Shown here: positions 1 to 64,000 of the stretch, piece after piece | Layout: each line of letters starts with the position of its first letter | How positions within the stretch are numbered: the stretch's first letter is position 1 | Origin: Streptomyces antnestii | Lineage (GTDB): Bacteria; Actinomycetota; Actinomycetes; Streptomycetales; Streptomycetaceae | Reading direction: 5' to 3' | NCBI RefSeq assembly: GCF_004005495.1 | Contig: NZ_RZYA01000026.1 | Coordinates: forward strand, 1-64,000 | DNA length: 64,000 nt | Position numbers and translations under genes: made by a program | The notes under the pieces: generated by a model | Database searches by the model: none | What the model was told of the DNA's origin: nothing | Seen by the model: the letters and a program-made list of their open reading frames with translations, nothing else

Positions 1-108
1 GGCAACGGCGACATCTTCTTGAAAGGTGCCTGTAAGGGCGGCCGGTTCGCCGGCACCCGTGTGCTCAAGCCCGCCGGCGTATGGATCCGGCAGCGGGTGA
101 GAGGCTGA
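1..108 (+). CDS. C-terminal fragment of an unidentified protein
   Basis: Frame 1 is open from the left edge to a TGA at 106-108 and gives about 35 residues that start GNGDIFLKGACKGG and end IRQRVRG. The other two forward frames have stops near the left edge, so this is the only forward frame that could continue a gene from outside the window. I do not recognise the family. The following 130 bases lead to a 22-bp palindrome that could terminate it. Confidence is low because the fragment is short and the neighbouring DNA is degenerate. Confidence 0.3.
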   Translation, partial: GNGDIFLKGACKGGRFAGTRVLKPAGVWIRQRVRG

Positions 109-240
109 GCGGTGACGTCCGCGCATTTGGCGAATACGTCGATGACGACCACGGGGGCCGTCGCCGCGATGCTTGGGCTGCGTGCGCGGCCGCTGCACCG
201 TAACCCCAGGACCAACGCGCCCCCCAGGGGGGAAGTGCGC

Positions 241-262
241 CGGGGCGGCTGCAGCCGCCCCG
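241..262. terminator. 22-bp perfect palindrome, possible terminator
   Basis: The sequence is its own reverse complement and can fold as CGGGGCGGC / TGCA / GCCGCCCCG. It lies downstream of the truncated left-edge gene and has no T-tract, as is usual for Streptomyces terminators. Apart from this palindrome and an 11-bp repeat, I see nothing recognisable between 109 and about 570. Confidence 0.35.
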
Positions 263-398
263 TGTCGACGGCGTTGGTGAGACCGCAAGTGTCTCCCGTG
301 CCAGATCCGTCACCCCGGCGGGGCAGGCGATGCGTGCTGAGTCACTCCGCCCGGAGCGGCTCAAACCGGCTACTGATCCGGCACCGGAGAGCAGATCT

Positions 399-429
399 GC
401 GTGAGCGATGCGTGAGCGATGCGTGAGCG
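399..429. repeat. 11-bp tandem repeat, about 2.8 copies
   Basis: The unit GCGTGAGCGAT occurs at 399-409 and 410-420 and is followed by a partial copy at 421-429. It lies in non-coding DNA upstream of the Ppx/GppA relic. It probably arose by slippage, and no function is evident. Confidence 0.6.
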
Positions 430-572
430 GACGGTTCAGCTCACGGTGGACCGAGCGGCATGGGGATCGAGGCTGCACGTCTCTGAACTGGCAAAAACAG
501 GATGCCGCGTCAGGCGCTGGCACCCCGCCTTTCGCGCCTCGGGTTCCGCGTGCACCGGGAAGGGCGGCTGAT

Positions 573-1063
573 CTGCCGGTGCTCTCCCGCAAGGTGCGGT
601 TGAGACTGCACGAGACCCTCGACCGCAAGGGGCGGCTAGAGATCGCCTCCGGCACCGGAGAGCAGCCCCGCGCCGTCCACTCGCTGGCGCTGGGTGCCCG
701 CAGGGATCACCAGGGACCGGCTTCCCGGTGATACCGCTCCATCCCAACGCCCCTTGACCGAGATCCGGCAGCACCTGAGCCGGTCTCTGGAAGCCGCACC
801 CGGCCTGCCGCAAGTCGAACCTGGTGGGCGGGTGTTGTCCTGCTCCAAGACCTTCGAACAGCTCGCCCTGCTCGCCGCCGCCCGGGGCAGGGCACCGCGA
901 GCTGGACGGCAGCTGACGCTCCCCCAACTGCGCACGTCAGCCCCTCTGTTGGCCGACGCGGGACCGTCCCGACGTGCAAGCCCTCATGGAGGCTTGTGGA
1001 GCCAAGAACGTCGAGATCTGTCCCTGGTCCACCCGGGAAGGACTACTGCTCGAACACCTAGCG
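573..1063 (+). pseudogene. Ppx/GppA phosphatase relic, multiply frameshifted
   Basis: Three different forward frames carry consecutive pieces that I recognise from Streptomyces Ppx/GppA (exopolyphosphatase/guanosine pentaphosphatase) proteins. An N-terminal piece (LSRKVRLRLHETLDRKGRL, about 580-640) is followed by a central piece (AGITRDRLPGD, then LSCSKTFEQLALLA, about 695-890). A C-terminal piece follows from 974 (KNVEICPWSTREGLLLEHL), matching the family's CPWALREG motif. Two frame changes are needed, and the conserved N-terminal actin-like ATPase region is mostly missing. The order is right, so this is a decayed copy rather than chance similarity. An intact copy would be about 300 residues. 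Confidence 0.6.
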
Positions 1064-1216
1064 GTGCCCTACACCGCATTCGGCCGCCCCCGGACAGGAG
1101 AGCAGCCGTCGAGCTACGGTTCCTTGCCAGGAACTCCGCCCCCGGAGACGGCCCCACCCTGTACGCCAGTGACGGACAGTCCGATCCTGAATCCAGCCGT
1201 CGCAGACTGACAATGG

Positions 1217-1238
1217 CGGGCCCGGCCGTCCGGGCCCG
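1217..1238. terminator. Hairpin downstream of the sugar dehydrogenase
   Basis: A 9-bp perfect GC stem (CGGGCCCGG with a CCGT loop) lies about 70 nt past the stop of the leftward dehydrogenase gene. It is a plausible intrinsic terminator without a U-tract. Confidence 0.45.
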
Positions 1239-1306
1239 GCATTTGCTGCTGAGCTGTGACATCCCCTACGGCGGGGAAGATGGAGAGGTGCGGGGTGTCC
1301 TGGACG

Positions 1307-2455
1307 TCAGTGAGACGCGCTGCTCGTCAGCTCCACCTCGAGCACCTGGTCGGAGCCGGCGGGCTGCTTGCCGTTGTAGTCGGCGTTGGTGGTCAGCACC
1401 CAGAGCGCGTTTTTGCCGGGGACCTTCTCGACGGTGCGGAGTCGGCCGTACTGGTTCTTGTAGAGCTCGACCGGGGTACCCACCTCCGTACCGTCGACGG
1501 GGATGCGGTACAGGCGTCTGCCGCGCATGGTCGCCATGTACAGGTCGCCGTCGGCGTAGGCGATCCCGCTCGGTGAGGCGTCCGTGGGCTGCCAGTGCGC
1601 CTTGGGGTTGGTCATCCCGTCAGTGGTGCAGGGGCCTTCGCACGTGGGCCAGCCGTAGTTCTTTCCGGGCTCGATCAGGTTGATCTCGTCGTACGTGTCC
1701 TGGCCGAGCTCCGACTCCCACAGGCGGCCCTGGGGATCCCACGTCAGGCCCTGAGCATTGCGGTGGCCGTAGGAGTAGACATACGAGTCGAACGGATTAC
1801 CGGGTGCCGGCTTGCCGTCGGTGGTCAGCCGCAGGATCTTCCCGTTGAGGGAGTTCTTGTCCTGTGCCGTGGCCGACACGTTGGCGTCCCCGGTGGTGGC
1901 GTAGAGGTAGCCGTCGGGGCCGAACTTCAGGCGGCCGCCGTTGTGGATCAAGGACTTCTGGATCCCGCCCAGCAGCACGTGGTAGTCACTGAGGGTGGAG
2001 CCGTCGTATTTCATGCGCACGATCCGGTTTCCCTCCTCGGCCGTGTGCATCACATAGATGTAGTGGTCCTCTTCCCAGCAGGGCGAGACGGCGATGCCCA
2101 GCACGCCGTCATTGGCGTCGACGGTCAGGCTCCCCCTGGCCGTCGCCTCCGGCACGGTGCCGATGAAGGTCTTCTCGCCGTTCCGGGTGAGTCGGAAGAG
2201 CTTGGCCGAGTCGCGCTCGCCGATCAGTGCGGAGCCGTCCGGCAGCCAGCTCAGGCCCCAGGGGACGGTCCAGCCTGTGGACAGGGTGCGGACGGTGCCG
2301 GGTTGCGAACCCGCGTGGTGTCGGGGCGGTGAGGCCGTACTGCTGCTGGTGCCGGCGAACCCGACCAGCGTCGAGACGGCCATGACTCCGACCGCGATCA
2401 CCGCGCGAAGCCGCCTGCTGCCGGTCGTTCTCCGGGGAATCGTCAAGATGGACAC
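1307..2455 (-). CDS. Secreted PQQ-dependent sugar dehydrogenase family protein
   Basis: This is a soluble quinoprotein glucose/sorbosone dehydrogenase-type beta-propeller of 382 residues. The GTG at 2455 is chosen as the start because GGAGGG lies 6 nt upstream and the next residues form a Sec-type signal peptide (RRTTGSRRLRAVIAVGVMA, cleavage near residue 40). Family landmarks are IHNGGRLKFGPDGYLY near residue 170, which contains the expected catalytic His, the SYGHRNAQGL repeat motif, and KNYGWPTCEG. Members oxidise sugars extracellularly with PQQ and calcium, but some homologues of this fold use no known cofactor. The pqqA/pqqB remnant lies divergently upstream, which supports PQQ use by an ancestor. 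The broken pqqB raises the question of how holoenzyme is made now. Substrate unknown. Confidence 0.85.
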   Translation of the reverse strand: MSILTIPRRTTGSRRLRAVIAVGVMAVSTLVGFAGTSSSTASPPRHHAGSQPGTVRTLSTGWTVPWGLSWLPDGSALIGERDSAKLFRLTRNGEKTFIGTVPEATARGSLTVDANDGVLGIAVSPCWEEDHYIYVMHTAEEGNRIVRMKYDGSTLSDYHVLLGGIQKSLIHNGGRLKFGPDGYLYATTGDANVSATAQDKNSLNGKILRLTTDGKPAPGNPFDSYVYSYGHRNAQGLTWDPQGRLWESELGQDTYDEINLIEPGKNYGWPTCEGPCTTDGMTNPKAHWQPTDASPSGIAYADGDLYMATMRGRRLYRIPVDGTEVGTPVELYKNQYGRLRTVEKVPGKNALWVLTTNADYNGKQPAGSDQVLEVELTSSASH

Positions 2456-2631
2456 TCTGCTCCCTCCGGGGGCTCTGCGTACGTTGTGACGGAACGTAGG
2501 AGGGTGTTGGCCGGAGGTATGCAAGGCGCGCCGCTGATCCACCGGTTGGCCGGGGTGCGGTTGCGGGGTTGTCACCGGTGCCGAAGGTGGCAGAGGAATG
2601 TCCGAACTCCTCATGAAAGGACGGACACATC

Positions 2632-2811
2632 ATGGTGATGAACACCATGGAGCCGACAGCGGAGCGGACCCAGGATCCTGGCTCAGCGGGAGCCGGCGAC
2701 AATCGCGCCGGGAATGGTGCCGGGGCCTGGCAGGCACCCGGATACACGGTGGTGGAAACCGCGCTGGAAGTCACCGCGTACTCCCTGGCCACCCGCTGGC
2801 GGTGCCGCTGA
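2632..2811 (+). CDS. pqqA: Probable PQQ precursor peptide PqqA
   Basis: The short gene encodes 59 residues from the ATG at 2632; internal ATGs at 2638 and 2647 are alternative starts. The C-terminal part reads APGYTVVETALEVTAYSLAT. It contains the PqqA signature, a Glu and a Tyr three residues apart in an EVTAY context, which are the two residues cross-linked to build PQQ. The stop is one base before the GTG of pqqB, the usual operon order. The gene is divergent from the PQQ-type dehydrogenase. The N-terminal extension is longer than in classical 23-29-residue PqqA peptides. Identification rests on the motif plus context. Confidence 0.65.
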   Translation: MVMNTMEPTAERTQDPGSAGAGDNRAGNGAGAWQAPGYTVVETALEVTAYSLATRWRCR

Positions 2812-2812
2812 C

Positions 2813-3475
2813 GTGCTGCTCAAGGTCTTGGGTACCGCGGCCGGCGGGGGCGTACCGCAATGGAACTGTGCCTGCCCTCAATGCTCCGGGGCACGGGCGC
2901 ACCCGGGGGCGCCGCCGCCTGCACGCCTCGCTCGCCGTCAGGGCGGGTGAGGGCCGCTGGTGCGTGGTCGACGCGACACCCGACATCACCGAACAGATCG
3001 AGGAATACGCCGAGTTGCCCCCCCGGACCCGAGCGGCGGCGTACGCCGGTGGCCGGAGTCGTGCTGACCGACGGCGAACTCGACCACACACTTGGCGTCG
3101 CGCGGCTTCGGGAGGCCGATCGGCTGGAACTGCTCGCCACGGACGCCGTACGCCACGCGGTGCTGGACCGCCAGCACCTGGGAGCAGTGCTCGCCCCCTA
3201 CACCGAACTGACGTGGCGCGAGCTTCCCTCGGGCGGGCACGGCGAACCGCTCGGCGCGCAGTCCGCGGTTCACGTCAGCGCCGTCCCCGTCTCCGGCAAG
3301 CGGCCCTGCTATGCCGTGGAGGACGGGGCCGCGCCCGGTGATGACGGCCACTGGGCGCGCGCGCTGCGGCTCACCGATCGCTCCACCGGCGGTAGCGCCG
3401 TCTACGCTCCCGCGTTCGGCGTTTGGTCGGACGCCCTGAAGGAGGCGGTCGCCGAGGCGGACTGCGTCAGGCTGG
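2813..3475 (+). pseudogene. pqqB: pqqB relic, two frameshifts and a missing C-terminus
   Basis: PqqB is a metallo-beta-lactamase-fold protein of PQQ biosynthesis, normally about 300 residues. The GTG start at 2813 opens with KVLGTAAGGGVPQWNCACPQ, the diagnostic PqqB N-terminus. The frame then shifts near 2895-2910 (GGGGG run) to HASLAVRAGEGRWCVVDATP. It shifts again at a run of seven C at 3018-3024 to VAGVVLTDGELDHTLGVARL and continues to about 3475 (AYAPAFGVWSDALKEAVAEA). The last third of the protein, including the usual HINNTNP-like region, is absent. Both shifts are next to homopolymers, so they could be sequencing errors. The missing C-terminus cannot be explained that way. Confidence 0.75.
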
Positions 3476-3697
3476 AGACCGCTGAGCGGGCCGTCAGCGA
3501 GAAGCCTGCTCTGCGCGCGGTCGTCTCGGCCGCCGCGTCCGGTCCTGTCCTCCTGGGGGCTGCCGCTCCGTCCGTCCGCGCCGCTCCGCCAGCCGGGTGG
3601 GCTCGTCCCGGCGTGCTTCGTGAAATGCGTCGAGGAGGGCAATTCCCTGCGTAACCGTATCTATTGCCCTTCCTGAGCGAACGCCAAGGAGTAGGCA

Positions 3698-3826
3698 GTG
3701 GGTGACGTCGATGCGTTGGTGACAGGGGCCGGGGGATTCACCGGCGGGCATCTGACGCGGGCCCTGCTCGCCGAGGGACGCCGGGGCGACGGCGAGCAGA
3801 CCCTGAGCTTCACCTACATCGACGAC
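3698..3826 (+). pseudogene. Internally deleted NAD-dependent epimerase remnant
   Basis: AAGGAG precedes a GTG start at 3698. The frame opens with a Rossmann-type N-terminus (VDALVTGAGGFTGGHLTRAL) as in extended SDR epimerases/dehydratases. Within 20 residues it jumps to SFTYIDD, a motif that normally lies more than 150 residues later in these enzymes. The frame then runs into the 17-bp inverted repeat at 3824 and on to a stop at 4063 without recognisable content. This looks like a gene collapsed by a large internal deletion. A neighbouring stretch in another frame (LAAVLLCVITRRVPSPRFVI, about 3845-3910) resembles a membrane segment but is not assignable. I see nothing else between 3480 and 4200. 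Confidence 0.5.
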
Positions 3827-3860
3827 TGCGGCGAGGGCGGACGCCGCCCTCGCCGCAGTC
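3824..3860. repeat. 17-bp perfect inverted repeat with 3-nt loop
   Basis: The arms 3824-3840 (GACTGCGGCGAGGGCGG) and 3844-3860 are exact reverse complements around ACG. It sits exactly where the epimerase remnant loses similarity. It could be a strong terminator, a recombination scar or a mobile-element end. No matching partner copy was noticed elsewhere in the window. Confidence 0.7.
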
Positions 3861-4203
3861 CTGCTGTGCGTCATCACCCGCCGCGTGCCCAGCCCGCGGT
3901 TCGTGATCTGGATCCTCGGCCTCGCCGCCGTCCGTGCCACCTGGCAGGCCTCTCGCCCGAAGCTCCCCATCGCGCTCATCCTCACGGCCAAGGGGCTGAC
4001 TCCGCGCACCACCGTCACGCCCGTCACTCCATGGCGACTGCCGGGCCGAGAAGCACGCGGTGACGACGTGCGGGGGCGTAGGGCCGGGAGGGCGTCGAGC
4101 CCGGTGGCTCCGGTGACCCCGGAACCGCCGGCCACGCTGCGCGATCGTTCCGACAACCCCCTGCGCGCTTCTGAGCACATCGGCACATGTGAAAGGCGAT
4201 CAA

Positions 4204-5865
4204 GTGAAGCACCCCGAGCTCGACGAGGCATCGGTTCCGAGTCCCTCCGCGCGGCCGCCGGACGACGAAGGGCCTCGAAGCACTCCGACCGATCCGGACC
4301 GCCGGCCGTGCTCCCCTGAGAGGGATTCGGAATCCGACGGCAACATCAACCATGCACCCCGCGTCTCTCCCGCCGCCCCCTCCCGCATCACGCCGAACGA
4401 GGCCGCGCGCGCCCTTGTGTGGTCCGCGGCGCTGCTGCTGAGCGTCCTGCTGCTGCTCCTGGCCATGAGGCTGCCCTGGAACGGTGACCTCGGCATCCAT
4501 GCGGCGACCATCGAGCGACTGCGCGCCGATCTGATTCATCCCGGCGGTCTGCAGGTCGACGCCGACGTCGACAGCCCGTACTACTCGCCTTGGACGGTGC
4601 TCCTCGGCATCGTGGCCAAGGCGACCGGGCTGGGCACCTTCAAGGTGTTGCGCCTGGCGGCCCTCACCGCCCTCCCCCTGCTGCTCACAGGTGTCTGGCA
4701 CTTCACACGGACGCTGAGCACCCGACGCGTCGCGCCGGCCCTGGCCCTGCTGTGCCTGCTGCTGCTCTGGGGTCCTCCGGTCCTTGCGTGGAGCGGGTTC
4801 CTCAACCTCGGCTCGCTCGCCTTCACCCTCGCCTACCCGAGCACCTTCGTGCTCGGGCTCTCCTTCCACTTCTGGGCACTGCTCACCAAGGCACTGCGCT
4901 CCGCCGGCCGGTGGCCGGCCTTTCTCGGCCTCGGCCTGATGTGGGCGGTGATCCTGCTCAGTCACCAATTCACGGGGCTCGTCGCGACGTTCGGGGCACT
5001 GGGCGTGCTGCTTGCCGTACGCCCTTGGCCCGCCCGGGAGGTCTGGCTGCGGCTGGGAGCCGGGATCGTGCTCGCGGTCGTGGTGCTCGCCCTTTGGCCC
5101 TACTACTCGTTCTTCTCGCTGTTCGGTGTCGGCGGGCTCGAAGAGATCCACCGTCCGTTGTACGACAACATGGTGACGCGCTTCGGCCCGGCGCTGATCG
5201 GGGTCGCCGCCCTGTACTTCCGGTGGCGACGAGACCGGCGCGACCCGTTGGTGATCTTCTTCGTGCTGGGGACGCTGACGGTCGTGGGCGGTGGTGTCAC
5301 GGGCCACTGGTCATGGGGCAGAGCGCTGCCCGCGGCTGTCATCCCCGCGCAACTGGCCGCCGCACTCGCGGTGGCGGACGCCGGAAGCAGGAGGGTCCGC
5401 AACGTCCTCGCGGCGGTCCTGGGCGGTGCGATGCTGTTGGGGGTGCTGCTTCAGGCCTTCACGTTCGGCTACGTCATCGCCGATGAGGCGTTGCCACCGG
5501 CCGTGCGGCACAAGAGCTGGTCGTCCGTGGAGGGCTACGCGTGGATGACCCCCTGGGTGCAGCGCGGCGACACCGTCATGACCACCCGGGACACCAGTCT
5601 GCTGGTCCCCGCGTACGGCGCCTACACGGTGGCCCCCGGCTATCCCGATCTCGTCCTGCCGGACGAGAAGGAACGGCAAGCTGCCGTCGCGCGCTTCTTC
5701 GCACCCCACTCCTCGCGTGCGGACCGACTGGACGTCCTGCACCGCTACCACGTCAGGTGGCTTCTGCGGAGGGAGAACGAGGGCGGACTGCCCGCGGACG
5801 ACCCGGCCCTGCACAAGACGACCGTCGGGCCAGGGGGCCAGGCGCTGTACAGGGTGGTGGGATGA
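4204..5865 (+). CDS. Large multi-pass membrane protein, possible GT-C-like or polysaccharide-associated
   Basis: The product is 553 residues from the GTG at 4204, with AAAGG 7 nt upstream; a GTG at 4189 would add five residues. A polar, Pro/Ser/Asp-rich cytoplasmic N-terminus of about 70 residues precedes roughly ten hydrophobic helices. The C-terminal soluble domain has about 100 residues (WMTPWVQRGDTVMTTRDTSL, then RADRLDVLHRYHVRWLLRRE). The layout resembles GT-C-fold membrane glycosyltransferases and YfhO-like proteins: an early acidic loop (GDLGIHAATIERLR), many helices and a periplasmic tail that senses or binds sugar. I cannot name the family. It is the only intact gene between the broken epimerase and broken flippase, and it may have belonged to an older polysaccharide locus. 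Confidence 0.7.
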   Translation: MKHPELDEASVPSPSARPPDDEGPRSTPTDPDRRPCSPERDSESDGNINHAPRVSPAAPSRITPNEAARALVWSAALLLSVLLLLLAMRLPWNGDLGIHAATIERLRADLIHPGGLQVDADVDSPYYSPWTVLLGIVAKATGLGTFKVLRLAALTALPLLLTGVWHFTRTLSTRRVAPALALLCLLLLWGPPVLAWSGFLNLGSLAFTLAYPSTFVLGLSFHFWALLTKALRSAGRWPAFLGLGLMWAVILLSHQFTGLVATFGALGVLLAVRPWPAREVWLRLGAGIVLAVVVLALWPYYSFFSLFGVGGLEEIHRPLYDNMVTRFGPALIGVAALYFRWRRDRRDPLVIFFVLGTLTVVGGGVTGHWSWGRALPAAVIPAQLAAALAVADAGSRRVRNVLAAVLGGAMLLGVLLQAFTFGYVIADEALPPAVRHKSWSSVEGYAWMTPWVQRGDTVMTTRDTSLLVPAYGAYTVAPGYPDLVLPDEKERQAAVARFFAPHSSRADRLDVLHRYHVRWLLRRENEGGLPADDPALHKTTVGPGGQALYRVVG

Positions 5866-5929
5866 CGGGGCGCCGAGGCCGACAACGAGCCGGCGGCCGG
5901 GATCCGGTGAACCAGCGGAGGTAAGCGGC

Positions 5930-6640
5930 GGCCGTCTCCTTCACGTCGAAGTCGGCCGCTGCATGCGCCCGTCCCGCGTCTGCCGGACGGGCGCGCAAAC
6001 CGTGGTCGCCGCCGAGACCGCGTTGTACGGCCGTCGCGTACACGGGCATCCAGCGGCGTGCGGCCACCCAGGCGAGTGCCACCGGGACCATGCCGAGCAG
6101 CGAACAGCACGCCGCGGCCAGGGGAGTCCCGCCGAGTGACGCTCCGGCGAGGCCGCTCGCACAGAGCACTCCGCCGAAGGCCGCGTGCACCCGAGGCCGT
6201 AGGGCTTCCAGCCCAGGGCGAGCACAGCGGGGCCATCCCGCAGACCGGTCCGAGGGCCGAGAAACGGCCCTGGTCGAGCCGGCGCAGCGCCGTGGCCGCG
6301 ACCGATGCCGCGGGCTGCACCGGGAACTGCGGCCGGCCAGGCGCAGCAGGGGATCCGCTGCCGCCAGGTCCAAGGCCGCGACGCACAGCGGAGTGACGGC
6401 CTGCAGCACCGCACAGCACACTGCGCCGTGGGCCACCGAGAGCCACCAGGCGCTGTGCACCATCCACCGGGTGAGCCGCTCGGCGCGCAGCAGATAGGTG
6501 CCGAGTCCGAGGCGGCGTAGGCCCCGTAGGCGCCGGTGGGCACCAGACGGGCTGTGTAGGCGGTGTAACAGAGCTGGAGGATCGGGCCGATGACCGCCCC
6601 GGAGGAGTTCCAGGCGACTACGACGAGGACTCCGCGCGAT
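5930..6640 (-). pseudogene. Wzx-type polysaccharide flippase relic
   Basis: Reading leftward, pieces of a multi-helix transporter appear in alternating frames. They are AWNSSGAVIGPILQLCYTAY then RLVPTGAYGAYAA (about 6630-6530), VHSAWWLSVAHGAVCCAVLQ (about 6470-6400), FPVQPAASVAATALRRLDQG (about 6340-6270), and AFGGVLCASGLAGASLGGTP then SLLGMVPVALAWVAARRWMP (about 6180-6040). The first piece resembles the opening helix of oligosaccharide flippases (TAYTAR..P..GAYAA). At least four frame changes are required and the N-terminal start is not visible. The intact flippase at 14518-15987 is not a close copy. The product assignment is tentative; the disrupted state is clear. Confidence 0.5.
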
Positions 6641-6657
6641 CAGGCTGCCCCTGTGTA

Positions 6658-8006
6658 TTAGTCGACGACGCTGTGGGCGTTCACACCGATCCCCTTCTCG
6701 TACTCGACACCGACGATGGTGATCGGTTTTCCGTCGCCCGCGGCACTTTCGCCGTTGTTCGTGTTCCGTTCGACAGGACCCCAGCCGTTCGCCGGTGAAC
6801 GACAGGTGGTCTCCAGCGTCAGATCGCAGACGCCGGTGTCCGTCCCTTCCGGAGCCTCCACGGTCCACGCCGTGGTGAAGAACCTGCCCGCGGGGACGTC
6901 GTTCGCGATCGTCGGTGAAGTGGTCTCGAGCTTCCGGTCCGAGGGGCCGGTGAAGGTCACCGCGACGTTCCGGGCGGGTGCGCGGCCGAGGTCGGTGGCC
7001 GTGGTGGTAAGCGCGACGGGTCTTTCCGGCTTCGACCAACGTGCTGCCGTCCAGAAGGAGCTCGACGGCAGGAGGGTGGGCGGCTCACTTGTCGTCGGCC
7101 GACACTCGCAGCAGGACGGTGCCGTGCGCGGGCACGGTCGCCGCGATGGTGCCCGCGGTGTGGTAGCTCTTGTGCTGCCACAGGTCGCGCAGGGTGTACG
7201 CATCGACGCCGGGCAGCCCGACTGCCGTCGTTGTCGTGGCGATCCGCTGTGCACTGCCTGACTCGTTGAAGAGGGCGACCGCGCGGCTGCCGTCCTGCAT
7301 CTTCTTGGCGACGACCCAGCGCTCGCCCTCGGAGGAGACGACCTCGCCCTGTTTGCCCAGCGGGTCCTGGTCGACCGCGATCACCTCCCGGTTGCTGATG
7401 ATCTTGAAGGTCGCGTCCGACGCTTTGCGTAGATCGGAGCCGATCAGCAGCGGCGCGGCCATCACGGACCACATCGAGAAGTGCGTGCGGTACTCGGTGT
7501 CCGTCATCCCGCCATTGCCGACCTCCAGCATGTCGGGGTCGTTCCAGTGCCCGGGGCCCGCGTACCGAGCGAGCGGAAGGTTGCTCTTCATGATGGACAG
7601 CACGGACGGCCAGCTGTCGGAAATGTCGCCGGTCGTACGCCACAGATTGCCCACGTCGGCCGCCCACTCCCAGGGCTTGTTCTGCCCCCACTCGCAGATG
7701 CTGTACACGATGGGCCGGCCCGTTGTGCTGGAGGCAGCCTTGAGGGCGTTGCGCATCGTGGTGTATCTCTGCTCGGCGTCCACACCCTGGTTGTTGCAGT
7801 TGTCGTATTTTCAGTTAGTCGACGCCCCAGTCTGCGAACTGCTGTGCGTCGCTGAACTCGTGGCCGAGCGCGCCGGGGAAGCCCGCGTCGTTGTTGCAGG
7901 TCTTGGTGCCTGCGCTGGTGTAGATGCCCAGCTTGAGCCCCTTGGAGTGGACGTAGTCGGCCACCGCTTTGATGCCGTTAGGGCGGCCGGTTTCACCGCG
8001 TTCCAT
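6658..8006 (-). pseudogene. GH27 alpha-galactosidase relic with NEW3/NPCBM tail
   Basis: The order of domains is normal but the frame is broken repeatedly. Piece one (about 8006-7815) reads [20 protein letters not shown] and ends [10 protein letters not shown] at a TAA where GH27 enzymes have Tyr (GVDYLKYDNC). An extra A in the following AAAA run shifts the frame. Piece two (about 7800-7085) has ICEWGQNKPWEWAADVGNLW, GHWNDPDMLEVGNGG and MWSVMAAPLLIGSDLR, and stops at TGA after SADDK. Piece three, another frame, is a NEW3-like domain (VALTTTATDLGRAPARNVAV) and the start of an NPCBM domain (EYEKGIGVNAHSVVD) ended by TAA. The N-terminus with the WNSW and DDGW motifs is missing. A signal-peptide-like stretch ([14 protein letters not shown], about 8067-8026) may be its remnant. 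Confidence 0.8.
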
Positions 8007-8169
8007 ACAACTGGGGAAACCATGAGCCGGCGCCCAACAGTGCCGCAGCGAGCACTTGGAGAGCTCTTCACATGGCTGGACGGGTGAGGAGATGACACAT
8101 CGTTATGTTCCTCTGTGTTGGTCTCCGAGAGCGTGCGCACTCAGCGATGTGTTGCGGTGGCCCCTTGGA

Positions 8170-8964
8170 TCACACGGGGAACACCGTCGGCCTGCTGGTC
8201 GCGGGGGACGGTGGGCCGGCCGGTCGCAGCCCGGCCCACTGGGCAGCGAGAAGCAGCAGGTAGTACGGGTTGAGGAAGAGGTACCGGCGCCACAGCCGGC
8301 GCGGTTCCAGACCCAGTCGCCACAGCCACTCCAGGCCGTGGTCGCGCATCCACATCGGCGGTCTGCGCAGGGTCCCCGCGTGGAAGTCGAACGCGGCACC
8401 GACCGCGAGCAGCGGCATCGGCAGCAGCGGACGCATGGCGTGCACGAAGGTTTCCTGGCGCGGGCAGCCGAGCCCGACCAGGACGATCCGCGCTCCGGAC
8501 TCGGTGATCCGGGCGGCGATCTCCGCGTCCTCGCCAGGGCGCGCCGCACGGAACTTGGACGCCTCGTGGCCGGCGATCTTGAGGGCCGGAAGCGTGTTCT
8601 GCAGGTTCAGCATCAGACGCTCCAGCGTCTGCTCCGTCGAGCCGTACAGATACACCGGGAGGCCTTCGTCGGCCGCTTTGCGCAGTACGTGCCACGTCAG
8701 GTTCGGGCCGCACACCGGGTCGGTGAGGGCCGAGCCGTGCAGCAGGTTCAGTGCCCAGCGCACGGGCTGACCGTCCGGGGTCACCAGGTCGAAGGAGTTG
8801 AGGCGGGCGCCGTGCTCCCGGTCCAGCACGCCCGTCATCACGCCGTGGACGGCCAGCGCGGTCACCGCCAGCGTGCGCCGGGCGCGGGCCGCGGCGAGCA
8901 CGGTGTCCACCGCCTCGCCGTAGCTGGTCGCGTCGACAAGGACGCCGAGAACGTTCTTCTTCAC
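8170..8964 (-). CDS. WecG/TagA/CpsF family glycosyltransferase
   Basis: The product is 264 residues, the normal size for GT26. Landmarks are [20 protein letters not shown] near residue 60-80, the YLYGS motif, and [17 protein letters not shown] near residue 170. The last motif is the family signature, usually GxPKQExW. Members add N-acetylmannosaminuronate, ManNAc or related sugars to a polyprenyl-linked acceptor at the inner membrane face. The GTG start at 8964 overlaps the stop of the upstream epimerase gene (GTGA), so the two are translationally coupled. It is the last gene of a four-gene leftward unit: GT4, ligase, epimerase, this gene. Confidence 0.88.
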
Positions 8965-10034
8965 CGGCCCGGGACCCACCTGTCCACATTGGCCTCGTAG
9001 ATCTCGTTCATGATCAGTGGCACGTCGTACGTCAACTGCCATTCCGGATAGTGCTGTTCGAAGCGCGCGTTGGAGCTGATCCACCAGATGTGGTCGCCGG
9101 TCCGGGGCGTTTCCACGTGTTCGACGCGCATCTCGTTCCCCGAGATCTTCTCGGCCAGCGCGATCGCTTCGAGGTTGGAGGCGTTGGAGTACCGGCCGCC
9201 CCCGAGGTTGTAGACCTCGGCGCTGCGCGGGTTGTGGAAGAACGCCTCGAACGCGGTGACGACGTCATGGCTGTGGATGGCGTCCCGCACCTGTTTTCCC
9301 TTGTATCCGATGAGTTTGTACGTGCGCCGTTCCATGGCGCAGCGCATCACGTAGGCGAGGAAGCCGTGCAGTTCCGTGGCGGAGTGGCCCGGGCCGGTGA
9401 GGGTACCCCCGCGGAAGCACGCCGTTCTGAGTCCGAAGTAGCGGCCGTATTCCTGGACCATGATGTCCGCGGCCACCTTCGAGGCGCCGAAGACCGAGTG
9501 CAGGCAGCCGTCGATGGACATGTCCTCGGAGATGCCGGCGCCATAGCGGTGACCTGGGGTGATCTCCCAGCGCGTCTCCTGCTCGACCAGCGGCAGGGAG
9601 TTGGGGCGGTCGCCGTACACCTTGTTGGTGGAGCAGTGGATCAGAGGGGCGTCGATGCAGTGTTCGCGTACGTTCTGCAGCACGTTGAGCGTGCCGCCGG
9701 CGTTGATGTCGAAATCGAGGAGCGGGTCACGCGCGGCCCAGTCGTGGGACGGCTGCGCCGCGGTGTGGATGACGACGGCGATGTCCCGGCCGTACTTCCG
9801 GAAGACGGCCGCCAGTGCGTCCCGGTCGCGGATGTCCACGTCGTGGTGGACATAGGCCTTGCCGAGGTCCACGGACAGTCGTTCCACGTTCCACGCGGTC
9901 GACGCTTCCGATCCGAAGAAGCGTGAGCGCATGTCGTTGTCGATGCCGATGACATCAAGTCCCAAGCGCGCGAAGTGCCGTACCGCTTGTGACCCGATCA
10001 GACCGGCCGATCCGGTTACCACTGCGACGCTCAT
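8961..10034 (-). CDS. NAD-dependent epimerase, CDP-paratose 2-epimerase-like
   Basis: This extended short-chain dehydrogenase/reductase has 357 residues. It opens with [20 protein letters not shown] (NAD-binding GxxGxxG). It has the [12 protein letters not shown] stretch and a long insert with [20 protein letters not shown] before [11 protein letters not shown], as seen in RfbE/TyvE-type CDP-paratose 2-epimerases rather than GalE. Such enzymes invert C-2 of a nucleotide-linked dideoxy or related sugar, but the exact substrate cannot be read from sequence. The ATG at 10034 is preceded by AGGAGG and overlaps the upstream ligase stop (ATGA). It probably supplies an unusual sugar for the exopolysaccharide. 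Confidence 0.82.
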
Positions 10035-11434
10035 ACGATCGCCTCCTGAGGAGAGCTGGCAAAGGTGTTCTGTTCCGGCTTGTGCCGGCGGCGGGCCCGT
10101 CGTGACCGGCCGCCCGCGAGCAGGATTCCGGCCGCCCAGAAGAAGGGAGCGGCGCCGAAAGGCGATTCCAGGATGACGCCCAGCAGGGCGACGATGAGGA
10201 GCGAGATCACCAGCAGCACGCACAACGACGTCAGCTCGTCGGGTGGCCCTCGGCGCACGGTCTGGATCACCAGGGCCACAAGCCTGGCCAGCAGAGCGAC
10301 GACGACGGCGAGACCGATGAAGCCCAGCCGGGCAAAACAGGTGACCAGGTAGTTGTGCGGGGACCGCACGCCGATTCCTCGGCCGATGGGAAGGTCGCCA
10401 TTGGACAGTTGGAGAAAGTCCGGTCCGAATCCCACACCGACGGCCGCCCGTACCGGATCGTCCAGGGTGTACGTCACGACGCGTTCCCACGCGGTCAGAC
10501 GTGCACGCTTGGTGCCCTGAGCGTTTTCCTCGAACTCTGAAGACGCTGTCGTGGGTCCGTTGAGCACGAGAAGGCGCTGGCCGGCCGGAGACATCGGGAG
10601 CGCCACCACCACGGCAAGGACCGCGGTCGCTCCGAACAGCAGTGCGCGGCCGGTGAGGCGACCGTTCCGGCCCGCCCTGAGCATGGCTGCCACCAGCACG
10701 CACGCGCAGCACGAGATGAGGCCGGCTCTGTTCACCTGCGCCAGACCGGTGGCGAGGGCAGCGATCGCCACCGGCGCATGCAGCCAGATCCGGCCCCGTG
10801 CGATCCGCAGGATCGACATGCCCGCCAGCACGCCGAGCACCGCCACGTCGAAATCCGTCCTGATCTCGAAGATGCGGGTATCTCCCACTGTGGGTAGCGT
10901 CGCGACGAACTCCGGTGCAAGGGTTGCCACCAGCATCCATCCGAGGTGCAGCAGCAGTCCGCCGTGGATCATCCGGAGCGTTCGCTCTCTGCCGCGATCG
11001 CTCACTCTTTGGTAGGCGCCTGCGGACAGATAGGCGATCGCGGCATAGACGAAGGGCTCCGCGTCACGGGCGGCCATCCACACATCGCCCTGCAGGGCGA
11101 GCAGCCGGGCCCCCGTGACCAGCAGCAGCAGTCCGATCAGGAGTCCCGGCCCGTGGATACGCCCATACTTTTTGCCGGAAAGGAGATTCGACCAGATGGC
11201 GTGCAGGAAAGCCGCGCAGAGCAGGGCATCACTGATGTAGAGCGGCCCTACGTTCACGTGGGAGACCCAGCGGCCTCCGGTGAGCAGAACGGCGACCGCC
11301 ACCGATCCGGCGATCAAGTGGTGGTCGATGGTGGGATTTCGGCCGGACACCTGAAGTTCGGACGGGCTGTTGCCCGTTTCCGTTTGCCCGGCCACGTCAG
11401 TTTGCGGGTACGCCATGCGCACTTCCGTTTTCAC
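10031..11434 (-). CDS. O-antigen ligase/polymerase-like (Wzy-type) membrane protein
   Basis: The product is 467 residues with about eleven predicted helices and a short polar N-terminus. The large extracytoplasmic loop near residues 300-365 ([20 protein letters not shown], then [20 protein letters not shown]) ends in the RSPHN motif typical of the Wzy_C/O-antigen ligase family, where the His is functionally important. Members polymerise or transfer lipid-linked repeat units outside the membrane. The GTG start at 11434 has AGGGCGAG upstream. The stop overlaps the ATG of the epimerase gene. With the flippase at 14518-15987 it makes the locus Wzx/Wzy-type. Confidence 0.82.
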
Positions 11435-11462
11435 GAATCACTCGCCCTTCAGGTGGCCTTTC

Positions 11463-12623
11463 CTATGCGGGCGCCGCGACGCGGTCGCTTGCGACGCGAA
11501 CCGCCTCCTCGTATGCCCTGGTGATAACGCTGATCCAGGCCCGCTCGGTGAAGTGGTCGGCGTACACCTGACGGCAGTGAGCGCGGAGTGACGGGAAGCG
11601 GGTGGCCGCGTCCTTCAGGACCGGGGCGAGCGGCTTGTTCCACTCGGTGACCAGGCCGGTTCCGTGTTCCCGTACCGCCTCGGCCACCGACGAGCCCGCG
11701 AACGCCAGGACCGGAATCCCGGCCGCCAGGGCCTCGGCGTACACGCAGGGCGCGACCTCGTACCAGCGACTGGGGAAGACCAGGCCCCGGTAGGAGGGCA
11801 TCCGCCGGCACAGTTCGTTCCGCTCGAGGTGGCCCACGAAACGGACGGAAGCGGGAGCGGCCGCGCGGCACTCGGCGAGGAGTTCGCCGTCGCCGATGAC
11901 GTCGAGCGGCTCGTCGGCCGGCCACTGGCGCAGCAGTTCCAGGACGCCCTTCTCGGGTGTGAGACGCGCGGCGACGAGCCAACGGCCGGTGTCGTCGCCC
12001 TGAGTCCCGTCGGACTGCGGTGCGTCGACGAAGTTGGGGACGAGCGTCAGCCGCTCGGCGGGCACACCGGCACGCTGGTATGTCCGCTCGCTCAGCCGGG
12101 AGTTCACGACGATCCGGTCCGCGCGGGCCAGCAGCGGGTCCCGCGTATGGCCGTGCCGTCCTGCCCATGCCAGGGGCAGCGTCGCGGCCCGGGAATCGCG
12201 GTAGCAGCCGTACCGCAGGGCGGACCAGGGCTCGCCGTCCGGGCACCGTGTGCAGACGGCGCCCGCACGGTAGAGCGTCGCCGCGGCGCACAGTGGCCGG
12301 TAGTTGTGCAGGGTCGCCACGAGCGGGCCGGTCCAGTGCCGTACCCAGGAACGGGCGAAGTTGGGAAACAGGTTGTGCACGTGCACCAGGTCGGGGGCGT
12401 ACGCGCGCAACCGGGCGAGCGGGTTGTGTCCTCGTCCGGTCGCCACGCGCGCCGCTGCCCGCAGAGGGTAGAGCGGATCCTGGGCCAGTTCGTCGGTGTG
12501 GGCGGCGAACAGCTCGACCTCGTGGCCCGCCGTGTGCAACGCACGCACCTGGTCCCGTACGAGTGCGTTCTCCCCGCTGGGTGTTGCGGAGGTGTAGAAG
12601 CTGTGGACCACGGCGATCTTCAT
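11463..12623 (-). CDS. GT4 family glycosyltransferase
   Basis: This GT-B-fold enzyme has 386 residues, starting with KIAVVHSFYTSATPSGENAL. The N-terminal acceptor domain carries DLVHVHNLFPNF and a Cys-rich CTRCPDGEPWSALRYGCYRD stretch that is common in actinobacterial GT4 proteins. The C-terminal donor domain has AARLTPEKGVLELL and FPSRWYEVAPCVYAEALAAG, the GPGTF-like E-x7-E region. It is the first gene of the leftward GT4-ligase-epimerase-WecG unit, and a 28-nt gap separates it from the ligase. It transfers a sugar, unknown, to the growing lipid-linked repeat in the cytoplasm. Confidence 0.88.
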   Translation of the reverse strand: MKIAVVHSFYTSATPSGENALVRDQVRALHTAGHEVELFAAHTDELAQDPLYPLRAAARVATGRGHNPLARLRAYAPDLVHVHNLFPNFARSWVRHWTGPLVATLHNYRPLCAAATLYRAGAVCTRCPDGEPWSALRYGCYRDSRAATLPLAWAGRHGHTRDPLLARADRIVVNSRLSERTYQRAGVPAERLTLVPNFVDAPQSDGTQGDDTGRWLVAARLTPEKGVLELLRQWPADEPLDVIGDGELLAECRAAAPASVRFVGHLERNELCRRMPSYRGLVFPSRWYEVAPCVYAEALAAGIPVLAFAGSSVAEAVREHGTGLVTEWNKPLAPVLKDAATRFPSLRAHCRQVYADHFTERAWISVITRAYEEAVRVASDRVAAPA

Positions 12624-12999
12624 GACGGGCTGCCTTCGGTGTCAGCCACGACTGGCTCTCTCTGGCCTTCAATGGTCATTTGGGGCATAAGGGACAAAAT
12701 TGCGTAACCGGTGATCCGCTCTGACTCTTTGGGGAGGGTGCTCCGGTGAGTCCACTCGCCTGGCCGAGCGGCACGGAACGGACAGCTTTCCGATGCTGCT
12801 CATCGGGTGATCGTTCTCCTCGGTCAAGCGTCGCCACCCGCTCCACGCGTACCCGTCGGACAGACTCGGCTGCGTCCGCCCGCCTGCCCTGCCCCGGACG
12901 ATGAGACCTGTGCCTTCACGGCTGCCATCGTCGGCTTTGATCCCGTGGACGGGTGCATGGACCCAAGTGATCCGCTGAAACCGGTTGGAGAGGGTGCCC
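12624..12999. other. Divergent intergenic region of the EPS locus (376 bp)
   Basis: This gap separates the leftward GT4 gene from the rightward phosphotransferase gene and must hold both promoters. A locally AT-richer stretch lies at about 12672-12710, on the GT4 side, with TTGTCC on the minus strand as a possible -35. I could not define a convincing -10 or operator for either gene, and I see no small gene in it. Confidence 0.5.
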
Positions 13000-14490
13000 G
13001 TGACTGTTCAGGGAGACGTCCCGTATGTGCCGCTGTCAGGGCGTCGGCAGGCGCAGGATCGGCAGCCGCCTCGCACCGGGCCGAGACGGGACGGCAAGCC
13101 CGTCTGGTACCTGCCGGCCGCGTTGGGCGTCGATGTCGTGGGCGCGGTCGTGTCGGCGTACACGGTCTTCCGCCTGGCCGGTGAGGCGCATGCCGGGTGG
13201 TACGCGGTGGCGGCAGCCGCGGCCTGGGTGGTGGTGCGGGCCTCGCGCACGCGGTACGCGTGGCGCAACCTGGGAGAGCGCGACAACGGCTCTCCCTTGC
13301 TGCGGGACTGGTTGATCCTGATGGCTGTGCTCGCCGTGATGAGAGCGGCAACCGGTGAATTTCCCGCCTTTCACCTCGTGTTGGCCGGCCTGGTCGTGTG
13401 CCTTCCTCTCGCGGCGGCCTGCCAAGGCCTGACGCACCGGCATCTGCTGGCTCGGCGCCGCTCGGGCCGAGGCGTCCGCCGGGCGCTGGTGATCGGCGAG
13501 GCGGCCGCTCTCGACGGTCTGGTGAATCACCTCGCGCGACGCATCGATCACGCGTTCGTCGTGGTCGGGGTGTGCCCCGTCGGCGACGACGACCCCCACC
13601 TGGTGGCTCCGATCACGGGACGGCTCGACCGGCACACCCCGGCGCAACCGTCCGACGACTCCTCGCCGGTGCTGGCAGCGGCCCGAAGGCTGCAGGTGGA
13701 TCTGGTCTTCGTCGTGTCCGGACCCAGCATGGCCGCCGAGCGACTGCGACGGCTGTCCTGGGCCGTGCACGAGGACGGTCGTCCCCTCGTCGTCGTGCCC
13801 GGCATGACCGAGGTGGCACAACGCCGGGTCAATGTCTCGTCCCTGGCCGGCCTGACGATGCTGCATGTCGCCCCGCCTGTCCGCCGCGGCGCTGCCCTGC
13901 TGTTGAAGGCGGTGACGGACCGGGTGGGCGCCGCGGTGCTGCTGGTGCTGCTCGCCCCCGTGTTCGTGGCAGTGGCGATCGCCGTACGGCTGGATTCGCC
14001 GGGAACGATCCTCCATCGCCAGATCCGCGTCGGGCGGGGCGGCCGGCACTTCAGCCTGGCGAAGTTCCGCACCATGGTCGCCAACGCCGAGCAGTTGAGG
14101 TGCGAGCTCGCCGGGACCAACGAGCAGGACGGGCTGATGTTCAAGATCCGCCGCGATCCCCGGATCACGCGCACGGGCCGTGTGCTGCGCCGCTTCTCAC
14201 TCGACGAGCTTCCCCAGCTGTTCAACGTGCTGCTCGGGCACATGTCCCTGGTGGGTCCGAGGCCACCGCTGCCCGATGAGGTGGCGAAGTACAACGAGGT
14301 GGAGGTGCGACGACTGAGCGTCAAGCCGGGGCTCACCGGACTGTGGCAGGTCAGCGGGCGCTCCGACCTGTCCTGGGACGAGACCGTCACCCTGGATCTG
14401 CGCTACGTGGACAACTGGTCCCCCGCCGTCGACTTCGGCATCCTGCGCCGGACGGTGCGAGCCGTCCTCGTGGGCAACGGCGCCTACTGA
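13000..14490 (+). CDS. Polyprenyl-phosphate sugar phosphotransferase (EPS initiation)
   Basis: This WbaP/EpsE/CpsE-type enzyme has 496 residues. It transfers a sugar-1-phosphate from a UDP-sugar to undecaprenyl phosphate and so starts each repeat unit. Four N-terminal helices (about 30-140) and a nucleotide-binding-like central domain (RRALVIGEAAALD) are followed by a fifth helix (DRVGAAVLLVLLAPVFVAVA). The C-terminal bacterial sugar transferase domain shows HRQIRVGRGGRHFSLAKFRT, FKIRRDPRITRTGR, SLDELPQLFNVLLGHMSLVG and GLTGLWQVSGRS, all expected motifs. The GTG at 13000 is preferred (GGAGAGG 6 nt upstream); TTG 12985 and GTG 12994 are in frame. It is monocistronic and converges with the flippase gene. 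Confidence 0.92.
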   Translation: MTVQGDVPYVPLSGRRQAQDRQPPRTGPRRDGKPVWYLPAALGVDVVGAVVSAYTVFRLAGEAHAGWYAVAAAAAWVVVRASRTRYAWRNLGERDNGSPLLRDWLILMAVLAVMRAATGEFPAFHLVLAGLVVCLPLAAACQGLTHRHLLARRRSGRGVRRALVIGEAAALDGLVNHLARRIDHAFVVVGVCPVGDDDPHLVAPITGRLDRHTPAQPSDDSSPVLAAARRLQVDLVFVVSGPSMAAERLRRLSWAVHEDGRPLVVVPGMTEVAQRRVNVSSLAGLTMLHVAPPVRRGAALLLKAVTDRVGAAVLLVLLAPVFVAVAIAVRLDSPGTILHRQIRVGRGGRHFSLAKFRTMVANAEQLRCELAGTNEQDGLMFKIRRDPRITRTGRVLRRFSLDELPQLFNVLLGHMSLVGPRPPLPDEVAKYNEVEVRRLSVKPGLTGLWQVSGRSDLSWDETVTLDLRYVDNWSPAVDFGILRRTVRAVLVGNGAY

Positions 14491-14517
14491 CCGCCCGGAT
14501 TCCGGCTTCGTTCGTGA

Positions 14518-15987
14518 TCAGCGGCAGAGCACAGCGGGCAGCAGGCCGCGTTCCCGGGCGACGCGTACGCCGTGCAGAGCCGCCCCGTACCGCAGACAGC
14601 ACAGCGCCAGCACAGCCGCGGCCGCCAGCTTGGCCACGAGGATCACCGGCGCGGGGCAACTGCCTTCGAGCTCCCGTTGAACGGACCACAGGGCGACCCA
14701 GAACAGGCCGGAGAGAGCAGCGGCCTGCGCGTACGCCCGAGTGACCGGTCGCCGGGTCGCGGGAAAGAGCCGGTTCAGCCATGCCTGGAACAGCGACAGC
14801 CGGACGAGCTGGCCCACCAGCACCACCACCATGAGCGCGTGGAGTCCGCCGCCGAGGCGCAGCGCGAGGGCCGTACCGGCGACGAGCACCGTCATCTGCA
14901 CCAGATGGATGACCAGTTTGGGTCCCACCACTCCCATGGCCTCTCCCACGGTGCCCGAGAACTGCGCCACCAGACCGAGCACGCCGGCCAGGCCCAGGAT
15001 CGGGACCAGTGCCACGCTGCCGTGCCACTGGCTGCCGAGCAGCAGTGCCACCAACTGCTCGCTGCTCGCGCCGATCACCGCCCACAGGGGGAAGAGGACC
15101 AGCGTGGTCAGTGACGTGCAGTCGGCGTAGGAGGCACCGAGCCGGCTGGTCTCGTGCTGGATGCGGCTGAGGCCGGGCAGGAGCACCTTGCTCGCCGCCT
15201 CCTGGATCTGCTGCAGCGGATAGGACGCCAGGAGCGCGGCGCGGTCGTAGAGCCCGGCGGCGGCGACGCCCACGTAGCGGCCGATGGAGAGCTTGGCGAA
15301 GTCCGCCGTGAGGTATTCCAGAAAGCCGTTGGCCGATACCTTGCCGCCGAAGCGTAGGACGTCACGCATGGCAGGCACATCGAACAGCGGGCGCAGCGAG
15401 TGCCGGACCATGACGTAGGGCAGCAGGTTCAGCAGTACCGTCCATCCGAGTTGGCCGTAGACGAGGCTCCACACGCCCGCGCCGAGGAGCGCGGACAAGA
15501 GTGCGACGCCGCAGTAGCCGACGATGAAGGAGGAGAATTCGGTGAGGGCGATCGCCCGATATCGCATGCCCCGGCTCAGCAGCCCGGTGGCGACGGTGCC
15601 CAGAGCCCCGATCGGCATGCCCAGCGCGATCACTCGGATCATGCTGGTCAGCTCGGAGGGGCCGTGGGCCAGCTCTGTGCCGTACGGCGCGATGAGCCAG
15701 ACCGCCGCGTAGGAGCAGGTGCCGAGGGTGAGGGCCAGGGCGAAGATCACGCGTACGTCGCGGCCGGTGAGTGAGGGGCGCTGGACCACCGCGGAAGCCA
15801 GGCCGCCCTGGGCGAAGTGGTGAGCGAAACGCGGCACCAGGTATGCCAGTGCCATCAGCCCGAAGTCCTCGGGGGTGAGCAGGCGGGCCATCACGGCTGA
15901 GTAGGGAATCTGGACGGCGGCGCTGGCCGCGCTGGCGAGGTAGGCCCAGCGCATGCCTCGGACCGTGACGGACGTCAGTTGGGTCAT
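14518..15987 (-). CDS. Wzx-type lipopolysaccharide/exopolysaccharide flippase
   Basis: The product has 489 residues with about 12-14 helices and opens with VRGMRWAYLASAASAAVQIP and ARLLTPEDFGLMALAYLVPR. That is the canonical start of polysaccharide transporters of the MOP superfamily (Wzx/TuaB-like). It would move the polyprenyl-linked repeat unit across the membrane to the Wzy-like polymerase at 10031-11434. It is a single-gene unit facing the phosphotransferase gene with only 27 bp between their stops, and no terminator is visible there. The ATG at 15987 has only a weak ribosome-binding site. Confidence 0.9.
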   Translation of the reverse strand: MTQLTSVTVRGMRWAYLASAASAAVQIPYSAVMARLLTPEDFGLMALAYLVPRFAHHFAQGGLASAVVQRPSLTGRDVRVIFALALTLGTCSYAAVWLIAPYGTELAHGPSELTSMIRVIALGMPIGALGTVATGLLSRGMRYRAIALTEFSSFIVGYCGVALLSALLGAGVWSLVYGQLGWTVLLNLLPYVMVRHSLRPLFDVPAMRDVLRFGGKVSANGFLEYLTADFAKLSIGRYVGVAAAGLYDRAALLASYPLQQIQEAASKVLLPGLSRIQHETSRLGASYADCTSLTTLVLFPLWAVIGASSEQLVALLLGSQWHGSVALVPILGLAGVLGLVAQFSGTVGEAMGVVGPKLVIHLVQMTVLVAGTALALRLGGGLHALMVVVLVGQLVRLSLFQAWLNRLFPATRRPVTRAYAQAAALSGLFWVALWSVQRELEGSCPAPVILVAKLAAAAVLALCCLRYGAALHGVRVARERGLLPAVLCR

Positions 15988-16347
15988 GGGGACACCGGGT
16001 CGTCGGTTTCCAAGGGGGCTCCTCGCGTGTGCCTCGTGCGGGCAGGATCCTCTCGCGGTGCAAAGAGGGAGCCCCGGCGGCCACGCAGAACCCGGGGCGA
16101 AGTAGCCCCTGAGGCGTAGTAGTCACACAGGTGGCGAGGTGCGCGACGCGCGAGACGCCCATTCACACGTGCGAGTGACCAGTACGAACGCGGCATCGAC
16201 TGTCCGCCCTGGCCGTCTCCTTCCGGGTACGGCCAAACAGTGCACGGATTCAGTTGCCCACACAAGGTTCGTCAGACATCCGCTCATATCCTTTTCGATG
16301 CTTCGGGAGTATCTCCCGACCTCTTCCTGCATTCATGGAGAAAAGCC
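15988..16347. other. Divergent intergenic region (360 bp) with a small hairpin
   Basis: The gap separates the leftward flippase from the rightward nucleotide-sugar operon. A 7-bp hairpin (TCGGGAG, loop TAT, CTCCCGA, 16303-16319) lies about 30 nt before the ATG at 16348 and ends 15 nt before its GGAGAAA, so it could affect translation of the operon. No other gene or clear promoter hexamers are seen. Confidence 0.45.
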
Positions 16348-17319
16348 ATGCGCATTGCCGTGACCGGCGGGGGCGGTTTTCTGGGATCACACCTGTGTGA
16401 GGCATTGCTGCGGCGTGGAGACGCCGTAGTCTGCCTGGACAACTTCAGCACAGGGCGGCCGGAGAACATCGCACACTTGCGGAAATTCCCTGCCTTCGAA
16501 TTCATCCATTCCGACGTGAGCGTCGCCGCGGACGTCCCCGGCCCGCTCGATGCCGTCGCCCATCTCGCAAGTCCCGCGTCGCCGCCGGACTATCTGCGAC
16601 TTCCCCTCGAGACCCTCGCCGTGGGAAGCCGCGGCACAGAGAACGCCCTCGAACTGGCCCGGCGCAACCACGCCCGGTTCCTGCTCGCCTCGACGAGCGA
16701 GGTCTACGGCGATCCGCTGGTCCACCCCCAGGAAGAGGAGTACTGGGGGAACGTCAATCCGGTCGGACCGCGCAGCGTGTACGACGAGGCCAAGCGGTAC
16801 GCCGAGGCCGTCTCGCTCGCTTACCACCGCAGTCACGGCGTCGACGTCGGAATCATCCGGATCTTCAACACCTACGGCCCGCGCATGCGCCCGCACGACG
16901 GCCGGGTCGTCACCAGCTTCATCAACCAGGCCCTCGGCGGCGAACCGCTGACCGTTTACGGCGACGGCAAGCAGACCCGCAGTTTCTGCTACGTGAGCGA
17001 TCTGATCCGCGGCCTGGTCGCGATGCTGGACGCGTCCGTGACCGGGCCGATCAATCTCGGGAACCCGGACGAGTGGACGGTGTCCGAGCTCGCTCAGCTC
17101 GTCCTCGAGATCACGGGTTCGGACTCGGAGATCCAGTACCACCCGCTCCCCACGGACGACCCGACCCGTCGCCGACCGGTCATCACACGTGCTCGTGAGC
17201 ACCTCGGCTGGTACCCGGAGGTGTCGGTCGCGGACGGAGTGCACCGGACCGTCGAGTGGTTCAGAGGCCGACCGCACGACGACGGGCTGCTCGCGGCCTT
17301 CGATACCCCGGCGCTCTGA
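16348..17319 (+). CDS. UDP-glucuronate decarboxylase-like SDR (UDP-xylose synthase)
   Basis: This 323-residue extended SDR converts UDP-glucuronate to UDP-xylose if it follows its closest family. The NAD motif is [20 protein letters not shown], the active site is [12 protein letters not shown] (YxxxK) after [14 protein letters not shown], and the family hallmark [17 protein letters not shown] matches the UXS ASPASP motif. [20 protein letters not shown] is also typical. The ATG at 16348 has GGAGAAA upstream. It is the first gene of a three-gene operon with galE and ugd. Ugd makes UDP-glucuronate, the substrate this enzyme would need, which supports the assignment. Confidence 0.82.
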
Positions 17320-17349
17320 GGCAGACGCTCTGAGGCAGAGAGGAAACCC

Positions 17350-18381
17350 ATGCCCGGACGCACCACAGTGCTGGTGACCGGTGGCGCCGGTTTCATCGGC
17401 AGCCACACCTGTGTCGAACTCCTCGGCCACGGCTATGACGTGGTGGTCGTCGACGACTACTCCAACAGCTCGCCCGGCGCGCTGGAACGCGTAGCGAAGA
17501 TCGCCGGCCGCCCCCCGGCCGCCGTCCACGAGATCGACCTGCTCGACCGCCGGGCGCTCTCCCGGGTGTTCGACGAGCACGACATCGACGCGGTGATCCA
17601 CTTCGCGGCGAAGAAGGCCGTCGGGGAGTCCGTGGAACTGCCCGTCGAGTACTACGACACCAACGTCGGCGGCACCACGGCACTGCTGCGCGCCATGCAC
17701 GACCACGGAGTGCACCGCCTGGTGTTCTCCTCGTCCTGCTCGATCTACGGCAACGCCACCAAGGTGCCGCTCACCGAAGAGGATCCGGCGGGCCCCACCA
17801 ATCCGTACGCCACCTCGAAGTTGCTCTGCGAGCAGGTGCTCACGGACGTCTGCCGGTACCTGCCCGGGCTGTCCGTCCTGGCGCTGCGCTATTTCAACCC
17901 GGTCGGCGCGCACCCCAGCGGGCTGCTCGGCGAAGTGCCCCGGGGAGCCGCGCCCAACAACGTCATGCCGTACCTCGCCCGGGTCGCCGCCGGCCGGCTC
18001 CCGAAACTCAGCGTCTTCGGCGACGACTACCCCACCGTCGACGGCACGGGTGTGCGCGACTACATCCATGTGATGGACGTCGCCGAAGGCCACCGTGTCG
18101 CTCTGGATCACCTCGACAAGGGCAGCGGCATGCAGGTCTTCAACCTCGGCACGGGGCAGGGCACTTCGGTGCTCGAACTCGTCGCCGCGTTCCAGCGTGC
18201 CTCCGATACGCCCATCCCCTTCGAGATCACCGGCCGCCGCCCCGGCGACGTCGCCGCCCTCGTCGCCGACCCGAACGCCGTGGCCCGTGCCTGGAACTGG
18301 ACCACGACGAGAGATCTCACCGCTATGTGCGAGGACGCCTGGCGGTTCCAGGAACTCAACCCGTCCGGCTATCCGAACTGA
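17350..18381 (+). CDS. galE: UDP-glucose 4-epimerase
   Basis: The product has 343 residues and interconverts UDP-glucose and UDP-galactose. It starts TTVLVTGGAGFIGSHTCVEL. It has SSSCSIYGNATKVPLTEEDP and NPYATSKLLCEQVL with the YxxxK pair, LALRYFNPVGAHPSGLLGE, and DGTGVRDYIHVMDVAEGH, all GalE hallmarks. AGAGGAAACCC precedes the ATG at 17350. It lies 30 nt after the UXS-like gene and 21 nt before ugd. It probably supplies UDP-galactose for the exopolysaccharide. A second housekeeping galE may exist outside the window. Confidence 0.93.
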   Translation: MPGRTTVLVTGGAGFIGSHTCVELLGHGYDVVVVDDYSNSSPGALERVAKIAGRPPAAVHEIDLLDRRALSRVFDEHDIDAVIHFAAKKAVGESVELPVEYYDTNVGGTTALLRAMHDHGVHRLVFSSSCSIYGNATKVPLTEEDPAGPTNPYATSKLLCEQVLTDVCRYLPGLSVLALRYFNPVGAHPSGLLGEVPRGAAPNNVMPYLARVAAGRLPKLSVFGDDYPTVDGTGVRDYIHVMDVAEGHRVALDHLDKGSGMQVFNLGTGQGTSVLELVAAFQRASDTPIPFEITGRRPGDVAALVADPNAVARAWNWTTTRDLTAMCEDAWRFQELNPSGYPN

Positions 18382-18402
18382 CACAGAGAAGAGGCGAGCG
18401 AG

Positions 18403-19788
18403 ATGCGACTCACCGTCATCGGAACGGGATACCTCGGTGCCGTGCACGCCGCGTGCATGGCGGACATCGGGCACGAGGTGCTCGGCGTCGACATCGACTC
18501 CGCGAAGATCGCGGCACTCGGAGAGGGCAGGGTGCCCTTCTTCGAACCAGGTCTGCAGGACGTTCTCGGCAGAACCGTCGCCTCGGGGCGACTGCGCTTC
18601 ACCACCTCCCTCGACGAGGCGGCCGACTTCGGCGACGTGCACTTCGTCTGTGTGAGCACCCCGCAGCGCCCGGACTCGCCCGCCGCCGACCTGGGGGCGG
18701 TCGACGCCGTCATCGACGGACTGGCGCCCCGGTTGCGCCGCCGCTGCCTGATCGTGGGCAAGTCCACGGTCCCCGCGGGAACGACGGCTCGGCTCACCGC
18801 GCGCGTCCAGGAGCTCGCCCCGGAGGGCACGGACGTCGAGGTCGCCTGGAATCCGGAGTTCCTGCGGGAGGGCTTCGCCGTCCAGGACACGCTCCGCCCG
18901 GACCGGCTGGTGGCCGGCATCCAGTCGCGGCGGGCCGACGAAACCCTGCGCGAGGTGTACGCACCCATGCTGCGCGCCGGAGTGCCCTACATCAGCACGG
19001 ATCCCGCGACCGCCGAGCTCGTGAAGGTCGCGGCGAACTCGTTCCTCGCCACCAAGATCTCGTTCATCAACGCCATGGCCGAGGTCTGCGATGCGACGGG
19101 AGGCGATGTCACCACTCTGGCCGAGGCCCTCGGCCACGACACCCGTATCGGCCGCCGCTTCCTCTCGGCCGGTCTCGGCTTCGGAGGCGGATGCCTTCCC
19201 AAGGACATCAGGGCGTTCACGGCACGCGCCGACGAACTCGGCGTCGGCAGCGCCGTGTCGTTCCTTCGCGAGATCGACGAGATCAACGCCCGGCAGCGGC
19301 GGCGCACCGTCGACATCGCCCGGGACATGGCGGGCGGAGGATTCGACGGCCGACGCATCGCAGTGCTCGGCGCCACGTTCAAGCCCGACAGCGACGACAT
19401 CCGCGATTCGCCGGCCCTGGCCGTCGCGGCCGCGATCCACCGCGAGGGCGCGGACGTACGGCTCCACGACCCGGAGGGAATGGACAACGCGCGGGCCGTG
19501 CTGCCCCTGCTCGATTACGTCCCCGATGTGGCCAAGGCGTGCGAGGGCGCCGATCTCGTGCTGCATCTGACCGAGTGGACCGAATACCGCCGGATCGACC
19601 CCGCCGCGCTCGCCGCCGTGACCCGCGCGCGGAAGATCCTCGACGCGCGCAACGCGCTCGACGCGGCACTGTGGCGGTCCGCCGGCTGGACCCTGCGGGC
19701 GCTCGGCCGGCCGACGCCGCCCCCGCTGCCGAGCCAGCAGAAGGCCTTCGACCGCGTGTCGGCGGTCTCCCCCGCCGAGTTGGGGTGA
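18403..19788 (+). CDS. ugd: UDP-glucose 6-dehydrogenase
   Basis: The product has 461 residues and oxidises UDP-glucose to UDP-glucuronate with two NAD. The N-terminal Rossmann domain opens RLTVIGTGYLGAVHAACMAD. EVAWNPEFLREGFAVQDTLR is the substrate region. The catalytic Cys lies in GFGGGCLPKDIRAFTARADE, and the C-terminal UDP-binding domain has AVLGATFKPDSDDIRDSPAL and LHLTEWTEYRRIDP. AGAGAAGAGGCGAGCGAG precedes the ATG. It is the third gene of the nucleotide-sugar operon, and a strong hairpin at 19795-19843 lies directly after its stop. Confidence 0.94.
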   Translation: MRLTVIGTGYLGAVHAACMADIGHEVLGVDIDSAKIAALGEGRVPFFEPGLQDVLGRTVASGRLRFTTSLDEAADFGDVHFVCVSTPQRPDSPAADLGAVDAVIDGLAPRLRRRCLIVGKSTVPAGTTARLTARVQELAPEGTDVEVAWNPEFLREGFAVQDTLRPDRLVAGIQSRRADETLREVYAPMLRAGVPYISTDPATAELVKVAANSFLATKISFINAMAEVCDATGGDVTTLAEALGHDTRIGRRFLSAGLGFGGGCLPKDIRAFTARADELGVGSAVSFLREIDEINARQRRRTVDIARDMAGGGFDGRRIAVLGATFKPDSDDIRDSPALAVAAAIHREGADVRLHDPEGMDNARAVLPLLDYVPDVAKACEGADLVLHLTEWTEYRRIDPAALAAVTRARKILDARNALDAALWRSAGWTLRALGRPTPPPLPSQQKAFDRVSAVSPAELG

Positions 19789-19794
19789 GCCCGC

Positions 19795-19843
19795 CCCGGC
19801 TGCGGTCGGGCGCCCCGTTCACCGGCGCCCGGCCGCAGCCGGG
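19795..19843. terminator. Bidirectional terminator hairpin between ugd and GT2 genes
   Basis: The arms 19795-19814 and 19824-19843 pair over 20 bp with one G-T wobble around a 9-nt loop. It sits 7 nt after the ugd stop and about 65 nt past the stop of the converging GT2 gene, so it can serve both transcripts. Confidence 0.8.
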
Positions 19844-19909
19844 CACGATCCTGGCCGGTGTCCGGGAAGAGCCGACGGACTCGGCCCCGTCCGTGCCTCG
19901 GAGCAGAAC

Positions 19910-20860
19910 TCAGATTCCGCCCTGGGCAACGGCACTCGGCGTACGGCGAACCGAAAGATGCGCCACGATGCGGCGCAGCGTGTACCAAGGCCGGGCCGCC
20001 AGGGCGAGAGCGCACAGCGGGGTCGCCCTGACGTACCGGCCTTCCATCGCCAGCATGCCGGCGTCACGAAATCGCCGCGCCGCGGCGTCCTGCCGTCGCT
20101 GCGCTCTCGTGGGGCGATACGAGGACACGAAAGATTCCAGGTCGGGTGTGGGCCGGCCCTCGAGCCGGGCGGTGGCTCGCTGCTCGACGAAGCGCATGAA
20201 CATCTTCACCCTGGCGTGCTGACGGGGGGCGGACAGGGAGCCGCTGTGAAGTCGGTAGGCACCGAGTGGTCGCATGACCGTGGCAACCGATCCGGCCAGG
20301 GCAAGTCGACTCATGAGGTCGATGTCCTCGACGACCGGAAGTGACTCGTCGTACTCTCCCGCGGCCCGGACGGCGTCGGCCCAGGCGATCAGGCAGGAGT
20401 TGATCGGGAACGGGGCCAGCTGACCCCGTTGCATGCGCTCTCGGGTGTCGGCGTTCCGGGCGTCCTGACCGATCTGGCTCAGTGGGCGGCGGCCGTCTTC
20501 GGACAGATAGTGGAAGACCGCGCCGACCGCGACGACGTCGCGGTCGCTCCGAAGGACGCTGATCTGCTCGGAGAGCTTGTCCGGATACCAGAGATCGTCA
20601 GCGTCGAGGAAGGCCACGATCTCACCCTTGGCGAGGGCGAGACCGCGATTGCGGGCGCCTGCTCCTCCCCGGTTCGGGCCTCGGTCGACCCGGACACGCT
20701 TGTCGGCGATGCTCTCCGCGATCGCCGCGCCGCCATCGGTGGACCCGTCGTCCACCACGATGACTTCGAGCTCCCGGTGCGTCTGGCTGAGGACGGACGC
20801 GATACAGGCTTCGATGTACTTCTCCGTGTTGTACAAGGGGATGATCACCGATACGAGCAT
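19910..20860 (-). CDS. GT2 family glycosyltransferase, paralogue B
   Basis: This GT-A-fold enzyme has 316 residues. It has VSVIIPLYNTEKYIEACIAS, VIVVDDGSTDGGAAIAE and GEIVAFLDADDLWYPDKLSE, the DXD-containing nucleotide-sugar site. EDIDLMSRLALAG follows where GT2 enzymes carry the ED acceptor-site motif. The C-terminal 80 residues are Arg-rich (TRAQRRQDAAARRFRDAGML). The ATG at 20860 follows GAGGCAACC. It is strongly similar along its whole length to the gene at 20937-21878, including leader and tail, so the pair arose by tandem duplication. It is the last gene of the leftward GT4-GT2-GT2 unit. Confidence 0.9.
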   Translation of the reverse strand: MLVSVIIPLYNTEKYIEACIASVLSQTHRELEVIVVDDGSTDGGAAIAESIADKRVRVDRGPNRGGAGARNRGLALAKGEIVAFLDADDLWYPDKLSEQISVLRSDRDVVAVGAVFHYLSEDGRRPLSQIGQDARNADTRERMQRGQLAPFPINSCLIAWADAVRAAGEYDESLPVVEDIDLMSRLALAGSVATVMRPLGAYRLHSGSLSAPRQHARVKMFMRFVEQRATARLEGRPTPDLESFVSSYRPTRAQRRQDAAARRFRDAGMLAMEGRYVRATPLCALALAARPWYTLRRIVAHLSVRRTPSAVAQGGI

Positions 20861-20936
20861 GGTTGCCTCTCGGAGGTTGGGGCGGAAGACCGCCGGAGAA
20901 CCGTCCCGCGGCCCGGACACCGGAGCCGGAGACCCC

Positions 20937-21878
20937 TCAGGTTCCGCTGTGGGCAACGGCACTCGGCGTACGGCGTGCCGGAAGACGCATCGCGATGCGG
21001 CGCAGGATGTACGACGGCCGGGCCGCCAGGGCGACAGCGCACAGGGCGGTCGCCCTGACGTACCGTCCTTCCATCACCAGCAGGCCGGCGTCACGAAATC
21101 GCCGCGCCGCGCCGTCCCGCCGCCGCTGCGCCTTCGTGAGCTGATACGAGGACACGAAAGATTCCAGGTCGGGTGCGGGCCGGCCCTCGAGCCGGGCCGT
21201 GGCCCGCTTCTCGACGAAGCGCGCGAGCATCATCATCTCGGCGGGCTGACGGGCCGACATGGCGCTGCTGTGAACTCGGTAGGCGCCGAGCGGCCGCATG
21301 ACCGTGGCAACCGATCCGGTCAGGGCCAGCCGAGCCACGAGGTCGAGATCCGCGACCGGCGGAACCGACTCGTCGAACCCTCCCGCGTCCCGCACCGCGT
21401 CGGTGCGGGCGATCAGGGACGAGAGCGGGAACGGCATCAACTGCCCTCGCTTCAGGCGCTCGTGGGAGGCGGCGTCCCGGGCGCCCTCACCTGCCCGGCC
21501 GAACCGGCGGCCGTTCCCGGACAGATACTGGAAGACCGCGCCGACCGCGACGACACCGGCGTCGCTCTGAAGGACGCTGATCTGCTCGGAGAGCTTGTTC
21601 GGGTACCAGAGATCGTCGGCGTCGAGGAAGGCCACGATCTCGCCTTCGGCGAGGTCGAGTCCGCGATTGCGGGCGGCCGACACTCCCTGGTTCGGGCCTC
21701 GGTCGACCCGGACACGCTCGTCGGCGATGCCTTCGGCGATCGCCGCGCCGCCATCGGTGGACCCGTCGTCCACCACGATGACGTCGAGATTCCTGTGCGT
21801 CTGGCTGAGGACGGACGCGAGACAGGCTCCGATGTATTTCTCCGTGTTGTACAAGGGGATGATCACTGAAACGAGCAT
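20937..21878 (-). CDS. GT2 family glycosyltransferase, paralogue A
   Basis: The product has 313 residues, with the same architecture as its downstream paralogue: VSVIIPLYNTEKYIGACLAS, DGSTDGGAAIAEGIADERV, GEIVAFLDADDLWYPNKLSE, ADLDLVARLALTGS and an Arg-rich tail. The ED motif of its sister (VEDIDL) reads VADLDL here, a change at a position close to the catalytic base in GT2 enzymes. The acceptor or activity may therefore differ. The start ATG at 21878 sits in the same GAGGCAACC context as the paralogue, so the leader was duplicated as well. 76 nt separate the two genes. Confidence 0.9.
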   Translation of the reverse strand: MLVSVIIPLYNTEKYIGACLASVLSQTHRNLDVIVVDDGSTDGGAAIAEGIADERVRVDRGPNQGVSAARNRGLDLAEGEIVAFLDADDLWYPNKLSEQISVLQSDAGVVAVGAVFQYLSGNGRRFGRAGEGARDAASHERLKRGQLMPFPLSSLIARTDAVRDAGGFDESVPPVADLDLVARLALTGSVATVMRPLGAYRVHSSAMSARQPAEMMMLARFVEKRATARLEGRPAPDLESFVSSYQLTKAQRRRDGAARRFRDAGLLVMEGRYVRATALCAVALAARPSYILRRIAMRLPARRTPSAVAHSGT

Positions 21879-21919
21879 GGTTGCCTCTCGAAGGTCTGCG
21901 CGGACATCGACACTGCCGG

Positions 21920-23284
21920 TCACATCGGCCGTCTTCTCGAGGCGGGCAGAATGGCGCGGTAGAGCTCTTCGGCGGTTTCCGCCTTCGCCGCCCATGTGTG
22001 TTTCCGCGCCCATGCCAGCGCGGCTCGTTCCATACAGTGGCGTGTCTGCTGATCGTTCAGCACACCGGTGAGCGCGCACGCGAGGCGTTGCGGCAGGTCG
22101 GCGGGGTCGCCTAGCGGTACGGAGACCGACCCGCCCGGCGCCGAGAAGTCACTGATGCCGTGGTGGCCCAGATGAATGACGGGGAGGCCTCTGGCCCACG
22201 CTTCCAGGGTCTGCGTGCTGGAGGAGTCCCGCAGGCTGGTCATCAGAAACGCGTCGGCCTCGTCACAGGCCTCGAAAACCTGCTCCCGGGGCAACAGGCC
22301 GCGGAATTCGACGGATTCACCTACACCCAGGCGCAGCGCGAGCTGTTCGAGGGACGGTCGCAGAGGTCCGTCCCCGAGGATCACGAGGCGGGCGTCCGGA
22401 ATCTCCGACCGCAGATGGGCGATCGCACGCACCGCCAGCTCGGGGGTCTTGCGCGGGTGCAGCCTGCCGACCCACAGAACGGTGGGCGGGCGACCGGAGC
22501 GAGCCGGCTGAGGCTCCGTCGGCTCCTGGATCAGTGACTCCTGGATACCGTCGGCCAGCATCAGACGCGTGGCCGTACGGCTCAGACGACGAACCCGTCG
22601 TTCCGTGTCCCGGTTGGTGGCCAGCACCGCCGCCGCCTCGCGGAGTGTCGTACGGCAGGACGGCCGGCGGCTGAGGCAGCGGACCCACAGCCAGGTCCGC
22701 AGCGCCTCCTGCCGGTAGGCGGCGCCCAGGTAACGCCGGTGACTGTGCGGTGCGATCTGGCCACCGCCGACGGGACCGAACACCAGGGGCGGTCCGAGGT
22801 GACGCAGGGCAGAGCCACCTTGCAGAGATCCGTACGAGACGTGGTGCACCAGGTCGGCCTTGTCGAGCCCGTGGCTGCGGGCGTACGCCAGAGCTCGCTG
22901 CTGCCATCCGTCGTAGCGCCGGACTTCCGCGGCCATGCCGCTCAGCGGGCCGGGCAGCAGACTGGTCCACCGGGGCGCTCGTGGTTCGGGGATGACGTGC
23001 AGTCTGATGCGTTCGCCCACAGCCCCCAGGTCCGCCACTCGTCGCTCGGCGTGCCGCACGCTGTCGAATTCGGGGTGCATCAGGACCTCTACGGTGTGCC
23101 CACGGCGCGCCAGTGATTCGGCCCAGCCCCACCCGATGGCCGGTTCGCTGCCGCGGGTGGGATCACAGGTGAACGCGACCAGGACGATGCGCAGTTCGCG
23201 TGACACGGAGGAGCCGTTCGCGGGCTCCGGCGTCATGGCGTCGAGGCCAAGAGGTGCCGCTTCATCGGCGATTGTCCTACGCAT
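21920..23284 (-). CDS. GT4 family glycosyltransferase
   Basis: The product has 454 residues with a GT-B fold. After about 30 variable residues it has RIVLVAFTCDPTRGSEPAIG and WGWAESLARRGHTVEVLM, then LVFGPVGGGQIAPHSHRRYL, an insert typical of a GT4 subgroup that resembles SqdX-like enzymes. The donor domain carries VLWVGRLHPRKTPELAVRAI, DARLVILGDGPLR and FLMTSLRDSSSTQTLEAWAR. The ATG at 23284 is used; an ATG 16 codons later is possible. It is the first gene of the leftward GT4-GT2-GT2 unit, divergent from the BY-kinase gene across about 290 bp. I could not define the promoters in that gap. Confidence 0.86.
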   Translation of the reverse strand: MRRTIADEAAPLGLDAMTPEPANGSSVSRELRIVLVAFTCDPTRGSEPAIGWGWAESLARRGHTVEVLMHPEFDSVRHAERRVADLGAVGERIRLHVIPEPRAPRWTSLLPGPLSGMAAEVRRYDGWQQRALAYARSHGLDKADLVHHVSYGSLQGGSALRHLGPPLVFGPVGGGQIAPHSHRRYLGAAYRQEALRTWLWVRCLSRRPSCRTTLREAAAVLATNRDTERRVRRLSRTATRLMLADGIQESLIQEPTEPQPARSGRPPTVLWVGRLHPRKTPELAVRAIAHLRSEIPDARLVILGDGPLRPSLEQLALRLGVGESVEFRGLLPREQVFEACDEADAFLMTSLRDSSSTQTLEAWARGLPVIHLGHHGISDFSAPGGSVSVPLGDPADLPQRLACALTGVLNDQQTRHCMERAALAWARKHTWAAKAETAEELYRAILPASRRRPM

Positions 23285-23575
23285 GAAGACCTGTCCGTCC
23301 GCTGTGGGAAGCCCGTTCTGCCGCCAGGCATATTGCTGCGGCGCGCGTCCGATTCAGCGCCGAAACCTTCGTCTCGCTGCGTTTTGGGGTTGATTTCCCC
23401 CCGATCGGCCTCGGGCTTCGGCCAGACGGATTGAACAGGCCCCGCGAAGGGGGGTCTTACGTGCCCCGTGTTGCCGAGGATCGCGAAGGCGTGGGCCTGC
23501 TGTGCCTATCCTGGGCGGCACATTGATGGCAAATGGTACGAAAAGGTACACCTCTAACCCTGTGAGGGACGCACG

Positions 23576-25039
23576 TTGGACCTTCGTGGATATCTCAAAG
23601 TACTGGCCAGACGCTGGCCTACCGTCCTGGTCTGCCTGTTGCTCGGTATTGGCGCGGGCGAGGCCGTGACCGCGTTGACCACGCCGGTCTACGAGGCCCG
23701 TACCCAGCTCTTCGTCGCCACCCGGACCGGAGTGGACACCAGTGATCTGACCCAGGGGCAGACCTTCTCGCAGGCGCGTGTCCAGTCGTACGCGTCGATC
23801 GTCGCCACCCGCCGGGTGACGCAGCCCGTCGTGAGCGAGCTGGGGCTGAAGTACACGCCGGAGGAGCTCGCGTCCCGCATCACCGCCGAGGCTCCCCTCA
23901 ACACCGTGCTCATCAACATCACGGTGCGCGACACGATTCCGGCACGGGCGGCGGCCATCGCCGACGCCGTGGCGGAGCAATTCAGCACCGTCGTCGAGAA
24001 GCTGGAGACGCCGAAGCAGGCCCAGGCATCCCTCAGGGACTCCGAAGAAGCCAAGGCCCCCGCTTCGCCCGTCTCGCTCCGTATCACCCAGCAGGCGAGC
24101 ATCCCCGAGAAGCCCGTTTCACCGAAGTGGCTGCTCGACCTCGCCGCCGGACTGCTCGGCGGGCTGCTGCTCGCCGCGGGAGTCGTCTCGCTGCGCGAGG
24201 CCCTGGACACCACCATCAAGACCAGCGACGGGCTCGGAGAGCTCACCTCGCTGCCGGTCCTCGGTTCCATCCCGTACGACAGGAGCTCGGTCCGGCAGAG
24301 GATCGCGGTGGACTCCACCAACACCTCCTCACGTGCCGAGGCCTTCCGCAAGCTGCGGGCCAACCTGCAGTTCGCGCAGGTGGACGACCGGCCGCGGGTG
24401 ATCGTCGTGACCAGCCCGGTGCCCGGCGAGGGGAAGACCACCACGTCCGTCAACCTGGCACTTGCTCTTGCCGACGCGGGCATGCGGACCTGCCTGGTCG
24501 ACGCCGACCTGCGCCGCCCGTCCGTGGCCGGGACCTTCGGCCTTGTCCAGGACGCCGGACTGACCACGGTGCTCATCGGCCAGGCCCGTGCCGAGGACGT
24601 CGTGCAGCAGGCCGGAAGCCGGCTCACGGTGCTCACCAGCGGTGCCGTGCCGCCCAACCCGACTGAGCTGCTCGCCTCCGAACGCCTGGGGGAGGTGCTG
24701 CGCGAACTCGCAGACACCTACGACGTGGTCATCGTGGACAGTGCCCCCATGCTGCCGGTCGCCGACACCATCGGCCTGGCCCAGCTCGCCGACGGCGTGC
24801 TGCTCGTCGTACGCGCCTCCAAGACCGGCCGCGACCAGATCCGCAATGCCGCCGAGCTGCTGAACCGGACGGGCGTACGCATGCTCGGCACCGTTTTCAG
24901 CATGGCCTCCTCCTTCAAGGGCAAGGCGTACGGCTACGGCTACGGTTACGGCTCGGCTGAAGTGCCCGTGCCCCGTCCGGCGATTGCGCACGAGGTGGCC
25001 GCGGAGGCCGCTGCGGCGCCCGGTTCCGGCGAGAAGTGA
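23576..25039 (+). CDS. Fused Wzz / bacterial tyrosine kinase (CpsD/CapB-like)
   Basis: The product has 487 residues from TTG 23576 (DLRGYLKVLARRWPTVLVCL). It is an actinobacterial Wzc-like protein that controls chain length and export. Wzz domain helices lie at about 14-34 and 180-200. The cytoplasmic kinase has Walker A SPVPGEGKTTTSVNLALALA, Walker A' LVDADLRRPSVAGTFGL and Walker B DVVIVDSAPMLPVADTIGLA. The tail has alternating GY residues (KAYGYGYGYGSAEVP), the expected autophosphorylated Tyr cluster, followed by an Ala/Pro-rich end. The next gene is its probable phosphatase. Confidence 0.92.
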   Translation: MDLRGYLKVLARRWPTVLVCLLLGIGAGEAVTALTTPVYEARTQLFVATRTGVDTSDLTQGQTFSQARVQSYASIVATRRVTQPVVSELGLKYTPEELASRITAEAPLNTVLINITVRDTIPARAAAIADAVAEQFSTVVEKLETPKQAQASLRDSEEAKAPASPVSLRITQQASIPEKPVSPKWLLDLAAGLLGGLLLAAGVVSLREALDTTIKTSDGLGELTSLPVLGSIPYDRSSVRQRIAVDSTNTSSRAEAFRKLRANLQFAQVDDRPRVIVVTSPVPGEGKTTTSVNLALALADAGMRTCLVDADLRRPSVAGTFGLVQDAGLTTVLIGQARAEDVVQQAGSRLTVLTSGAVPPNPTELLASERLGEVLRELADTYDVVIVDSAPMLPVADTIGLAQLADGVLLVVRASKTGRDQIRNAAELLNRTGVRMLGTVFSMASSFKGKAYGYGYGYGSAEVPVPRPAIAHEVAAEAAAAPGSGEK

Positions 25040-25083
25040 GCGGTCCTGTGCGCCGGACCACAGACGATGGGGAGATTGCCCCC

Positions 25084-25635
25084 GTGACCGCCTTCGAAGT
25101 TCTGTTCGTCTGCACCGGCAACCTGCACCGTTCACCGGTCGCGGAACGGCTGCTGGCCGCCGAACTGCCGGGACCGGACTTCACGGTGCGCAGCGCGGGC
25201 ACGGGCGCCCGGCCGGGGCCTCTGGACCCCACGACGAGCGCGATCATCGACGAACTCGGTGGTGACGTACGAGGGTTCAGTGCCAGGGCCCTTGACGTCG
25301 CCCAGATCGAACGGGCTGATCTGGTGCTCGGCTTGGAGAGGTGCCATCGGGAGGCCGCGGTGCGGCTCTGCCCGCTGGCGCTGCGTCGCTGTTTCACTCT
25401 TCGGGAGTTCAACCGGCTCACGGACGGGACCAGGGCCGGCGCGCCGCTCGAGGCGGTCCGACTGGCAGCGTCCCGGCGTGGCCTGCTGGTTCCCCCACCG
25501 GACGAATCGGATGGCATCGACGACCCGGTCGGTGCCTCCCCCGGCGTGCACAGGGCGCGGGCCCTGGAGGTCCGTGACGCGGTCCTCACGTTGGCCGGGA
25601 TCCTGAAACCCGCGACTGCACCGCTTCAGTCCTGA
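25084..25635 (+). CDS. Low-molecular-weight protein-tyrosine phosphatase
   Basis: The product has 183 residues from the GTG at 25084 (GGGGAG 9 nt upstream). A GTG at 25036 overlapping the kinase stop (GTGA) would add 16 residues and give translational coupling. The catalytic loop VLFVCTGNLHRSPVAERLL, the CX5R signature, starts at Cys10, and the general-acid Asp probably lies in SDGIDDPVGAS near residue 145. It corresponds to Wzb/CpsB and should dephosphorylate the Tyr tail of the adjacent kinase. The insert between catalytic loop and Asp loop is longer than in 150-residue LMW-PTPs. Confidence 0.88.
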   Translation: MTAFEVLFVCTGNLHRSPVAERLLAAELPGPDFTVRSAGTGARPGPLDPTTSAIIDELGGDVRGFSARALDVAQIERADLVLGLERCHREAAVRLCPLALRRCFTLREFNRLTDGTRAGAPLEAVRLAASRRGLLVPPPDESDGIDDPVGASPGVHRARALEVRDAVLTLAGILKPATAPLQS

Positions 25636-25642
25636 TATCGAG

Positions 25643-25684
25643 CGAAGCCGGAGACACGGTGTGTGCACCGTGTCTCCGGCTTCG
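25643..25684. terminator. 19-bp bidirectional terminator hairpin
   Basis: The arms 25643-25661 and 25666-25684 are perfect reverse complements around TGTG. The hairpin lies between the stop of the phosphatase gene (rightward) and that of the DUF4012 gene (leftward). It is one of the strongest stems in the window. Confidence 0.88.
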
Positions 25685-25708
25685 TCGTCTGCTCAGCCGC
25701 GCCTCTGC

Positions 25709-27583
25709 TCAGCCACCGCACGGACCCGCTGGTTTCACGGTGACCCGCAGCGGCGTCACCAGGGCCTGCCGCAGAATCGTCGGGGCGTGATCGGCCTCGG
25801 GTTCGTTCAGGCGCAGCACGAGCGTGCGGCTGGACTGCCGGGGGAGTTCCAGGTCGAGGGTGTAGACCGGGTGGCCGCGCTCGACGCCGGGGATCATGGC
25901 GACCCTGCGGCCGTCCAGCGTGGCCCCGGTCAGACGCGCCCCCTTGCCGGCGTAGTAGGACAGGAGGAGCCGGTTGTCGCCCGGATGGGTCCGGTAGGAC
26001 GGGTAGTCGACCCGCTGGGTCACGTACTCGGGCAGGCCCGAGACGGGCGCCCGGTTGGTGAGGGTCATGGTCGTCGTGACCGAACGCCCGCGATCCGTGC
26101 AGGCGCCGGGCGCCCAGACGAGGCTGCGGTCGAGGTAGTAGTCCAGCTTGGTGCCGGCCGCGTTGTTCACGACCAGCCCCGCGAAGGGACCGGGACCGTC
26201 GGGGAGCACGCCCGAGAACGGCCGCGAAGCGAGCTGACGCTGCTCGTCCGCGTGCGCGCTCCACACCTGCAAGCGGCCCTCCCGCTGAACGTCGCGCACG
26301 GCACTCAGCAGCGCGGGGATCATTCGCGGGTCGTCGGCTGCCGTCATCAGCCGTCCGGCGGCGGCGCGGGCGGTGTCCACGAAGTACGCCTTGCGCTGGG
26401 CGATGTTGTCGAACTTCGCGTAGGCGTCCCGCTGGGTGATGTCGACGACGTTGTCCGCGGTGAGTGCGGTGCCGTCGGGCATCCGGGCAGGCCCGGTGGC
26501 GCGGAGCAGCAGGCCGAGCGCACCGGGGTCGATGGCGAACGCACCGTCCAGGCGTCCGCCGGTGTGATTCCGCCATGCCGCCGTCCAGATGCGGGCGGCG
26601 TTCGGGAAATGCGGGCTCAAATTGGAGTTGGCCCAGGCGCTCTCGGGCTGGTTGTTCCCGTACTGGGCGGTGAACTCGGCTCCGAGGTTCACGTGGGTGG
26701 TGGTGCTGTCCAACTCCGTGTTGTTGCCGAAGTGCTCGAACGAGAGATGGCCCCGGTCGGCTCGCAGCACGGCGAAAGCTCCGGGCAGGCCGCCCGTGCC
26801 GCGCGCCTCGGCCGTGTTCTGGAAGGCCAGGAAGTAGCGCCGTTGCCCGTGCGATCCGAGCATCGACGGCATCACACGCGCCGCGACGGCGGCGTCGCGG
26901 GTCTGCGGGACGAGACGATCGAGCTGGTCCGACAGCTGCGTACGGGCACGGTCCACGGCCGGCAGCCATGTTGAGCCGGGCAGACCGTGGGCGTCGTCCC
27001 GCACCTCGGCCGCGACACGTGCCGCACGGGCGAACGCGGGTGCCTCGCTCTCCAACCGCGTGAGGACGCGGGGGATGCCACCCGTCCGAGCACCTGCCTC
27101 GAGTCGGGGGACGGCTCCCGCCAGCGGTGACAGTACGGCCCCGGCCAGTCTGTCCGAGGCCTGTGCGATGCCGCGCACCGTCTCCAGAGGGCCGCCCAGG
27201 AAGGGCAGCTGGGCGGCGGTGTACCAGGCCGGTCCGGTGGTGAGGTCGTGAGCGCGCGCGGCGTGTCCGGCCGCGGAACGCGCCAGCCGCTCCTGGGCGG
27301 ACTCCGCCGGGGCCCCTGCGGCGACGCCCTTGGAGGGGAGGTGCTCGGCCGATGTGGCGAACGAGTCCCGGAGCGCGGTGAGATCGTGCTGGGCGGCGAG
27401 GAGCTCGGAACGGGCGAGGACGCCGGTGACACCGATCCAGGCGGCCGCCGCCGCTGGAACAGCGGCGGCGGCCAGCAGCACGTTCCGGGCCAGAGGCCCG
27501 GAGACGCGCCGTCTTGCCCGCCGGGCGTCCCGGGCACGCCCGGGACGCCCGGTGAAGGGCACACGCACTTTGGGAACGGTCAT
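25709..27583 (-). CDS. DUF4012 domain protein
   Basis: The product has 624 residues. A basic N-terminus (RPGRARDARRARRRVSG) precedes one membrane helix (about 30-52), so most of the protein is outside. The extracytoplasmic part shows the DUF4012 pattern: ARVMPSMLGSHGQRRYFLAF, then QNTAEARGTGGLPGAFAVL, then TTHVNLGAEFTAQYG and ARIWTAAW. Its biochemical function is not established. The family is common in Gram-positive polysaccharide loci. The ATG overlaps the stop of the upstream sortase-substrate gene (ATGA), so the two products are made together. I infer a joint role in the cell-surface attachment or remodelling of the exopolysaccharide. Confidence 0.85.
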   Translation of the reverse strand: MTVPKVRVPFTGRPGRARDARRARRRVSGPLARNVLLAAAAVPAAAAAWIGVTGVLARSELLAAQHDLTALRDSFATSAEHLPSKGVAAGAPAESAQERLARSAAGHAARAHDLTTGPAWYTAAQLPFLGGPLETVRGIAQASDRLAGAVLSPLAGAVPRLEAGARTGGIPRVLTRLESEAPAFARAARVAAEVRDDAHGLPGSTWLPAVDRARTQLSDQLDRLVPQTRDAAVAARVMPSMLGSHGQRRYFLAFQNTAEARGTGGLPGAFAVLRADRGHLSFEHFGNNTELDSTTTHVNLGAEFTAQYGNNQPESAWANSNLSPHFPNAARIWTAAWRNHTGGRLDGAFAIDPGALGLLLRATGPARMPDGTALTADNVVDITQRDAYAKFDNIAQRKAYFVDTARAAAGRLMTAADDPRMIPALLSAVRDVQREGRLQVWSAHADEQRQLASRPFSGVLPDGPGPFAGLVVNNAAGTKLDYYLDRSLVWAPGACTDRGRSVTTTMTLTNRAPVSGLPEYVTQRVDYPSYRTHPGDNRLLLSYYAGKGARLTGATLDGRRVAMIPGVERGHPVYTLDLELPRQSSRTLVLRLNEPEADHAPTILRQALVTPLRVTVKPAGPCGG

Positions 27584-28164
27584 GAGTTGTTGCGGCGGCG
27601 CACTACCAGCAGGGAGCCGGCGCCCAGTGCGACCAGGCCGGCCGCCACGCCGCCCAGGATGAGCTCCTGCTTGTTGTCGGCACCGGTGTGGGCGAGGTGT
27701 CCCGAGCCCTTTTCGTGGCCCTTGTCCTGGTCACTGCCGGAGCCGTTCTCGTGGCTGCTGCCCGAGTCGTCCCCGTGCTCGCCGCCGGAGCCGTTCTCGT
27801 GGCTGCTGCCCGAGTCGTCCCCGTGCTCGCCGCTGGAGCCGGAGCCGTTGTCGTAGCCGGAGCCGTTGTCGTAGCCGTTGTCGTGGCCCTTGTCGTGGCC
27901 CTTGTCGTGGTCGTTGTCGGAGGGGCAGTCGTCCCCGTAGCCGTTCTCGTCGCCGTAGCCGTTCCCGCTGCTGTCGCCGTACCCGTCCGACTCGTCCCCG
28001 TAGCCGTGCGGCTTCGGGGGGTACGGAGGCTTCGAATGCGACGGGCACGGGTGCGGGTTGTCCATGGCGAGCGCGGTTCCCGCACCGGCAAGCGGCGTCG
28101 CGAACAGCGCGGCGGCAGTGGCGGCCGAGGCCACGACAGCCCGCCATCTGGGCGATGTCGTCAT
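27580..28164 (-). CDS. Repeat-rich surface protein with LAXTG sorting signal
   Basis: The product has 194 residues from the ATG at 28164 (AGGAGAG upstream). A Sec signal peptide (about 1-33, ending GAGTALA) is followed by a Pro/Lys-rich stretch, GYGDE-type repeats, GHDKGHDNGYDNG repeats and two copies of a 16-residue unit containing EHGDDSGSSHENGS. The C-terminus is a complete wall-sorting signal: LAHTG, a hydrophobic helix (LILGGVAAGLVALGAGSLLV) and RRRNNS. Streptomyces class E sortases recognise LAXTG. Only Gly, Asp, His, Ser, Asn, Tyr and Lys are abundant in the middle, so the exposed part is probably unfolded, acidic and possibly metal-binding. It is translationally coupled to the DUF4012 gene. 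No sortase gene is in the window. Confidence 0.85.
   Translation of the reverse strand: MTTSPRWRAVVASAATAAALFATPLAGAGTALAMDNPHPCPSHSKPPYPPKPHGYGDESDGYGDSSGNGYGDENGYGDDCPSDNDHDKGHDKGHDNGYDNGSGYDNGSGSSGEHGDDSGSSHENGSGGEHGDDSGSSHENGSGSDQDKGHEKGSGHLAHTGADNKQELILGGVAAGLVALGAGSLLVVRRRNNS
27739..27834. repeat. Two tandem 48-bp coding repeats
   Basis: Copies at 27739-27786 and 27787-27834 are nearly identical at nucleotide level and encode the 16-residue units of the surface protein. Such near-identity suggests recent expansion and predicts length variation between strains. Confidence 0.8.
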
Positions 28165-28436
28165 CTTTTCCACTCTCCTCGAAATGAGTAGGCCTGACTG
28201 CACTACGGGTACCGTCAAAGGCCCTGATAGAGGAATAAATAGGACATCTGAGCCACGGATAATGCTCCGGCGTGCACAACTCACCGGATGGGGTGGCGCG
28301 AATGGAGGGAGGTGGCTCGAATGGACGGCCTGGCTGTTCAAAGCCGGCCGCCGGCCCGTTTCCACGAGGGTCGTTGAAACATCCCGACCGTCTCACCGCA
28401 TCTAAAAGGTGTGGGCGATGAGGGGGAGGGCGCCTG

Positions 28437-28943
28437 ATGAGGCGGTCCAAGGAGAGTGGTTTCCGGGAGTTCGCGCAGGCCCGGACAGGGCACCTGTTCC
28501 GTTCGGCGTGCCTGTTGACCAGTGGCGACACGCATTTCGCCGAAGACCTGGTGCAGGAGACGCTGGGCCGGATGTACGTGGCGTGGGGGCGGTCCTCAGG
28601 GCTCGAGAACCCGGCGGCGTACGCCCAGACCGTTCTCATACGTGCCTTTCTCGCGCACCAGCGGCGGCGCTCCGCGCACGAGCAGCCCAGCGACGAGCTT
28701 CCGGAGGGCACGGCCGGCGTCCCGGGTGACGCTTCGCTGCGGATCACCCTTCTCGACGCGCTGCGGCAGCTGCCGCCGAAGGACCGCGCCGTGATCGTCC
28801 TGCGGTACTGGGAGGACCGGTCCGTGGCGGAGACCGCGGACATTCTGAACGTCAGCCAGGCGGCGGTGCGTACGCGGAGCACGCGGGCGCTGGCCCGGCT
28901 GCGTGAGCAGCTCGGCAGCAGCGTGGCCGAGCTGGCCGCGTAG
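28437..28943 (+). CDS. SigE-family ECF RNA polymerase sigma factor
   Basis: The product has 168 residues. The N-terminal region 2 is REFAQARTGHLFRSACLLTS then AEDLVQETLGRMYVAW; the region 4 HTH is LLDALRQLPPKDRAVIVLRY then ETADILNVSQAAVRTRSTRA. The FxxFxxAR..L opening and region 4 match the actinobacterial SigE-family sigma-70 group (50S-ECF-like). GGAGGG lies 7 nt before the ATG. The next gene encodes a single-pass membrane protein. Such pairs are common and suggest membrane-linked control, but no zinc anti-sigma motif is present. Its regulon may include the surface operon that diverges from it. Confidence 0.88.
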   Translation: MRRSKESGFREFAQARTGHLFRSACLLTSGDTHFAEDLVQETLGRMYVAWGRSSGLENPAAYAQTVLIRAFLAHQRRRSAHEQPSDELPEGTAGVPGDASLRITLLDALRQLPPKDRAVIVLRYWEDRSVAETADILNVSQAAVRTRSTRALARLREQLGSSVAELAA

Positions 28944-28984
28944 GGGAACGTGACTCGATCTTGTGTGAGGAGTGGTGGTTCGGC

Positions 28985-30259
28985 ATGTCAGGAATTCAGG
29001 AAGACCGTGACCGGGATGCCTTCGCGGGCGGCCTCGGGGAAGCCCTGCGCATAACCGGTGACTCGTTCGACGCCCCTGGCGGATCGCTGGTCGAGGGCGG
29101 GGTGGCACGCGGCCGTCGCAGGCTGCGGCGCCGGCGGGCCGCGACGGTGACGGGGAGCGTCGCCGCGCTGGCCGTGGTCGGGTTCGGCGCGTCGTACGCC
29201 GCCGGGGCGTTCGGCGCCGGCGCGGTCCACGGCAGCCCGGTCGCCGCGCGGCCCGAGCCCGGCCGTACGGCCCAGGGGAAGACGGGCGCGTCGGCCTCGG
29301 GGAAGCAGTACCCCGCGAGCCACGTGATCAAGACCCTCGAAGGGCTGCTGCCCCAGGGCGAGCTCACTCATCGCACGGGACGCGGCACGGACGAAGACGG
29401 CGGGCCTTTCGCCTCGGTCGTCTTCGACGACGGCAAGGGAAAGGCGGCCATCAGTGTGAGCCTGGGCCGGGTCGACCCTGAAGACAGAATGGCCACGGAC
29501 CAGCTCGCCTGCCCCGGCAAGGTCTACACCCCGTATGACGCGTGCTCCAGCAAGACTCTGGCCGACGGCACCCGACTGCTTCTCCTCCAGGGCTACGAGT
29601 ACCCGGACAAGCGCGTGGACACGAAGTGGTGGCACGCGTACGCGGTCACGGCGGAGGGCTACACCATCGACGCCGGCGAGTGGAACGCGCCGGCCGAGAA
29701 GGACGCACCCGTCTCCCGGGACGAACCACCCCTCAGCGCCGGGCAGTTGAAGACCCTGGTGACCGCCGAGGAATGGCGTCCGATACTGCGGGCGCTGCCG
29801 GAACCGCAGCTCCAGCCCGTCCAGCAGCCGGCCCCGCAGGCCGCCACCGCGGACACCATCGTCAGGAACCTCACCTCGCTGCTTCCGAAGAGCACCAAGG
29901 TGACGACCAGTCACGGCGACGACGGCTTCGCCTATGTCGTGGTGAACGACGGCAAGGGGGCGAGCCTCGTCCAGATCAACGTGCAGCCGGACATGAAGGA
30001 CGAGGAGGGCGACCTCTTCGGTTCGGACGCGCAGACCCGGCCGGACGGCATGAAGGTCGCCACGCATCAAGGGGCCGGCGACAAGGGGGTCCAGGGCGCC
30101 GCGATGTGGACCGTGGACACGATCAGCAAGGACGGGTTCCGTGTGGTCATATCGGCCTTCAACTCGGGCTCGCAGATCACGGCGCCCACGAGGAAGACGC
30201 CCGCGCTGACCATGGATCAGCTGAAGGCGATAGCCACGAGTGAGAAGTGGCGGGGGTAG
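28985..30259 (+). CDS. Single-pass membrane protein with two homologous extracellular domains
   Basis: The product has 424 residues from the ATG at 28985. A cytoplasmic N-terminus with an Arg cluster (RGRRRLRRRR, 43-52) precedes one helix (about 53-75) and an exported region. That region consists of two related halves of about 140-150 residues. Each begins with (I/V)xxLxxLLP, contains a (F/N)DDGKGxAxxxI core and an ADGT/PDGM strand pair, and ends LSAGQLKTLVTAEEWRP or LTMDQLKAIATSEKWRG. I recognise no catalytic motif. The position 41 nt after the sigma-factor stop suggests co-transcription and a sensor or anti-sigma role, which is inference. Confidence 0.75.
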   Translation: MSGIQEDRDRDAFAGGLGEALRITGDSFDAPGGSLVEGGVARGRRRLRRRRAATVTGSVAALAVVGFGASYAAGAFGAGAVHGSPVAARPEPGRTAQGKTGASASGKQYPASHVIKTLEGLLPQGELTHRTGRGTDEDGGPFASVVFDDGKGKAAISVSLGRVDPEDRMATDQLACPGKVYTPYDACSSKTLADGTRLLLLQGYEYPDKRVDTKWWHAYAVTAEGYTIDAGEWNAPAEKDAPVSRDEPPLSAGQLKTLVTAEEWRPILRALPEPQLQPVQQPAPQAATADTIVRNLTSLLPKSTKVTTSHGDDGFAYVVVNDGKGASLVQINVQPDMKDEEGDLFGSDAQTRPDGMKVATHQGAGDKGVQGAAMWTVDTISKDGFRVVISAFNSGSQITAPTRKTPALTMDQLKAIATSEKWRG

Positions 30260-30319
30260 CGGGGCCGTTGCGGCTGCGGTGGTCGTGGTCGTGACCTCGA
30301 GAGTGGCCGGTCGGCGACG

Positions 30320-32011
30320 TCACTTCGCGTCGGCGTAGCACTTCACCACCGCGGTGGTGAACGGGAAATGGACCGGGGTGTCGCCGAAGGTGAGGTGGCC
30401 CGCGAGCTCCGCGGCCTCGCGGATCGCCGCGGTCACCGCCTCCGCTTCCTCCTCCGGGCAGTGCACGATCACCTCGTCGTGCTGGAAGAAGACCAGCTCC
30501 GCCGCCATCCCCGCGCACGACTGGCGCAGGGCGGCGAGCATCAGGTCGGCCCAGTCGGCGGCGCTGCCCTGGACGACGAAGTTACGGGCGAAGCGGCCGC
30601 GGGCGCGGGAGTTGGACGAGGCGTATCCGGGGGTGAACTCATTGTCTCCCGGGGCCTGTTCGGGGGAGGGGTCGTCCTGGGGGATGCCCGCCTCGTCCTG
30701 GTCGCCGACACCGGCGGCCGGTGGGCAGGTGCGGCCGAGCCAGGTCCGTACGAGACGGCCCTCCTCGCCGGCGCGGGCCGCGTCGTCCACGTAGGCGACG
30801 GCCCGGGGGAAGCGGCGGCGCAGGGCGGCCAGGTTCTTCAGCCCGTCGCCGGACGTCTGGCCGTACACCGCGCCGAGCACGGCCAGCTTCGCCTTGTCGC
30901 GGTCGCCGGAGAAGGCGCGGTCGGAGACGGACTGGTAGAGGTCGGTCTCCCGCCCGGCGACCTCCATCAGGCCGGGGTCGCGGGAGATCGCGGCGAGGAC
31001 GCGGGGCTCCATCTGGTCCGCGTCGGCGACGACGAGCCGCCAGCCCGGGTCGGCGACGACGGCGCGGCGGATGACCTTGGGGATCTGGAGGGCGCCACCG
31101 CCATTGGTGACCCAGCGACCGGTGACGGTGCCGCCGGGCAGGTACTCGGGGCGGAAGCGGCCGTCGCGGACCCAGTCCTGGAGCCATGACCAGCCGTGTG
31201 CGGTGTAGATCCGGTACAGCTTCTTGTACTCGATCAGGGGCCGCACCGCCGGATGGTCGATCGACTGGATCTCCCAGCGGCGCGTGGACGTGACCTTCAC
31301 GCCGCTCTGGGCGAAGGCCTTCACCACGTCGGCCGGCAGGTCGGGGCGCACGCGGCGGCCGAACGCCTCGGACACCTCGTCGGCCAGCTCGGCGAGGCGA
31401 CGCGGTTCGCCGCCGCCGGCGTAGCGCTCGCCGAGCAGTTCCTGCAGGACGGAGCGGTGTACGTCGGCGCTCCAGGGGAGGCCTGCCGCGTTCATCTCGG
31501 CGGCGACGAGCATGGCCGCGGACTCGGTGGCGGTCAGCAGCCGCATCCGGCCCGGGTGGGCGGTGGCGTCGTGCCGGCGCTGTTGATCGGCGTAGACCTC
31601 GACGAGGTCTTCGAGGGGGACATGGACGGGCTGGGGTTCGAAGAGGGAGGACTGGGAGCCGGGGGTCGCGGCGCGTTGCGGAGGGTCCGGGGGGACGGCT
31701 GTTCCACGGATGCGGGCGAGGGCGGCGGCAGCGGACCGGGGTTCGCCGAAGCGGCCGGCGTGGCCGAGCAGGAGGGTTTCGGCGTCCTCGACGTCGTAGC
31801 AGCGGGATACACGGACGCCTTGGGCGAGGAGGCGGGGGTAGACGGCGGACGTCGATCGCCAGATCCAGCGCGTGACGTCCGGACGGGAGCGGACCGCCTG
31901 CGCGAGGTCGGGCTCCTTGCGGACCGGTGCGGCGAGTGTGCCGTCGGCACCGAGCGGCGCGAGCTGGGCCCCGCCGTCCTCGGTGGCCGCCACGGCCCAC
32001 TTCTCGGTCAT
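30320..32011 (-). CDS. Actinobacterial family-A DNA polymerase paralogue
   Basis: The product has 563 residues from the ATG at 32011. The polymerase domain is intact. Motif A is RLVVADADQMEPRVLAAISR, the O-helix motif B is GDRDKAKLAVLGAVYGQTS, and motif C is VFFQHDEVIVHCPEEE with the HDE triad. Annotation pipelines name this family bifunctional 3'-5' exonuclease/DNA polymerase. The N-terminal 150 residues are short and show no DxE exonuclease motif, and there is no 5'-nuclease domain. At the O-helix position of E. coli Phe762 a Leu is present. It is not the replicative polA, which is about 900 residues, and is more likely a repair or bypass enzyme. Confidence 0.85.
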   Translation of the reverse strand: MTEKWAVAATEDGGAQLAPLGADGTLAAPVRKEPDLAQAVRSRPDVTRWIWRSTSAVYPRLLAQGVRVSRCYDVEDAETLLLGHAGRFGEPRSAAAALARIRGTAVPPDPPQRAATPGSQSSLFEPQPVHVPLEDLVEVYADQQRRHDATAHPGRMRLLTATESAAMLVAAEMNAAGLPWSADVHRSVLQELLGERYAGGGEPRRLAELADEVSEAFGRRVRPDLPADVVKAFAQSGVKVTSTRRWEIQSIDHPAVRPLIEYKKLYRIYTAHGWSWLQDWVRDGRFRPEYLPGGTVTGRWVTNGGGALQIPKVIRRAVVADPGWRLVVADADQMEPRVLAAISRDPGLMEVAGRETDLYQSVSDRAFSGDRDKAKLAVLGAVYGQTSGDGLKNLAALRRRFPRAVAYVDDAARAGEEGRLVRTWLGRTCPPAAGVGDQDEAGIPQDDPSPEQAPGDNEFTPGYASSNSRARGRFARNFVVQGSAADWADLMLAALRQSCAGMAAELVFFQHDEVIVHCPEEEAEAVTAAIREAAELAGHLTFGDTPVHFPFTTAVVKCYADAK

Positions 32012-32119
32012 GCGGGTGAGTCTTGCACCGGGCACTGACAGAGCCGGGGCCGAAGGGGCGGAAGGGGGTGGGTGAGGCCAGCTGTCGCCGCCCTAGCTGC
32101 CCGCGTCGTCCTCACCCGG

Positions 32120-32151
32120 CAAGCTGCTCACTCGACAAGCTGCTCACTCGA
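32120..32151. repeat. 16-bp tandem duplication spanning a stop codon
   Basis: CAAGCTGCTCACTCGA occurs at 32120-32135 and 32136-32151. The second copy contains the stop and last codons of the leftward oxidoreductase gene. The duplication therefore lies at the 3' end of that gene and leaves the reading frame intact. Confidence 0.8.
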
Positions 32152-33070
32152 CAAGAAGGACGAGCTTCCCCCGTACATGGCCTTCCTCGCTCAGGGTCTG
32201 GGCCTTGGCCGCGTCGCGGAGGGGGAACGTGCGGCTGATCGTCATGCGGAGGGCGCCGTCCGCGGCGAGGGAGGCCTGGTGCGCCAGGCTCTCAGCAGCC
32301 TTGGCGCGGTCGCCGCCGCCGGATGCGAAGGTGACGCCGTACTTGGCCGCCTCGGGGTCGGCGATGGTGACGACCCGGTCCGGGGTGCCGCCGCGCAGCT
32401 CGACCGAATCCGCCAAGGCGCCCCGGCCCGCCGCGTCGAACACCGCGTCGACGCCCTGCGGGGCCACCGCGCGGACGCGTTCGACGAGACCGTCCCCGTA
32501 GGCGACAGGGATGGCGCCGATGGAGCGCAGGTACGTGTGGTTGGCGGGCGAGGCCGTGCCGATCACCGTCGCGCCGAGCGCCACGGCCAGCTGTACGCCC
32601 ATCGAGCCGACCGATCCCGCGGCGCCGTGGATCAGAAGGGTCTCGCCGGTGCGGACGCCGAGCAGATCGAGGACGCGTTGTGCCGTCTCGCCGGCGATGG
32701 GGAGGGCGGCGGCCTCGGCCGGTTCGAGTCCGACGGGCCGCGTGGCGACCGCTTCGGCCTGGGCGAGGGCGTAGGTGGCGTAGGCGCCGGTGGTGGTCCA
32801 GCCGAGGACTTCGTCGCCGACGGAGAGGCCGGTGACGCCCTCGCCGACCTCGTCGACGGTTCCGGCGAACTCGTTGCCGGGGATGGCGGGCAGGGCGGTC
32901 GGGAAGACCTGTTCCATCCACCCGTTCCTGATCTTGTACTCGATGGGGTTGACCCCGACCGCGGCGACCTTCACGCGGACCTGGCCGTGACCGGCGTGCG
33001 GCTCCTCGATGCCGTCCTTGAAGTGCAGTACCTCGGGTCCGCCGAACTTCTCGAAAACGATGGCTTCCAT
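32144..33070 (-). CDS. NADP-dependent quinone-oxidoreductase-like MDR protein
   Basis: The product has 308 residues from the ATG at 33070. It opens MEAIVFEKFGGPEVLHFKDG and has NPIEYKIRNGWMEQVFPTAL, PAIPGNEFAGTVDEVGEGVT and the Rossmann motif LLIHGAAGSVGSMGVQLAVA. The zinc ligands of alcohol dehydrogenases are absent, so it belongs to the zinc-free quinone reductase group of medium-chain reductases, which use NADPH on quinones or enones. The substrate is unknown. It diverges from the DUF2786 gene, with about 255 bp between the starts. Confidence 0.88.
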   Translation of the reverse strand: MEAIVFEKFGGPEVLHFKDGIEEPHAGHGQVRVKVAAVGVNPIEYKIRNGWMEQVFPTALPAIPGNEFAGTVDEVGEGVTGLSVGDEVLGWTTTGAYATYALAQAEAVATRPVGLEPAEAAALPIAGETAQRVLDLLGVRTGETLLIHGAAGSVGSMGVQLAVALGATVIGTASPANHTYLRSIGAIPVAYGDGLVERVRAVAPQGVDAVFDAAGRGALADSVELRGGTPDRVVTIADPEAAKYGVTFASGGGDRAKAAESLAHQASLAADGALRMTISRTFPLRDAAKAQTLSEEGHVRGKLVLLVE

Positions 33071-33325
33071 TCCGGTGCCTCTCACTGCGTCGTCGACCGG
33101 GTTCCTTGGGGCGATTGTTCCCGGGGCCGGACCGGCCCGCCTTTTCGGAGGGGGCCATCGGCGGGAGATGATCACGGTGGAGGGTGCCTGACCGGGAGGG
33201 TTGCGGAGCGACTTTTTATCCACAGGCTGTGGATGGGGGATCTGCGTTCTCGTCTCCAGAGACCCCTCAGACCCCTGAGACCATGGAGGTCGCATGGGTC
33301 GACGAGGTGAGGAGGCGGTCCCGGT

Positions 33326-34525
33326 ATGACGGAACGCACGACGCGGGCCACCGTCGAGCAGGCATTCGCCGCCGCCCTGTACGGGGAGGGCGCGGAGGCA
33401 GGTCTCGACACGGGGGCGTCCCTGCTCGCCGCCGACCCGTCGGCCGACACCCAACTGGCGCTGCGCGGACAGGAGTTCGTGCGCCGGGCGTGGGAGCGCG
33501 GATGGCAGCCCGCCGACGTCGTGCGCCTCGTCGTACGCGACCTGGACGAGGCCCCGCACGCGCACATCGCGGCTCGCCTGATCCGTGCCGAGACCGCCCG
33601 CTACGCGCACCTGCCGCCCCGCTGGGACGCACAGCTCGCCGACCTGCCCGGCCTCCCCCAGGACGCGGCGCCCGGTAAGGGGTCGGGGTCGGGGTCAGGG
33701 CCACGCCTCGACCGTTTCTCGTACGCGACCGCTGTCCTGGAGCTGTACCGGCTGCTGCTGCGGCTCCCGCCGATCGAGGCCGTGGGGCCTGTTCCGGGTG
33801 AGTCCGTGGCGCGGCCCGTCGCGGGGGAGCCGCGCGAGCTCGCCCGGATCCGCGCGCTGCTCGCCAAGGCGGAGGCAACCGGTTACCCGCCGGAGGCCGA
33901 GGCGCTGTCGGCGAAGGCGCAGGAGCTGATGGCCAGGCACAGCGTGGACGCGGCGCTCCTCGCGGCCCGCACGCACGCGAAGGACGTGCCGGGCGCGTGC
34001 CGGATCGGTGTGGACGCCCCGTACGAGACGGCGAAGGCGGCTCTCCTGGACGCGGTGGCGTCGGCGAACCGCTGCCGCGCCGTGTGGAACAGCGGTTTCG
34101 GCTTCTCCACGGTCGTCGGGTTCGAGTCCGACCTGGAGGCGGTGGAACTGCTCCATACGTCGCTGCTGGTGCAGGGCACGGCGGCGATGACGCGCGCCGA
34201 GGCCGAACAGCGCGCCGGGGGGCGCAAGAGGACCAAGACGTTCCGGCAGGCGTTCCTCGCCGCGTACGCGCATCGCATCGGGGACCGGCTCGCGGCGGTC
34301 GCCGAGGAGGTGACCGGCCAGAGTCAGGAGGGCGGGCTGCTGCCGGTCCTGGCGGCGCGTGACGTCGCGGTGACGGACCGGACCGACGCCATGTTCCCGC
34401 AGGTCGTGACGACGCGGGTGCGGGGCGTCAGTGACGGTGCCGGCTGGGCGGAGGGCGTGGCGGCGGCCGACCGCGCCCGCGTCTCGGACCGGGCGGAGGT
34501 ACGGGGCGGCACCAAGCGCGGGTGA
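33326..34525 (+). CDS. DUF2786 domain protein
   Basis: The product has 399 residues from the ATG at 33326 (GAGGAGG about 10 nt upstream). The N-terminal third is helical and not assignable. The DUF2786 motif RELARIRALLAKAEATGYPP followed by EAEALSAKAQELMARHSVDA lies at about 172-212. The C-terminal part is a conserved alpha/beta region (ASANRCRAVWNSGFGFSTVV, TFRQAFLAAYAHRIGDRLAA). The function of the domain is unknown. After the TGA the same frame continues open for 34 codons with a protein-like Gln/Pro/Ala composition to a TAG at 34628-34630; see findings. Confidence 0.85.
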   Translation: MTERTTRATVEQAFAAALYGEGAEAGLDTGASLLAADPSADTQLALRGQEFVRRAWERGWQPADVVRLVVRDLDEAPHAHIAARLIRAETARYAHLPPRWDAQLADLPGLPQDAAPGKGSGSGSGPRLDRFSYATAVLELYRLLLRLPPIEAVGPVPGESVARPVAGEPRELARIRALLAKAEATGYPPEAEALSAKAQELMARHSVDAALLAARTHAKDVPGACRIGVDAPYETAKAALLDAVASANRCRAVWNSGFGFSTVVGFESDLEAVELLHTSLLVQGTAAMTRAEAEQRAGGRKRTKTFRQAFLAAYAHRIGDRLAAVAEEVTGQSQEGGLLPVLAARDVAVTDRTDAMFPQVVTTRVRGVSDGAGWAEGVAAADRARVSDRAEVRGGTKRG

Positions 34526-34636
34526 GCCCGCGCCCACACGCACGCCCACACGGCACCGGAGAACCAGCAAGCGCCGGAGGACCAGCCAGCCCAGGCCGAT
34601 CAGCCAGCCCAGGACGAACGAGCCCCCTAGCGCCCG

Positions 34637-34650
34637 CCCCCCCCCCCCCC
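34637..34650. repeat. Run of 14 cytosines
   Basis: A C14 homopolymer sits in the gap between the DUF2786 and lipoprotein genes. It is a likely phase-variable or assembly-error-prone tract. It is non-coding in every frame I judged real. Confidence 0.85.
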
Positions 34651-34684
34651 GCGAAGCCCCGCTCCCCGCGAAGCCCCCGCCCCC

Positions 34685-35191
34685 TCAGGACGTAGGCAGG
34701 CCCATCGTCGGGAATCCCGAAGGCAGCTTCCCGTTGTCGGTCCTGCTGAACGTGTCGTCCCCGGAGCCCTGCCACGACACCTTCAGGGTCGTGGCGTCGA
34801 CGGACTTGACCTGGCCCAGGTTCCGCTCGGTGTTCCCGTCGGCGCACTTCAGCGTCAGCGTCCGCAGGCCCGCCTCGTCCCCGGCGATCCCGCTGCACAC
34901 GTGCTCGCCGACCAGGGCCACCTTCTTGCCGCTGATGAGGAGCGCGATGCTCTTGCCCTGGGACTTCGTGACCCAGCTCCCCTCCAGACTCCCGGACTGC
35001 CCACCGGAGCCACCGCCGGAATCGGAGCCCCCGGCAGGCGCCGTGGCCGAGGCCTCCGGCGTCCCCTTCGACTTCCCGCCGCCGGAAGCGCCCCCGCTGC
35101 CCCCGTCACCACTGTCGCTGCTGCATCCAGTGATCACGAGCGCCGCGGCAACTCCCGCCGCCGTGGCACCGATCCGTACGCGCCTGAGCAC
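34685..35191 (-). CDS. Small secreted lipoprotein, function unknown
   Basis: The product has 168 residues. The signal peptide RVRIGATAAGVAAALVITGC ends in a lipobox (ITGC), so Cys22 should be lipidated. A Gly/Ser/Lys-rich linker of about 45 residues leads to a compact beta-rich domain: LEGSWVTKSQGKSIALLISG, KKVALVGEHVCSGIAGDEAG and TLKVSWQGSGDDTFSRTDNG. That domain has two Cys that may pair. Similar small lipoproteins are common in Streptomyces, but no function is known to me. Confidence 0.8.
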   Translation of the reverse strand: MLRRVRIGATAAGVAAALVITGCSSDSGDGGSGGASGGGKSKGTPEASATAPAGGSDSGGGSGGQSGSLEGSWVTKSQGKSIALLISGKKVALVGEHVCSGIAGDEAGLRTLTLKCADGNTERNLGQVKSVDATTLKVSWQGSGDDTFSRTDNGKLPSGFPTMGLPTS

Positions 35192-35289
35192 AAGATCCCC
35201 CTACGTCGCGGATGTGACTGCCGGTAAGTAGCCGGCCCGCAGCAAGCTACCAGCAGCCCGTCACCGCACTCCGCAGCCCGTCACCGCAC

Positions 35290-36747
35290 TCAGAAGGGGA
35301 ACTGGCTCCGGCCGTGCTGCACGGAGATCCACTTCTGCGTGGTGAACGCCTCGACGGTCGCCTCGCCGTTCAGCCGGCCGAGCCCGGACCGCTTCTCGCC
35401 GCCGAACGCGACGAGCGGCTCGTCGTGCACCGTCCCGTCGTTGACGTGGATCATCCCGGTGTCGATGCGCCGCGCGAACGCGACGCCGCGCTCCACGTCC
35501 CGCGTGTGCACGGCCCCGCTCAGCCCGTACGGCGTGTCGTTCGCGACGGCCACCGCCTCCTCGTCCCCGTCGAAGGGGATGAGCAGCGCGACCGGGCCGA
35601 AGATCTCCTGCCGCAGTACGGGGGAGTCGGCCGGCAGGCCGGTCAGCACGCTGGGTTCCACCACGTTGCCGACGGTCCTGCCGTGCAGCAGCGCGGTCGC
35701 GCCCTCCGCGAGCGCCTGGTCGACGACGCCCGAAATGGCGTCCGCCTGCGTGGAGTTGATGACCGGTCCGATGACGGTCGACGGGTCGCGCGGGTCGCCC
35801 ACCTTGAGGGACCTGACCTTGGCGACGAACTTCTCGGTGAACTCCTTCTCCACCTTGCGGTCCACCAGGATCCGGTTCGCGGCCATGCAGACCTGGCCCT
35901 GGTGCACGTACCGGCTGAAGACCGCCGCGTCGACCGCGTAGTCCACGTCGGCGTCGTCGAGCACGGTGAGGGCGCTGTTGCCTCCCAGCTCCAGGACGGC
36001 GTGCTTGAACTGGGAGGCGCACACGGTCGCCACGTGCTGGCCCACCGCGTCCGACCCGGTGAAGGAGATGACCTTGGGCACGGGGTGGGTGAGGAAGGCG
36101 TCACCGATCTCGGCGATGTCCGTGATGACGACGTTGAGCAGTCCGGCCGGCAGGCCCGCGTCCTCGAAGATCTTCGCGACGAGCGCGCCACCGCAGATCG
36201 GCGTGTTCTGGTGCGGCTTGAGGACGACGCCGTTGCCCAGGGCGAGCGCGGGCGCGACCGACTTGAGCGAGAGGAGGAAGGGGAAGTTGAAGGGGCTGAT
36301 GACGCCCACGACGCCGACGGGAACGCGGTAGAGCCGGTTCTCCTTGCCGTCGACGGGCGAGGGGATGACCCGGCCCTGCGGGCGCAACGCCAGTTGGATC
36401 GCCTCGCGCAGGAACTCCTTGGCGAGATGCAGCTCGAACCCGGCCTTGAGCCGCGTACCGCCGAGTTCGTCGACGATCGCGTCGGATATCTCCGCCTCGC
36501 GCTCCTCGACGAGCCGCAGGGCCCGCTCGAAGACGAGGCGGCGCGTGTAGGCGTTGGTGTCCGCCCAGTCCTTCTGCGCCCGCTGCGCCGCGCGGTAGGC
36601 CTCGTCGACCTCGTCGGCCGACGCCACGGTGATCGAGGCCAGCTTCTCGCCGTCGTACGGGTTGAAGTCGATGATGTCCCACGCCCCTCGGCCGGGACGC
36701 CATGAACCGTCGATGTACTGAAGGGCCAGTTCGGTGAAGTAGGACAT
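35290..36747 (-). CDS. NAD(P)-dependent aldehyde dehydrogenase
   Basis: The product has 485 residues from the ATG at 36747 (AAGGGA upstream; an upstream in-frame start at 36774 lacks a site). The NAD domain shows GVVGVISPFNFPFLLSLKSV and VISFTGSDAVGQHVA. The catalytic Glu is in HAVLELGGNSALTV, and the nucleophile Cys is in YVHQGQVCMAANRI. The C-terminal FGGEKRSGLGRLNGEATVEA is typical. It most resembles the benzaldehyde/vanillin dehydrogenase branch, so an aromatic aldehyde is a likely but unproven substrate. Confidence 0.9.
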   Translation of the reverse strand: MSYFTELALQYIDGSWRPGRGAWDIIDFNPYDGEKLASITVASADEVDEAYRAAQRAQKDWADTNAYTRRLVFERALRLVEEREAEISDAIVDELGGTRLKAGFELHLAKEFLREAIQLALRPQGRVIPSPVDGKENRLYRVPVGVVGVISPFNFPFLLSLKSVAPALALGNGVVLKPHQNTPICGGALVAKIFEDAGLPAGLLNVVITDIAEIGDAFLTHPVPKVISFTGSDAVGQHVATVCASQFKHAVLELGGNSALTVLDDADVDYAVDAAVFSRYVHQGQVCMAANRILVDRKVEKEFTEKFVAKVRSLKVGDPRDPSTVIGPVINSTQADAISGVVDQALAEGATALLHGRTVGNVVEPSVLTGLPADSPVLRQEIFGPVALLIPFDGDEEAVAVANDTPYGLSGAVHTRDVERGVAFARRIDTGMIHVNDGTVHDEPLVAFGGEKRSGLGRLNGEATVEAFTTQKWISVQHGRSQFPF

Positions 36748-36865
36748 GAGATCCCTTGCTGCTGCCGGCGTCACCTAATGGCTCGTCATCTTACGTCTGC
36801 AAGAGTCGAGTTGGGGTGCTGTCAGGCGCAGGAACGGTCGCGGAGTGCCCCTGAGGGAGCGGCTC

Positions 36866-37771
36866 TCAGTCCATTTCGGACAGCAGGCCTCGGATGAGGT
36901 CGACGCTCTTCGCGGGCGTCGGGCATTCCGCCTGGAGCTGCTCCATGGCCCGCGCGTACTGCGTGACGTCCTCGCGCTTGTCGAGGTACAGGGCGCTGGT
37001 GAGCTGCTCCATGTAGACGATGTCCGAGAGGTCGGACTCGGGGAACGTGAGCATCGCGAAGGCGCCCGTCTCGCCCGAGTGGCCGCCGAAGCCGAACGGC
37101 ATGACCTGGAGCGTGACATTGGGCCGCTCGGCGATGTCGATCAGATGCTGGAGCTGACCCCGCATCACCTTGCGCCCGCCGTACGGGCGCTGGAGCGCGG
37201 CCTCGTCGAGTACCACGTGGAAGTCGGGGGCGTGCTCGGAGACGAGGAGTTTCTGGCGCTCCAGGCGCAGCGCCACGCGCCGGTCGATGTCGGCCTGCGC
37301 GGCGTCCTTCATGCCACGGGCGACGACCGCGTGCGCGTACCCCTCGGTCTGCAGCAGGCCGTGCACGAACTGCACCTCGTAGGCGCGGATGAACGACGCG
37401 GCGCCCTCCAGGCCGACATAGGTGGGGAACCAGCCGGGCAGCACATCCGAGTAGGTGTGCCACCAGCCCGCGACGTTCGCCTCCTTGACGAGGGAGAGGA
37501 GCGCGCCGCGCTCGGCCTCGTCGGCGACGCCGTACAGGGTCAGCAGGTCCTCGACGTCCCTGGACTTGAAGCTCACCCGTCCCAACTCCATGCGGCTGAT
37601 CTTCGATTCGGATGCGCGGATCGAGTAGCCGGCGGCTTCCCGGGTGATTCCGTGGGACTCGCGAAGGCGCCTCAGCTGTGAGCCCAGCAGGATGCGCCGC
37701 ACCACCGAGCCTCCCCCGGGACTCAGCGTCTGGGGGGACCCCCACGACTCTCCTGCGCTCACGTCGCTCAT
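36866..37771 (-). CDS. XRE-type HTH regulator with DUF5753 domain
   Basis: The product has 301 residues. The N-terminal helix-turn-helix (LLGSQLRRLRESHGITREAA then RASESKISRMELGRVSF, about 29-70) is followed by the DUF5753 domain (YVGLEGAASFIRAYEVQFVH, LLQTEGYAHAVV, DFHVVLDEAALQRPYGGRKV, MPFGFGGHSGETGAFAMLTF). GGGGAGGG precedes the ATG. It belongs to the large Streptomyces WhiJ/Scr1-like group, which usually sits beside a DUF397 protein and an ATPase of the RsbW type. Both are present here (38033 and 38599). DUF397 partners are thought to modulate DNA binding by such regulators. Confidence 0.9.
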   Translation of the reverse strand: MSDVSAGESWGSPQTLSPGGGSVVRRILLGSQLRRLRESHGITREAAGYSIRASESKISRMELGRVSFKSRDVEDLLTLYGVADEAERGALLSLVKEANVAGWWHTYSDVLPGWFPTYVGLEGAASFIRAYEVQFVHGLLQTEGYAHAVVARGMKDAAQADIDRRVALRLERQKLLVSEHAPDFHVVLDEAALQRPYGGRKVMRGQLQHLIDIAERPNVTLQVMPFGFGGHSGETGAFAMLTFPESDLSDIVYMEQLTSALYLDKREDVTQYARAMEQLQAECPTPAKSVDLIRGLLSEMD

Positions 37772-37929
37772 CCCTCCCCATCGCTATCGCTCAGATTCCG
37801 AAGTCTGCCATTAAAACGCTTCGGCCTGTACTCGTTCGGTTACGGAAACGGAAAGGTTGCGAAAGCTCTCCGCAAGAAGTCATGGGAAGAAATGAGCAAC
37901 AAGTGGTACGTGGCGCCCCAAGCCGGGCG

Positions 37930-37977
37930 CGTGCACGTGCATCTGCCCTTGCATCTGCTGTACGCATTCGGAACGAT
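37930..37977 (+). promoter_or_regulatory. Copy 1 of a 26-bp element with promoter of the ATPase gene
   Basis: The 26 bp at 37930-37955 read, in the direction of the ATPase gene, GTGCACGTGCATCTGCCC followed by TTGCATC. They match 25 of 26 bases of the element upstream of the DUF397 gene. Exactly 15 bp after the GCATCT that ends it lies AACGAT (37972-37977), a possible -10, with the ATG 55 nt further on. The element contains the direct repeat TGCATCTGC twice. The likely binder is the neighbouring HTH protein. Confidence 0.65.
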
Positions 37978-38032
37978 GGCTCCGCACCACCGCTCCACTC
38001 GCTCTGTACCGCGAATCCCGGGAGTGCCTCGC

Positions 38033-38515
38033 ATGGGGACGAATGGACCGGCCATGCTCGAGCCGTTAAGGCAGGGGCTTCCGCCACTCGACCCATCAGC
38101 CGTTTCCAGTTCCGCTTCCTGCGCCCTGCCCGCCCGGTACGAGGCGGTGCGCAGCGCCCGCCGGTTCACGCGCGGGACGCTCGACGGCTGGGACGTGGCG
38201 GACAGGTTCGACGACGTCTGTCTCGTCGTCTCCGAACTCGTCACCAATGCCCTGCGGCACGCGCTGCCCTCGGACACCCCGCGCGCCCAGGACCCGCCGG
38301 TGCGTCTGCACCTGATGCGCTGGACCTCGCGCCTGGTGTGCGCGGTGCGTGACCCCAGTGACGAGAGCCCCGTCGCCCGTGACACGGACGACGACTTCAA
38401 TGCCGAGTCCGGACGCGGTCTGTTCCTCGTCGACTCGTTCAGCGACAGCTGGGGCTGGCACCCGCTCGCGAGCGGCCCCCACGGCAAGGTGGTCTGGGCG
38501 CTGTTCCGCCTCTGA
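38033..38515 (+). CDS. HATPase_c_2 serine-kinase/anti-sigma-like ATP-binding protein
   Basis: The product has 160 residues from the ATG at 38033 (GGGAG 8 nt upstream); longer in-frame starts from 37892 would run through the promoter element. The GHKL fold shows SARRFTRGTLDGWDVADRFD, the N-box LVVSELVTNALRHALP (ELxxNAxxH), DPSDESPVARD and the G-box ESGRGLFLVDSFSDSWGWHP. Such RsbW-like proteins are abundant in Streptomyces and often lie beside DUF5753/DUF397 genes. Few have known partners. It diverges from the HTH gene and converges with DUF397. Confidence 0.87.
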   Translation: MGTNGPAMLEPLRQGLPPLDPSAVSSSASCALPARYEAVRSARRFTRGTLDGWDVADRFDDVCLVVSELVTNALRHALPSDTPRAQDPPVRLHLMRWTSRLVCAVRDPSDESPVARDTDDDFNAESGRGLFLVDSFSDSWGWHPLASGPHGKVVWALFRL

Positions 38516-38598
38516 CAGCCGGCAGTGGACAGTCGGCAGCGGACGGCCGTCAGCTGACGGCCATCAGCTGTTGGCCATCCGCTGTTGGCCGTCAGGGG

Positions 38599-38841
38599 TC
38601 AGCTGTCGGCTATCAGGTGGTCGAACTCGCCGTCCTTGACGCCGAGGAGCAGCGCCTCTATCTCGGCCGGCGTGTAGACAAGGGCCGGCCCCTCGGGGAA
38701 GTTCGAGTTGCGCATGGCGACTCTGCCCCCGGGCAGTTTCGCGAACTCCACGCAGGAGCCCTGCGAGTTGCTGTGCCTGCTCTTCTGCCAGACCACACCG
38801 TGAAGTTCCGTGGCCGCCATGCCGTTGTACACGTGGTGCAC
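38599..38841 (-). CDS. DUF397 domain protein
   Basis: The product has 80 residues from the GTG at 38841 (GGGGAG 6 nt upstream). The DUF397 core is GVVWQKSRHSNSQGSCVEFA, then KLPGGRVAMRNSNFPEGPAL and YTPAEIEALLLGVKDGEFDH. Members are small partners of DUF5753 HTH regulators; the cognate regulator here is probably at 36866-37771. A TATGAT -10 and the 26-bp element lie upstream at 38919-38966. Confidence 0.9.
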   Translation of the reverse strand: MHHVYNGMAATELHGVVWQKSRHSNSQGSCVEFAKLPGGRVAMRNSNFPEGPALVYTPAEIEALLLGVKDGEFDHLIADS

Positions 38842-38918
38842 AGGTCGCTCCCCGGTGGTGCTGTGGCCTATGTGGCACTAGTGGCTCGTGATGCAGGTGT
38901 AGTGGTCAACTGTCCTGG

Positions 38919-38966
38919 ATCATAGCTGCGTTCACATGCTGATGCATGGGCAGATGCACGTGCACG
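38919..38966 (-). promoter_or_regulatory. Copy 2 of the 26-bp element with TATGAT promoter of DUF397
   Basis: On the minus strand the 26 bp at 38941-38966 read GTGCACGTGCATCTGCCC then ATGCATC. One base differs from copy 1. The -10 TATGAT (38919-38924) follows after the same 15-bp interval from GCATCA as in copy 1, placing the element over the -35 region. The transcript would start about 70 nt before the GTG of the DUF397 gene. Confidence 0.7.
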
Positions 38967-39114
38967 GGGGGTGTTCCCCCGGTTACAGTTCTTCGGGCGT
39001 CTGCCCCCGTGCTGCCATGCCATGCGGGCGCCGTAGGGAGAGACGCGCGTCACGGCCTTCCGGCTCCCGGTTCCCGCTTCTGGGGCGCGGGAGTGACGTC
39101 CTACGCTGGGCCTC

Positions 39115-39753
39115 ATGTCAGCGATCCGCCTCCTGGTCCTCGGGGCTGTACGGCAGCACGGCCGCGCGCACGGCTACCAGGTGCGGAGCGACCTCGAGTA
39201 CTGGGGCGCGCACGAGTGGTCGAACGCCAAGCCCGGCTCGATCTACCACGCGCTCAAGCAGCTGGCGAAGCAGGGATTCCTCCTCGCGCACGAGACCGCC
39301 CCGTCCACGGCAGGCGGCCCGCCGCGCACCGAGTACGAGATCACGGACAAGGGCACCGAGGAGTTCCTGGCGCTGCTGCGCGAGGCCCTCGTGACGTACG
39401 ACCAGAAGCCGGACGTGCTGTCGGCGGCGCTCGGCTTCGTCGTCGACCTGCCGCGGCGGGAGGCGGTGGAGCTGCTGCGGCGGCGGGTGGCCGGCATCGA
39501 GGAGTGGCGTCGGTCGGTGACCGAGTACTACACGCCCGAAGAGGGGCCCGAGCGGCTCGGCCACATCGGGGAGATCATGAATTTCTGGGTGCACTCGGCA
39601 GACACGGGCGCGGAGTGGACGCGGGGTCTCATCGCCCGGATCGAGGGCGGGGCGTACACATTCGCGGGGGAGGGCGAGCCCTTCGTGGGGGTGCTCACCG
39701 AGGGGCAGGAGAACCCCTACGCCACGGGTGAGCCACATCCCGGGGACCGCTGA
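39115..39753 (+). CDS. PadR-family transcriptional regulator
   Basis: The product has 212 residues. The winged helix is SAIRLLVLGAVRQHGRAHGY, SIYHALKQLAKQGFLLAHET and GPPRTEYEITDKGTEEFLAL, the PadR pattern with the beta-wing. The C-terminal domain (about 105-200) is a helical dimerisation region related to Vir_act_alpha_C. No ribosome-binding site precedes the ATG. TACGCT at 39102-39107 lies 7 nt before it, so the mRNA may be leaderless. PadR proteins usually repress efflux or phenolic-stress genes, but none is adjacent. Confidence 0.87.
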   Translation: MSAIRLLVLGAVRQHGRAHGYQVRSDLEYWGAHEWSNAKPGSIYHALKQLAKQGFLLAHETAPSTAGGPPRTEYEITDKGTEEFLALLREALVTYDQKPDVLSAALGFVVDLPRREAVELLRRRVAGIEEWRRSVTEYYTPEEGPERLGHIGEIMNFWVHSADTGAEWTRGLIARIEGGAYTFAGEGEPFVGVLTEGQENPYATGEPHPGDR

Positions 39754-39806
39754 CCGGGGACCGCTGACCGAGGCCCGCTGACCGAGACCCCGGGGCGTGC
39801 CGGCGG

Positions 39807-41222
39807 TCAGTGGTGGAAGCCGGTCGCCGCGTCCTTGTCATAGGTCAACGGGTGCCGCTGTCGGCGCAGTTCGGGCAGCAGCCGCCTGAGGTCGGCGAGG
39901 AACAGCTCCGCCAGGTCGGCCGAGAAGCCGTTGCGGCACACCACCCGCAGCACCGCCAGGTCCTCGCGGTGCGGGGGGAAGGTGTACGCGGGCACCAGCC
40001 AGCCGGACTCGCGCAGGCGGCGCGACACGTCGAAGACGTCGTACGCCTTCACCTCGGGCGCCGTCGTGAAGGCGAAGACGGGGAGCTGGTCGCCGCGCGT
40101 GATCAGCTGGAAGTCGCCCATGGCCTCGACGCGTTCGGCGAGGCCGCGCGCGACGTCCCGCGTCGACTGCTGCACCGCCCGGTAGCCCTCGCGGCCCAGG
40201 CGCAGGAACGTGTAGTACTGCGCGACGACCTGGGCGCCGGGCCGGGAGAAGTTCAGGGCGAAGGTCGGCATGTCGCCGCCCAGGTAGTTGACCCGGAAGA
40301 CCAGCTCCTCCGGCAGGTCGTCCGACGTGCGCCACAGCGCCCAGCCGACGCCCGGGTAGACGAGCCCGTACTTGTGGCCCGAGGTGTTGATGGACGACAC
40401 CCGCGGCAGGCGGAAGTCCCAGACCAGGTCCGTGTCGATGAAGGGCGCGACCATGGCGCCGGAGGCGCCGTCGACGTGCACCGGGATGTCGAGGCCTGTC
40501 TTCTCCTGGAGGGTGTCGAGCGCGGCGCACAGCTCGGCGATCGGCTCGTACGAGCCGTCGAAGGTCGAGCCGAGGATGCCGACGACGCCGATCGTGTTCT
40601 CGTCGCACAGCTCGGCGGCGGCCTGCGGGTCGAGGTGGTAGCGGTCGCCGGACATGGGGACCTGGCGCGCCTCGACCTCCCAGAAGTTGCAGAACTTCTC
40701 CCAGCAGACCTGCACGTTGACGCCCATGACGAGGTTGGGGCGGGCGTTCCTTGAGGGGTAGCGGTCGGCGTTCCGCTTCGTCCAGCGGCGCTTGAGCGCC
40801 ATCCCGGCGAGCATGCACGCCTCGCTGGACCCGGTGGTCGAGCAGCCGACCGCGTCGTCCGGGTCGGGCGCGTTCCACAGGTGGGCGAGCATCGCCACAC
40901 AGCGGCGCTCCAGCTCCGCCGTCCGCGGATACTCGTCCTTGTCGATCATGTTCTTGTCGCGGCACTCGCCCATCAGGATGCCGGCCTGCGGCTCCATCCA
41001 GGTGGTGACGAACGTGGCGAGGTTGAGCCGCGCGTTGCCGTCCAGCATCAGCTCGTCGCGGACCAGCTGGTAGGCCGTGGTGGGCGGCATGGGGTTGTCG
41101 GGCAGCCGGTGCTTGGGCGGGGCCTCGGTCATGCCGCTGACCGGATCGGCCGCGCCGTAGAAGGGGTTGATGGCCGTCGGCCGCTCGTCGCGCCCGTGGG
41201 GACCGTGGTGCAGCGGAGGCAT
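39807..41222 (-). CDS. gad: Glutamate decarboxylase (PLP-dependent)
   Basis: The product has 471 residues from the ATG at 41222 (AAGGAG 7 nt upstream). It decarboxylates glutamate to GABA, consuming a proton. The PLP lysine is in SSINTSGHKYGLVYPGVGWA. Other landmarks are CSTTGSSEACMLAGMALKRR, HVDGASGAMVAPFID and VNYLGGDMPTFALNFSRPGA, all standard for bacterial GadB. The C-terminus ends TYDKDAATGFHH, close to the E. coli tail where His465 closes the site at neutral pH. No antiporter gene is adjacent. S. coelicolor, as I recall, has a gad gene in the same neighbourhood near tipA. Confidence 0.93.
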   Translation of the reverse strand: MPPLHHGPHGRDERPTAINPFYGAADPVSGMTEAPPKHRLPDNPMPPTTAYQLVRDELMLDGNARLNLATFVTTWMEPQAGILMGECRDKNMIDKDEYPRTAELERRCVAMLAHLWNAPDPDDAVGCSTTGSSEACMLAGMALKRRWTKRNADRYPSRNARPNLVMGVNVQVCWEKFCNFWEVEARQVPMSGDRYHLDPQAAAELCDENTIGVVGILGSTFDGSYEPIAELCAALDTLQEKTGLDIPVHVDGASGAMVAPFIDTDLVWDFRLPRVSSINTSGHKYGLVYPGVGWALWRTSDDLPEELVFRVNYLGGDMPTFALNFSRPGAQVVAQYYTFLRLGREGYRAVQQSTRDVARGLAERVEAMGDFQLITRGDQLPVFAFTTAPEVKAYDVFDVSRRLRESGWLVPAYTFPPHREDLAVLRVVCRNGFSADLAELFLADLRRLLPELRRQRHPLTYDKDAATGFHH

Positions 41223-41327
41223 CGGCGACTCCTTCTCGGGCGGCTGTCCACACATCCCCCGCGACAGCCTAGACAGAGATCACGAAGTGGGCATATCGGG
41301 CCATACGTTCATGAGGGGCGCCGGCGC

Positions 41328-41358
41328 TTGCACCTCACGCGGCGTGAGGACCCAAGCT
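41328..41358 (+). promoter_or_regulatory. MerR-type promoter/operator of tipA
   Basis: TTGCAC (41328-41333) and CAAGCT (41353-41358) are separated by 19 bp that centre on the palindrome CCTCACG-CGG-CGTGAGG (41333-41349). An overlong 19-bp spacer spanned by a dyad is the hallmark of MerR-activated promoters. The predicted start lies about 30 nt before the GTG of the regulator gene, so this is autoregulation. Confidence 0.75.
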
Positions 41359-41396
41359 GAAGCCCGTACCGGGAACGACAGGGAGAGGGCGGGGCC

Positions 41397-42155
41397 GTGA
41401 GGTATTCCGTGGGACAGGTCGCCGGGTTCGCCGGGGTCACGGTGCGCACGCTGCACCACTACGACGAGATCGGCCTGCTCGTCCCGAGCGAGCGCAACCA
41501 CGCGGGACACCGCCGCTACAACGAGACCGACCTGGACCGGCTCCAGCGGATCCTCTTCTACCGGGAGCTCGGCTTTCCGCTGGACGAGGTCCAGGCCCTG
41601 CTCGACGACCCGGCGACCGACCCGCGCGAACACCTGCGGCGCCAGCACCGGGTGCTGCGTGCCCGTATCGAGAAGCTGCAGAAGATGGCCGACGCCGTCG
41701 AACACGCCATGGAGGCACAGAAGATGGGAATCCAGCTCACACCGGAAGAGCGCTTCGAGGTCTTCGGGGACAAGGACCCCGAGCGGTACCAGGAGGAGGC
41801 CGAGCAGCGCTGGGGGAACACCGAGGCCTGGGCCGAGTCCCAGCGCCGCGCGGCCACGTACACCAAGGAGGACTGGCAGCGCATCCAGGCGGAGACCGAA
41901 GACTGGGGCCGGCGGTACGCGGCGCTCGTGGCGGCCGGCGAGGAGCCGTCCGGCGAGGCCGCGACGGCCCTCGCCGAGGAGCACCGGCAGCACATCAGCC
42001 AGAACTACTTCGAGGTCTCCTACGAGATGCACGTCTGCTTCGGCGACATGTATGTGGCCGACGAACGCTTCAAGGCGTTCTACGACTCCATGGGTGAGGG
42101 CGTCGCCGAGCACCTGCGGGACGCGATCCACGCGAACGCCGCCCGCAACGCGTAG
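41397..42155 (+). CDS. tipA: TipA-type MerR regulator with TipAS drug-binding domain
   Basis: The product has 252 residues from the GTG at 41397. The MerR HTH (YSVGQVAGFAGVTVRTLHHY then GLLVPSERNHAGHRRYNETD) is followed by a coiled-coil dimer helix (ARIEKLQKMADAVEHAMEAQ) and a C-terminal TipAS domain (about 110-252; QNYFEVSYEMHVCFGDMYVA, ERFKAFYDSMGEGVAEHLRD). In S. lividans TipAL and its internal-start product TipAS bind thiostrepton-class thiopeptides covalently through a Cys; a Cys is present here in HVCFGD. The MerR-type operator upstream supports autoregulated, drug-induced expression. The gene belongs to the conserved block that contains tipA in S. coelicolor. Confidence 0.9.
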   Translation: MRYSVGQVAGFAGVTVRTLHHYDEIGLLVPSERNHAGHRRYNETDLDRLQRILFYRELGFPLDEVQALLDDPATDPREHLRRQHRVLRARIEKLQKMADAVEHAMEAQKMGIQLTPEERFEVFGDKDPERYQEEAEQRWGNTEAWAESQRRAATYTKEDWQRIQAETEDWGRRYAALVAAGEEPSGEAATALAEEHRQHISQNYFEVSYEMHVCFGDMYVADERFKAFYDSMGEGVAEHLRDAIHANAARNA

Positions 42156-42161
42156 CCCGCG

Positions 42162-42524
42162 CTACACCGGCGCGATCACCACCGCCGTACCGTACGCGCA
42201 CACCTCCGTGCCGACGTCCGCCGCCTCCGTGACGTCGAAGCGGAACATGAGCACCCCGTTGGCGCCACGCGACCGGGCTTGTGCGACGAGCCGTTCCATC
42301 GCCTGGTTGCGGGTCTCCACCAGGGTCTTGGTGAGGCCCTTCAGCTCCCCGCCGATCATCGATTTGAGGCCCGCGCCGATCTGGCTGCCCAGGTGCCTGG
42401 AGCGGACCGTGAGGCCGAAGACCTCGCCGATCACTCTGTCCACCCGGTAGCCCGGCACGTCGTTCGTGGTGACGACGAGCACATCCGTCTGGTCCTGGCC
42501 GCCGCCGAAGTCTTCGATACCCAT
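42162..42524 (-). CDS. YbjQ-family protein (UPF0145)
   Basis: The product has 120 residues from the ATG at 42524. It has VLVVTTNDVPGYRVDRVIGE, VFGLTVRSRHLGSQIGAGLK, TLVETRNQAMERLVAQARSR and GANGVLMFRFDVTE, the full YbjQ signature of a pentameric beta-alpha protein of unclear function (heavy-metal-binding in some annotations). It converges with tipA, with only 6 bp between the stops. No strong ribosome-binding site is visible. Confidence 0.88.
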   Translation of the reverse strand: MGIEDFGGGQDQTDVLVVTTNDVPGYRVDRVIGEVFGLTVRSRHLGSQIGAGLKSMIGGELKGLTKTLVETRNQAMERLVAQARSRGANGVLMFRFDVTEAADVGTEVCAYGTAVVIAPV

Positions 42525-42656
42525 ACACACAGGTTTGCGACAGTTGGCACACCGTGCATCCTGAGAGGGCCACTGGAACCTGGTGCTGTCATCTTGCGTT
42601 GATAACTTTGCACCGCCATTGCCCTCGCTTCGCCAGCCCCTCAGGAGTCCAGAACC

Positions 42657-43349
42657 GTGACGACGCTTGCTCTCGGACCAAGCTGGCTGGACCCCAACCA
42701 CCTGCTCAACACGTTCGGCATCTGGGGCCTGCTCCTCGTCGTGTTCGCGGAGTCCGGGCTGCTCATCGGCTTCTTCCTGCCAGGTGACTCGCTGCTGTTC
42801 ACGTGCGGCCTGCTGATCACCGCCGGCACGCTGGACTTCCCGCTGTGGGCGGCCATCGCCCTGATCTGTCTCGCCGCGGTCCTCGGCGACCAGGCGGGCT
42901 ACCTCTTCGGCAAGAAGGTCGGCCCCTCCCTGTTCAACCGCCCGGACTCCCGCCTCTTCAAGCAGGAGAACGTGGTCAAGGCCCACGAGTTCTTCGAGAA
43001 GTACGGCCCCAAGTCCCTGGTCCTGGCCCGCTTCGTGCCGATCGTCCGCACGTTCACGCCGATCATCGCGGGCGTCAGCGGCATGAAGTACCGCTCGTTC
43101 ATCACGTTCAACGTCATCGGCGGTGTGCTCTGGGGCGCGGGCGTCACGCTGCTCGGCTCCTGGCTGGGCAACATCGAGTTCGTCCACAAGAACATCGAGC
43201 TGATCCTGATCCTGATCGTCCTCGTCTCGGTGGTCCCCATCGCGATCGAGTTCCTGCGCGCCCGTGGCAAGGCGAAGAAGGCCGCGGCGGCCGCGCCCGA
43301 GCCCCAGGCACCGGCCCAGGGCCAGCGCGGGCGCCACGCGAAGCGCTAG
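42657..43349 (+). CDS. DedA-family membrane protein
   Basis: The product has 230 residues from the GTG at 42657 (AGGAG 9 nt upstream). It has FAESGLLIGFFLPGDSLLFT, LGDQAGYLFGKKVGPSLFNR, FEKYGPKSLVLARFVPIVRT and FTPIIAGVSGMKYRSFITFN, containing the Glu/Asp and Arg residues known to be needed in DedA (VTT/SNARE-associated fold). Bacterial DedA proteins recycle undecaprenyl phosphate or flip phospholipids. The C-terminal 30 residues are a basic Ala/Pro-rich tail. The TAG stop lies inside the left arm of the terminator at 43344. Confidence 0.9.
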   Translation: MTTLALGPSWLDPNHLLNTFGIWGLLLVVFAESGLLIGFFLPGDSLLFTCGLLITAGTLDFPLWAAIALICLAAVLGDQAGYLFGKKVGPSLFNRPDSRLFKQENVVKAHEFFEKYGPKSLVLARFVPIVRTFTPIIAGVSGMKYRSFITFNVIGGVLWGAGVTLLGSWLGNIEFVHKNIELILILIVLVSVVPIAIEFLRARGKAKKAAAAAPEPQAPAQGQRGRHAKR

Positions 43350-43387
43350 GGCGTGTCCGGCGGATCAGGGTCGGACACGCCCTAGCG
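43344..43387. terminator. Bidirectional terminator sharing the DedA stop codon
   Basis: Arms 43344-43359 and 43372-43387 pair perfectly over 16 bp (CGCTAGGGCGTGTCCG). The DedA TAG at 43347-43349 is part of the stem. It also terminates the exporter gene that ends at 43397 from the other side. Confidence 0.85.
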
Positions 43388-43396
43388 AGCCGTCGG

Positions 43397-45097
43397 TCAG
43401 AACCCTCGGGTCCGCTTCGCCGCCCGGCGCCCCGCCGCGCCGGGCGAGCGCAGGAACAGGCGGGCGATCTCCGATCCGAGATTCACGCCGATCGCGATCG
43501 CCATGGCGAGGGCCGCCGCCTTGGACAGGGACACCAGGCCCGCGTTGACGTCGTTGTTGGCGATCGCCAGCAGACCGAAGTACGTCGCGGAACCCGGCAG
43601 CAGCGGCCCGATCGCCGCCGTCACGTACGGCAGCGCGGACGCGAACCGGTAGCGCGAGAGCAGCTGCCCGAACAGACCGACGAGACCGGCCGCCGCCGCC
43701 GTCGACGCGACCGGCGAGATCCCGCCGGTGAAGTGCATCGCCCCGTACACGACCCACGCCACACCACCGTTGAGCGTGGCCGCGAGCACGGTGGAGCGTT
43801 CCTGCTGGAGCAGGACGGCGAAGGAGAGCGACAGCGCCATCGAGGCGGCGATCTGCCAGTACGGGCGCTCGATGACCACGAGCGCCTCCTCCGGGTTCAG
43901 CTGCGCATGCAACTGGACGCCGAGATAGAGCACGATCAGGACGCCGAGGACGATGCCCACGAAGAAGTACATGACTTCGAGCAGGCGTGCGGACGCGGTG
44001 ATGTAGTAGCCCGTCAGACCGTCCTGCACGCCCGCCACCAGGGCCCGCCCCGGGAGCAGCGCGAACAGTCCACCGGTGATCACCGCGGAGGCGCGTACGT
44101 CCACGAGGTTGTGCGCGAGGGTCAGCGCGACCCCTATCGCGGCGGGCGGCATCGCGGCGACCGTGAACTGGTAGAACTCCGGCAGCCCGCGGCCCGCGCA
44201 CAGCCAGGCGAGCCGGTCGCCGAGGATCGCGCCGAGCGCCGCCGCGACGAACACGATCGCGTCACCGCCGACGAGGATCGAGGCGCCGCCCGCGAGGAGC
44301 CCGGTGGCCGCGGAGAGCGCCCAGCCGGGGTAGGGGTGGCGGTTGCGGCGGATCTCGGCGAGGCGCCGGTAGGCCTCCTCCAGGGAGACGTCGACCTCCT
44401 CGTCGCTGATGTCGTACACCAGCTGGAAGACGGCCGCGAGACGCGTGTAGTCGGTGCCGCGCCGCCGCACGGTCCGTGACGAGGTCACCGGGTCGTCGAC
44501 CAGGGACGGCTGGTACGAGATCGACAGCAGTGTGAAGGTGACCGTCGGCTCGCAGCGGTCGAGGCCGTAGGAGCGGCACACGGCGAACATCGCCGCCTCC
44601 ACGTCCTCGGCGCCCTCACCGCCCGCGAGCAGCAGCTCGCCGATACGCAGCGTCAGGTCGAGGACGCGAGGCACGGCGGGCCCCGCCTCCTCGTCGTGCC
44701 TCTGCGCGGGCTCGGCCGCCGGGCGCTCGGCCACCGGCATGCGCAGCATCGTGCGCATCCGGTCGTGCCAGGGCGCCTCCTTGGCCAGCTTGACCATGGG
44801 GACGCCGTGCGCGGGGGTGAACGCGGGCGGGGCGTGCCGGGAGCTGTAGGTCTGCGGGGGAGTGAAGGCGGAGCCGGCGGCGTCTGCGGGGGCGCCGGCC
44901 GGTTCGGCGACCCCGTCGGGGATCGCGAACTCGGACGTCGTCTGCGACTCGTCCTGCTCCGGCGCCGGCGTCTGCGGCACCACCCCCGGCGGCGGGGTGA
45001 AGGCGCTGCGTGCCTCGTCCGACTGCGGTTTGCGGTCTTCTTCCGCCTCCGGCTCGCGCTCCGTCACCAACTCGCCCTTCGTACGACGCCTGCGCAC
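43397..45097 (-). CDS. ThrE-type threonine/serine exporter
   Basis: The product has 566 residues from the GTG at 45097, or from a GTG 10 codons later with AAGGGCGAG before it. The first 170 residues are an acidic, Pro-rich cytoplasmic region with no helix. Next comes the DUF1212 domain (LDLTLRIGELLLAGGEGAED, AMFAVCRSYGLDRCEPTVTF) and about ten helices including the C-terminal DUF3815-like half (FGQLLSRYRFASALPYVTAA, GPLLPGSATYFGLLAIANND). Both halves fused in one chain is the C. glutamicum ThrE arrangement. The N-terminal extension is unusually long. Substrate not proven. Confidence 0.85.
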   Translation of the reverse strand: MRRRRTKGELVTEREPEAEEDRKPQSDEARSAFTPPPGVVPQTPAPEQDESQTTSEFAIPDGVAEPAGAPADAAGSAFTPPQTYSSRHAPPAFTPAHGVPMVKLAKEAPWHDRMRTMLRMPVAERPAAEPAQRHDEEAGPAVPRVLDLTLRIGELLLAGGEGAEDVEAAMFAVCRSYGLDRCEPTVTFTLLSISYQPSLVDDPVTSSRTVRRRGTDYTRLAAVFQLVYDISDEEVDVSLEEAYRRLAEIRRNRHPYPGWALSAATGLLAGGASILVGGDAIVFVAAALGAILGDRLAWLCAGRGLPEFYQFTVAAMPPAAIGVALTLAHNLVDVRASAVITGGLFALLPGRALVAGVQDGLTGYYITASARLLEVMYFFVGIVLGVLIVLYLGVQLHAQLNPEEALVVIERPYWQIAASMALSLSFAVLLQQERSTVLAATLNGGVAWVVYGAMHFTGGISPVASTAAAAGLVGLFGQLLSRYRFASALPYVTAAIGPLLPGSATYFGLLAIANNDVNAGLVSLSKAAALAMAIAIGVNLGSEIARLFLRSPGAAGRRAAKRTRGF

Positions 45098-45131
45098 CTC
45101 CAGTACGCCTCAGTATGCGCACAGATACGCC

Positions 45132-45171
45132 GACGGGCCGCCCCACCCCTCTCGGGGTGGAACGGCCCGTC
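45132..45171 (-). terminator. Two-part terminator hairpin after ppa
   Basis: Outer arms 45132-45140 and 45163-45171 (9 bp) and inner arms 45143-45149 and 45154-45160 (7 bp) stack with a 2-by-2 internal mismatch and a TCTC loop. The hairpin begins about 15 nt past the ppa stop. Confidence 0.75.
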
Positions 45172-45185
45172 CGTGGCCGGGGAGG

Positions 45186-45677
45186 TCAGTGACCGCCCTG
45201 GTCCTTCAGGCGCTTGTAGGACCGCTCGATCTCGGCCTCGGCCTCCGTGCGGCCGACCCAGTCGGCACCCTCGACGGACTTGCCGGGCTCCAGGTCCTTG
45301 TAGACCTCGAAGAAGTGCTGGATCTCCAGGCGGTCGAACTCCGACACGTGGTGGATGTCACGCAGGTGCTCCACCCGGGGGTCCGAAGCCGGGACGCAGA
45401 GCAGCTTGTCGTCGCCGCCCGCCTCGTCCGTCATACGGAACATGCCGATGGCGCGGCACTTGATGAGGCAGCCGGGGAAGGTCGGCTCCTCCAGGATGAC
45501 GAGCGCGTCCAGCGGGTCGCCGTCCTCACCGAGCGTGTTCTCGACGAATCCGTAGTCGGCCGGGTAGCTGGTCGAGGTGAAGAGTCGACGGTCCAGGCGG
45601 ATCCGACCGGTCTCGTGGTCCACCTCGTACTTGTTCCGCGAACCCTTCGGAATCTCGATCGTGACGTCGAACTCCAC
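45186..45677 (-). CDS. ppa: Inorganic pyrophosphatase
   Basis: The product has 163 residues, exactly the usual Streptomyces family I length, if translation starts at the GTG at 45677 (AGGAG 6 nt upstream). In-frame upstream ATG/GTG codons would add a non-conserved leader. It hydrolyses pyrophosphate with Mg2+. Landmarks are [40 protein letters not shown] with the signature D-x-D-P-x-D metal site, and [20 protein letters not shown]. It diverges from the carboxypeptidase gene. Confidence 0.96.
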
Positions 45678-45852
45678 CGGTGGCTCCTCCATGATCAACA
45701 CATACGACTGGTGATGGTGCATCTCCCGGGGGACGACCCCCGGACCCCCAGCCGACTCGGGAGCCGGTGTGCCGCCCAGAAATGATCGTGCGGCGAGGGG
45801 CAGTGATTAAGTGTCCCTCACGCAGGTGTGTGATCGCGAAAGGGGCTGGTCC

Positions 45853-47352
45853 GTGGTGCCCGAGCTCAAGGCTTCGCAGGCAGTTTCACAGTCAGTTTCA
45901 CAGGCGGTGAAGCTGCTCGCGAAGGTCAGTACCTGGCAGCTCACGGCGGGCGCCGCCACCCTGGGCCTGGTGCTCTCGGCCGTGGCGGTGGCCTCGGCCG
46001 GTCCCTGGGACTCCAGCGGTCAGCGTACGGCGGAGGCACGCCGTGCCGCCCTCCAGGACGCCGGGGGTGGCGCAGATCACGGCCGTGGCGGGCGCTCCGG
46101 GGAGCCCGACGCCGCTCCGAGCGCCCCCTCGGTGCTCGCGGCGCCCGGCGGCTCGGTCCCCGGCCCCACGAAGGCCGCACTCGCCGGCGTGCTCGACCCG
46201 CTCCTGAAGGACCCGTCCCTCGGCAGGCGCAGCACCGCCGCCGTCGTCGACGCGGCCACCGGTGAGCGGCTGTACGGCAAGAACTCCGGCGACGCCCTGA
46301 CGCCCGCCTCGACCACCAAGCTCGCCACCGCGGTCGCCGCCCTCTCGATGCCGGGATCCGACCACCGCATCGTCACGAAGACCGTCCTGGAGCCCGGCTC
46401 GGGGAGCCGCGAGGTCGTCCTCGTCGGCGGCGGCGACCCCACGCTTACTGCCCGCAAGGACGCGGGCGGCAACGCGAGCCTGCGCACCCTCGCCGACGCC
46501 ACCGCCAAGAAGCTCAAGGACAGCGGCACGACAGAGATCACCCTCTCCTACGACACCTCGCTCTACTCCGGACCCGTCCTGCACCCGATCGGGCCCAACG
46601 AAAATCTCGCCCCGGTCAGCGCCCTCATGGCCGACGAGGCGCGCCTCGACGACTCGACCAGCGGCACCGCCCCCCGCGCGGCGGACCCGGCGGCGGCCGC
46701 CGCGCGGACGTTCGCCGGCCTGCTGAAGGACCGCGGGATCAAGACGAAGGGCGACCCGGGCCCGGGGAAGGCCTCGGGCCGCGCCGAACAGCTGGCCAAG
46801 GTGTCGTCCCCGCCGGTGTCGGCCCTCGTCGAGCGCATGCTGACGCACAGCGACAACGACATCGCTGAGGCCCTGGCCCGCCAGGTGACCCTCGCGACGG
46901 GCGGCACGGCGAGCTTCGACGGGGCGGGCGCGGGGGTCCGCAAGGAGCTGGAGAAGCTCGGACTCCCGCTCTCCGGCACGCACTTCGCCGACGGCAGCGG
47001 TCTCGACCGCTCCGACAAGGTCTCCGCCGACCTGCTGACCCAGGTCCTCGCGCGCGCCGCCGACCGTGGGCGCCCGGGGCTGCGCCCCGTCCTCACCGGG
47101 CTGCCCGTCGCCGGCTTCACGGGCACGCTCAGCAAGCGCTACACGGACGCGGCCGACGCGGCGGGCATCGGCCTCGTACGGGCCAAGACCGGCACACTGA
47201 CCGGGGTGAACACGCTGGCCGGCGCGGTCGTCGACGCGGACGGGCGGCTCCTGGTGTTCGCCTTCATGACGGACGGCACCGTGAACCCGGCGGCGGCCCA
47301 GTCGGCCCTCGACCGCCTCGCGTCGACGGTGGCGAACTGCGGCTGCCGCTGA
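45853..47352 (+). CDS. D-alanyl-D-alanine carboxypeptidase/endopeptidase (PBP4 family)
   Basis: The product has 499 residues from the GTG at 45853 (AGGGGC 6 nt upstream). An N-terminal membrane helix or uncleaved signal (TAGAATLGLVLSAVAVASAG) is followed by an Ala/Gly-rich linker and the S13 penicillin-binding domain. The motifs are S-x-x-K (ALTPASTTKLATAVAAL), S-x-N (RMLTHSDNDIAEALARQ) and K-T-G (VRAKTGTLTGVNTLAGA). The fold inserts after the first motif as in Actinomadura R39. It trims peptidoglycan stem peptides outside the cell. Confidence 0.93.
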   Translation: MVPELKASQAVSQSVSQAVKLLAKVSTWQLTAGAATLGLVLSAVAVASAGPWDSSGQRTAEARRAALQDAGGGADHGRGGRSGEPDAAPSAPSVLAAPGGSVPGPTKAALAGVLDPLLKDPSLGRRSTAAVVDAATGERLYGKNSGDALTPASTTKLATAVAALSMPGSDHRIVTKTVLEPGSGSREVVLVGGGDPTLTARKDAGGNASLRTLADATAKKLKDSGTTEITLSYDTSLYSGPVLHPIGPNENLAPVSALMADEARLDDSTSGTAPRAADPAAAAARTFAGLLKDRGIKTKGDPGPGKASGRAEQLAKVSSPPVSALVERMLTHSDNDIAEALARQVTLATGGTASFDGAGAGVRKELEKLGLPLSGTHFADGSGLDRSDKVSADLLTQVLARAADRGRPGLRPVLTGLPVAGFTGTLSKRYTDAADAAGIGLVRAKTGTLTGVNTLAGAVVDADGRLLVFAFMTDGTVNPAAAQSALDRLASTVANCGCR

Positions 47353-47456
47353 CCCGTCGGGCGTGGTGACGGCCCCCGTCCCCTAGGGGGCCGAACCGGG
47401 GCGCCGTCCGGGGACAAGGCCCTGTGCGGCAGGACCCGAGCACGTACGGTTGACGC

Positions 47457-48599
47457 ATGACGAGCATCGGTGGTGCTTCTGGGATGGTCGACTGGAATCT
47501 CGCGGTGGCGACCGCGACCCGACTCGTGCGGCCGGGCCCGGAGGTGAGCCGGGACGAGGCGCGGGCGATCGTCGCGGAGCTGCGCCGGCACGCCAAGGCC
47601 GCCGAGGAACATGTGCGCGGCTTCACGCGCATGACCACCGACGAGGTGCACGACACCCCTGTCCTCGTCGTCGACCGCCCCGGCTGGGTCCGGGCGAACG
47701 TGGCGGGGTTCAGAGAGCTCCTCAAGCCCCTCCTGGACAAGATGGAGGAGCGGCGCGGCTCGGGCCCCGGCGGCGCGATGCTCGGCGCCGTCGGCGGCAA
47801 GGTCACGGGCGTCGAGCTCGGCATGCTGCTCTCGTTCCTGTCCTCCCGCGTCCTCGGCCAGTACGAGACCTTCGCCCCCGCCACCCGCGACCTGCCGGCC
47901 GCGCCGGACGGCGGCGGAAGGCTGCTGCTCGTCGCGCCGAACATCGTGCACGTGGAGCGCGAACTCGACGTGGATCCGCACGACTTCCGGCTCTGGGTGT
48001 GCCTGCACGAGGAGACGCATCGCACGCAGTTCACGGCCGTGCCCTGGCTGCGTGACCATCTCGAGGGCGAGATCCAGTCATTCCTCGGCGAGACCGACGT
48101 CGATCCGATGACGTTCCTGGAGCGCATCCGGGAGGCCGCGCAGTCCCTCGCGGGCGCGCGTCCCGAGGGCGAGCGGGGCGAAGGCGACGACGGCGGCCGC
48201 TCCCTGGTCGAGCTCGTGCAGTCGCCGGCCCAGCGCGAGATCCTCGCCCGGCTCACCGCCGTGATGTCGCTCCTCGAAGGGCACGCGGACTTCGTGATGG
48301 ACGGCGTCGGACCTGCGGTGGTGCCGTCGGTGAGCGAGATCAGGGAGAAGTTCAAGGAGCGGCGGCAGAAGGGTGCGTCCCGCCTGGATCTGGCGCTGCG
48401 CAAGCTCCTCGGCCTCGACGCGAAGCTGCGCCAGTACCGCGACGGCGAGCGTTTCGTCCGGGCTGTGGTGAACGAGGTGGGAATGGACGGATTCAACCGC
48501 GTATGGACATCGCCGAACACGCTGCCGACCAAGGCGGAGATCGCCAAACCGGCGGACTGGGTCGCTCGGGTGCACCGCAAGGCCGAGGGTGCACCGTAA
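47457..48599 (+). CDS. DUF2342 zinc-dependent hydrolase-like protein
   Basis: The product has 380 residues. The predicted metal-binding helix is FRLWVCLHEETHRTQFTAVP (HExxH), with a second possible ligand region in MSLLEGHADFVMDGVG about 100 residues later, a zincin-like arrangement. Annotation pipelines name this actinobacterial family coenzyme F420 biosynthesis-associated or zinc-dependent metalloprotease. No biochemical function is known to me. It lies 104 bp after the carboxypeptidase gene and before tilS, an order conserved in Streptomyces. Confidence 0.88.
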   Translation: MTSIGGASGMVDWNLAVATATRLVRPGPEVSRDEARAIVAELRRHAKAAEEHVRGFTRMTTDEVHDTPVLVVDRPGWVRANVAGFRELLKPLLDKMEERRGSGPGGAMLGAVGGKVTGVELGMLLSFLSSRVLGQYETFAPATRDLPAAPDGGGRLLLVAPNIVHVERELDVDPHDFRLWVCLHEETHRTQFTAVPWLRDHLEGEIQSFLGETDVDPMTFLERIREAAQSLAGARPEGERGEGDDGGRSLVELVQSPAQREILARLTAVMSLLEGHADFVMDGVGPAVVPSVSEIREKFKERRQKGASRLDLALRKLLGLDAKLRQYRDGERFVRAVVNEVGMDGFNRVWTSPNTLPTKAEIAKPADWVARVHRKAEGAP

Positions 48600-48814
48600 G
48601 GCAGGGTCGTGAAACAAATACGGCCAACGGCAGGAGAACGCCCCCGTAATCACCCATCCGAGGGACCGTGAGCCGTGGGTAGGCGTGCAATGCTCGGGGA
48701 ATGGCTCGGCTCTGTCACCATCGACACACTCTGAGTGACCGAAGTCACCGGGTCACTGTTGAGTGACTAGTCCGAGCGTCACCCCCACCGAAAACTTCAT
48801 GAAGGGAACCGGAC

Positions 48815-49843
48815 ATGGGTCCCCATCCTGCGGTCGCGGCGATACGCCTGGCGGTCCGCCGCGTACTCCACGACGTACTCAACGAGAACAGCGCCCCGCA
48901 CACAGCCCCGCACGACGCACCCCGCGCCACCACACCCCTGGTGCTGGTCGCCTGCTCCGGCGGTGCCGACTCCATGGCACTCGCCTCCGCGCTCGCCTTC
49001 GAGGCCCCCAAGCTCGGCGTCCGCGCCGGTGGCGTGACCGTGGACCATGGTCTGCAGCCCGGCTCCGACCTCCGCGCAGCCGACGTCGTCGCGCGGCTCG
49101 CCGCCCTGCGTCTCGATCCCGTCGAGTCCGCGGCCGTGCGCGTCGGCCGCGACGGCGGGCCCGAAGCCGCCGCGAGGGACGCCAGATACGCCGCGCTCGA
49201 CGCCGCCGCGGACCGCCACGGCGCCGCCGCGATCCTGCTCGGCCACACCCGCGACGACCAGGCCGAGACGGTTCTCCTCGGCCTCGCCCGCGGCTCCGGT
49301 ATCCGCTCCCTGTCGGGAATGGCCGCGACCTCGGGGGTCGGCGGCCGTTACCGAAGGCCCTTCCTCCAGCTCGACCGGCAGACCGCCCGCACGGCGTGCA
49401 TGGCCCAGTCGCTGCCCGTCTGGGACGACCCGCACAACGCCGATCCGGCCTACACGCGCTCCCGGCTGCGCCACGAGGGGCTGCCCGCCCTGGAGAAGGC
49501 GCTCGGCAAGGGCGTCGTCGAGGCGCTCGCCCGTACGGCCCAGCTGTCCCGGGACGACGCCGACGCCCTGGACACGTGGGCCGCGCAGGCCGAGGCCGCC
49601 GTGCGGGACCCCGCCGGCCTCCTGGAGTGCGCCAAGCTCTACGCGCTGCCGCCCGCCGTGCGCCGCCGTGTGCTGCGCCGAGCGGCCATCGAGGCCGGTG
49701 CCCCGGCGGGTTCGCTGTTCGCCCGGCACATCGAAGAGGTCGACCGTCTGATCACCGGCTGGCGCGGTCAGGGGGAGATCAACCTCCCCGGCCGGGTCGT
49801 GGCTCAGCGGCAGGGTGGCAGACTGGTCATCCGGCAAGGCTGA
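48815..49843 (+). CDS. tilS: tRNA(Ile)-lysidine synthase
   Basis: The product has 342 residues from the ATG at 48815 (AAGGGA upstream). It converts C34 of tRNA-Ile(CAU) to lysidine using ATP, so that it reads AUA. The PP-loop is [72 protein letters not shown] and [16 protein letters not shown] are all TilS hallmarks. The C-terminal substrate-recognition region is short, as in other actinobacteria. It is followed at 45 bp by hpt. Confidence 0.95.
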
Positions 49844-49888
49844 CGAAGGACGCCTGTCCTTCAGCGGCCGGTGGGACGACCGAAAGTG

Positions 49889-50449
49889 ATGCGGGTGGAC
49901 GCGAAAGACATGGGCACCGACCTCCAGTCGGTGCTCATCACCAAGGAAGAGATCGACGCGAAGCTGGCCGAGCTGGCCGCGAAGATCGACGCGGAATACG
50001 CGGGCAAGGACCTGCTGATCGTCGGTGTACTCAAGGGCGCCGTCATGGTCATGGCGGACCTCGCGCGTGCGCTGTCCACCCCCGTCACGATGGACTGGAT
50101 GGCGGTGTCCTCGTACGGCGCGGGCACCCAGTCGTCCGGCGTCGTGCGGATCCTCAAGGACCTCGACACCGACATCAAGGGCCGGCACGTCCTGATCGTC
50201 GAGGACATCATCGACTCCGGCCTGACGCTGTCGTGGCTGCTCACCAACCTCGGCACCCGCGAGCCCGCGAGCCTCGAGGTCTGCACGCTGCTGCGCAAGC
50301 CGGAGGCGGCGAAGGTCGCGATCGACGTGAAGTGGACCGGCTTCGAGATCCCGAACGAGTTCGTCGTCGGGTACGGCCTGGACTACGCGGAGAAGTACCG
50401 GAACCTGCCGTTCGTCGGCACTCTGGCACCGCACGTCTACGGCGGCTGA
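49889..50449 (+). CDS. hpt: Hypoxanthine phosphoribosyltransferase
   Basis: The product has 186 residues from the ATG at 49889, the start conserved in Streptomyces; a GTG at 49871 is in frame. It salvages hypoxanthine and guanine with PRPP. Landmarks are [40 protein letters not shown], the PRPP loop [20 protein letters not shown], and [20 protein letters not shown]. It forms the conserved tilS-hpt-ftsH cluster, which is also seen in Bacillus. Confidence 0.96.
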
Positions 50450-50474
50450 CCCCGGTACCCCAAACCTGTGTGAG

Positions 50475-50506
50475 ACGGTCGGGAACCCCTGAGGGTTTCC
50501 CGCCGT
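50475..50506 (+). terminator. Imperfect hairpin after hpt
   Basis: ACGG-CGGGAA-CCC on the left pairs with GGG-TT-CCCGCCGT on the right, allowing one bulged T on each side and a CTGA loop. It lies 26 nt past the hpt stop and could separate hpt from ftsH transcription. Confidence 0.5.
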
Positions 50507-50648
50507 TGAGCAGGCGAAGGCGAGATTGCCAGTCGTCCCCTGCGGTATCGGGTGACAATGCTGGGGTACCGTCCGAAGAACAGTCTTCAAAACAGCCTTT
50601 ATCAAACTCACTATGGCAGGAGGGACGGGGCGGCATCGCTCCGTATGG

Positions 50649-52658
50649 ATGGACGTGAAGCGATACTTCCGTGGGCCGGTCATGTGGATCGTGCTGGCCG
50701 TCCTTGCCGTGGTCGTGTTGATGCAGGTCGTCGGTTCGTCCGGCGGCTACAAGACGGTGGACACCGGCCAGGTCATTCAGGCCATCGACGACAACAAGGT
50801 GCAGTCGGCCAAGCTGACCACCGGCGATGAAAACACCATCAAGGTCGAGCTCAAGAGCGGCCAGAAGATCCAGGGCTCCAGCAAGATCCAGTCGAGCTAC
50901 ATCGGCGACCAGGGCGTCGACGTGGCCAAGGATCTGCAGGCCAAGTTCGAGGACAAGAAGATCCCGGACGGGTACACCGTCTCCCCGACGAAGCAGAACG
51001 CCTTCGTGGGGATCCTGCTGTCCCTGCTCCCCTTCGTCCTGATCGTCGTCGTCTTCCTGTTCCTGATGAATCAGATGCAGGGCGGCGGCTCCCGAGTCAT
51101 GCAGTTCGGGAAGTCCAAGGCGAAGCTCATCACCAAGGACACCCCGAAGACGACGTTCGCCGACGTGGCGGGCTCTGACGAGGCCGTCGAGGAACTCCAC
51201 GAGATCAAGGAATTCCTGCAGGAGCCGGCCAAGTTCCAGGCCGTCGGCGCCAAGATCCCCAAGGGCGTGCTGCTCTACGGCCCGCCCGGAACCGGTAAGA
51301 CGCTCCTCGCGCGCGCCGTCGCCGGTGAGGCCGGGGTCCCCTTCTACTCGATCTCGGGTTCCGACTTCGTCGAGATGTTCGTCGGTGTCGGTGCCTCCCG
51401 AGTCCGTGACCTGTTCGAGCAGGCCAAGGCGAACGCTCCGGCGATCGTCTTCGTCGACGAGATCGACGCCGTCGGCCGGCACCGCGGTGCGGGTCTCGGC
51501 GGCGGTCACGACGAGCGCGAGCAGACGCTCAACCAGCTGCTCGTCGAGATGGACGGCTTCGACGTGAAGGGCGGCGTCATCCTGATCGCCGCCACGAACC
51601 GGCCGGACATCCTCGACCCGGCGCTGCTGCGCCCGGGCCGCTTCGACCGGCAGATCGCGGTCGACCGCCCGGACATGCAGGGCCGTCTGGAGATCCTCAA
51701 GGTTCACCAGAAGGGCAAGCCGGTCGCGCCCGACGTCGACCTGTCGGCCGTCGCCCGGCGTACCCCGGGCTTTACCGGCGCCGACCTGTCGAACGTGCTG
51801 AACGAAGCGGCGCTCCTCACGGCGCGCAGCGACCTCAAGCTCATCGACAACTCGATGCTGGACGAGGCGATCGACCGCGTCGTGGCGGGCCCGCAGAAGC
51901 GGACCCGGATCATGTCCGACAAGGAGAAGAAGATCACCGCGTACCACGAGGGCGGACACGCCCTGGTCGCGGCGGCTTCGCCCAACTCCGACCCGGTTCA
52001 CAAGATCACGATCCTGTCCCGTGGACGGGCCCTCGGTTACACGATGGTCCTGCCCGACGAGGACAAGTACTCGACCACGCGCAACGAGATGCTCGACCAG
52101 CTCGCCTACATGCTGGGCGGTCGCGCGGCCGAGGAGCTGGTCTTCCACGACCCGACCACGGGCGCGGCGAACGACATCGAGAAGGCGACCGCGACCGCGC
52201 GGGCCATGGTCACGCAGTACGGCATGACCGAGCGGCTCGGCGCGATCAAGTTCGGCGGCGACAACACCGAGCCCTTCCTGGGCCGGGAGATGTCGCACCC
52301 GCGTGACTACTCGGAAGAGGTCGCCGCGCTCGTCGACGAAGAGGTCAAGAAGCTCATCGAGACCGCGCACAACGAGGCCTGGGAGATCCTGGTCGAGAAC
52401 CGCGACGTCCTCGACCAGCTGGTCCTCGCCCTCCTCGAGAAGGAGACGCTGAACAAGGAGCAGATCGCCGAGATCTTCGCTCCGATCGTGAAGCGCCCGG
52501 CCCGCCCCGCGTGGACCGGCTCCTCCCGGCGCACCCCGTCGACCCGCCCGCCGGTGCTCTCCCCCAAGGAGCTGTCACTGACGAACGGTTCGAACGTCAC
52601 GGCACCGGCCGTGGAGACGGGTATCGAGATCGCGCCTCAGGACAGCCCCGAGGCCTGA
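50649..52658 (+). CDS. ftsH: ATP-dependent zinc metalloprotease FtsH
   Basis: The product has 669 residues from the ATG at 50649, the start conserved in other streptomycetes; an in-frame ATG at 50613 adds 12 residues. Two membrane helices (about 9-27 and 120-142) flank the extracytoplasmic loop. The AAA domain has Walker [21 protein letters not shown], Walker [21 protein letters not shown] and [20 protein letters not shown]. The protease site is [14 protein letters not shown] (HExxH-type) and the third ligand is in [12 protein letters not shown]. It degrades misfolded membrane proteins and some regulators. The tail after [20 protein letters not shown] is variable. Confidence 0.97.
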
Positions 52659-52675
52659 TCACCCCGGAATGGATG

Positions 52676-52717
52676 CCGCGTCCCCCACGCTTTACCGTGT
52701 GGGGGACGCGGTTTTTT
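52676..52717 (+). terminator. Rho-independent terminator after ftsH
   Basis: A 13-bp perfect stem (52676-52688 with 52699-52711), extended by two inner pairs, is followed by six T at 52712-52717. It is the only classical U-tract terminator noticed in the window. It lies just 20 nt before the folE start, so folE needs its own promoter or readthrough. Confidence 0.93.
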
Positions 52718-52736
52718 GTTCAAGGAAGAGGCACAG

Positions 52737-53342
52737 ATGACCGACCCGGTGACGCTGGACGGCGAGGGCCCGATCGGCGAGTTCGACGAGAAGCGAGCCG
52801 AGAGCGCCGTACGCGAGCTGCTCATCGCGGTCGGGGAGGACCCGGACCGTGAGGGCCTGCGAGAGACCCCGGGCCGGGTGGCGCGCGCGTACAAGGAGAT
52901 ATTCGCGGGTCTGTGGCAGAAGCCGGAGGACGTCCTGACGACGACGTTCGACCTGGGCCACGACGAGATGGTCCTGGTGAAGGACATCGAGGTCCAGAGC
53001 AGCTGCGAGCACCACCTGGTGCCGTTCATCGGGGTCGCCCACGTCGGCTACATCCCGTCGCACGACGGCAAGATCACGGGCCTGTCGAAGCTGGCCCGCC
53101 TGGTGGACGTCTACGCCAAGCGGCCGCAGGTCCAGGAGCGCCTGACCACGCAGATCGCCGACTCCCTGATGGAGATCCTGGAGCCGCGCGGCGTGATCGT
53201 GGTCATCGAGTGCGAGCACATGTGCATGACGATGCGCGGGGTGCGCAAGCAGGGCGCGAAGACCATCACGTCGGCCGTGCGCGGGCAGCTGCGCGACCCG
53301 GCCACGCGCAACGAGGCGATGAGCCTGATCATCGCCCGCTGA
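52737..53342 (+). CDS. folE: GTP cyclohydrolase I
   Basis: The product has 201 residues from the ATG at 52737. It converts GTP to dihydroneopterin triphosphate, the first step of folate synthesis. Landmarks are [20 protein letters not shown], the zinc site [20 protein letters not shown] with the second Cys in [20 protein letters not shown], and [20 protein letters not shown]. The start lies 20 nt after the T-tract of the ftsH terminator. The other folate genes lie on the opposite strand just downstream. Confidence 0.97.
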
Positions 53343-53384
53343 CCCGGCCTGCCCGGAGGGGCACGGGGAGGGGCGCGGCCTGCG

Positions 53385-53873
53385 CTACGCGGCGCGCGCC
53401 GCCCCGCCGTGGTCCTCGTCGTCGTCCTCCGGGAGCTTGCAGACGCGCTCAAGGAACAGGGCGGCCGCTATCACGGCGATGCCGGTGAGGACCGAGAAAC
53501 CGGCGTAGATCGCCTGGTCGCGGCGGGCCGGGTTGTCGAGGCGCTCCAGGAGGAAGACGCCCGTGCCGCCGTAGAGGCCGGCGACGAGGGCCGCCACCAG
53601 GGCGCTTGCCTGACCGAAGACGAGGGCGCGCGCCGCCATCAGCGGGTCGACACCCTTGGCACCCGGGCGCCGCTCGCGCTGGGCGCGCAGCCGGGCGCGG
53701 ATGGAGAGCGCGGTCGCCAGCAGGATGACGGCGATCACCGCGAGGACGATCGGCGCCGCCAGCGGAACCCGGGGCAGCGTGCCGATCGAGTCCCACAGAC
53801 GGGCGCCCGCCCAGCTCAGCACGCCGGCGATCGCGAAGAGGCCGGCCAGCGTCCTGATGCGCAGTTGCTTCAT
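53385..53873 (-). CDS. DUF3180 membrane protein
   Basis: The product has 162 residues with four helices (about 8-28, 36-56, 82-106, 122-142) and a C-terminal acidic tail (EDDDEDHGG). It opens KQLRIRTLAGLFAIAGVLSW. DUF3180 is found in actinobacteria next to folK, as here. Its role is unknown; the position at the end of the folP-NTF2-folB-folK unit suggests co-expression with folate genes. Confidence 0.85.
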   Translation of the reverse strand: MKQLRIRTLAGLFAIAGVLSWAGARLWDSIGTLPRVPLAAPIVLAVIAVILLATALSIRARLRAQRERRPGAKGVDPLMAARALVFGQASALVAALVAGLYGGTGVFLLERLDNPARRDQAIYAGFSVLTGIAVIAAALFLERVCKLPEDDDEDHGGAARAA

Positions 53874-53946
53874 TCCGGTGGTCGCCCCTCAGTCCCCGCG
53901 TCGCTGTGCGTATGTCTGTGTGTGTCTGCCCGCACGACCCTAACGA

Positions 53947-54546
53947 CTATTCGGGCAGCTGGAGTTCCAGGTCGGCGCGCGGCGCGACGCCTTCGCGGGT
54001 GACCGTGGCGAGCAGCTGGGCGATCGGTCCGTGGCCCGGCAGCTGGGCCTCGGGGTCCACGTCGTACCAGGGAGCGAGGACGAAGGCGCGCTGGTGCGCG
54101 CGGGGGTGAGGGAGCGTGAGGACCGGGTCGTCGGAGACGACGTCGGCGTACGTGACGATGTCGACGTCGATGGTGCGGGCGCCCCAGCGCTCGTCGCGGA
54201 CGCGGTCGAAGGCCTCCTCGACGGCGTGCGCCCGCTCCAGGAGGGAGGACGGGGGCAGCGTCGTCCTGACCACGATCACCGCGTTGAAGTACGCGGGCTG
54301 GCTGCCCGGGTCGACGCCCCACGGCTCGGTCTCGTAGACGGGGGAGACGGCCTTGACGCGGACGCCGGGGGTGTCCTCCAGGGCGTCGATGGCGCCCTGG
54401 AGGGTCTCCAGCCGGTTACCCAGGTTCGAGCCGAGGGCGATCACCGCGCGCTTGGGGTTGGAGAGCGTGGTGTCGGCGGCGTCCACCTGTTCCACCACGG
54501 AGGCGGGCACCGGCTGTACGGTCGGGTCGCTCTGCGTCGGTTTCAT
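53947..54546 (-). CDS. folK: HPPK, 6-hydroxymethyl-dihydropterin pyrophosphokinase
   Basis: The product has 199 residues. It transfers pyrophosphate from ATP to hydroxymethyl-dihydropterin. After a variable 30-residue leader it has RAVIALGSNLGNRLETLQGA, VYETEPWGVDPGSQPAYFNA and the signature DERWGARTIDVDIVTYADVV, then LPHPRAHQRAFVLAPWYDVD. The ATG overlaps the folB stop (ATGA), so translation is coupled. Confidence 0.96.
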   Translation of the reverse strand: MKPTQSDPTVQPVPASVVEQVDAADTTLSNPKRAVIALGSNLGNRLETLQGAIDALEDTPGVRVKAVSPVYETEPWGVDPGSQPAYFNAVIVVRTTLPPSSLLERAHAVEEAFDRVRDERWGARTIDVDIVTYADVVSDDPVLTLPHPRAHQRAFVLAPWYDVDPEAQLPGHGPIAQLLATVTREGVAPRADLELQLPE

Positions 54547-54902
54547 ACACGGCTCCGGGTGATGGTGACGGTCACGTCGTCGAAGGGGACGGTGATCGGG
54601 GCGTCCGGCTTGTGGACGCAGACCTCGACCTCCAGGACGCCCTCGTGCTTCAGACACGTCCCGGCGATGCGCTCGGCGAGAGTCTCGATGAGGTCGACCG
54701 GCTCGCCCTCGACGACGGCCACGACCTCCTCCGCCACGATGCCGTAGTGCACGGTCTTCGCCAGGTCGTCGTCGGCCGCGGCCGCGCGTGTGTCCAGTCC
54801 GAGCACCAGGTCCACGATGAAGGTCTGGCCCTCCTCGCGCTCCTTGGGGAAGACGCCATGGTGCCCGCGGGCCTTGAGGCCGCGCAGCGCGACACGATCC
54901 AC
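54543..54902 (-). CDS. folB: Dihydroneopterin aldolase
   Basis: The product has 119 residues from the GTG at 54902 (CAGGAG 8 nt upstream). It has DRVALRGLKARGHHGVFPKE, VHYGIVAEEVVAVVEGEPVD and LIETLAERIAGTCLKHEGVL, with the catalytic Lys in VCVHKPDAPI. It cleaves dihydroneopterin to hydroxymethyl-dihydropterin, the FolK substrate. About 220 bp separate it from the NTF2-like gene upstream. Confidence 0.95.
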   Translation of the reverse strand: MDRVALRGLKARGHHGVFPKEREEGQTFIVDLVLGLDTRAAAADDDLAKTVHYGIVAEEVVAVVEGEPVDLIETLAERIAGTCLKHEGVLEVEVCVHKPDAPITVPFDDVTVTITRSRV

Positions 54903-55125
54903 GCGAATCACTCCTGCAATCGTCGGTAGTGGCGGGTTCGTACCGAGTGCGGTCGGTACACCAGCCGCGATCGAATCTACCTGCGAGCACCGACAGCGCT
55001 TGCCCGCGGGGGCTCTGGACAAGGCGGCTCCCCGCTGGTAGCCGCCCCTACCCATCGGTGACCTCAGGCAATCACGAGGAAACCCACGGGGACGCGTTCA
55101 CGCCGTCCGGACCGCCAGGAGCCAC

Positions 55126-55689
55126 TCAGGGGGCGGTGTCGGCGTCTTCCGGGCCTTCCGGGTCTTGTGGGCCCGCGTCCGCCTCGTCCTCGGTGAGGAC
55201 CGGCGACGCGTGGTGCGACCAGAGTTTCCAGCCGTCACGTGTGCGACGGAACACATTCGTGGCGACGACGCGCTGGCCGACGAGCGGGCCGAGCTCGCCG
55301 CCCTCCTCGGGGGCCGGGCCGCCGCTGAGGATGTTCTCGGTGCAGGTGACCAGGGCCGTGTCGGCGACGACGCTGATGCGTACATCTGTGAGGAAGAACT
55401 GGATGTACTCGGTGTTCGCCATGATCAGCACGTACGACCGCAGGACCTCGCCGCGGCCGGTGAGGACCGGCCAGCCGGGGTGAACGCAGCTGACGGACGT
55501 GTCGTCGGCCTCTTCGGAGTCCTCGGTGTAGGTGACGTCCTCTGGGGCGAGCCAGAGCGTCGTCAGGAGTTCGAAGTCGCCCCGCTCCAGGGCCTCGTAG
55601 AAGGCGCGGTTGGCGCGGTCCACGGCGTCCGTGTCGGTGCGCGGGCCCTTCGGGCCGCCCGGCTCGTCGGGCTCCCTCGGTGGGGTCAC
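55126..55689 (-). CDS. NTF2-like (SnoaL/DUF4440-type) protein
   Basis: The product has 187 residues from the GTG at 55689, overlapping the folP stop (GTGA) and preceded by AAGGAG. The cone-shaped NTF2 fold is suggested by DRANRAFYEALERGDFELLT, CVHPGWPVLTGRGEVLRSYV and VVATNVFRRTRDGWKLWSHH. The N- and C-termini are charged and disordered. No catalytic role is known. The tight coupling to folP is conserved in Streptomyces as far as I recall, so a role near folate metabolism is possible. Confidence 0.85.
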   Translation of the reverse strand: MTPPREPDEPGGPKGPRTDTDAVDRANRAFYEALERGDFELLTTLWLAPEDVTYTEDSEEADDTSVSCVHPGWPVLTGRGEVLRSYVLIMANTEYIQFFLTDVRISVVADTALVTCTENILSGGPAPEEGGELGPLVGQRVVATNVFRRTRDGWKLWSHHASPVLTEDEADAGPQDPEGPEDADTAP

Positions 55690-56549
55690 TGGGCTCCTTC
55701 TACGGCGCGGGCGACCCGGACGGCGTCCGCGGTGGCGCGGACCTCGTGGACGCGGACCGCCCAGGCGCCCTGGTGGGCGGCGATCGCGGAGACGGCGGCC
55801 GTGGCGGCGTCGCGTTCGCGGGCCGGCGGCGGGGCGCCCTGCTCGCCGGCCAGCACATGGCCGAGGAACCGCTTGCGGGAGGCGGCCACCAGGAGGGGGT
55901 GGCCGAGGGCGCGCAGCTCCTTCAGGTGGGCCAGGAGCCGGAGGTCGTGGCCGGCCTCCTTGGAGAAGCCGAGGCCGGGGTCGACGACGACGCGGTCGGG
56001 GGCGATGCCGCCCTCGATGACGGCCTCCACGCGCGCGTGGAGCTCGGCGACGACTTCGGCGACCACGTCCTCGTAGACGCCCTTGACGTTGCCTCCCTCC
56101 AGGAAGCCGCGCCAGTGCATCACGACGAAGGGGGCGCCCGCCGCGGCGACGACGGGGACCATCGCCGGGTCGGCGAGGCCGCCGCTGACGTCGTTGACGA
56201 GGGAGGCGCCGGCCGCGAGGGAGCGCTCGGCCACGGAGGCGCGCATCGTGTCGACGGACACGGCGACGCCTTCGGAGGCCAGGCCCCGGACGACGGGGAT
56301 GACGCGCTTGAGCTCCTCGTCCTCGTCGACACGGGTGGCGCCGGGACGCGTCGACTCGCCGCCGACGTCGACCATGTCGGCGCCTCGCGCGACCAGGTCG
56401 AGGCCGTGCTTCACGGCGGCCGTCGTATCGAACCAGCGGCCGCCGTCGGAGAAGGAATCGGGCGTCACATTGACGACTCCCATGACCGCGCAGCGGTCCC
56501 ATTCGGGAAGGCCTGTGACATGGCCTCGGTGGCCCTGCGACGTGCTCAT
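55686..56549 (-). CDS. folP: Dihydropteroate synthase
   Basis: The product has 287 residues from the ATG at 56549. It condenses p-aminobenzoate with the pterin pyrophosphate and is the sulfonamide target. Landmarks are AVMGVVNVTPDSFSDGGRWF, GADMVDVGGESTRPGATRVD, VAVSVDTMRASVAERSLAAG, SLVNDVSGGLADPAM, RVVVDPGLGFSKEAGHDLRL and PLLVAASRKRFLGHVLAGEQ. It is the first gene of the leftward folate unit and diverges in function, not direction, from folE 3 kb away. Confidence 0.97.
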   Translation of the reverse strand: MSTSQGHRGHVTGLPEWDRCAVMGVVNVTPDSFSDGGRWFDTTAAVKHGLDLVARGADMVDVGGESTRPGATRVDEDEELKRVIPVVRGLASEGVAVSVDTMRASVAERSLAAGASLVNDVSGGLADPAMVPVVAAAGAPFVVMHWRGFLEGGNVKGVYEDVVAEVVAELHARVEAVIEGGIAPDRVVVDPGLGFSKEAGHDLRLLAHLKELRALGHPLLVAASRKRFLGHVLAGEQGAPPPARERDAATAAVSAIAAHQGAWAVRVHEVRATADAVRVARAVEGAQ

Positions 56550-56608
56550 GCCTTCAAGCCTAGGCCCGGCGGCCCGGTGGCCGTGCCACGGCGGGATGCC
56601 GTGGGGCG

Positions 56609-58498
56609 TCAGGCGGCCGCCGCCTCCCGTTCGCGGGGCTCGTGGGCGCAGGGCAGGGGCGTGGCCGGGCGCCGGCGCAGGAGGCGCGGCGGGGTCAGGT
56701 GCACGAAGCCCTCCGCCTGCATCGCGGCGAGGCCGATGCGGGGCAGGTCGCGGGGCGAGCGGTAGACGACGAAGCGGGGCTCCCAGCGCGGCCGGAACTT
56801 CGCGTTGAACCGGTACAGCGACTCGATCTGGAACCAGCGGGACAGGAAGACGAGCAGTCCGCGCCACGCCCGCAGGAACGGACCCGCGCCGATCTTCTCG
56901 CCGCGGGCGAGGGCCGCGCGGAACATCGCGAAGTTCAGCGAGACACGGGTGATGCCGAGTCCCGGGGCGGCCTGGAGCGCGGCGACGATGAGCAGTTCGT
57001 TCATGCCCGGGTCGGCGGCGCGGTCGCGGCGCATCAGGTCGAGGGAGACCCCGTCGGCGCCCCAGGGCACGAAGTGGAGGACGGCCTTCAGGTCGCCGTG
57101 CGGGCCGGCCGGGCCGTCGGTCCTGTGGGCGGTGGCGACCAGGCAGTCCCCGTCCGCGGCGTCGCCGATGCGGCCGAGCGCCATGGAGAAGCCGCGTTCG
57201 GTGTCGGTGCCGCGCCAGTCGTCGGCGGCGCGCCGGATCCGCTCCAGCTCCTGCTCGCCCAGGTCACGGACGCGCCGCACCCGGGTCTCGTAGCCATTGC
57301 GCTCGATTCGCTTGACCATCTGGCGTACGTTGCGCATCGCACGCCCGGCCAGGGAGAAATCCGAGGTCTCCACCACCGCCTCGTCGCCCAGTTCGAGTGC
57401 GTCCAGGCCGGTCTCGCGGGTCCAGACCTCGCCGCCCGTCTCGGAGCAGCCCATGACGGCGGGGGTCCACGAGTGGGCCTTGGCCTCGTCCATGAACCGC
57501 TCGATGGCTCCCGGCCATGCCTCCACGTCCCCGATGGGGTCGCCGCTCGCGAGCATCACGCCCGACACGACGCGGTAGCAGACCGCCGCCTTGCCGCTGG
57601 GCGAGAAGACGACCGCCTTGTCGCGGCGGAGCGCGAAGTGCCCGAGCGAGTCGCGGGCGCCGTGCTTCTCCAGGAGGGCGCGAAGCCGCGCCTCGTCGTC
57701 CTCGGTGAGGCGCGCGGCCGGATGCTCGGGACGCAGCGCCAGGTAGATGGTGGTGAGGGCGGTGAGCAGGCCGAGCGCGCCGAGGGAGCAGGCCACGGTC
57801 CAGGAGGTGCCGCCCGCGTAGTCGACGGGGCCGTCCATGCCGAACAGGCCGTACAGGACGTGTTCCAGACGGTCCGACAGGCTCGGGTCGCCGACCAGTT
57901 TCCTCGGGTGGACGCTGACGATGGCGAGGCCGATGACGATCGAACCGGCGCCCATCAGGACGAAGTTCGCGAGGGCGCGCCAGCGGCTGCGCGGGTCGGG
58001 CAGGGCCGCGAACTCATTCCGGTGGCGCAGCAGCAGCGTCAGGAGGACGAGCGGTATCAGCACGCCGGCCAGGGAGTGCCGGTACGCGAACTGCGCTGCC
58101 GCGCCGATCGGCAGGAGCGCCACGGCCGCGCGCCAGGCCCGGCGTTTGCGGCGCCGCAGCCCGTGCGCGAGGAGCAGCAGCAGGACGCCCGCGCTGAGGG
58201 CGAGCGCGGCCGCGTACGGGCCGAGGGCGCCGGGCAGTACCTCGGCCAGCGCGTGCATGCGGCTGTGCCGGAACCGGGGGAAGACGCCCGCCGCGATGTC
58301 GAGGAGTCCGACGAGGACGGAGGCCCTGGCGATCAGGGCGGGCACGGCCTCCGGACGCGGGCCCCGTATTACTCGGCGCAGGTACCGTGTCCTGTCCGGA
58401 ACCTCGCCTGACATATCGGCATCTATCCTGACAGACATCGCATCCCGTAGTTCCGCGAGAGGGTTCGAAGCCGGTGCCAATTCCGGCATCGGTCGCAT
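56609..58498 (-). CDS. MprF-like membrane aminoacyltransferase (DUF2156)
   Basis: From the ATG at 58498 (GAGGG 4 nt upstream) the product has 629 residues; in-frame starts exist at 58537, 58438 and 58414. About seven helices fill the first half (VPALIARASVLVGLLDIAAG through VACSLGALGLLTALTTIYLA). The second half is a cytoplasmic GNAT-like DUF2156 domain: LGHFALRRDKAVVFSPSGKA, ARTEG-like SDFSLAGRAMRNVRQMVKRI and RWFQIESLYRFNAKFRPRWE. Relatives transfer Lys or Ala from aminoacyl-tRNA to phosphatidylglycerol and give resistance to cationic peptides. Some actinobacterial copies carry a fused LysRS, but this one does not. Confidence 0.86.
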   Translation of the reverse strand: MRPMPELAPASNPLAELRDAMSVRIDADMSGEVPDRTRYLRRVIRGPRPEAVPALIARASVLVGLLDIAAGVFPRFRHSRMHALAEVLPGALGPYAAALALSAGVLLLLLAHGLRRRKRRAWRAAVALLPIGAAAQFAYRHSLAGVLIPLVLLTLLLRHRNEFAALPDPRSRWRALANFVLMGAGSIVIGLAIVSVHPRKLVGDPSLSDRLEHVLYGLFGMDGPVDYAGGTSWTVACSLGALGLLTALTTIYLALRPEHPAARLTEDDEARLRALLEKHGARDSLGHFALRRDKAVVFSPSGKAAVCYRVVSGVMLASGDPIGDVEAWPGAIERFMDEAKAHSWTPAVMGCSETGGEVWTRETGLDALELGDEAVVETSDFSLAGRAMRNVRQMVKRIERNGYETRVRRVRDLGEQELERIRRAADDWRGTDTERGFSMALGRIGDAADGDCLVATAHRTDGPAGPHGDLKAVLHFVPWGADGVSLDLMRRDRAADPGMNELLIVAALQAAPGLGITRVSLNFAMFRAALARGEKIGAGPFLRAWRGLLVFLSRWFQIESLYRFNAKFRPRWEPRFVVYRSPRDLPRIGLAAMQAEGFVHLTPPRLLRRRPATPLPCAHEPREREAAAA

Positions 58499-58598
58499 TG
58501 CGCCCTCTAGGACGGGACTTGGGGGAGGCGGGTTCACCCAGCAAGGTAAATCGGTGGAAAAGGTTCAGTAAGAGAGAAAGCGCAGGCGGTACAGCACG

Positions 58599-59717
58599 AT
58601 GGGTCTCACGAGCAGAAAAGTCCTTGCGCTCGCGGTCGTTGTGGCCGTGCTCCTCTTCATCGGCACGGTGTGGCTGTGGCCGCGCCTCGCGCACCGCGAC
58701 TGGCGGGCCGTGGCCGGCCGGGTGGGGTTGCTCCTGGCGACGCAGCTCACGCTCTTCCTCTCGGTCGGGCTCGCCGTCAATCAGGCGTTCGGCTTCTACG
58801 CCACCTGGGACGACCTCCTCGGCAGAGAACAGGGCCAGGGTGTCGTGACCGATCTGAACGTCGCCGCGGGCAGAGGCCCCCTGAACGTCGTCGGCACGAG
58901 CTACGTGAACGTGCCCGGCGGCTCACGCCCCTCCGTCGGCGGCCAGATCCAGAAGATCGACATCCTCGGGAAGCGCACCCACATCGCCACCTCGGCGTTC
59001 GTCTATCTGCCGCCCGAGTACTTCCGGGCGGGCTCCAGGCGCCGGAGCTTCCCCGCCGCGGTCGTCCTCACCGGCTATCCCGGTACCGCCGAGGCGCTCA
59101 TCAAGGGCCTGCACTACCCGTCCACGGCCCACCAGCAGGCCAAGGCGGGCGCGATGCGGCCGATGATCCTGGTGATGCTGCGGCCGGCCGTGGCGCCGCC
59201 GCGGGACACAGAGTGCGTGGACGTACCGAAGGGCCCGCGGACGGAGTCGTTCTTCGCCCAGGACCTGCCCCAGGTGATCTCCGCGCACTACAGGGTCGAC
59301 CGCAAGCCCGGCGGCTGGGGCATCGTCGGCGACTCCACGGGCGGCTACTGCGCCCTGAAACTCGCCATGCACCACCCCGACGTGTACGGCGCGGGGGCGG
59401 GCCTGTCCCCGTACTACAAGGCGCCCATCGACCCCACCACGGGCGACCTCTTCCACGGGGACCAGGCTCTTGAACGGCGCGCCGACCTGATGTGGGTCCT
59501 GAAACACGGGACGCCGCCCGGCACGTCGCTGCTCGTCACCACGAGCAAGCACGGGGAGAAGGACTACAGGGCCACGATGCGGTTCATCCACGCTGTGAAG
59601 CCGCCCACCCAGGTGTCGTCGATCGTCCTGAACAGCGGCGGCCACAACTTCAACACCTGGCGCCGCGAGATCCCGGCCACGCTCGTGTGGATGAGCGCAC
59701 GCCTCACGAAGAGCTGA
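58599..59717 (+). CDS. Membrane-anchored esterase (antigen-85/esterase-D fold)
   Basis: The product has 372 residues. Two N-terminal helices (about 6-26 and 43-64) precede an extracytoplasmic alpha/beta hydrolase. The nucleophile elbow is GWGIVGDSTGGYCALKLAMH (G-D-S-T-G). The acid region follows LSPYYKAPIDPTTGD, and the catalytic His is in LNSGGHNFNTWRREIPATLV near the C-terminus. The fold matches the putative-esterase family that includes mycolyltransferases. Substrate unknown; cell-envelope lipids or esters are plausible. Confidence 0.87.
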   Translation: MGLTSRKVLALAVVVAVLLFIGTVWLWPRLAHRDWRAVAGRVGLLLATQLTLFLSVGLAVNQAFGFYATWDDLLGREQGQGVVTDLNVAAGRGPLNVVGTSYVNVPGGSRPSVGGQIQKIDILGKRTHIATSAFVYLPPEYFRAGSRRRSFPAAVVLTGYPGTAEALIKGLHYPSTAHQQAKAGAMRPMILVMLRPAVAPPRDTECVDVPKGPRTESFFAQDLPQVISAHYRVDRKPGGWGIVGDSTGGYCALKLAMHHPDVYGAGAGLSPYYKAPIDPTTGDLFHGDQALERRADLMWVLKHGTPPGTSLLVTTSKHGEKDYRATMRFIHAVKPPTQVSSIVLNSGGHNFNTWRREIPATLVWMSARLTKS

Positions 59718-59757
59718 GGCGACGGCAGTCGGCAGCGGGCTGGGGGCGCCGCGAGCT

Positions 59758-59862
59758 CGCGGGCCTCGGAGCCGGGGTGCCGGGGGTGTCGGGGAGCTCA
59801 CGGGCCCTCGGAGCCGGGGGTGCCGGGGCGCTTACGGGCCCTCGGAGCCGGGGAGCTCACGG
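59758..59862. repeat. Three degenerate direct repeats in a convergent gap
   Basis: The core GGGCC(C)TCGGAGCCGGGG recurs starting near 59761, 59802 and 59836, with CGGGGAGCTCACGG around two of the copies. The gap between the esterase and ABC ATPase stops holds nothing else recognisable. G-rich repeats here may stall or terminate transcription. Confidence 0.65.
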
Positions 59863-59868
59863 CCCCCC

Positions 59869-61017
59869 TCAGAACCCCGTCACCGTCTCCAGTTCGACCT
59901 CCGCGCGCGTGATGGCCCTGGCTTCCGCCGCCGTCGAGCGGCGCAGCGCCTCGTGCAGCCGGGCCGGGGTGAGGACGCCGAGGAAGCGGCCCTCGCCCCG
60001 CTCGTCGATGACCGCGATCCAGCCCGCGTCATGCTGGAGCATCGTGGCGAACGCCCGCTTCAGGGAGGCTCCGAGAGGCAGCCACGCCTCCATGCGGCGG
60101 GCGTGCTCGCGGACCGTACCGCTCTGTACGCGCGCGTGCTCGGCGGAGATCCAGCCGTGCAGGTTGTCGTCGCCGTCGAGGACCACCGCCCACGGCGCGT
60201 CGAGCGTGGCCGGCAGCGGGTCGTCGAGGTGTACGACGGGCGGCTGTTCGAGGTCGCTCTCCTCGATGGGCGTGACCGAGAGGCGCTTGAGGCCCCGGTC
60301 CGCGCCGACGAAGTCGGCCACGTAGTCCGTCGCGGGCGCGCCGAGGACCGTCGACGGCGTGTCGAACTGCTCGATGCGGCCCTGCCCGTACACGGCGATC
60401 CGGTCGCCGAGACGGACGGCCTCCTCGATGTCGTGCGTGACGAACAGGACGGTCTTGCGCACGGCCTGCTGCAGGCGCAGGAACTCGTTCTGCAGGCGCT
60501 CGCGCACGACCGGGTCGACCGCGCCGAACGGCTCGTCCATGAGGAGCACGGGTGGGTCGGCCGCCAACGCCCGTGCCACACCGACGCGTTGGCGTTGCCC
60601 GCCGGAGAGCTGGTCGGGGTAGCGGTCACCGAACGTGCCCGGATCGAGCCCGACCAGGTCCAGGAGTTCGGCGGCACGCTCGCGGGCCTTGGCGCGCTTG
60701 ACGCCGAGGAGGTGCGGGACGGTCGCCGTGTTGTCGAGGACCGTCTTGTGCGGGAAGAGGCCGACCTGCTGGATGACGTAGCCGATGCGGCGCCGGAGTC
60801 GGACCGGGTCGACGCCGGATATGTCGTCGCCGTCGAGGAGGATCCGGCCCTCGGTCGGTTCGATGAGCCGGTTGACCATCTTCATCGTGGTGGTCTTGCC
60901 GCAGCCCGACGGCCCGACCAGCGTGACGAGTTCCCCCTCGTTCACCTCGAAGGACAGGTCGTCGACGGCCGTGGTCCCGTCGGCGTACCGCTTGGTGACG
61001 TGCTCGAACCGGATCAT
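59869..61017 (-). CDS. Glycine betaine/choline-type ABC transporter ATPase
   Basis: The product has 382 residues. The N-terminal ATPase has Walker A VTLVGPSGCGKTTTMKMVNR, Q-loop GYVIQQVGLFPHKTV, signature YPDQLSGGQRQRVGVARALA, Walker B PPVLLMDEPFGAVDPVVRER and H-loop VLFVTHDIEEAVRLGDRIAV. The C-terminal third contains a CBS pair (VREHARRMEAWLPLGASLKR, GWIAVIDERGEGRFLGVLTP) as in OpuCA/ProV. In OpuA-type systems CBS domains sense ionic strength or c-di-AMP. It is divergent from the two permease genes and the binding-protein gene, across about 185 bp. Confidence 0.93.
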   Translation of the reverse strand: MIRFEHVTKRYADGTTAVDDLSFEVNEGELVTLVGPSGCGKTTTMKMVNRLIEPTEGRILLDGDDISGVDPVRLRRRIGYVIQQVGLFPHKTVLDNTATVPHLLGVKRAKARERAAELLDLVGLDPGTFGDRYPDQLSGGQRQRVGVARALAADPPVLLMDEPFGAVDPVVRERLQNEFLRLQQAVRKTVLFVTHDIEEAVRLGDRIAVYGQGRIEQFDTPSTVLGAPATDYVADFVGADRGLKRLSVTPIEESDLEQPPVVHLDDPLPATLDAPWAVVLDGDDNLHGWISAEHARVQSGTVREHARRMEAWLPLGASLKRAFATMLQHDAGWIAVIDERGEGRFLGVLTPARLHEALRRSTAAEARAITRAEVELETVTGF

Positions 61018-61201
61018 GGGTCCCCATTGTGCCGGGCGGTCGCGGTCTGTGGGCGGCCGCCGTGTGAAGGCCGTGTTGCGCCGGGACTTGGAGTCTCGGC
61101 GATTGTCAGTGGCGGGGGCTAGGGTCGTCCGCAGTCGGAATGACGCGCTCGCGGGCGCGGTTCGCAGACATGGGTTCGGGGATTCGGGGGAGGTGGGACG
61201 G

Positions 61202-61924
61202 GTGAGCAGTCCCAACTGCATGGTGACCAACGAGTGGGTGTGCGGGGAGTACCTCCGCTCCCGCAGGCAGGAGCTGGTCGACGCGGTCGTCCAGCACATC
61301 GGCATCACGGCGGCCGCCGTCGTGATCGGGGTGCTGATCGCCTTCCCGCTGGCCCTGCTCGCCCGGCACCGGCCCGCCTTCGCGGGCCCGGTCCTCGGCC
61401 TGACGACGGTGCTCTACACGATCCCGTCGCTCGCCATGTTCTCGCTGCTGCTCCCGCTGTTCGGGCTCTCCGCCTCGCTCGTGGTCACCGGACTCGTCCT
61501 CTACTCCCTGACGATCCTGGTGCGGAACACCCTGGCGGGCCTCCAGGCCGTGCCGGAGGAGGCGAGAGAGGCGGCCCGCGGCATGGGGTACGGGCCGGTC
61601 CGGCTGCTGTGGGAGGTCGAGCTGCCGCTGGCGCTGCCCGCCCTGCTCGCCGGCGTACGGATCGCCACGGTCTCCACGGTCGCCCTGACGACGGTCGGCG
61701 CGATCATCGACTACGGCGGCCTGGGCACGCTGATCCTCGACGGGCTCGACAGCGACTTCAAGGCCCAGGTGCTCACGGCGTCCGTGCTGTGCGTGCTCCT
61801 CGCCGTGGCCGCCGACCTGCTGCTGCTCGCTCTCCAGCGGTGGCTGACCCCCTGGACCCGCGCCTCGTCCCGGGCGCCCCGAATACGCAGACGTACCACC
61901 CAGAAGGCGGCGCAGACGGCATGA
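61202..61924 (+). CDS. Osmolyte ABC transporter permease 1 (OpuCB/ProW-like)
   Basis: The product has 240 residues from the GTG at 61202 (GGAGG about 8 nt upstream). Six helices, with VVIGVLIAFPLALLARHRPA, LGLTTVLYTIPSLAMFSLLL and the EAA motif EEAREAARGMGYGPVRLLWE followed by VELPLALPALLAGVRIATVS. It contacts the divergent ATPase. The stop overlaps the ATG of the second permease (ATGA). Confidence 0.92.
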   Translation: MSSPNCMVTNEWVCGEYLRSRRQELVDAVVQHIGITAAAVVIGVLIAFPLALLARHRPAFAGPVLGLTTVLYTIPSLAMFSLLLPLFGLSASLVVTGLVLYSLTILVRNTLAGLQAVPEEAREAARGMGYGPVRLLWEVELPLALPALLAGVRIATVSTVALTTVGAIIDYGGLGTLILDGLDSDFKAQVLTASVLCVLLAVAADLLLLALQRWLTPWTRASSRAPRIRRRTTQKAAQTA

Positions 61925-62601
61925 GCGCGATGGCGGGGGCCTACGACTGGCTGACGACGGGGGCCAACTGGCAGGGCGAGAAAGGGGTGTGGCACCGGCT
62001 CGCCGAGCATCTGTACTTCAGCGGAGTCACCCTCCTGGTGTCGTGTCTGATCGCGCTCCCGCTCGCGCTGTGGCTCGGGCACATCGGCAAGGGAGGCGGC
62101 CTCGCGGTGAACGTGTCGAACGCGGGCCGTGCGGTGCCCACGCTCGGGGTGCTCGTCGTGCTGACGCTGACGCCGCTCGGCCGGCACGGGGACCTGCCGA
62201 CATTCATCGCGCTCGTCCTGTTCGCGGTGCCGCCGCTGCTGACCAACGCGTACATCGGGATGCGCGAGGTCGACCGGTCCGTCGTCGAGGCGGCGCGGGG
62301 GATGGGAATGAGCGGCGGGCAGGTGTTCCGCCGGGTCGAACTCCCGCTGGCCTACCCGATGGTGATGACCGGGGTCCGGTCGGCGGCGGTCCAGGTCATC
62401 GCGACGGCGACGCTCGCCGCGATGGCGGGCAAGGGCGGGCTCGGGCGCATCATCACCGCCGGCTTCAACCTTCAGGACACGCCTCAGGTCGTCGCGGGCG
62501 CGGTCCTGGTGGCGGTGCTCGCGCTGCTCGTGGAGGGCGTCCTGGTGGGCGTGGGGCGGGTGCTGAACCCGATGAGGGGCCGCTCCGCCGCGGCGCGCTG
62601 A
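61921..62601 (+). CDS. Osmolyte ABC transporter permease 2 (OpuCD-like)
   Basis: The product has 226 residues from the ATG at 61921, overlapping the previous stop. It has LYFSGVTLLVSCLIALPLAL, VNVSNAGRAVPTLGVLVVLT, EAA motif SVVEAARGMGMSGGQVFRRV and ATLAAMAGKGGLGRIITAGF. Two distinct permeases with one ATPase and one lipoprotein is the OpuB/OpuC arrangement for glycine betaine, carnitine or choline. Confidence 0.92.
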   Translation: MSAMAGAYDWLTTGANWQGEKGVWHRLAEHLYFSGVTLLVSCLIALPLALWLGHIGKGGGLAVNVSNAGRAVPTLGVLVVLTLTPLGRHGDLPTFIALVLFAVPPLLTNAYIGMREVDRSVVEAARGMGMSGGQVFRRVELPLAYPMVMTGVRSAAVQVIATATLAAMAGKGGLGRIITAGFNLQDTPQVVAGAVLVAVLALLVEGVLVGVGRVLNPMRGRSAAAR

Positions 62602-62608
62602 CTCCTTC

Positions 62609-62653
62609 GGACTTCCGGCTCAGGGCTTCCCGTTTCAGGACTTCCCGTTTCAG
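62609..62653. repeat. Three tandem 15-bp repeats
   Basis: Units at 62609-62623, 62624-62638 and 62639-62653 follow G(G)(A)CTTCC(C/G)G(T/C)TTCAG; the last two differ by one base. They fill the space between the permease stop and the binding-protein start and could space or stabilise the intercistronic mRNA. Confidence 0.8.
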
Positions 62654-62684
62654 ATCAATCCGGCTTTCGATTGGGTGGACAACG

Positions 62685-63671
62685 ATGAACAGCAGAACGC
62701 GACGGATCGCCGTGGCGGCGGTCGCCGTCGGCGCGCTCACCACCGGGCTCACCGCGTGCGGCGGGGACAGCCTGGAGAGCGGCAAGGGCGGTAAGGGCGG
62801 CACGTCCGGCTCGGACACGGCGGGCGGTGGCAAGAAGGGCGCGGTCGTCGTCGGCGCCGCCGGTTTCACCGAGTCGAAGGTCCTCGCCGAGCTCTACAAG
62901 CAGGCTCTGGACGACGCGGGTTACTCCGCGTCGGTCAAGACCGTGGAGAACCGCGAGATCTACGAGCCGCAGCTCGCCAAGGGCGCGATCGACGTCGTCC
63001 CGGAATACGCGGCGACGCTCGCGGAATTCCTCAATCTCAAGAAGAACGGCGCGGACGCCAAGCCCGTCGCCTCAAGTGATCTTGATGCGACGGTCACCGC
63101 GCTGCGCGGGCTCGCCGCGCCCGAGGGACTGACGGCGCTCGACGCCGGACAGGCCGTCGACCAGAACGCCTTCGCGGTGAGCGCGGATTACGCGAAGAAG
63201 CACCACCTGAAGACCCTTTCGGATCTCGGTAAGTCCGGCCAGAAGGTGAAGATCGCGGCCGGTGACGAATGCGAGAAGCGGCCGTTCTGCGCCCCGGGCC
63301 TGGAGAAGACGTACGGCATCAAGGTCGCGGGCATCGACCCCAAGGGCGTCGGCACCACGCAGGCCAAGCAGGCCGTGAAGAACGGCGAGGACCAGCTGGT
63401 CCTGACGACCACCACGGACGCCACGCTGAAGAACTTCGGCCTCGTCCTCCTGGAGGACGACAAGAAGCTCCAGAATGCGGACAACATCATTCCGGTCGTG
63501 AACACCAAGGACGCGGGGGGTAAGGAGATAGCAGGCGTACTCGGGAAGCTCACCAAGACGCTCACGACCGCCGATCTCGTCGAGCTCAACCGGAAGGTCG
63601 ACGCGGAACGCCAGAAGGAAGCCGATGTGGCCAAGGACTATCTCCGGTCGAAGGGTCTCCTGAAGAACTGA
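62685..63671 (+). CDS. Glycine betaine/choline-binding lipoprotein (OpuAC family)
   Basis: The product has 328 residues from the ATG at 62685. The lipoprotein signal is RRIAVAAVAVGALTTGLTAC and is followed by a Gly/Lys/Ser linker. The OpuAC-type domain has VVVGAAGFTESKVLAELYKQ, TVENREIYEPQLAKGAIDVV (the loop with ExYxP), PEYAATLAEFLNLKK and NADNIIPVVNTKDAGGKEIA. It captures the osmolyte outside and delivers it to the permease pair directly upstream. Confidence 0.92.
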   Translation: MNSRTRRIAVAAVAVGALTTGLTACGGDSLESGKGGKGGTSGSDTAGGGKKGAVVVGAAGFTESKVLAELYKQALDDAGYSASVKTVENREIYEPQLAKGAIDVVPEYAATLAEFLNLKKNGADAKPVASSDLDATVTALRGLAAPEGLTALDAGQAVDQNAFAVSADYAKKHHLKTLSDLGKSGQKVKIAAGDECEKRPFCAPGLEKTYGIKVAGIDPKGVGTTQAKQAVKNGEDQLVLTTTTDATLKNFGLVLLEDDKKLQNADNIIPVVNTKDAGGKEIAGVLGKLTKTLTTADLVELNRKVDAERQKEADVAKDYLRSKGLLKN

Positions 63672-63780
63672 TCGGCGAGACAGGCGAGTTCGGGGGAGAA
63701 GGGGAGTGGCGGCGGGTAAGGGCACGGGATTTTGGCGCCCGGGGCACCACGATTCGCCTACGCGCGGTAAGTTTCTGGCC

Positions 63781-64000
63781 ATGCCACGTGGACGTCACCG
63801 CCATTCCCCACCCCTGCACAGGTTGCTTCCTCCATCGGCGATCGCAGGCGTCCCGCTCGTCTGCGCGGCCGGCGCCTGGCTGACCGCCGAACCGTTCGTG
63901 CTGCGCGGCCTGGCCGGCGTCGCCGCGTGCGTCGCCGTGGTCGGCGCGATCGTCATGCGCCGCTGGGACCGGCTCGCGGGCAAGCGCGTCGCCGAGCTGA
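63781..64000 (+). CDS. N-terminal part of a small-helix membrane protein, cut by window edge
   Basis: The ATG at 63781 opens a frame that runs past the right edge. The visible 73 residues have a basic start (PRGRHRHSPPLHRLLPPS), two hydrophobic helices (AIAGVPLVCAAGAWLTAEPF and LRGLAGVAACVAVVGAIVM) and a charged stretch (RRWDRLAGKRVAEL) that may begin a coiled coil. No family is recognised. GGTAAG about 12-17 nt before the ATG is a weak ribosome-binding or -10 candidate. Confidence 0.65.
   Translation, partial: MPRGRHRHSPPLHRLLPPSAIAGVPLVCAAGAWLTAEPFVLRGLAGVAACVAVVGAIVMRRWDRLAGKRVAEL

Follow-up and report, generated by a model that had tools for sequence, protein, structure and literature searches.

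Which DNA sequence do WhiJ-type regulators read, and what do they do to the genes beside them? Together with AbaA proteins and BldB paralogues, they make up a regulatory family of Streptomyces that ranks among the largest and most poorly understood, with about 20 copies in the genome analysed here. Clusters of whiJ, abaA and bldB-paralogue genes are well known (PMC4255298, PMC10294661), and within the open literature searched WhiJ9 alone has a defined binding site. We analysed a window of 64,000 nucleotides from Streptomyces antnestii (contig NZ_RZYA01000026.1, positions 1 to 64,000), in which a near-identical 26-bp element precedes two of the three genes of such a cluster. For the WhiJ-type locus conserved most widely, it supplies an exactly defined candidate operator that ties in both partner genes. 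With the residues that likely read it named as well, these long-puzzling developmental regulators gain a testable target sequence, and the old problem of WhiJ and DUF397 function becomes open to direct test.

A paired element at a whiJ-abaA-DUF397 locus

The locus has the composition of a WhiJ/AbaA/BldB-paralogue cluster: a gene encoding an N-terminal XRE HTH and a DUF5753 domain, an adjoining HATPase_c gene and an adjoining DUF397 gene. Its features are:

36866–37771, minus strand: whiJ-like gene (SCO3421 type), the proposed regulator; Pfam HTH_31 4e-15, DUF5753 2e-57
37930–37955, plus strand: candidate operator, copy 1 (abaA side); CGTGCACGTGCATCTGCCCTTGCATC
37972–37977, plus strand: −10-like hexamer AACGAT of abaA; AACCAT in most relatives
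38033–38515, plus strand: abaA-like HATPase_c_2 gene (SCO3423 type); HATPase_c_2 1e-13
38066–38068, plus strand: TTA (bldA-dependent) codon 12 of abaA; TTA in 75 of 80 Streptomyces orthologues
38516–38612, no strand: very strong hairpin where abaA and DUF397 converge; −61.9 kcal/mol, z −6.4
38599–38841, minus strand: DUF397 (BldB-like) gene (SCO3424 type), with its own promoter and convergent to abaA; DUF397 6e-19
38919–38924, minus strand: −10 hexamer TATGAT of the DUF397 gene; identical in 63 loci, an identity partly due to selection because sites on this side were located through TATGATC
38929–38940, minus strand: degenerate third unit AGCATG-TGAACG (DUF397 side), up to about 4 bp from the −10; TGAAC 97–100% conserved
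38966–38941, minus strand: candidate operator, copy 2 (DUF397 side); CGTGCACGTGCATCTGCCCATGCATC

The gene set very probably corresponds to SCO3421/SCO3423/SCO3424 of S. coelicolor, judging by gene content, by the TTA codon (present as codon 12 of abaA, absent from the whiJ and DUF397 genes at the locus) and by the description in PMC4255298. That likeness is one of gene content: the same three families are present, and PMC4255298 describes no operator. The abaA-like gene starts at an ATG after GGGAG, in a conserved start context. Another ATG, inside AACCATGG (37976), was rejected as a general abaA start because its distance to the GGGAG-preceded start is not a multiple of three in many relatives. 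The hairpin between the convergent genes is probably a bidirectional terminator. Codon 12 of abaA would add a dependence on the bldA tRNA on top of the operator.

The two copies of the element agree in 25 of 26 bases; when the two intergenic regions were shuffled 300 times, the best 26-bp agreement reached was 20. Both −10 hexamers begin 42 nt from the start of the element, so the near-identical pair at equal −10 spacing reported in the initial annotation stands. Each copy is built from 6-bp half-units (TGCACG/TGCATC/TGCCCT/TGCATC): copy 1 reads TGCACG-TGCATC / TGCCCT-TGCATC, phased at 6 and 12 bp with TTGCAT embedded at −35 spacing, and copy 2 reads TGCACG-TGCATC / TGCCCA-TGCATC. Because TGCA is self-complementary and TGCACGTGCA is palindromic, single units can be read as direct or inverted.

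The only mismatch, at position 20, may shape the promoters. With T in place of A, ATGCAT becomes TTGCAT, which stands 17 bp from the −10 of abaA and would place the abaA −35 within the operator. From sequence, abaA seems to combine such an embedded −35 with a poor −10, and the DUF397 gene a good −10 with no clear −35. The difference between the copies is systematic rather than noise: in Streptomyces, all 70 of 70 abaA copies have T at position 20, and 60 of 63 DUF397 copies have A.

Conservation and exclusivity

The element is conserved upstream of both genes throughout Streptomyces. A match with at most two mismatches occurs in all 296 genomes scanned, a result that is weak taken alone, with the reversed control also giving about 1–2 per genome; among the matches listed, most form +/− pairs about 1.0–1.2 kb apart. 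We then collected 80 Streptomyces loci with the WhiJ protein as sole query, so that the element itself played no part in their selection. All 80 carry abaA and DUF397 relatives with the element upstream of both, although these loci are phylogenetically related and the counts are of non-independent events. The initial annotation's reading of the copies as paired, equally spaced from −10 elements and cis-regulatory in appearance is supported. Column identity reaches 99% in the abaA element and 95.5% in the DUF397 element, against 55–70% in the flanks. Upstream of abaA the −10 keeps an offset of 42, except in a group where one extra base makes it 43; in the S. canus group, abaA copies only seemed to be missing, because a 1-nt insertion disturbed the alignment. 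A second protein-selected sample of 48 loci has the element on the abaA side in 47 and on the DUF397 side in 46.

Near-exact copies of the element are almost confined to this locus. In the 8.93-Mb genome, the 18-mer core GTGCACGTGCATCTGCCC has two exact matches, both here, and a search allowing two mismatches adds a single site, inside a predicted lipoprotein coding region; the 12-mer TGCACGTGCATC occurs exactly twice, in the two copies. Across 22 Streptomyces genomes of a class-wide sample, 37 of 38 exact matches to the 15-mer TGCACGTGCATCNGC lie at this locus, the one exception being in genome G088. A genome-wide regulon is therefore rejected for near-exact sites in the own genome and in these 22, and the closed circuit that the initial annotation envisaged fits the data. 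The element is also absent from the paralogous DUF5753 trios of this genome, where the best 14-mer match has at least two mismatches (19 of 20 loci scored; L260 had no WhiJ match). No operator is recognisable upstream of whiJ in the window; in several other genera, by contrast, an additional palindromic copy lies nearer whiJ.

Conservation extends beyond the genus. Orthologues of the WhiJ-like protein occur in 16 of 17 sampled genera of the family and in several other families. The strict two-unit pattern TGCACG-TGMAYN-N6-TGCA is carried by 46 loci in a further set of 60; outside Streptomyces the figure is 44 of 58. Twenty shuffled sets contained no instance. A hexamer of the form NANNNT stands at the equivalent offset, ±1 nt, in 40/40 abaA-type copies of the 60-locus set, nearly all of them outside Streptomyces.

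Rearranged loci separate the element from whiJ. In two genera (g2 and g5) the order is abaA, DUF397 and then a convergent whiJ, leaving the abaA promoter no longer adjoined by whiJ. Despite this rearrangement both promoters retain the element, which therefore belongs to abaA and DUF397 and not to whiJ. In the same two genera it lies downstream of the DUF397 −10, TATCAT, and in another genus (L192, for example) the DUF397 copies are inverted. In a further genus of the family (L171 and L173), the WhiJ-like genes are duplicated at the orthologous locus, both close to the query.

Regulator and sign of control

We propose that the WhiJ-like protein docks at its own dedicated local operator, over the −35 and spacer of the abaA and DUF397 promoters. 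At least two protomers could bind side by side, because the array is made of TGCA-centred half-units of 6 bp and repeats in full every 12 bp. Bound protein would mainly repress both promoters by occlusion. The DUF397 partner, itself encoded behind this operator, would in turn modulate WhiJ, closing a local feedback loop. For AbaA to be made, the block at the operator would then have to be lifted and the bldA tRNA be available for the TTA codon. We hold this combination of a dedicated WhiJ operator and repression by occlusion with about even confidence.

Geometry inclines us towards repression. The element overlaps the −35 at both promoters; in two genera its DUF397 copy sits downstream of the −10, and in another genus that copy is inverted. 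At abaA a TTG-type −35 is embedded within the element, and on the DUF397 side the degenerate extra unit comes within about 4 bp of the −10. These features fit repression better than the activation put forward in the initial annotation, which is not supported as it was stated. The same operator and regulator could nevertheless work by class II activation over the −35 of both promoters, with DUF397 as an antagonist providing negative feedback, a possibility we regard as real and on the doubtful side. The 26-mer is centred near −41, a classical activator position, and the abaA promoters keep a strict geometry with the 42-nt offset to the −10. Each promoter also has a poor element of its own: the abaA −10 is weak, and the DUF397 promoter shows no −35 that can be recognised. 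Against activation stand the downstream and inverted operators at DUF397 in other genera, the extension of DUF397 arrays into the spacer and the maintained TTG of the abaA −35. WhiJ9 of Streptomyces venezuelae offers analogies both ways. It activates iosA, which makes activation conceivable within the family, and abaA paralogues rise when BldB is lost; yet the sites it binds are tandem direct repeats, and in its absence the whiJ9 transcript goes up about twofold, which by analogy would suit repression (PMC10294661).

Whichever the sign, the element is very likely the operator of this WhiJ protein. The adjacent XRE/DUF5753 protein appears by far the best candidate to read it, because its HTH segment is co-conserved with the element, because paralogous loci lack the element and because the element survives rearrangement on abaA and DUF397. 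Residues 54–60 (SESKISR), the recognition-helix segment, are invariant in 139/139 orthologues drawn from Streptomyces, its family and other families, except residue 58 (138/139); position by position, only 3–9 of 17 same-genome paralogues share the residue. Relative to the query, these orthologues are 79–90% identical in the HTH and 56–76% in the DUF5753 domain. The link that the initial annotation drew to the neighbouring HTH/DUF5753 regulator is thus borne out by co-conservation, by rearranged loci and by paralogous ones. Control of abaA and DUF397 by some other, unlinked regulator is improbable: the core does contain CACGTG, and unlinked developmental regulators exist, but a single-locus site would be unusual for a global regulator, the element is co-conserved with the WhiJ recognition-helix segment, and operator and WhiJ orthologue occur together in diverse genera. 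A functionless recent duplication or chance similarity, which two near-identical copies 1 kb apart might suggest, is already refuted by conservation, since both copies are kept genus-wide and beyond, complete with the base that tells one from the other.

A phased array and its relation to known operators

On the DUF397 side, the element is a phased repeat array that grows in 12-bp steps, as the distance from its first unit to TATGAT shows: 42 nt in 63 loci, 54 in four, 66 in five and 78 in one, with the remaining seven of 80 lying 1–2 nt off a 42+12n value. In Streptomyces this array includes a degenerate third unit, TGCAYGTGAAC, that runs nearly to the −10. We put forward, at somewhat less than even confidence, that a WhiJ-family regulator reads 12-bp units whose number varies by species in whole units (two to five full periods upstream of DUF397) while their phase to the −10 is kept. 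Such a side-by-side protein array could let its length tune DUF397 feedback apart from AbaA, and period and sequence might differ from one WhiJ paralogue to the next, WhiJ9 having a 10-bp and the present protein a 12-bp period. In one genus (L204–L207), the DUF397 operator is a near-perfect run, TGCACGTGCACATGCACGTGCACATGCACG, an array with 6-bp periodicity.

The closest known system is the WhiJ9 operator of iosA-whiJ9, where three tandem direct repeats with the consensus CGxxCTCAAC are bound (PMC10294661). Both loci have a WhiJ-family XRE/DUF5753 protein beside a BldB paralogue, tandem repeats at a promoter and a local target gene. WhiJ9, however, has a single site, which is intergenic and lies 113 bp from the start of iosA, whereas here two sites each lie over the −35 of a separate promoter; its repeats in relatives have a 10-bp period, unlike the 12-bp period and TGCA core of the present element. 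The WhiJ9-type operator, as exact 10-bp triple repeats CGGACTCAAC-CGATCTCAAC-CGGTCTCAAC, stands beside a WhiJ paralogue in four Streptomyces genomes (L285–L287, L289). The tandem CGxxCTCAAC pattern is absent from the own genome, and the element falls outside WhiJ9-type operators.

Scr1/Scr2-like pairs also join an XRE protein to a DUF397 partner (PMC6262351, PMC10364602). In those pairs the DUF397 gene comes after the XRE gene, whereas at the present locus it stands apart as a convergent unit under an operator of its own. XRE/DUF397 pairs have been proposed as type II toxin-antitoxin systems, and both papers argue for regulation instead; neither text gives a binding site for Scr1/Scr2-type pairs.

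What is known, then, is the WhiJ/AbaA/BldB-paralogue trio and the binding of direct repeats by WhiJ9; no mention of the core sequence and no description of an operator at this locus turned up in the open-access full-text literature searched. The authors of PMC10294661 speculated that abaA paralogues are regulated by neighbouring WhiJ proteins, and the present operator is what that idea predicts.

We do not claim tandem repeats as a general feature upstream of WhiJ paralogues: short-period repeats were clearly significant in just two of 18 scored loci (one of 12 bp, one of 8/9 bp). Five to six 12-bp tandem repeats of the GGAGATGTGCCC type precede a further DUF5753 gene of this genome (L254, G000:C6:86500-90500) and may be the operator of that WhiJ paralogue. 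At L256 (G000:C5:169500-174000), dense short tandem repeats, GTGCTGCGG/TCTTGTGG, lie between a WhiJ paralogue and its AbaA-like neighbour.
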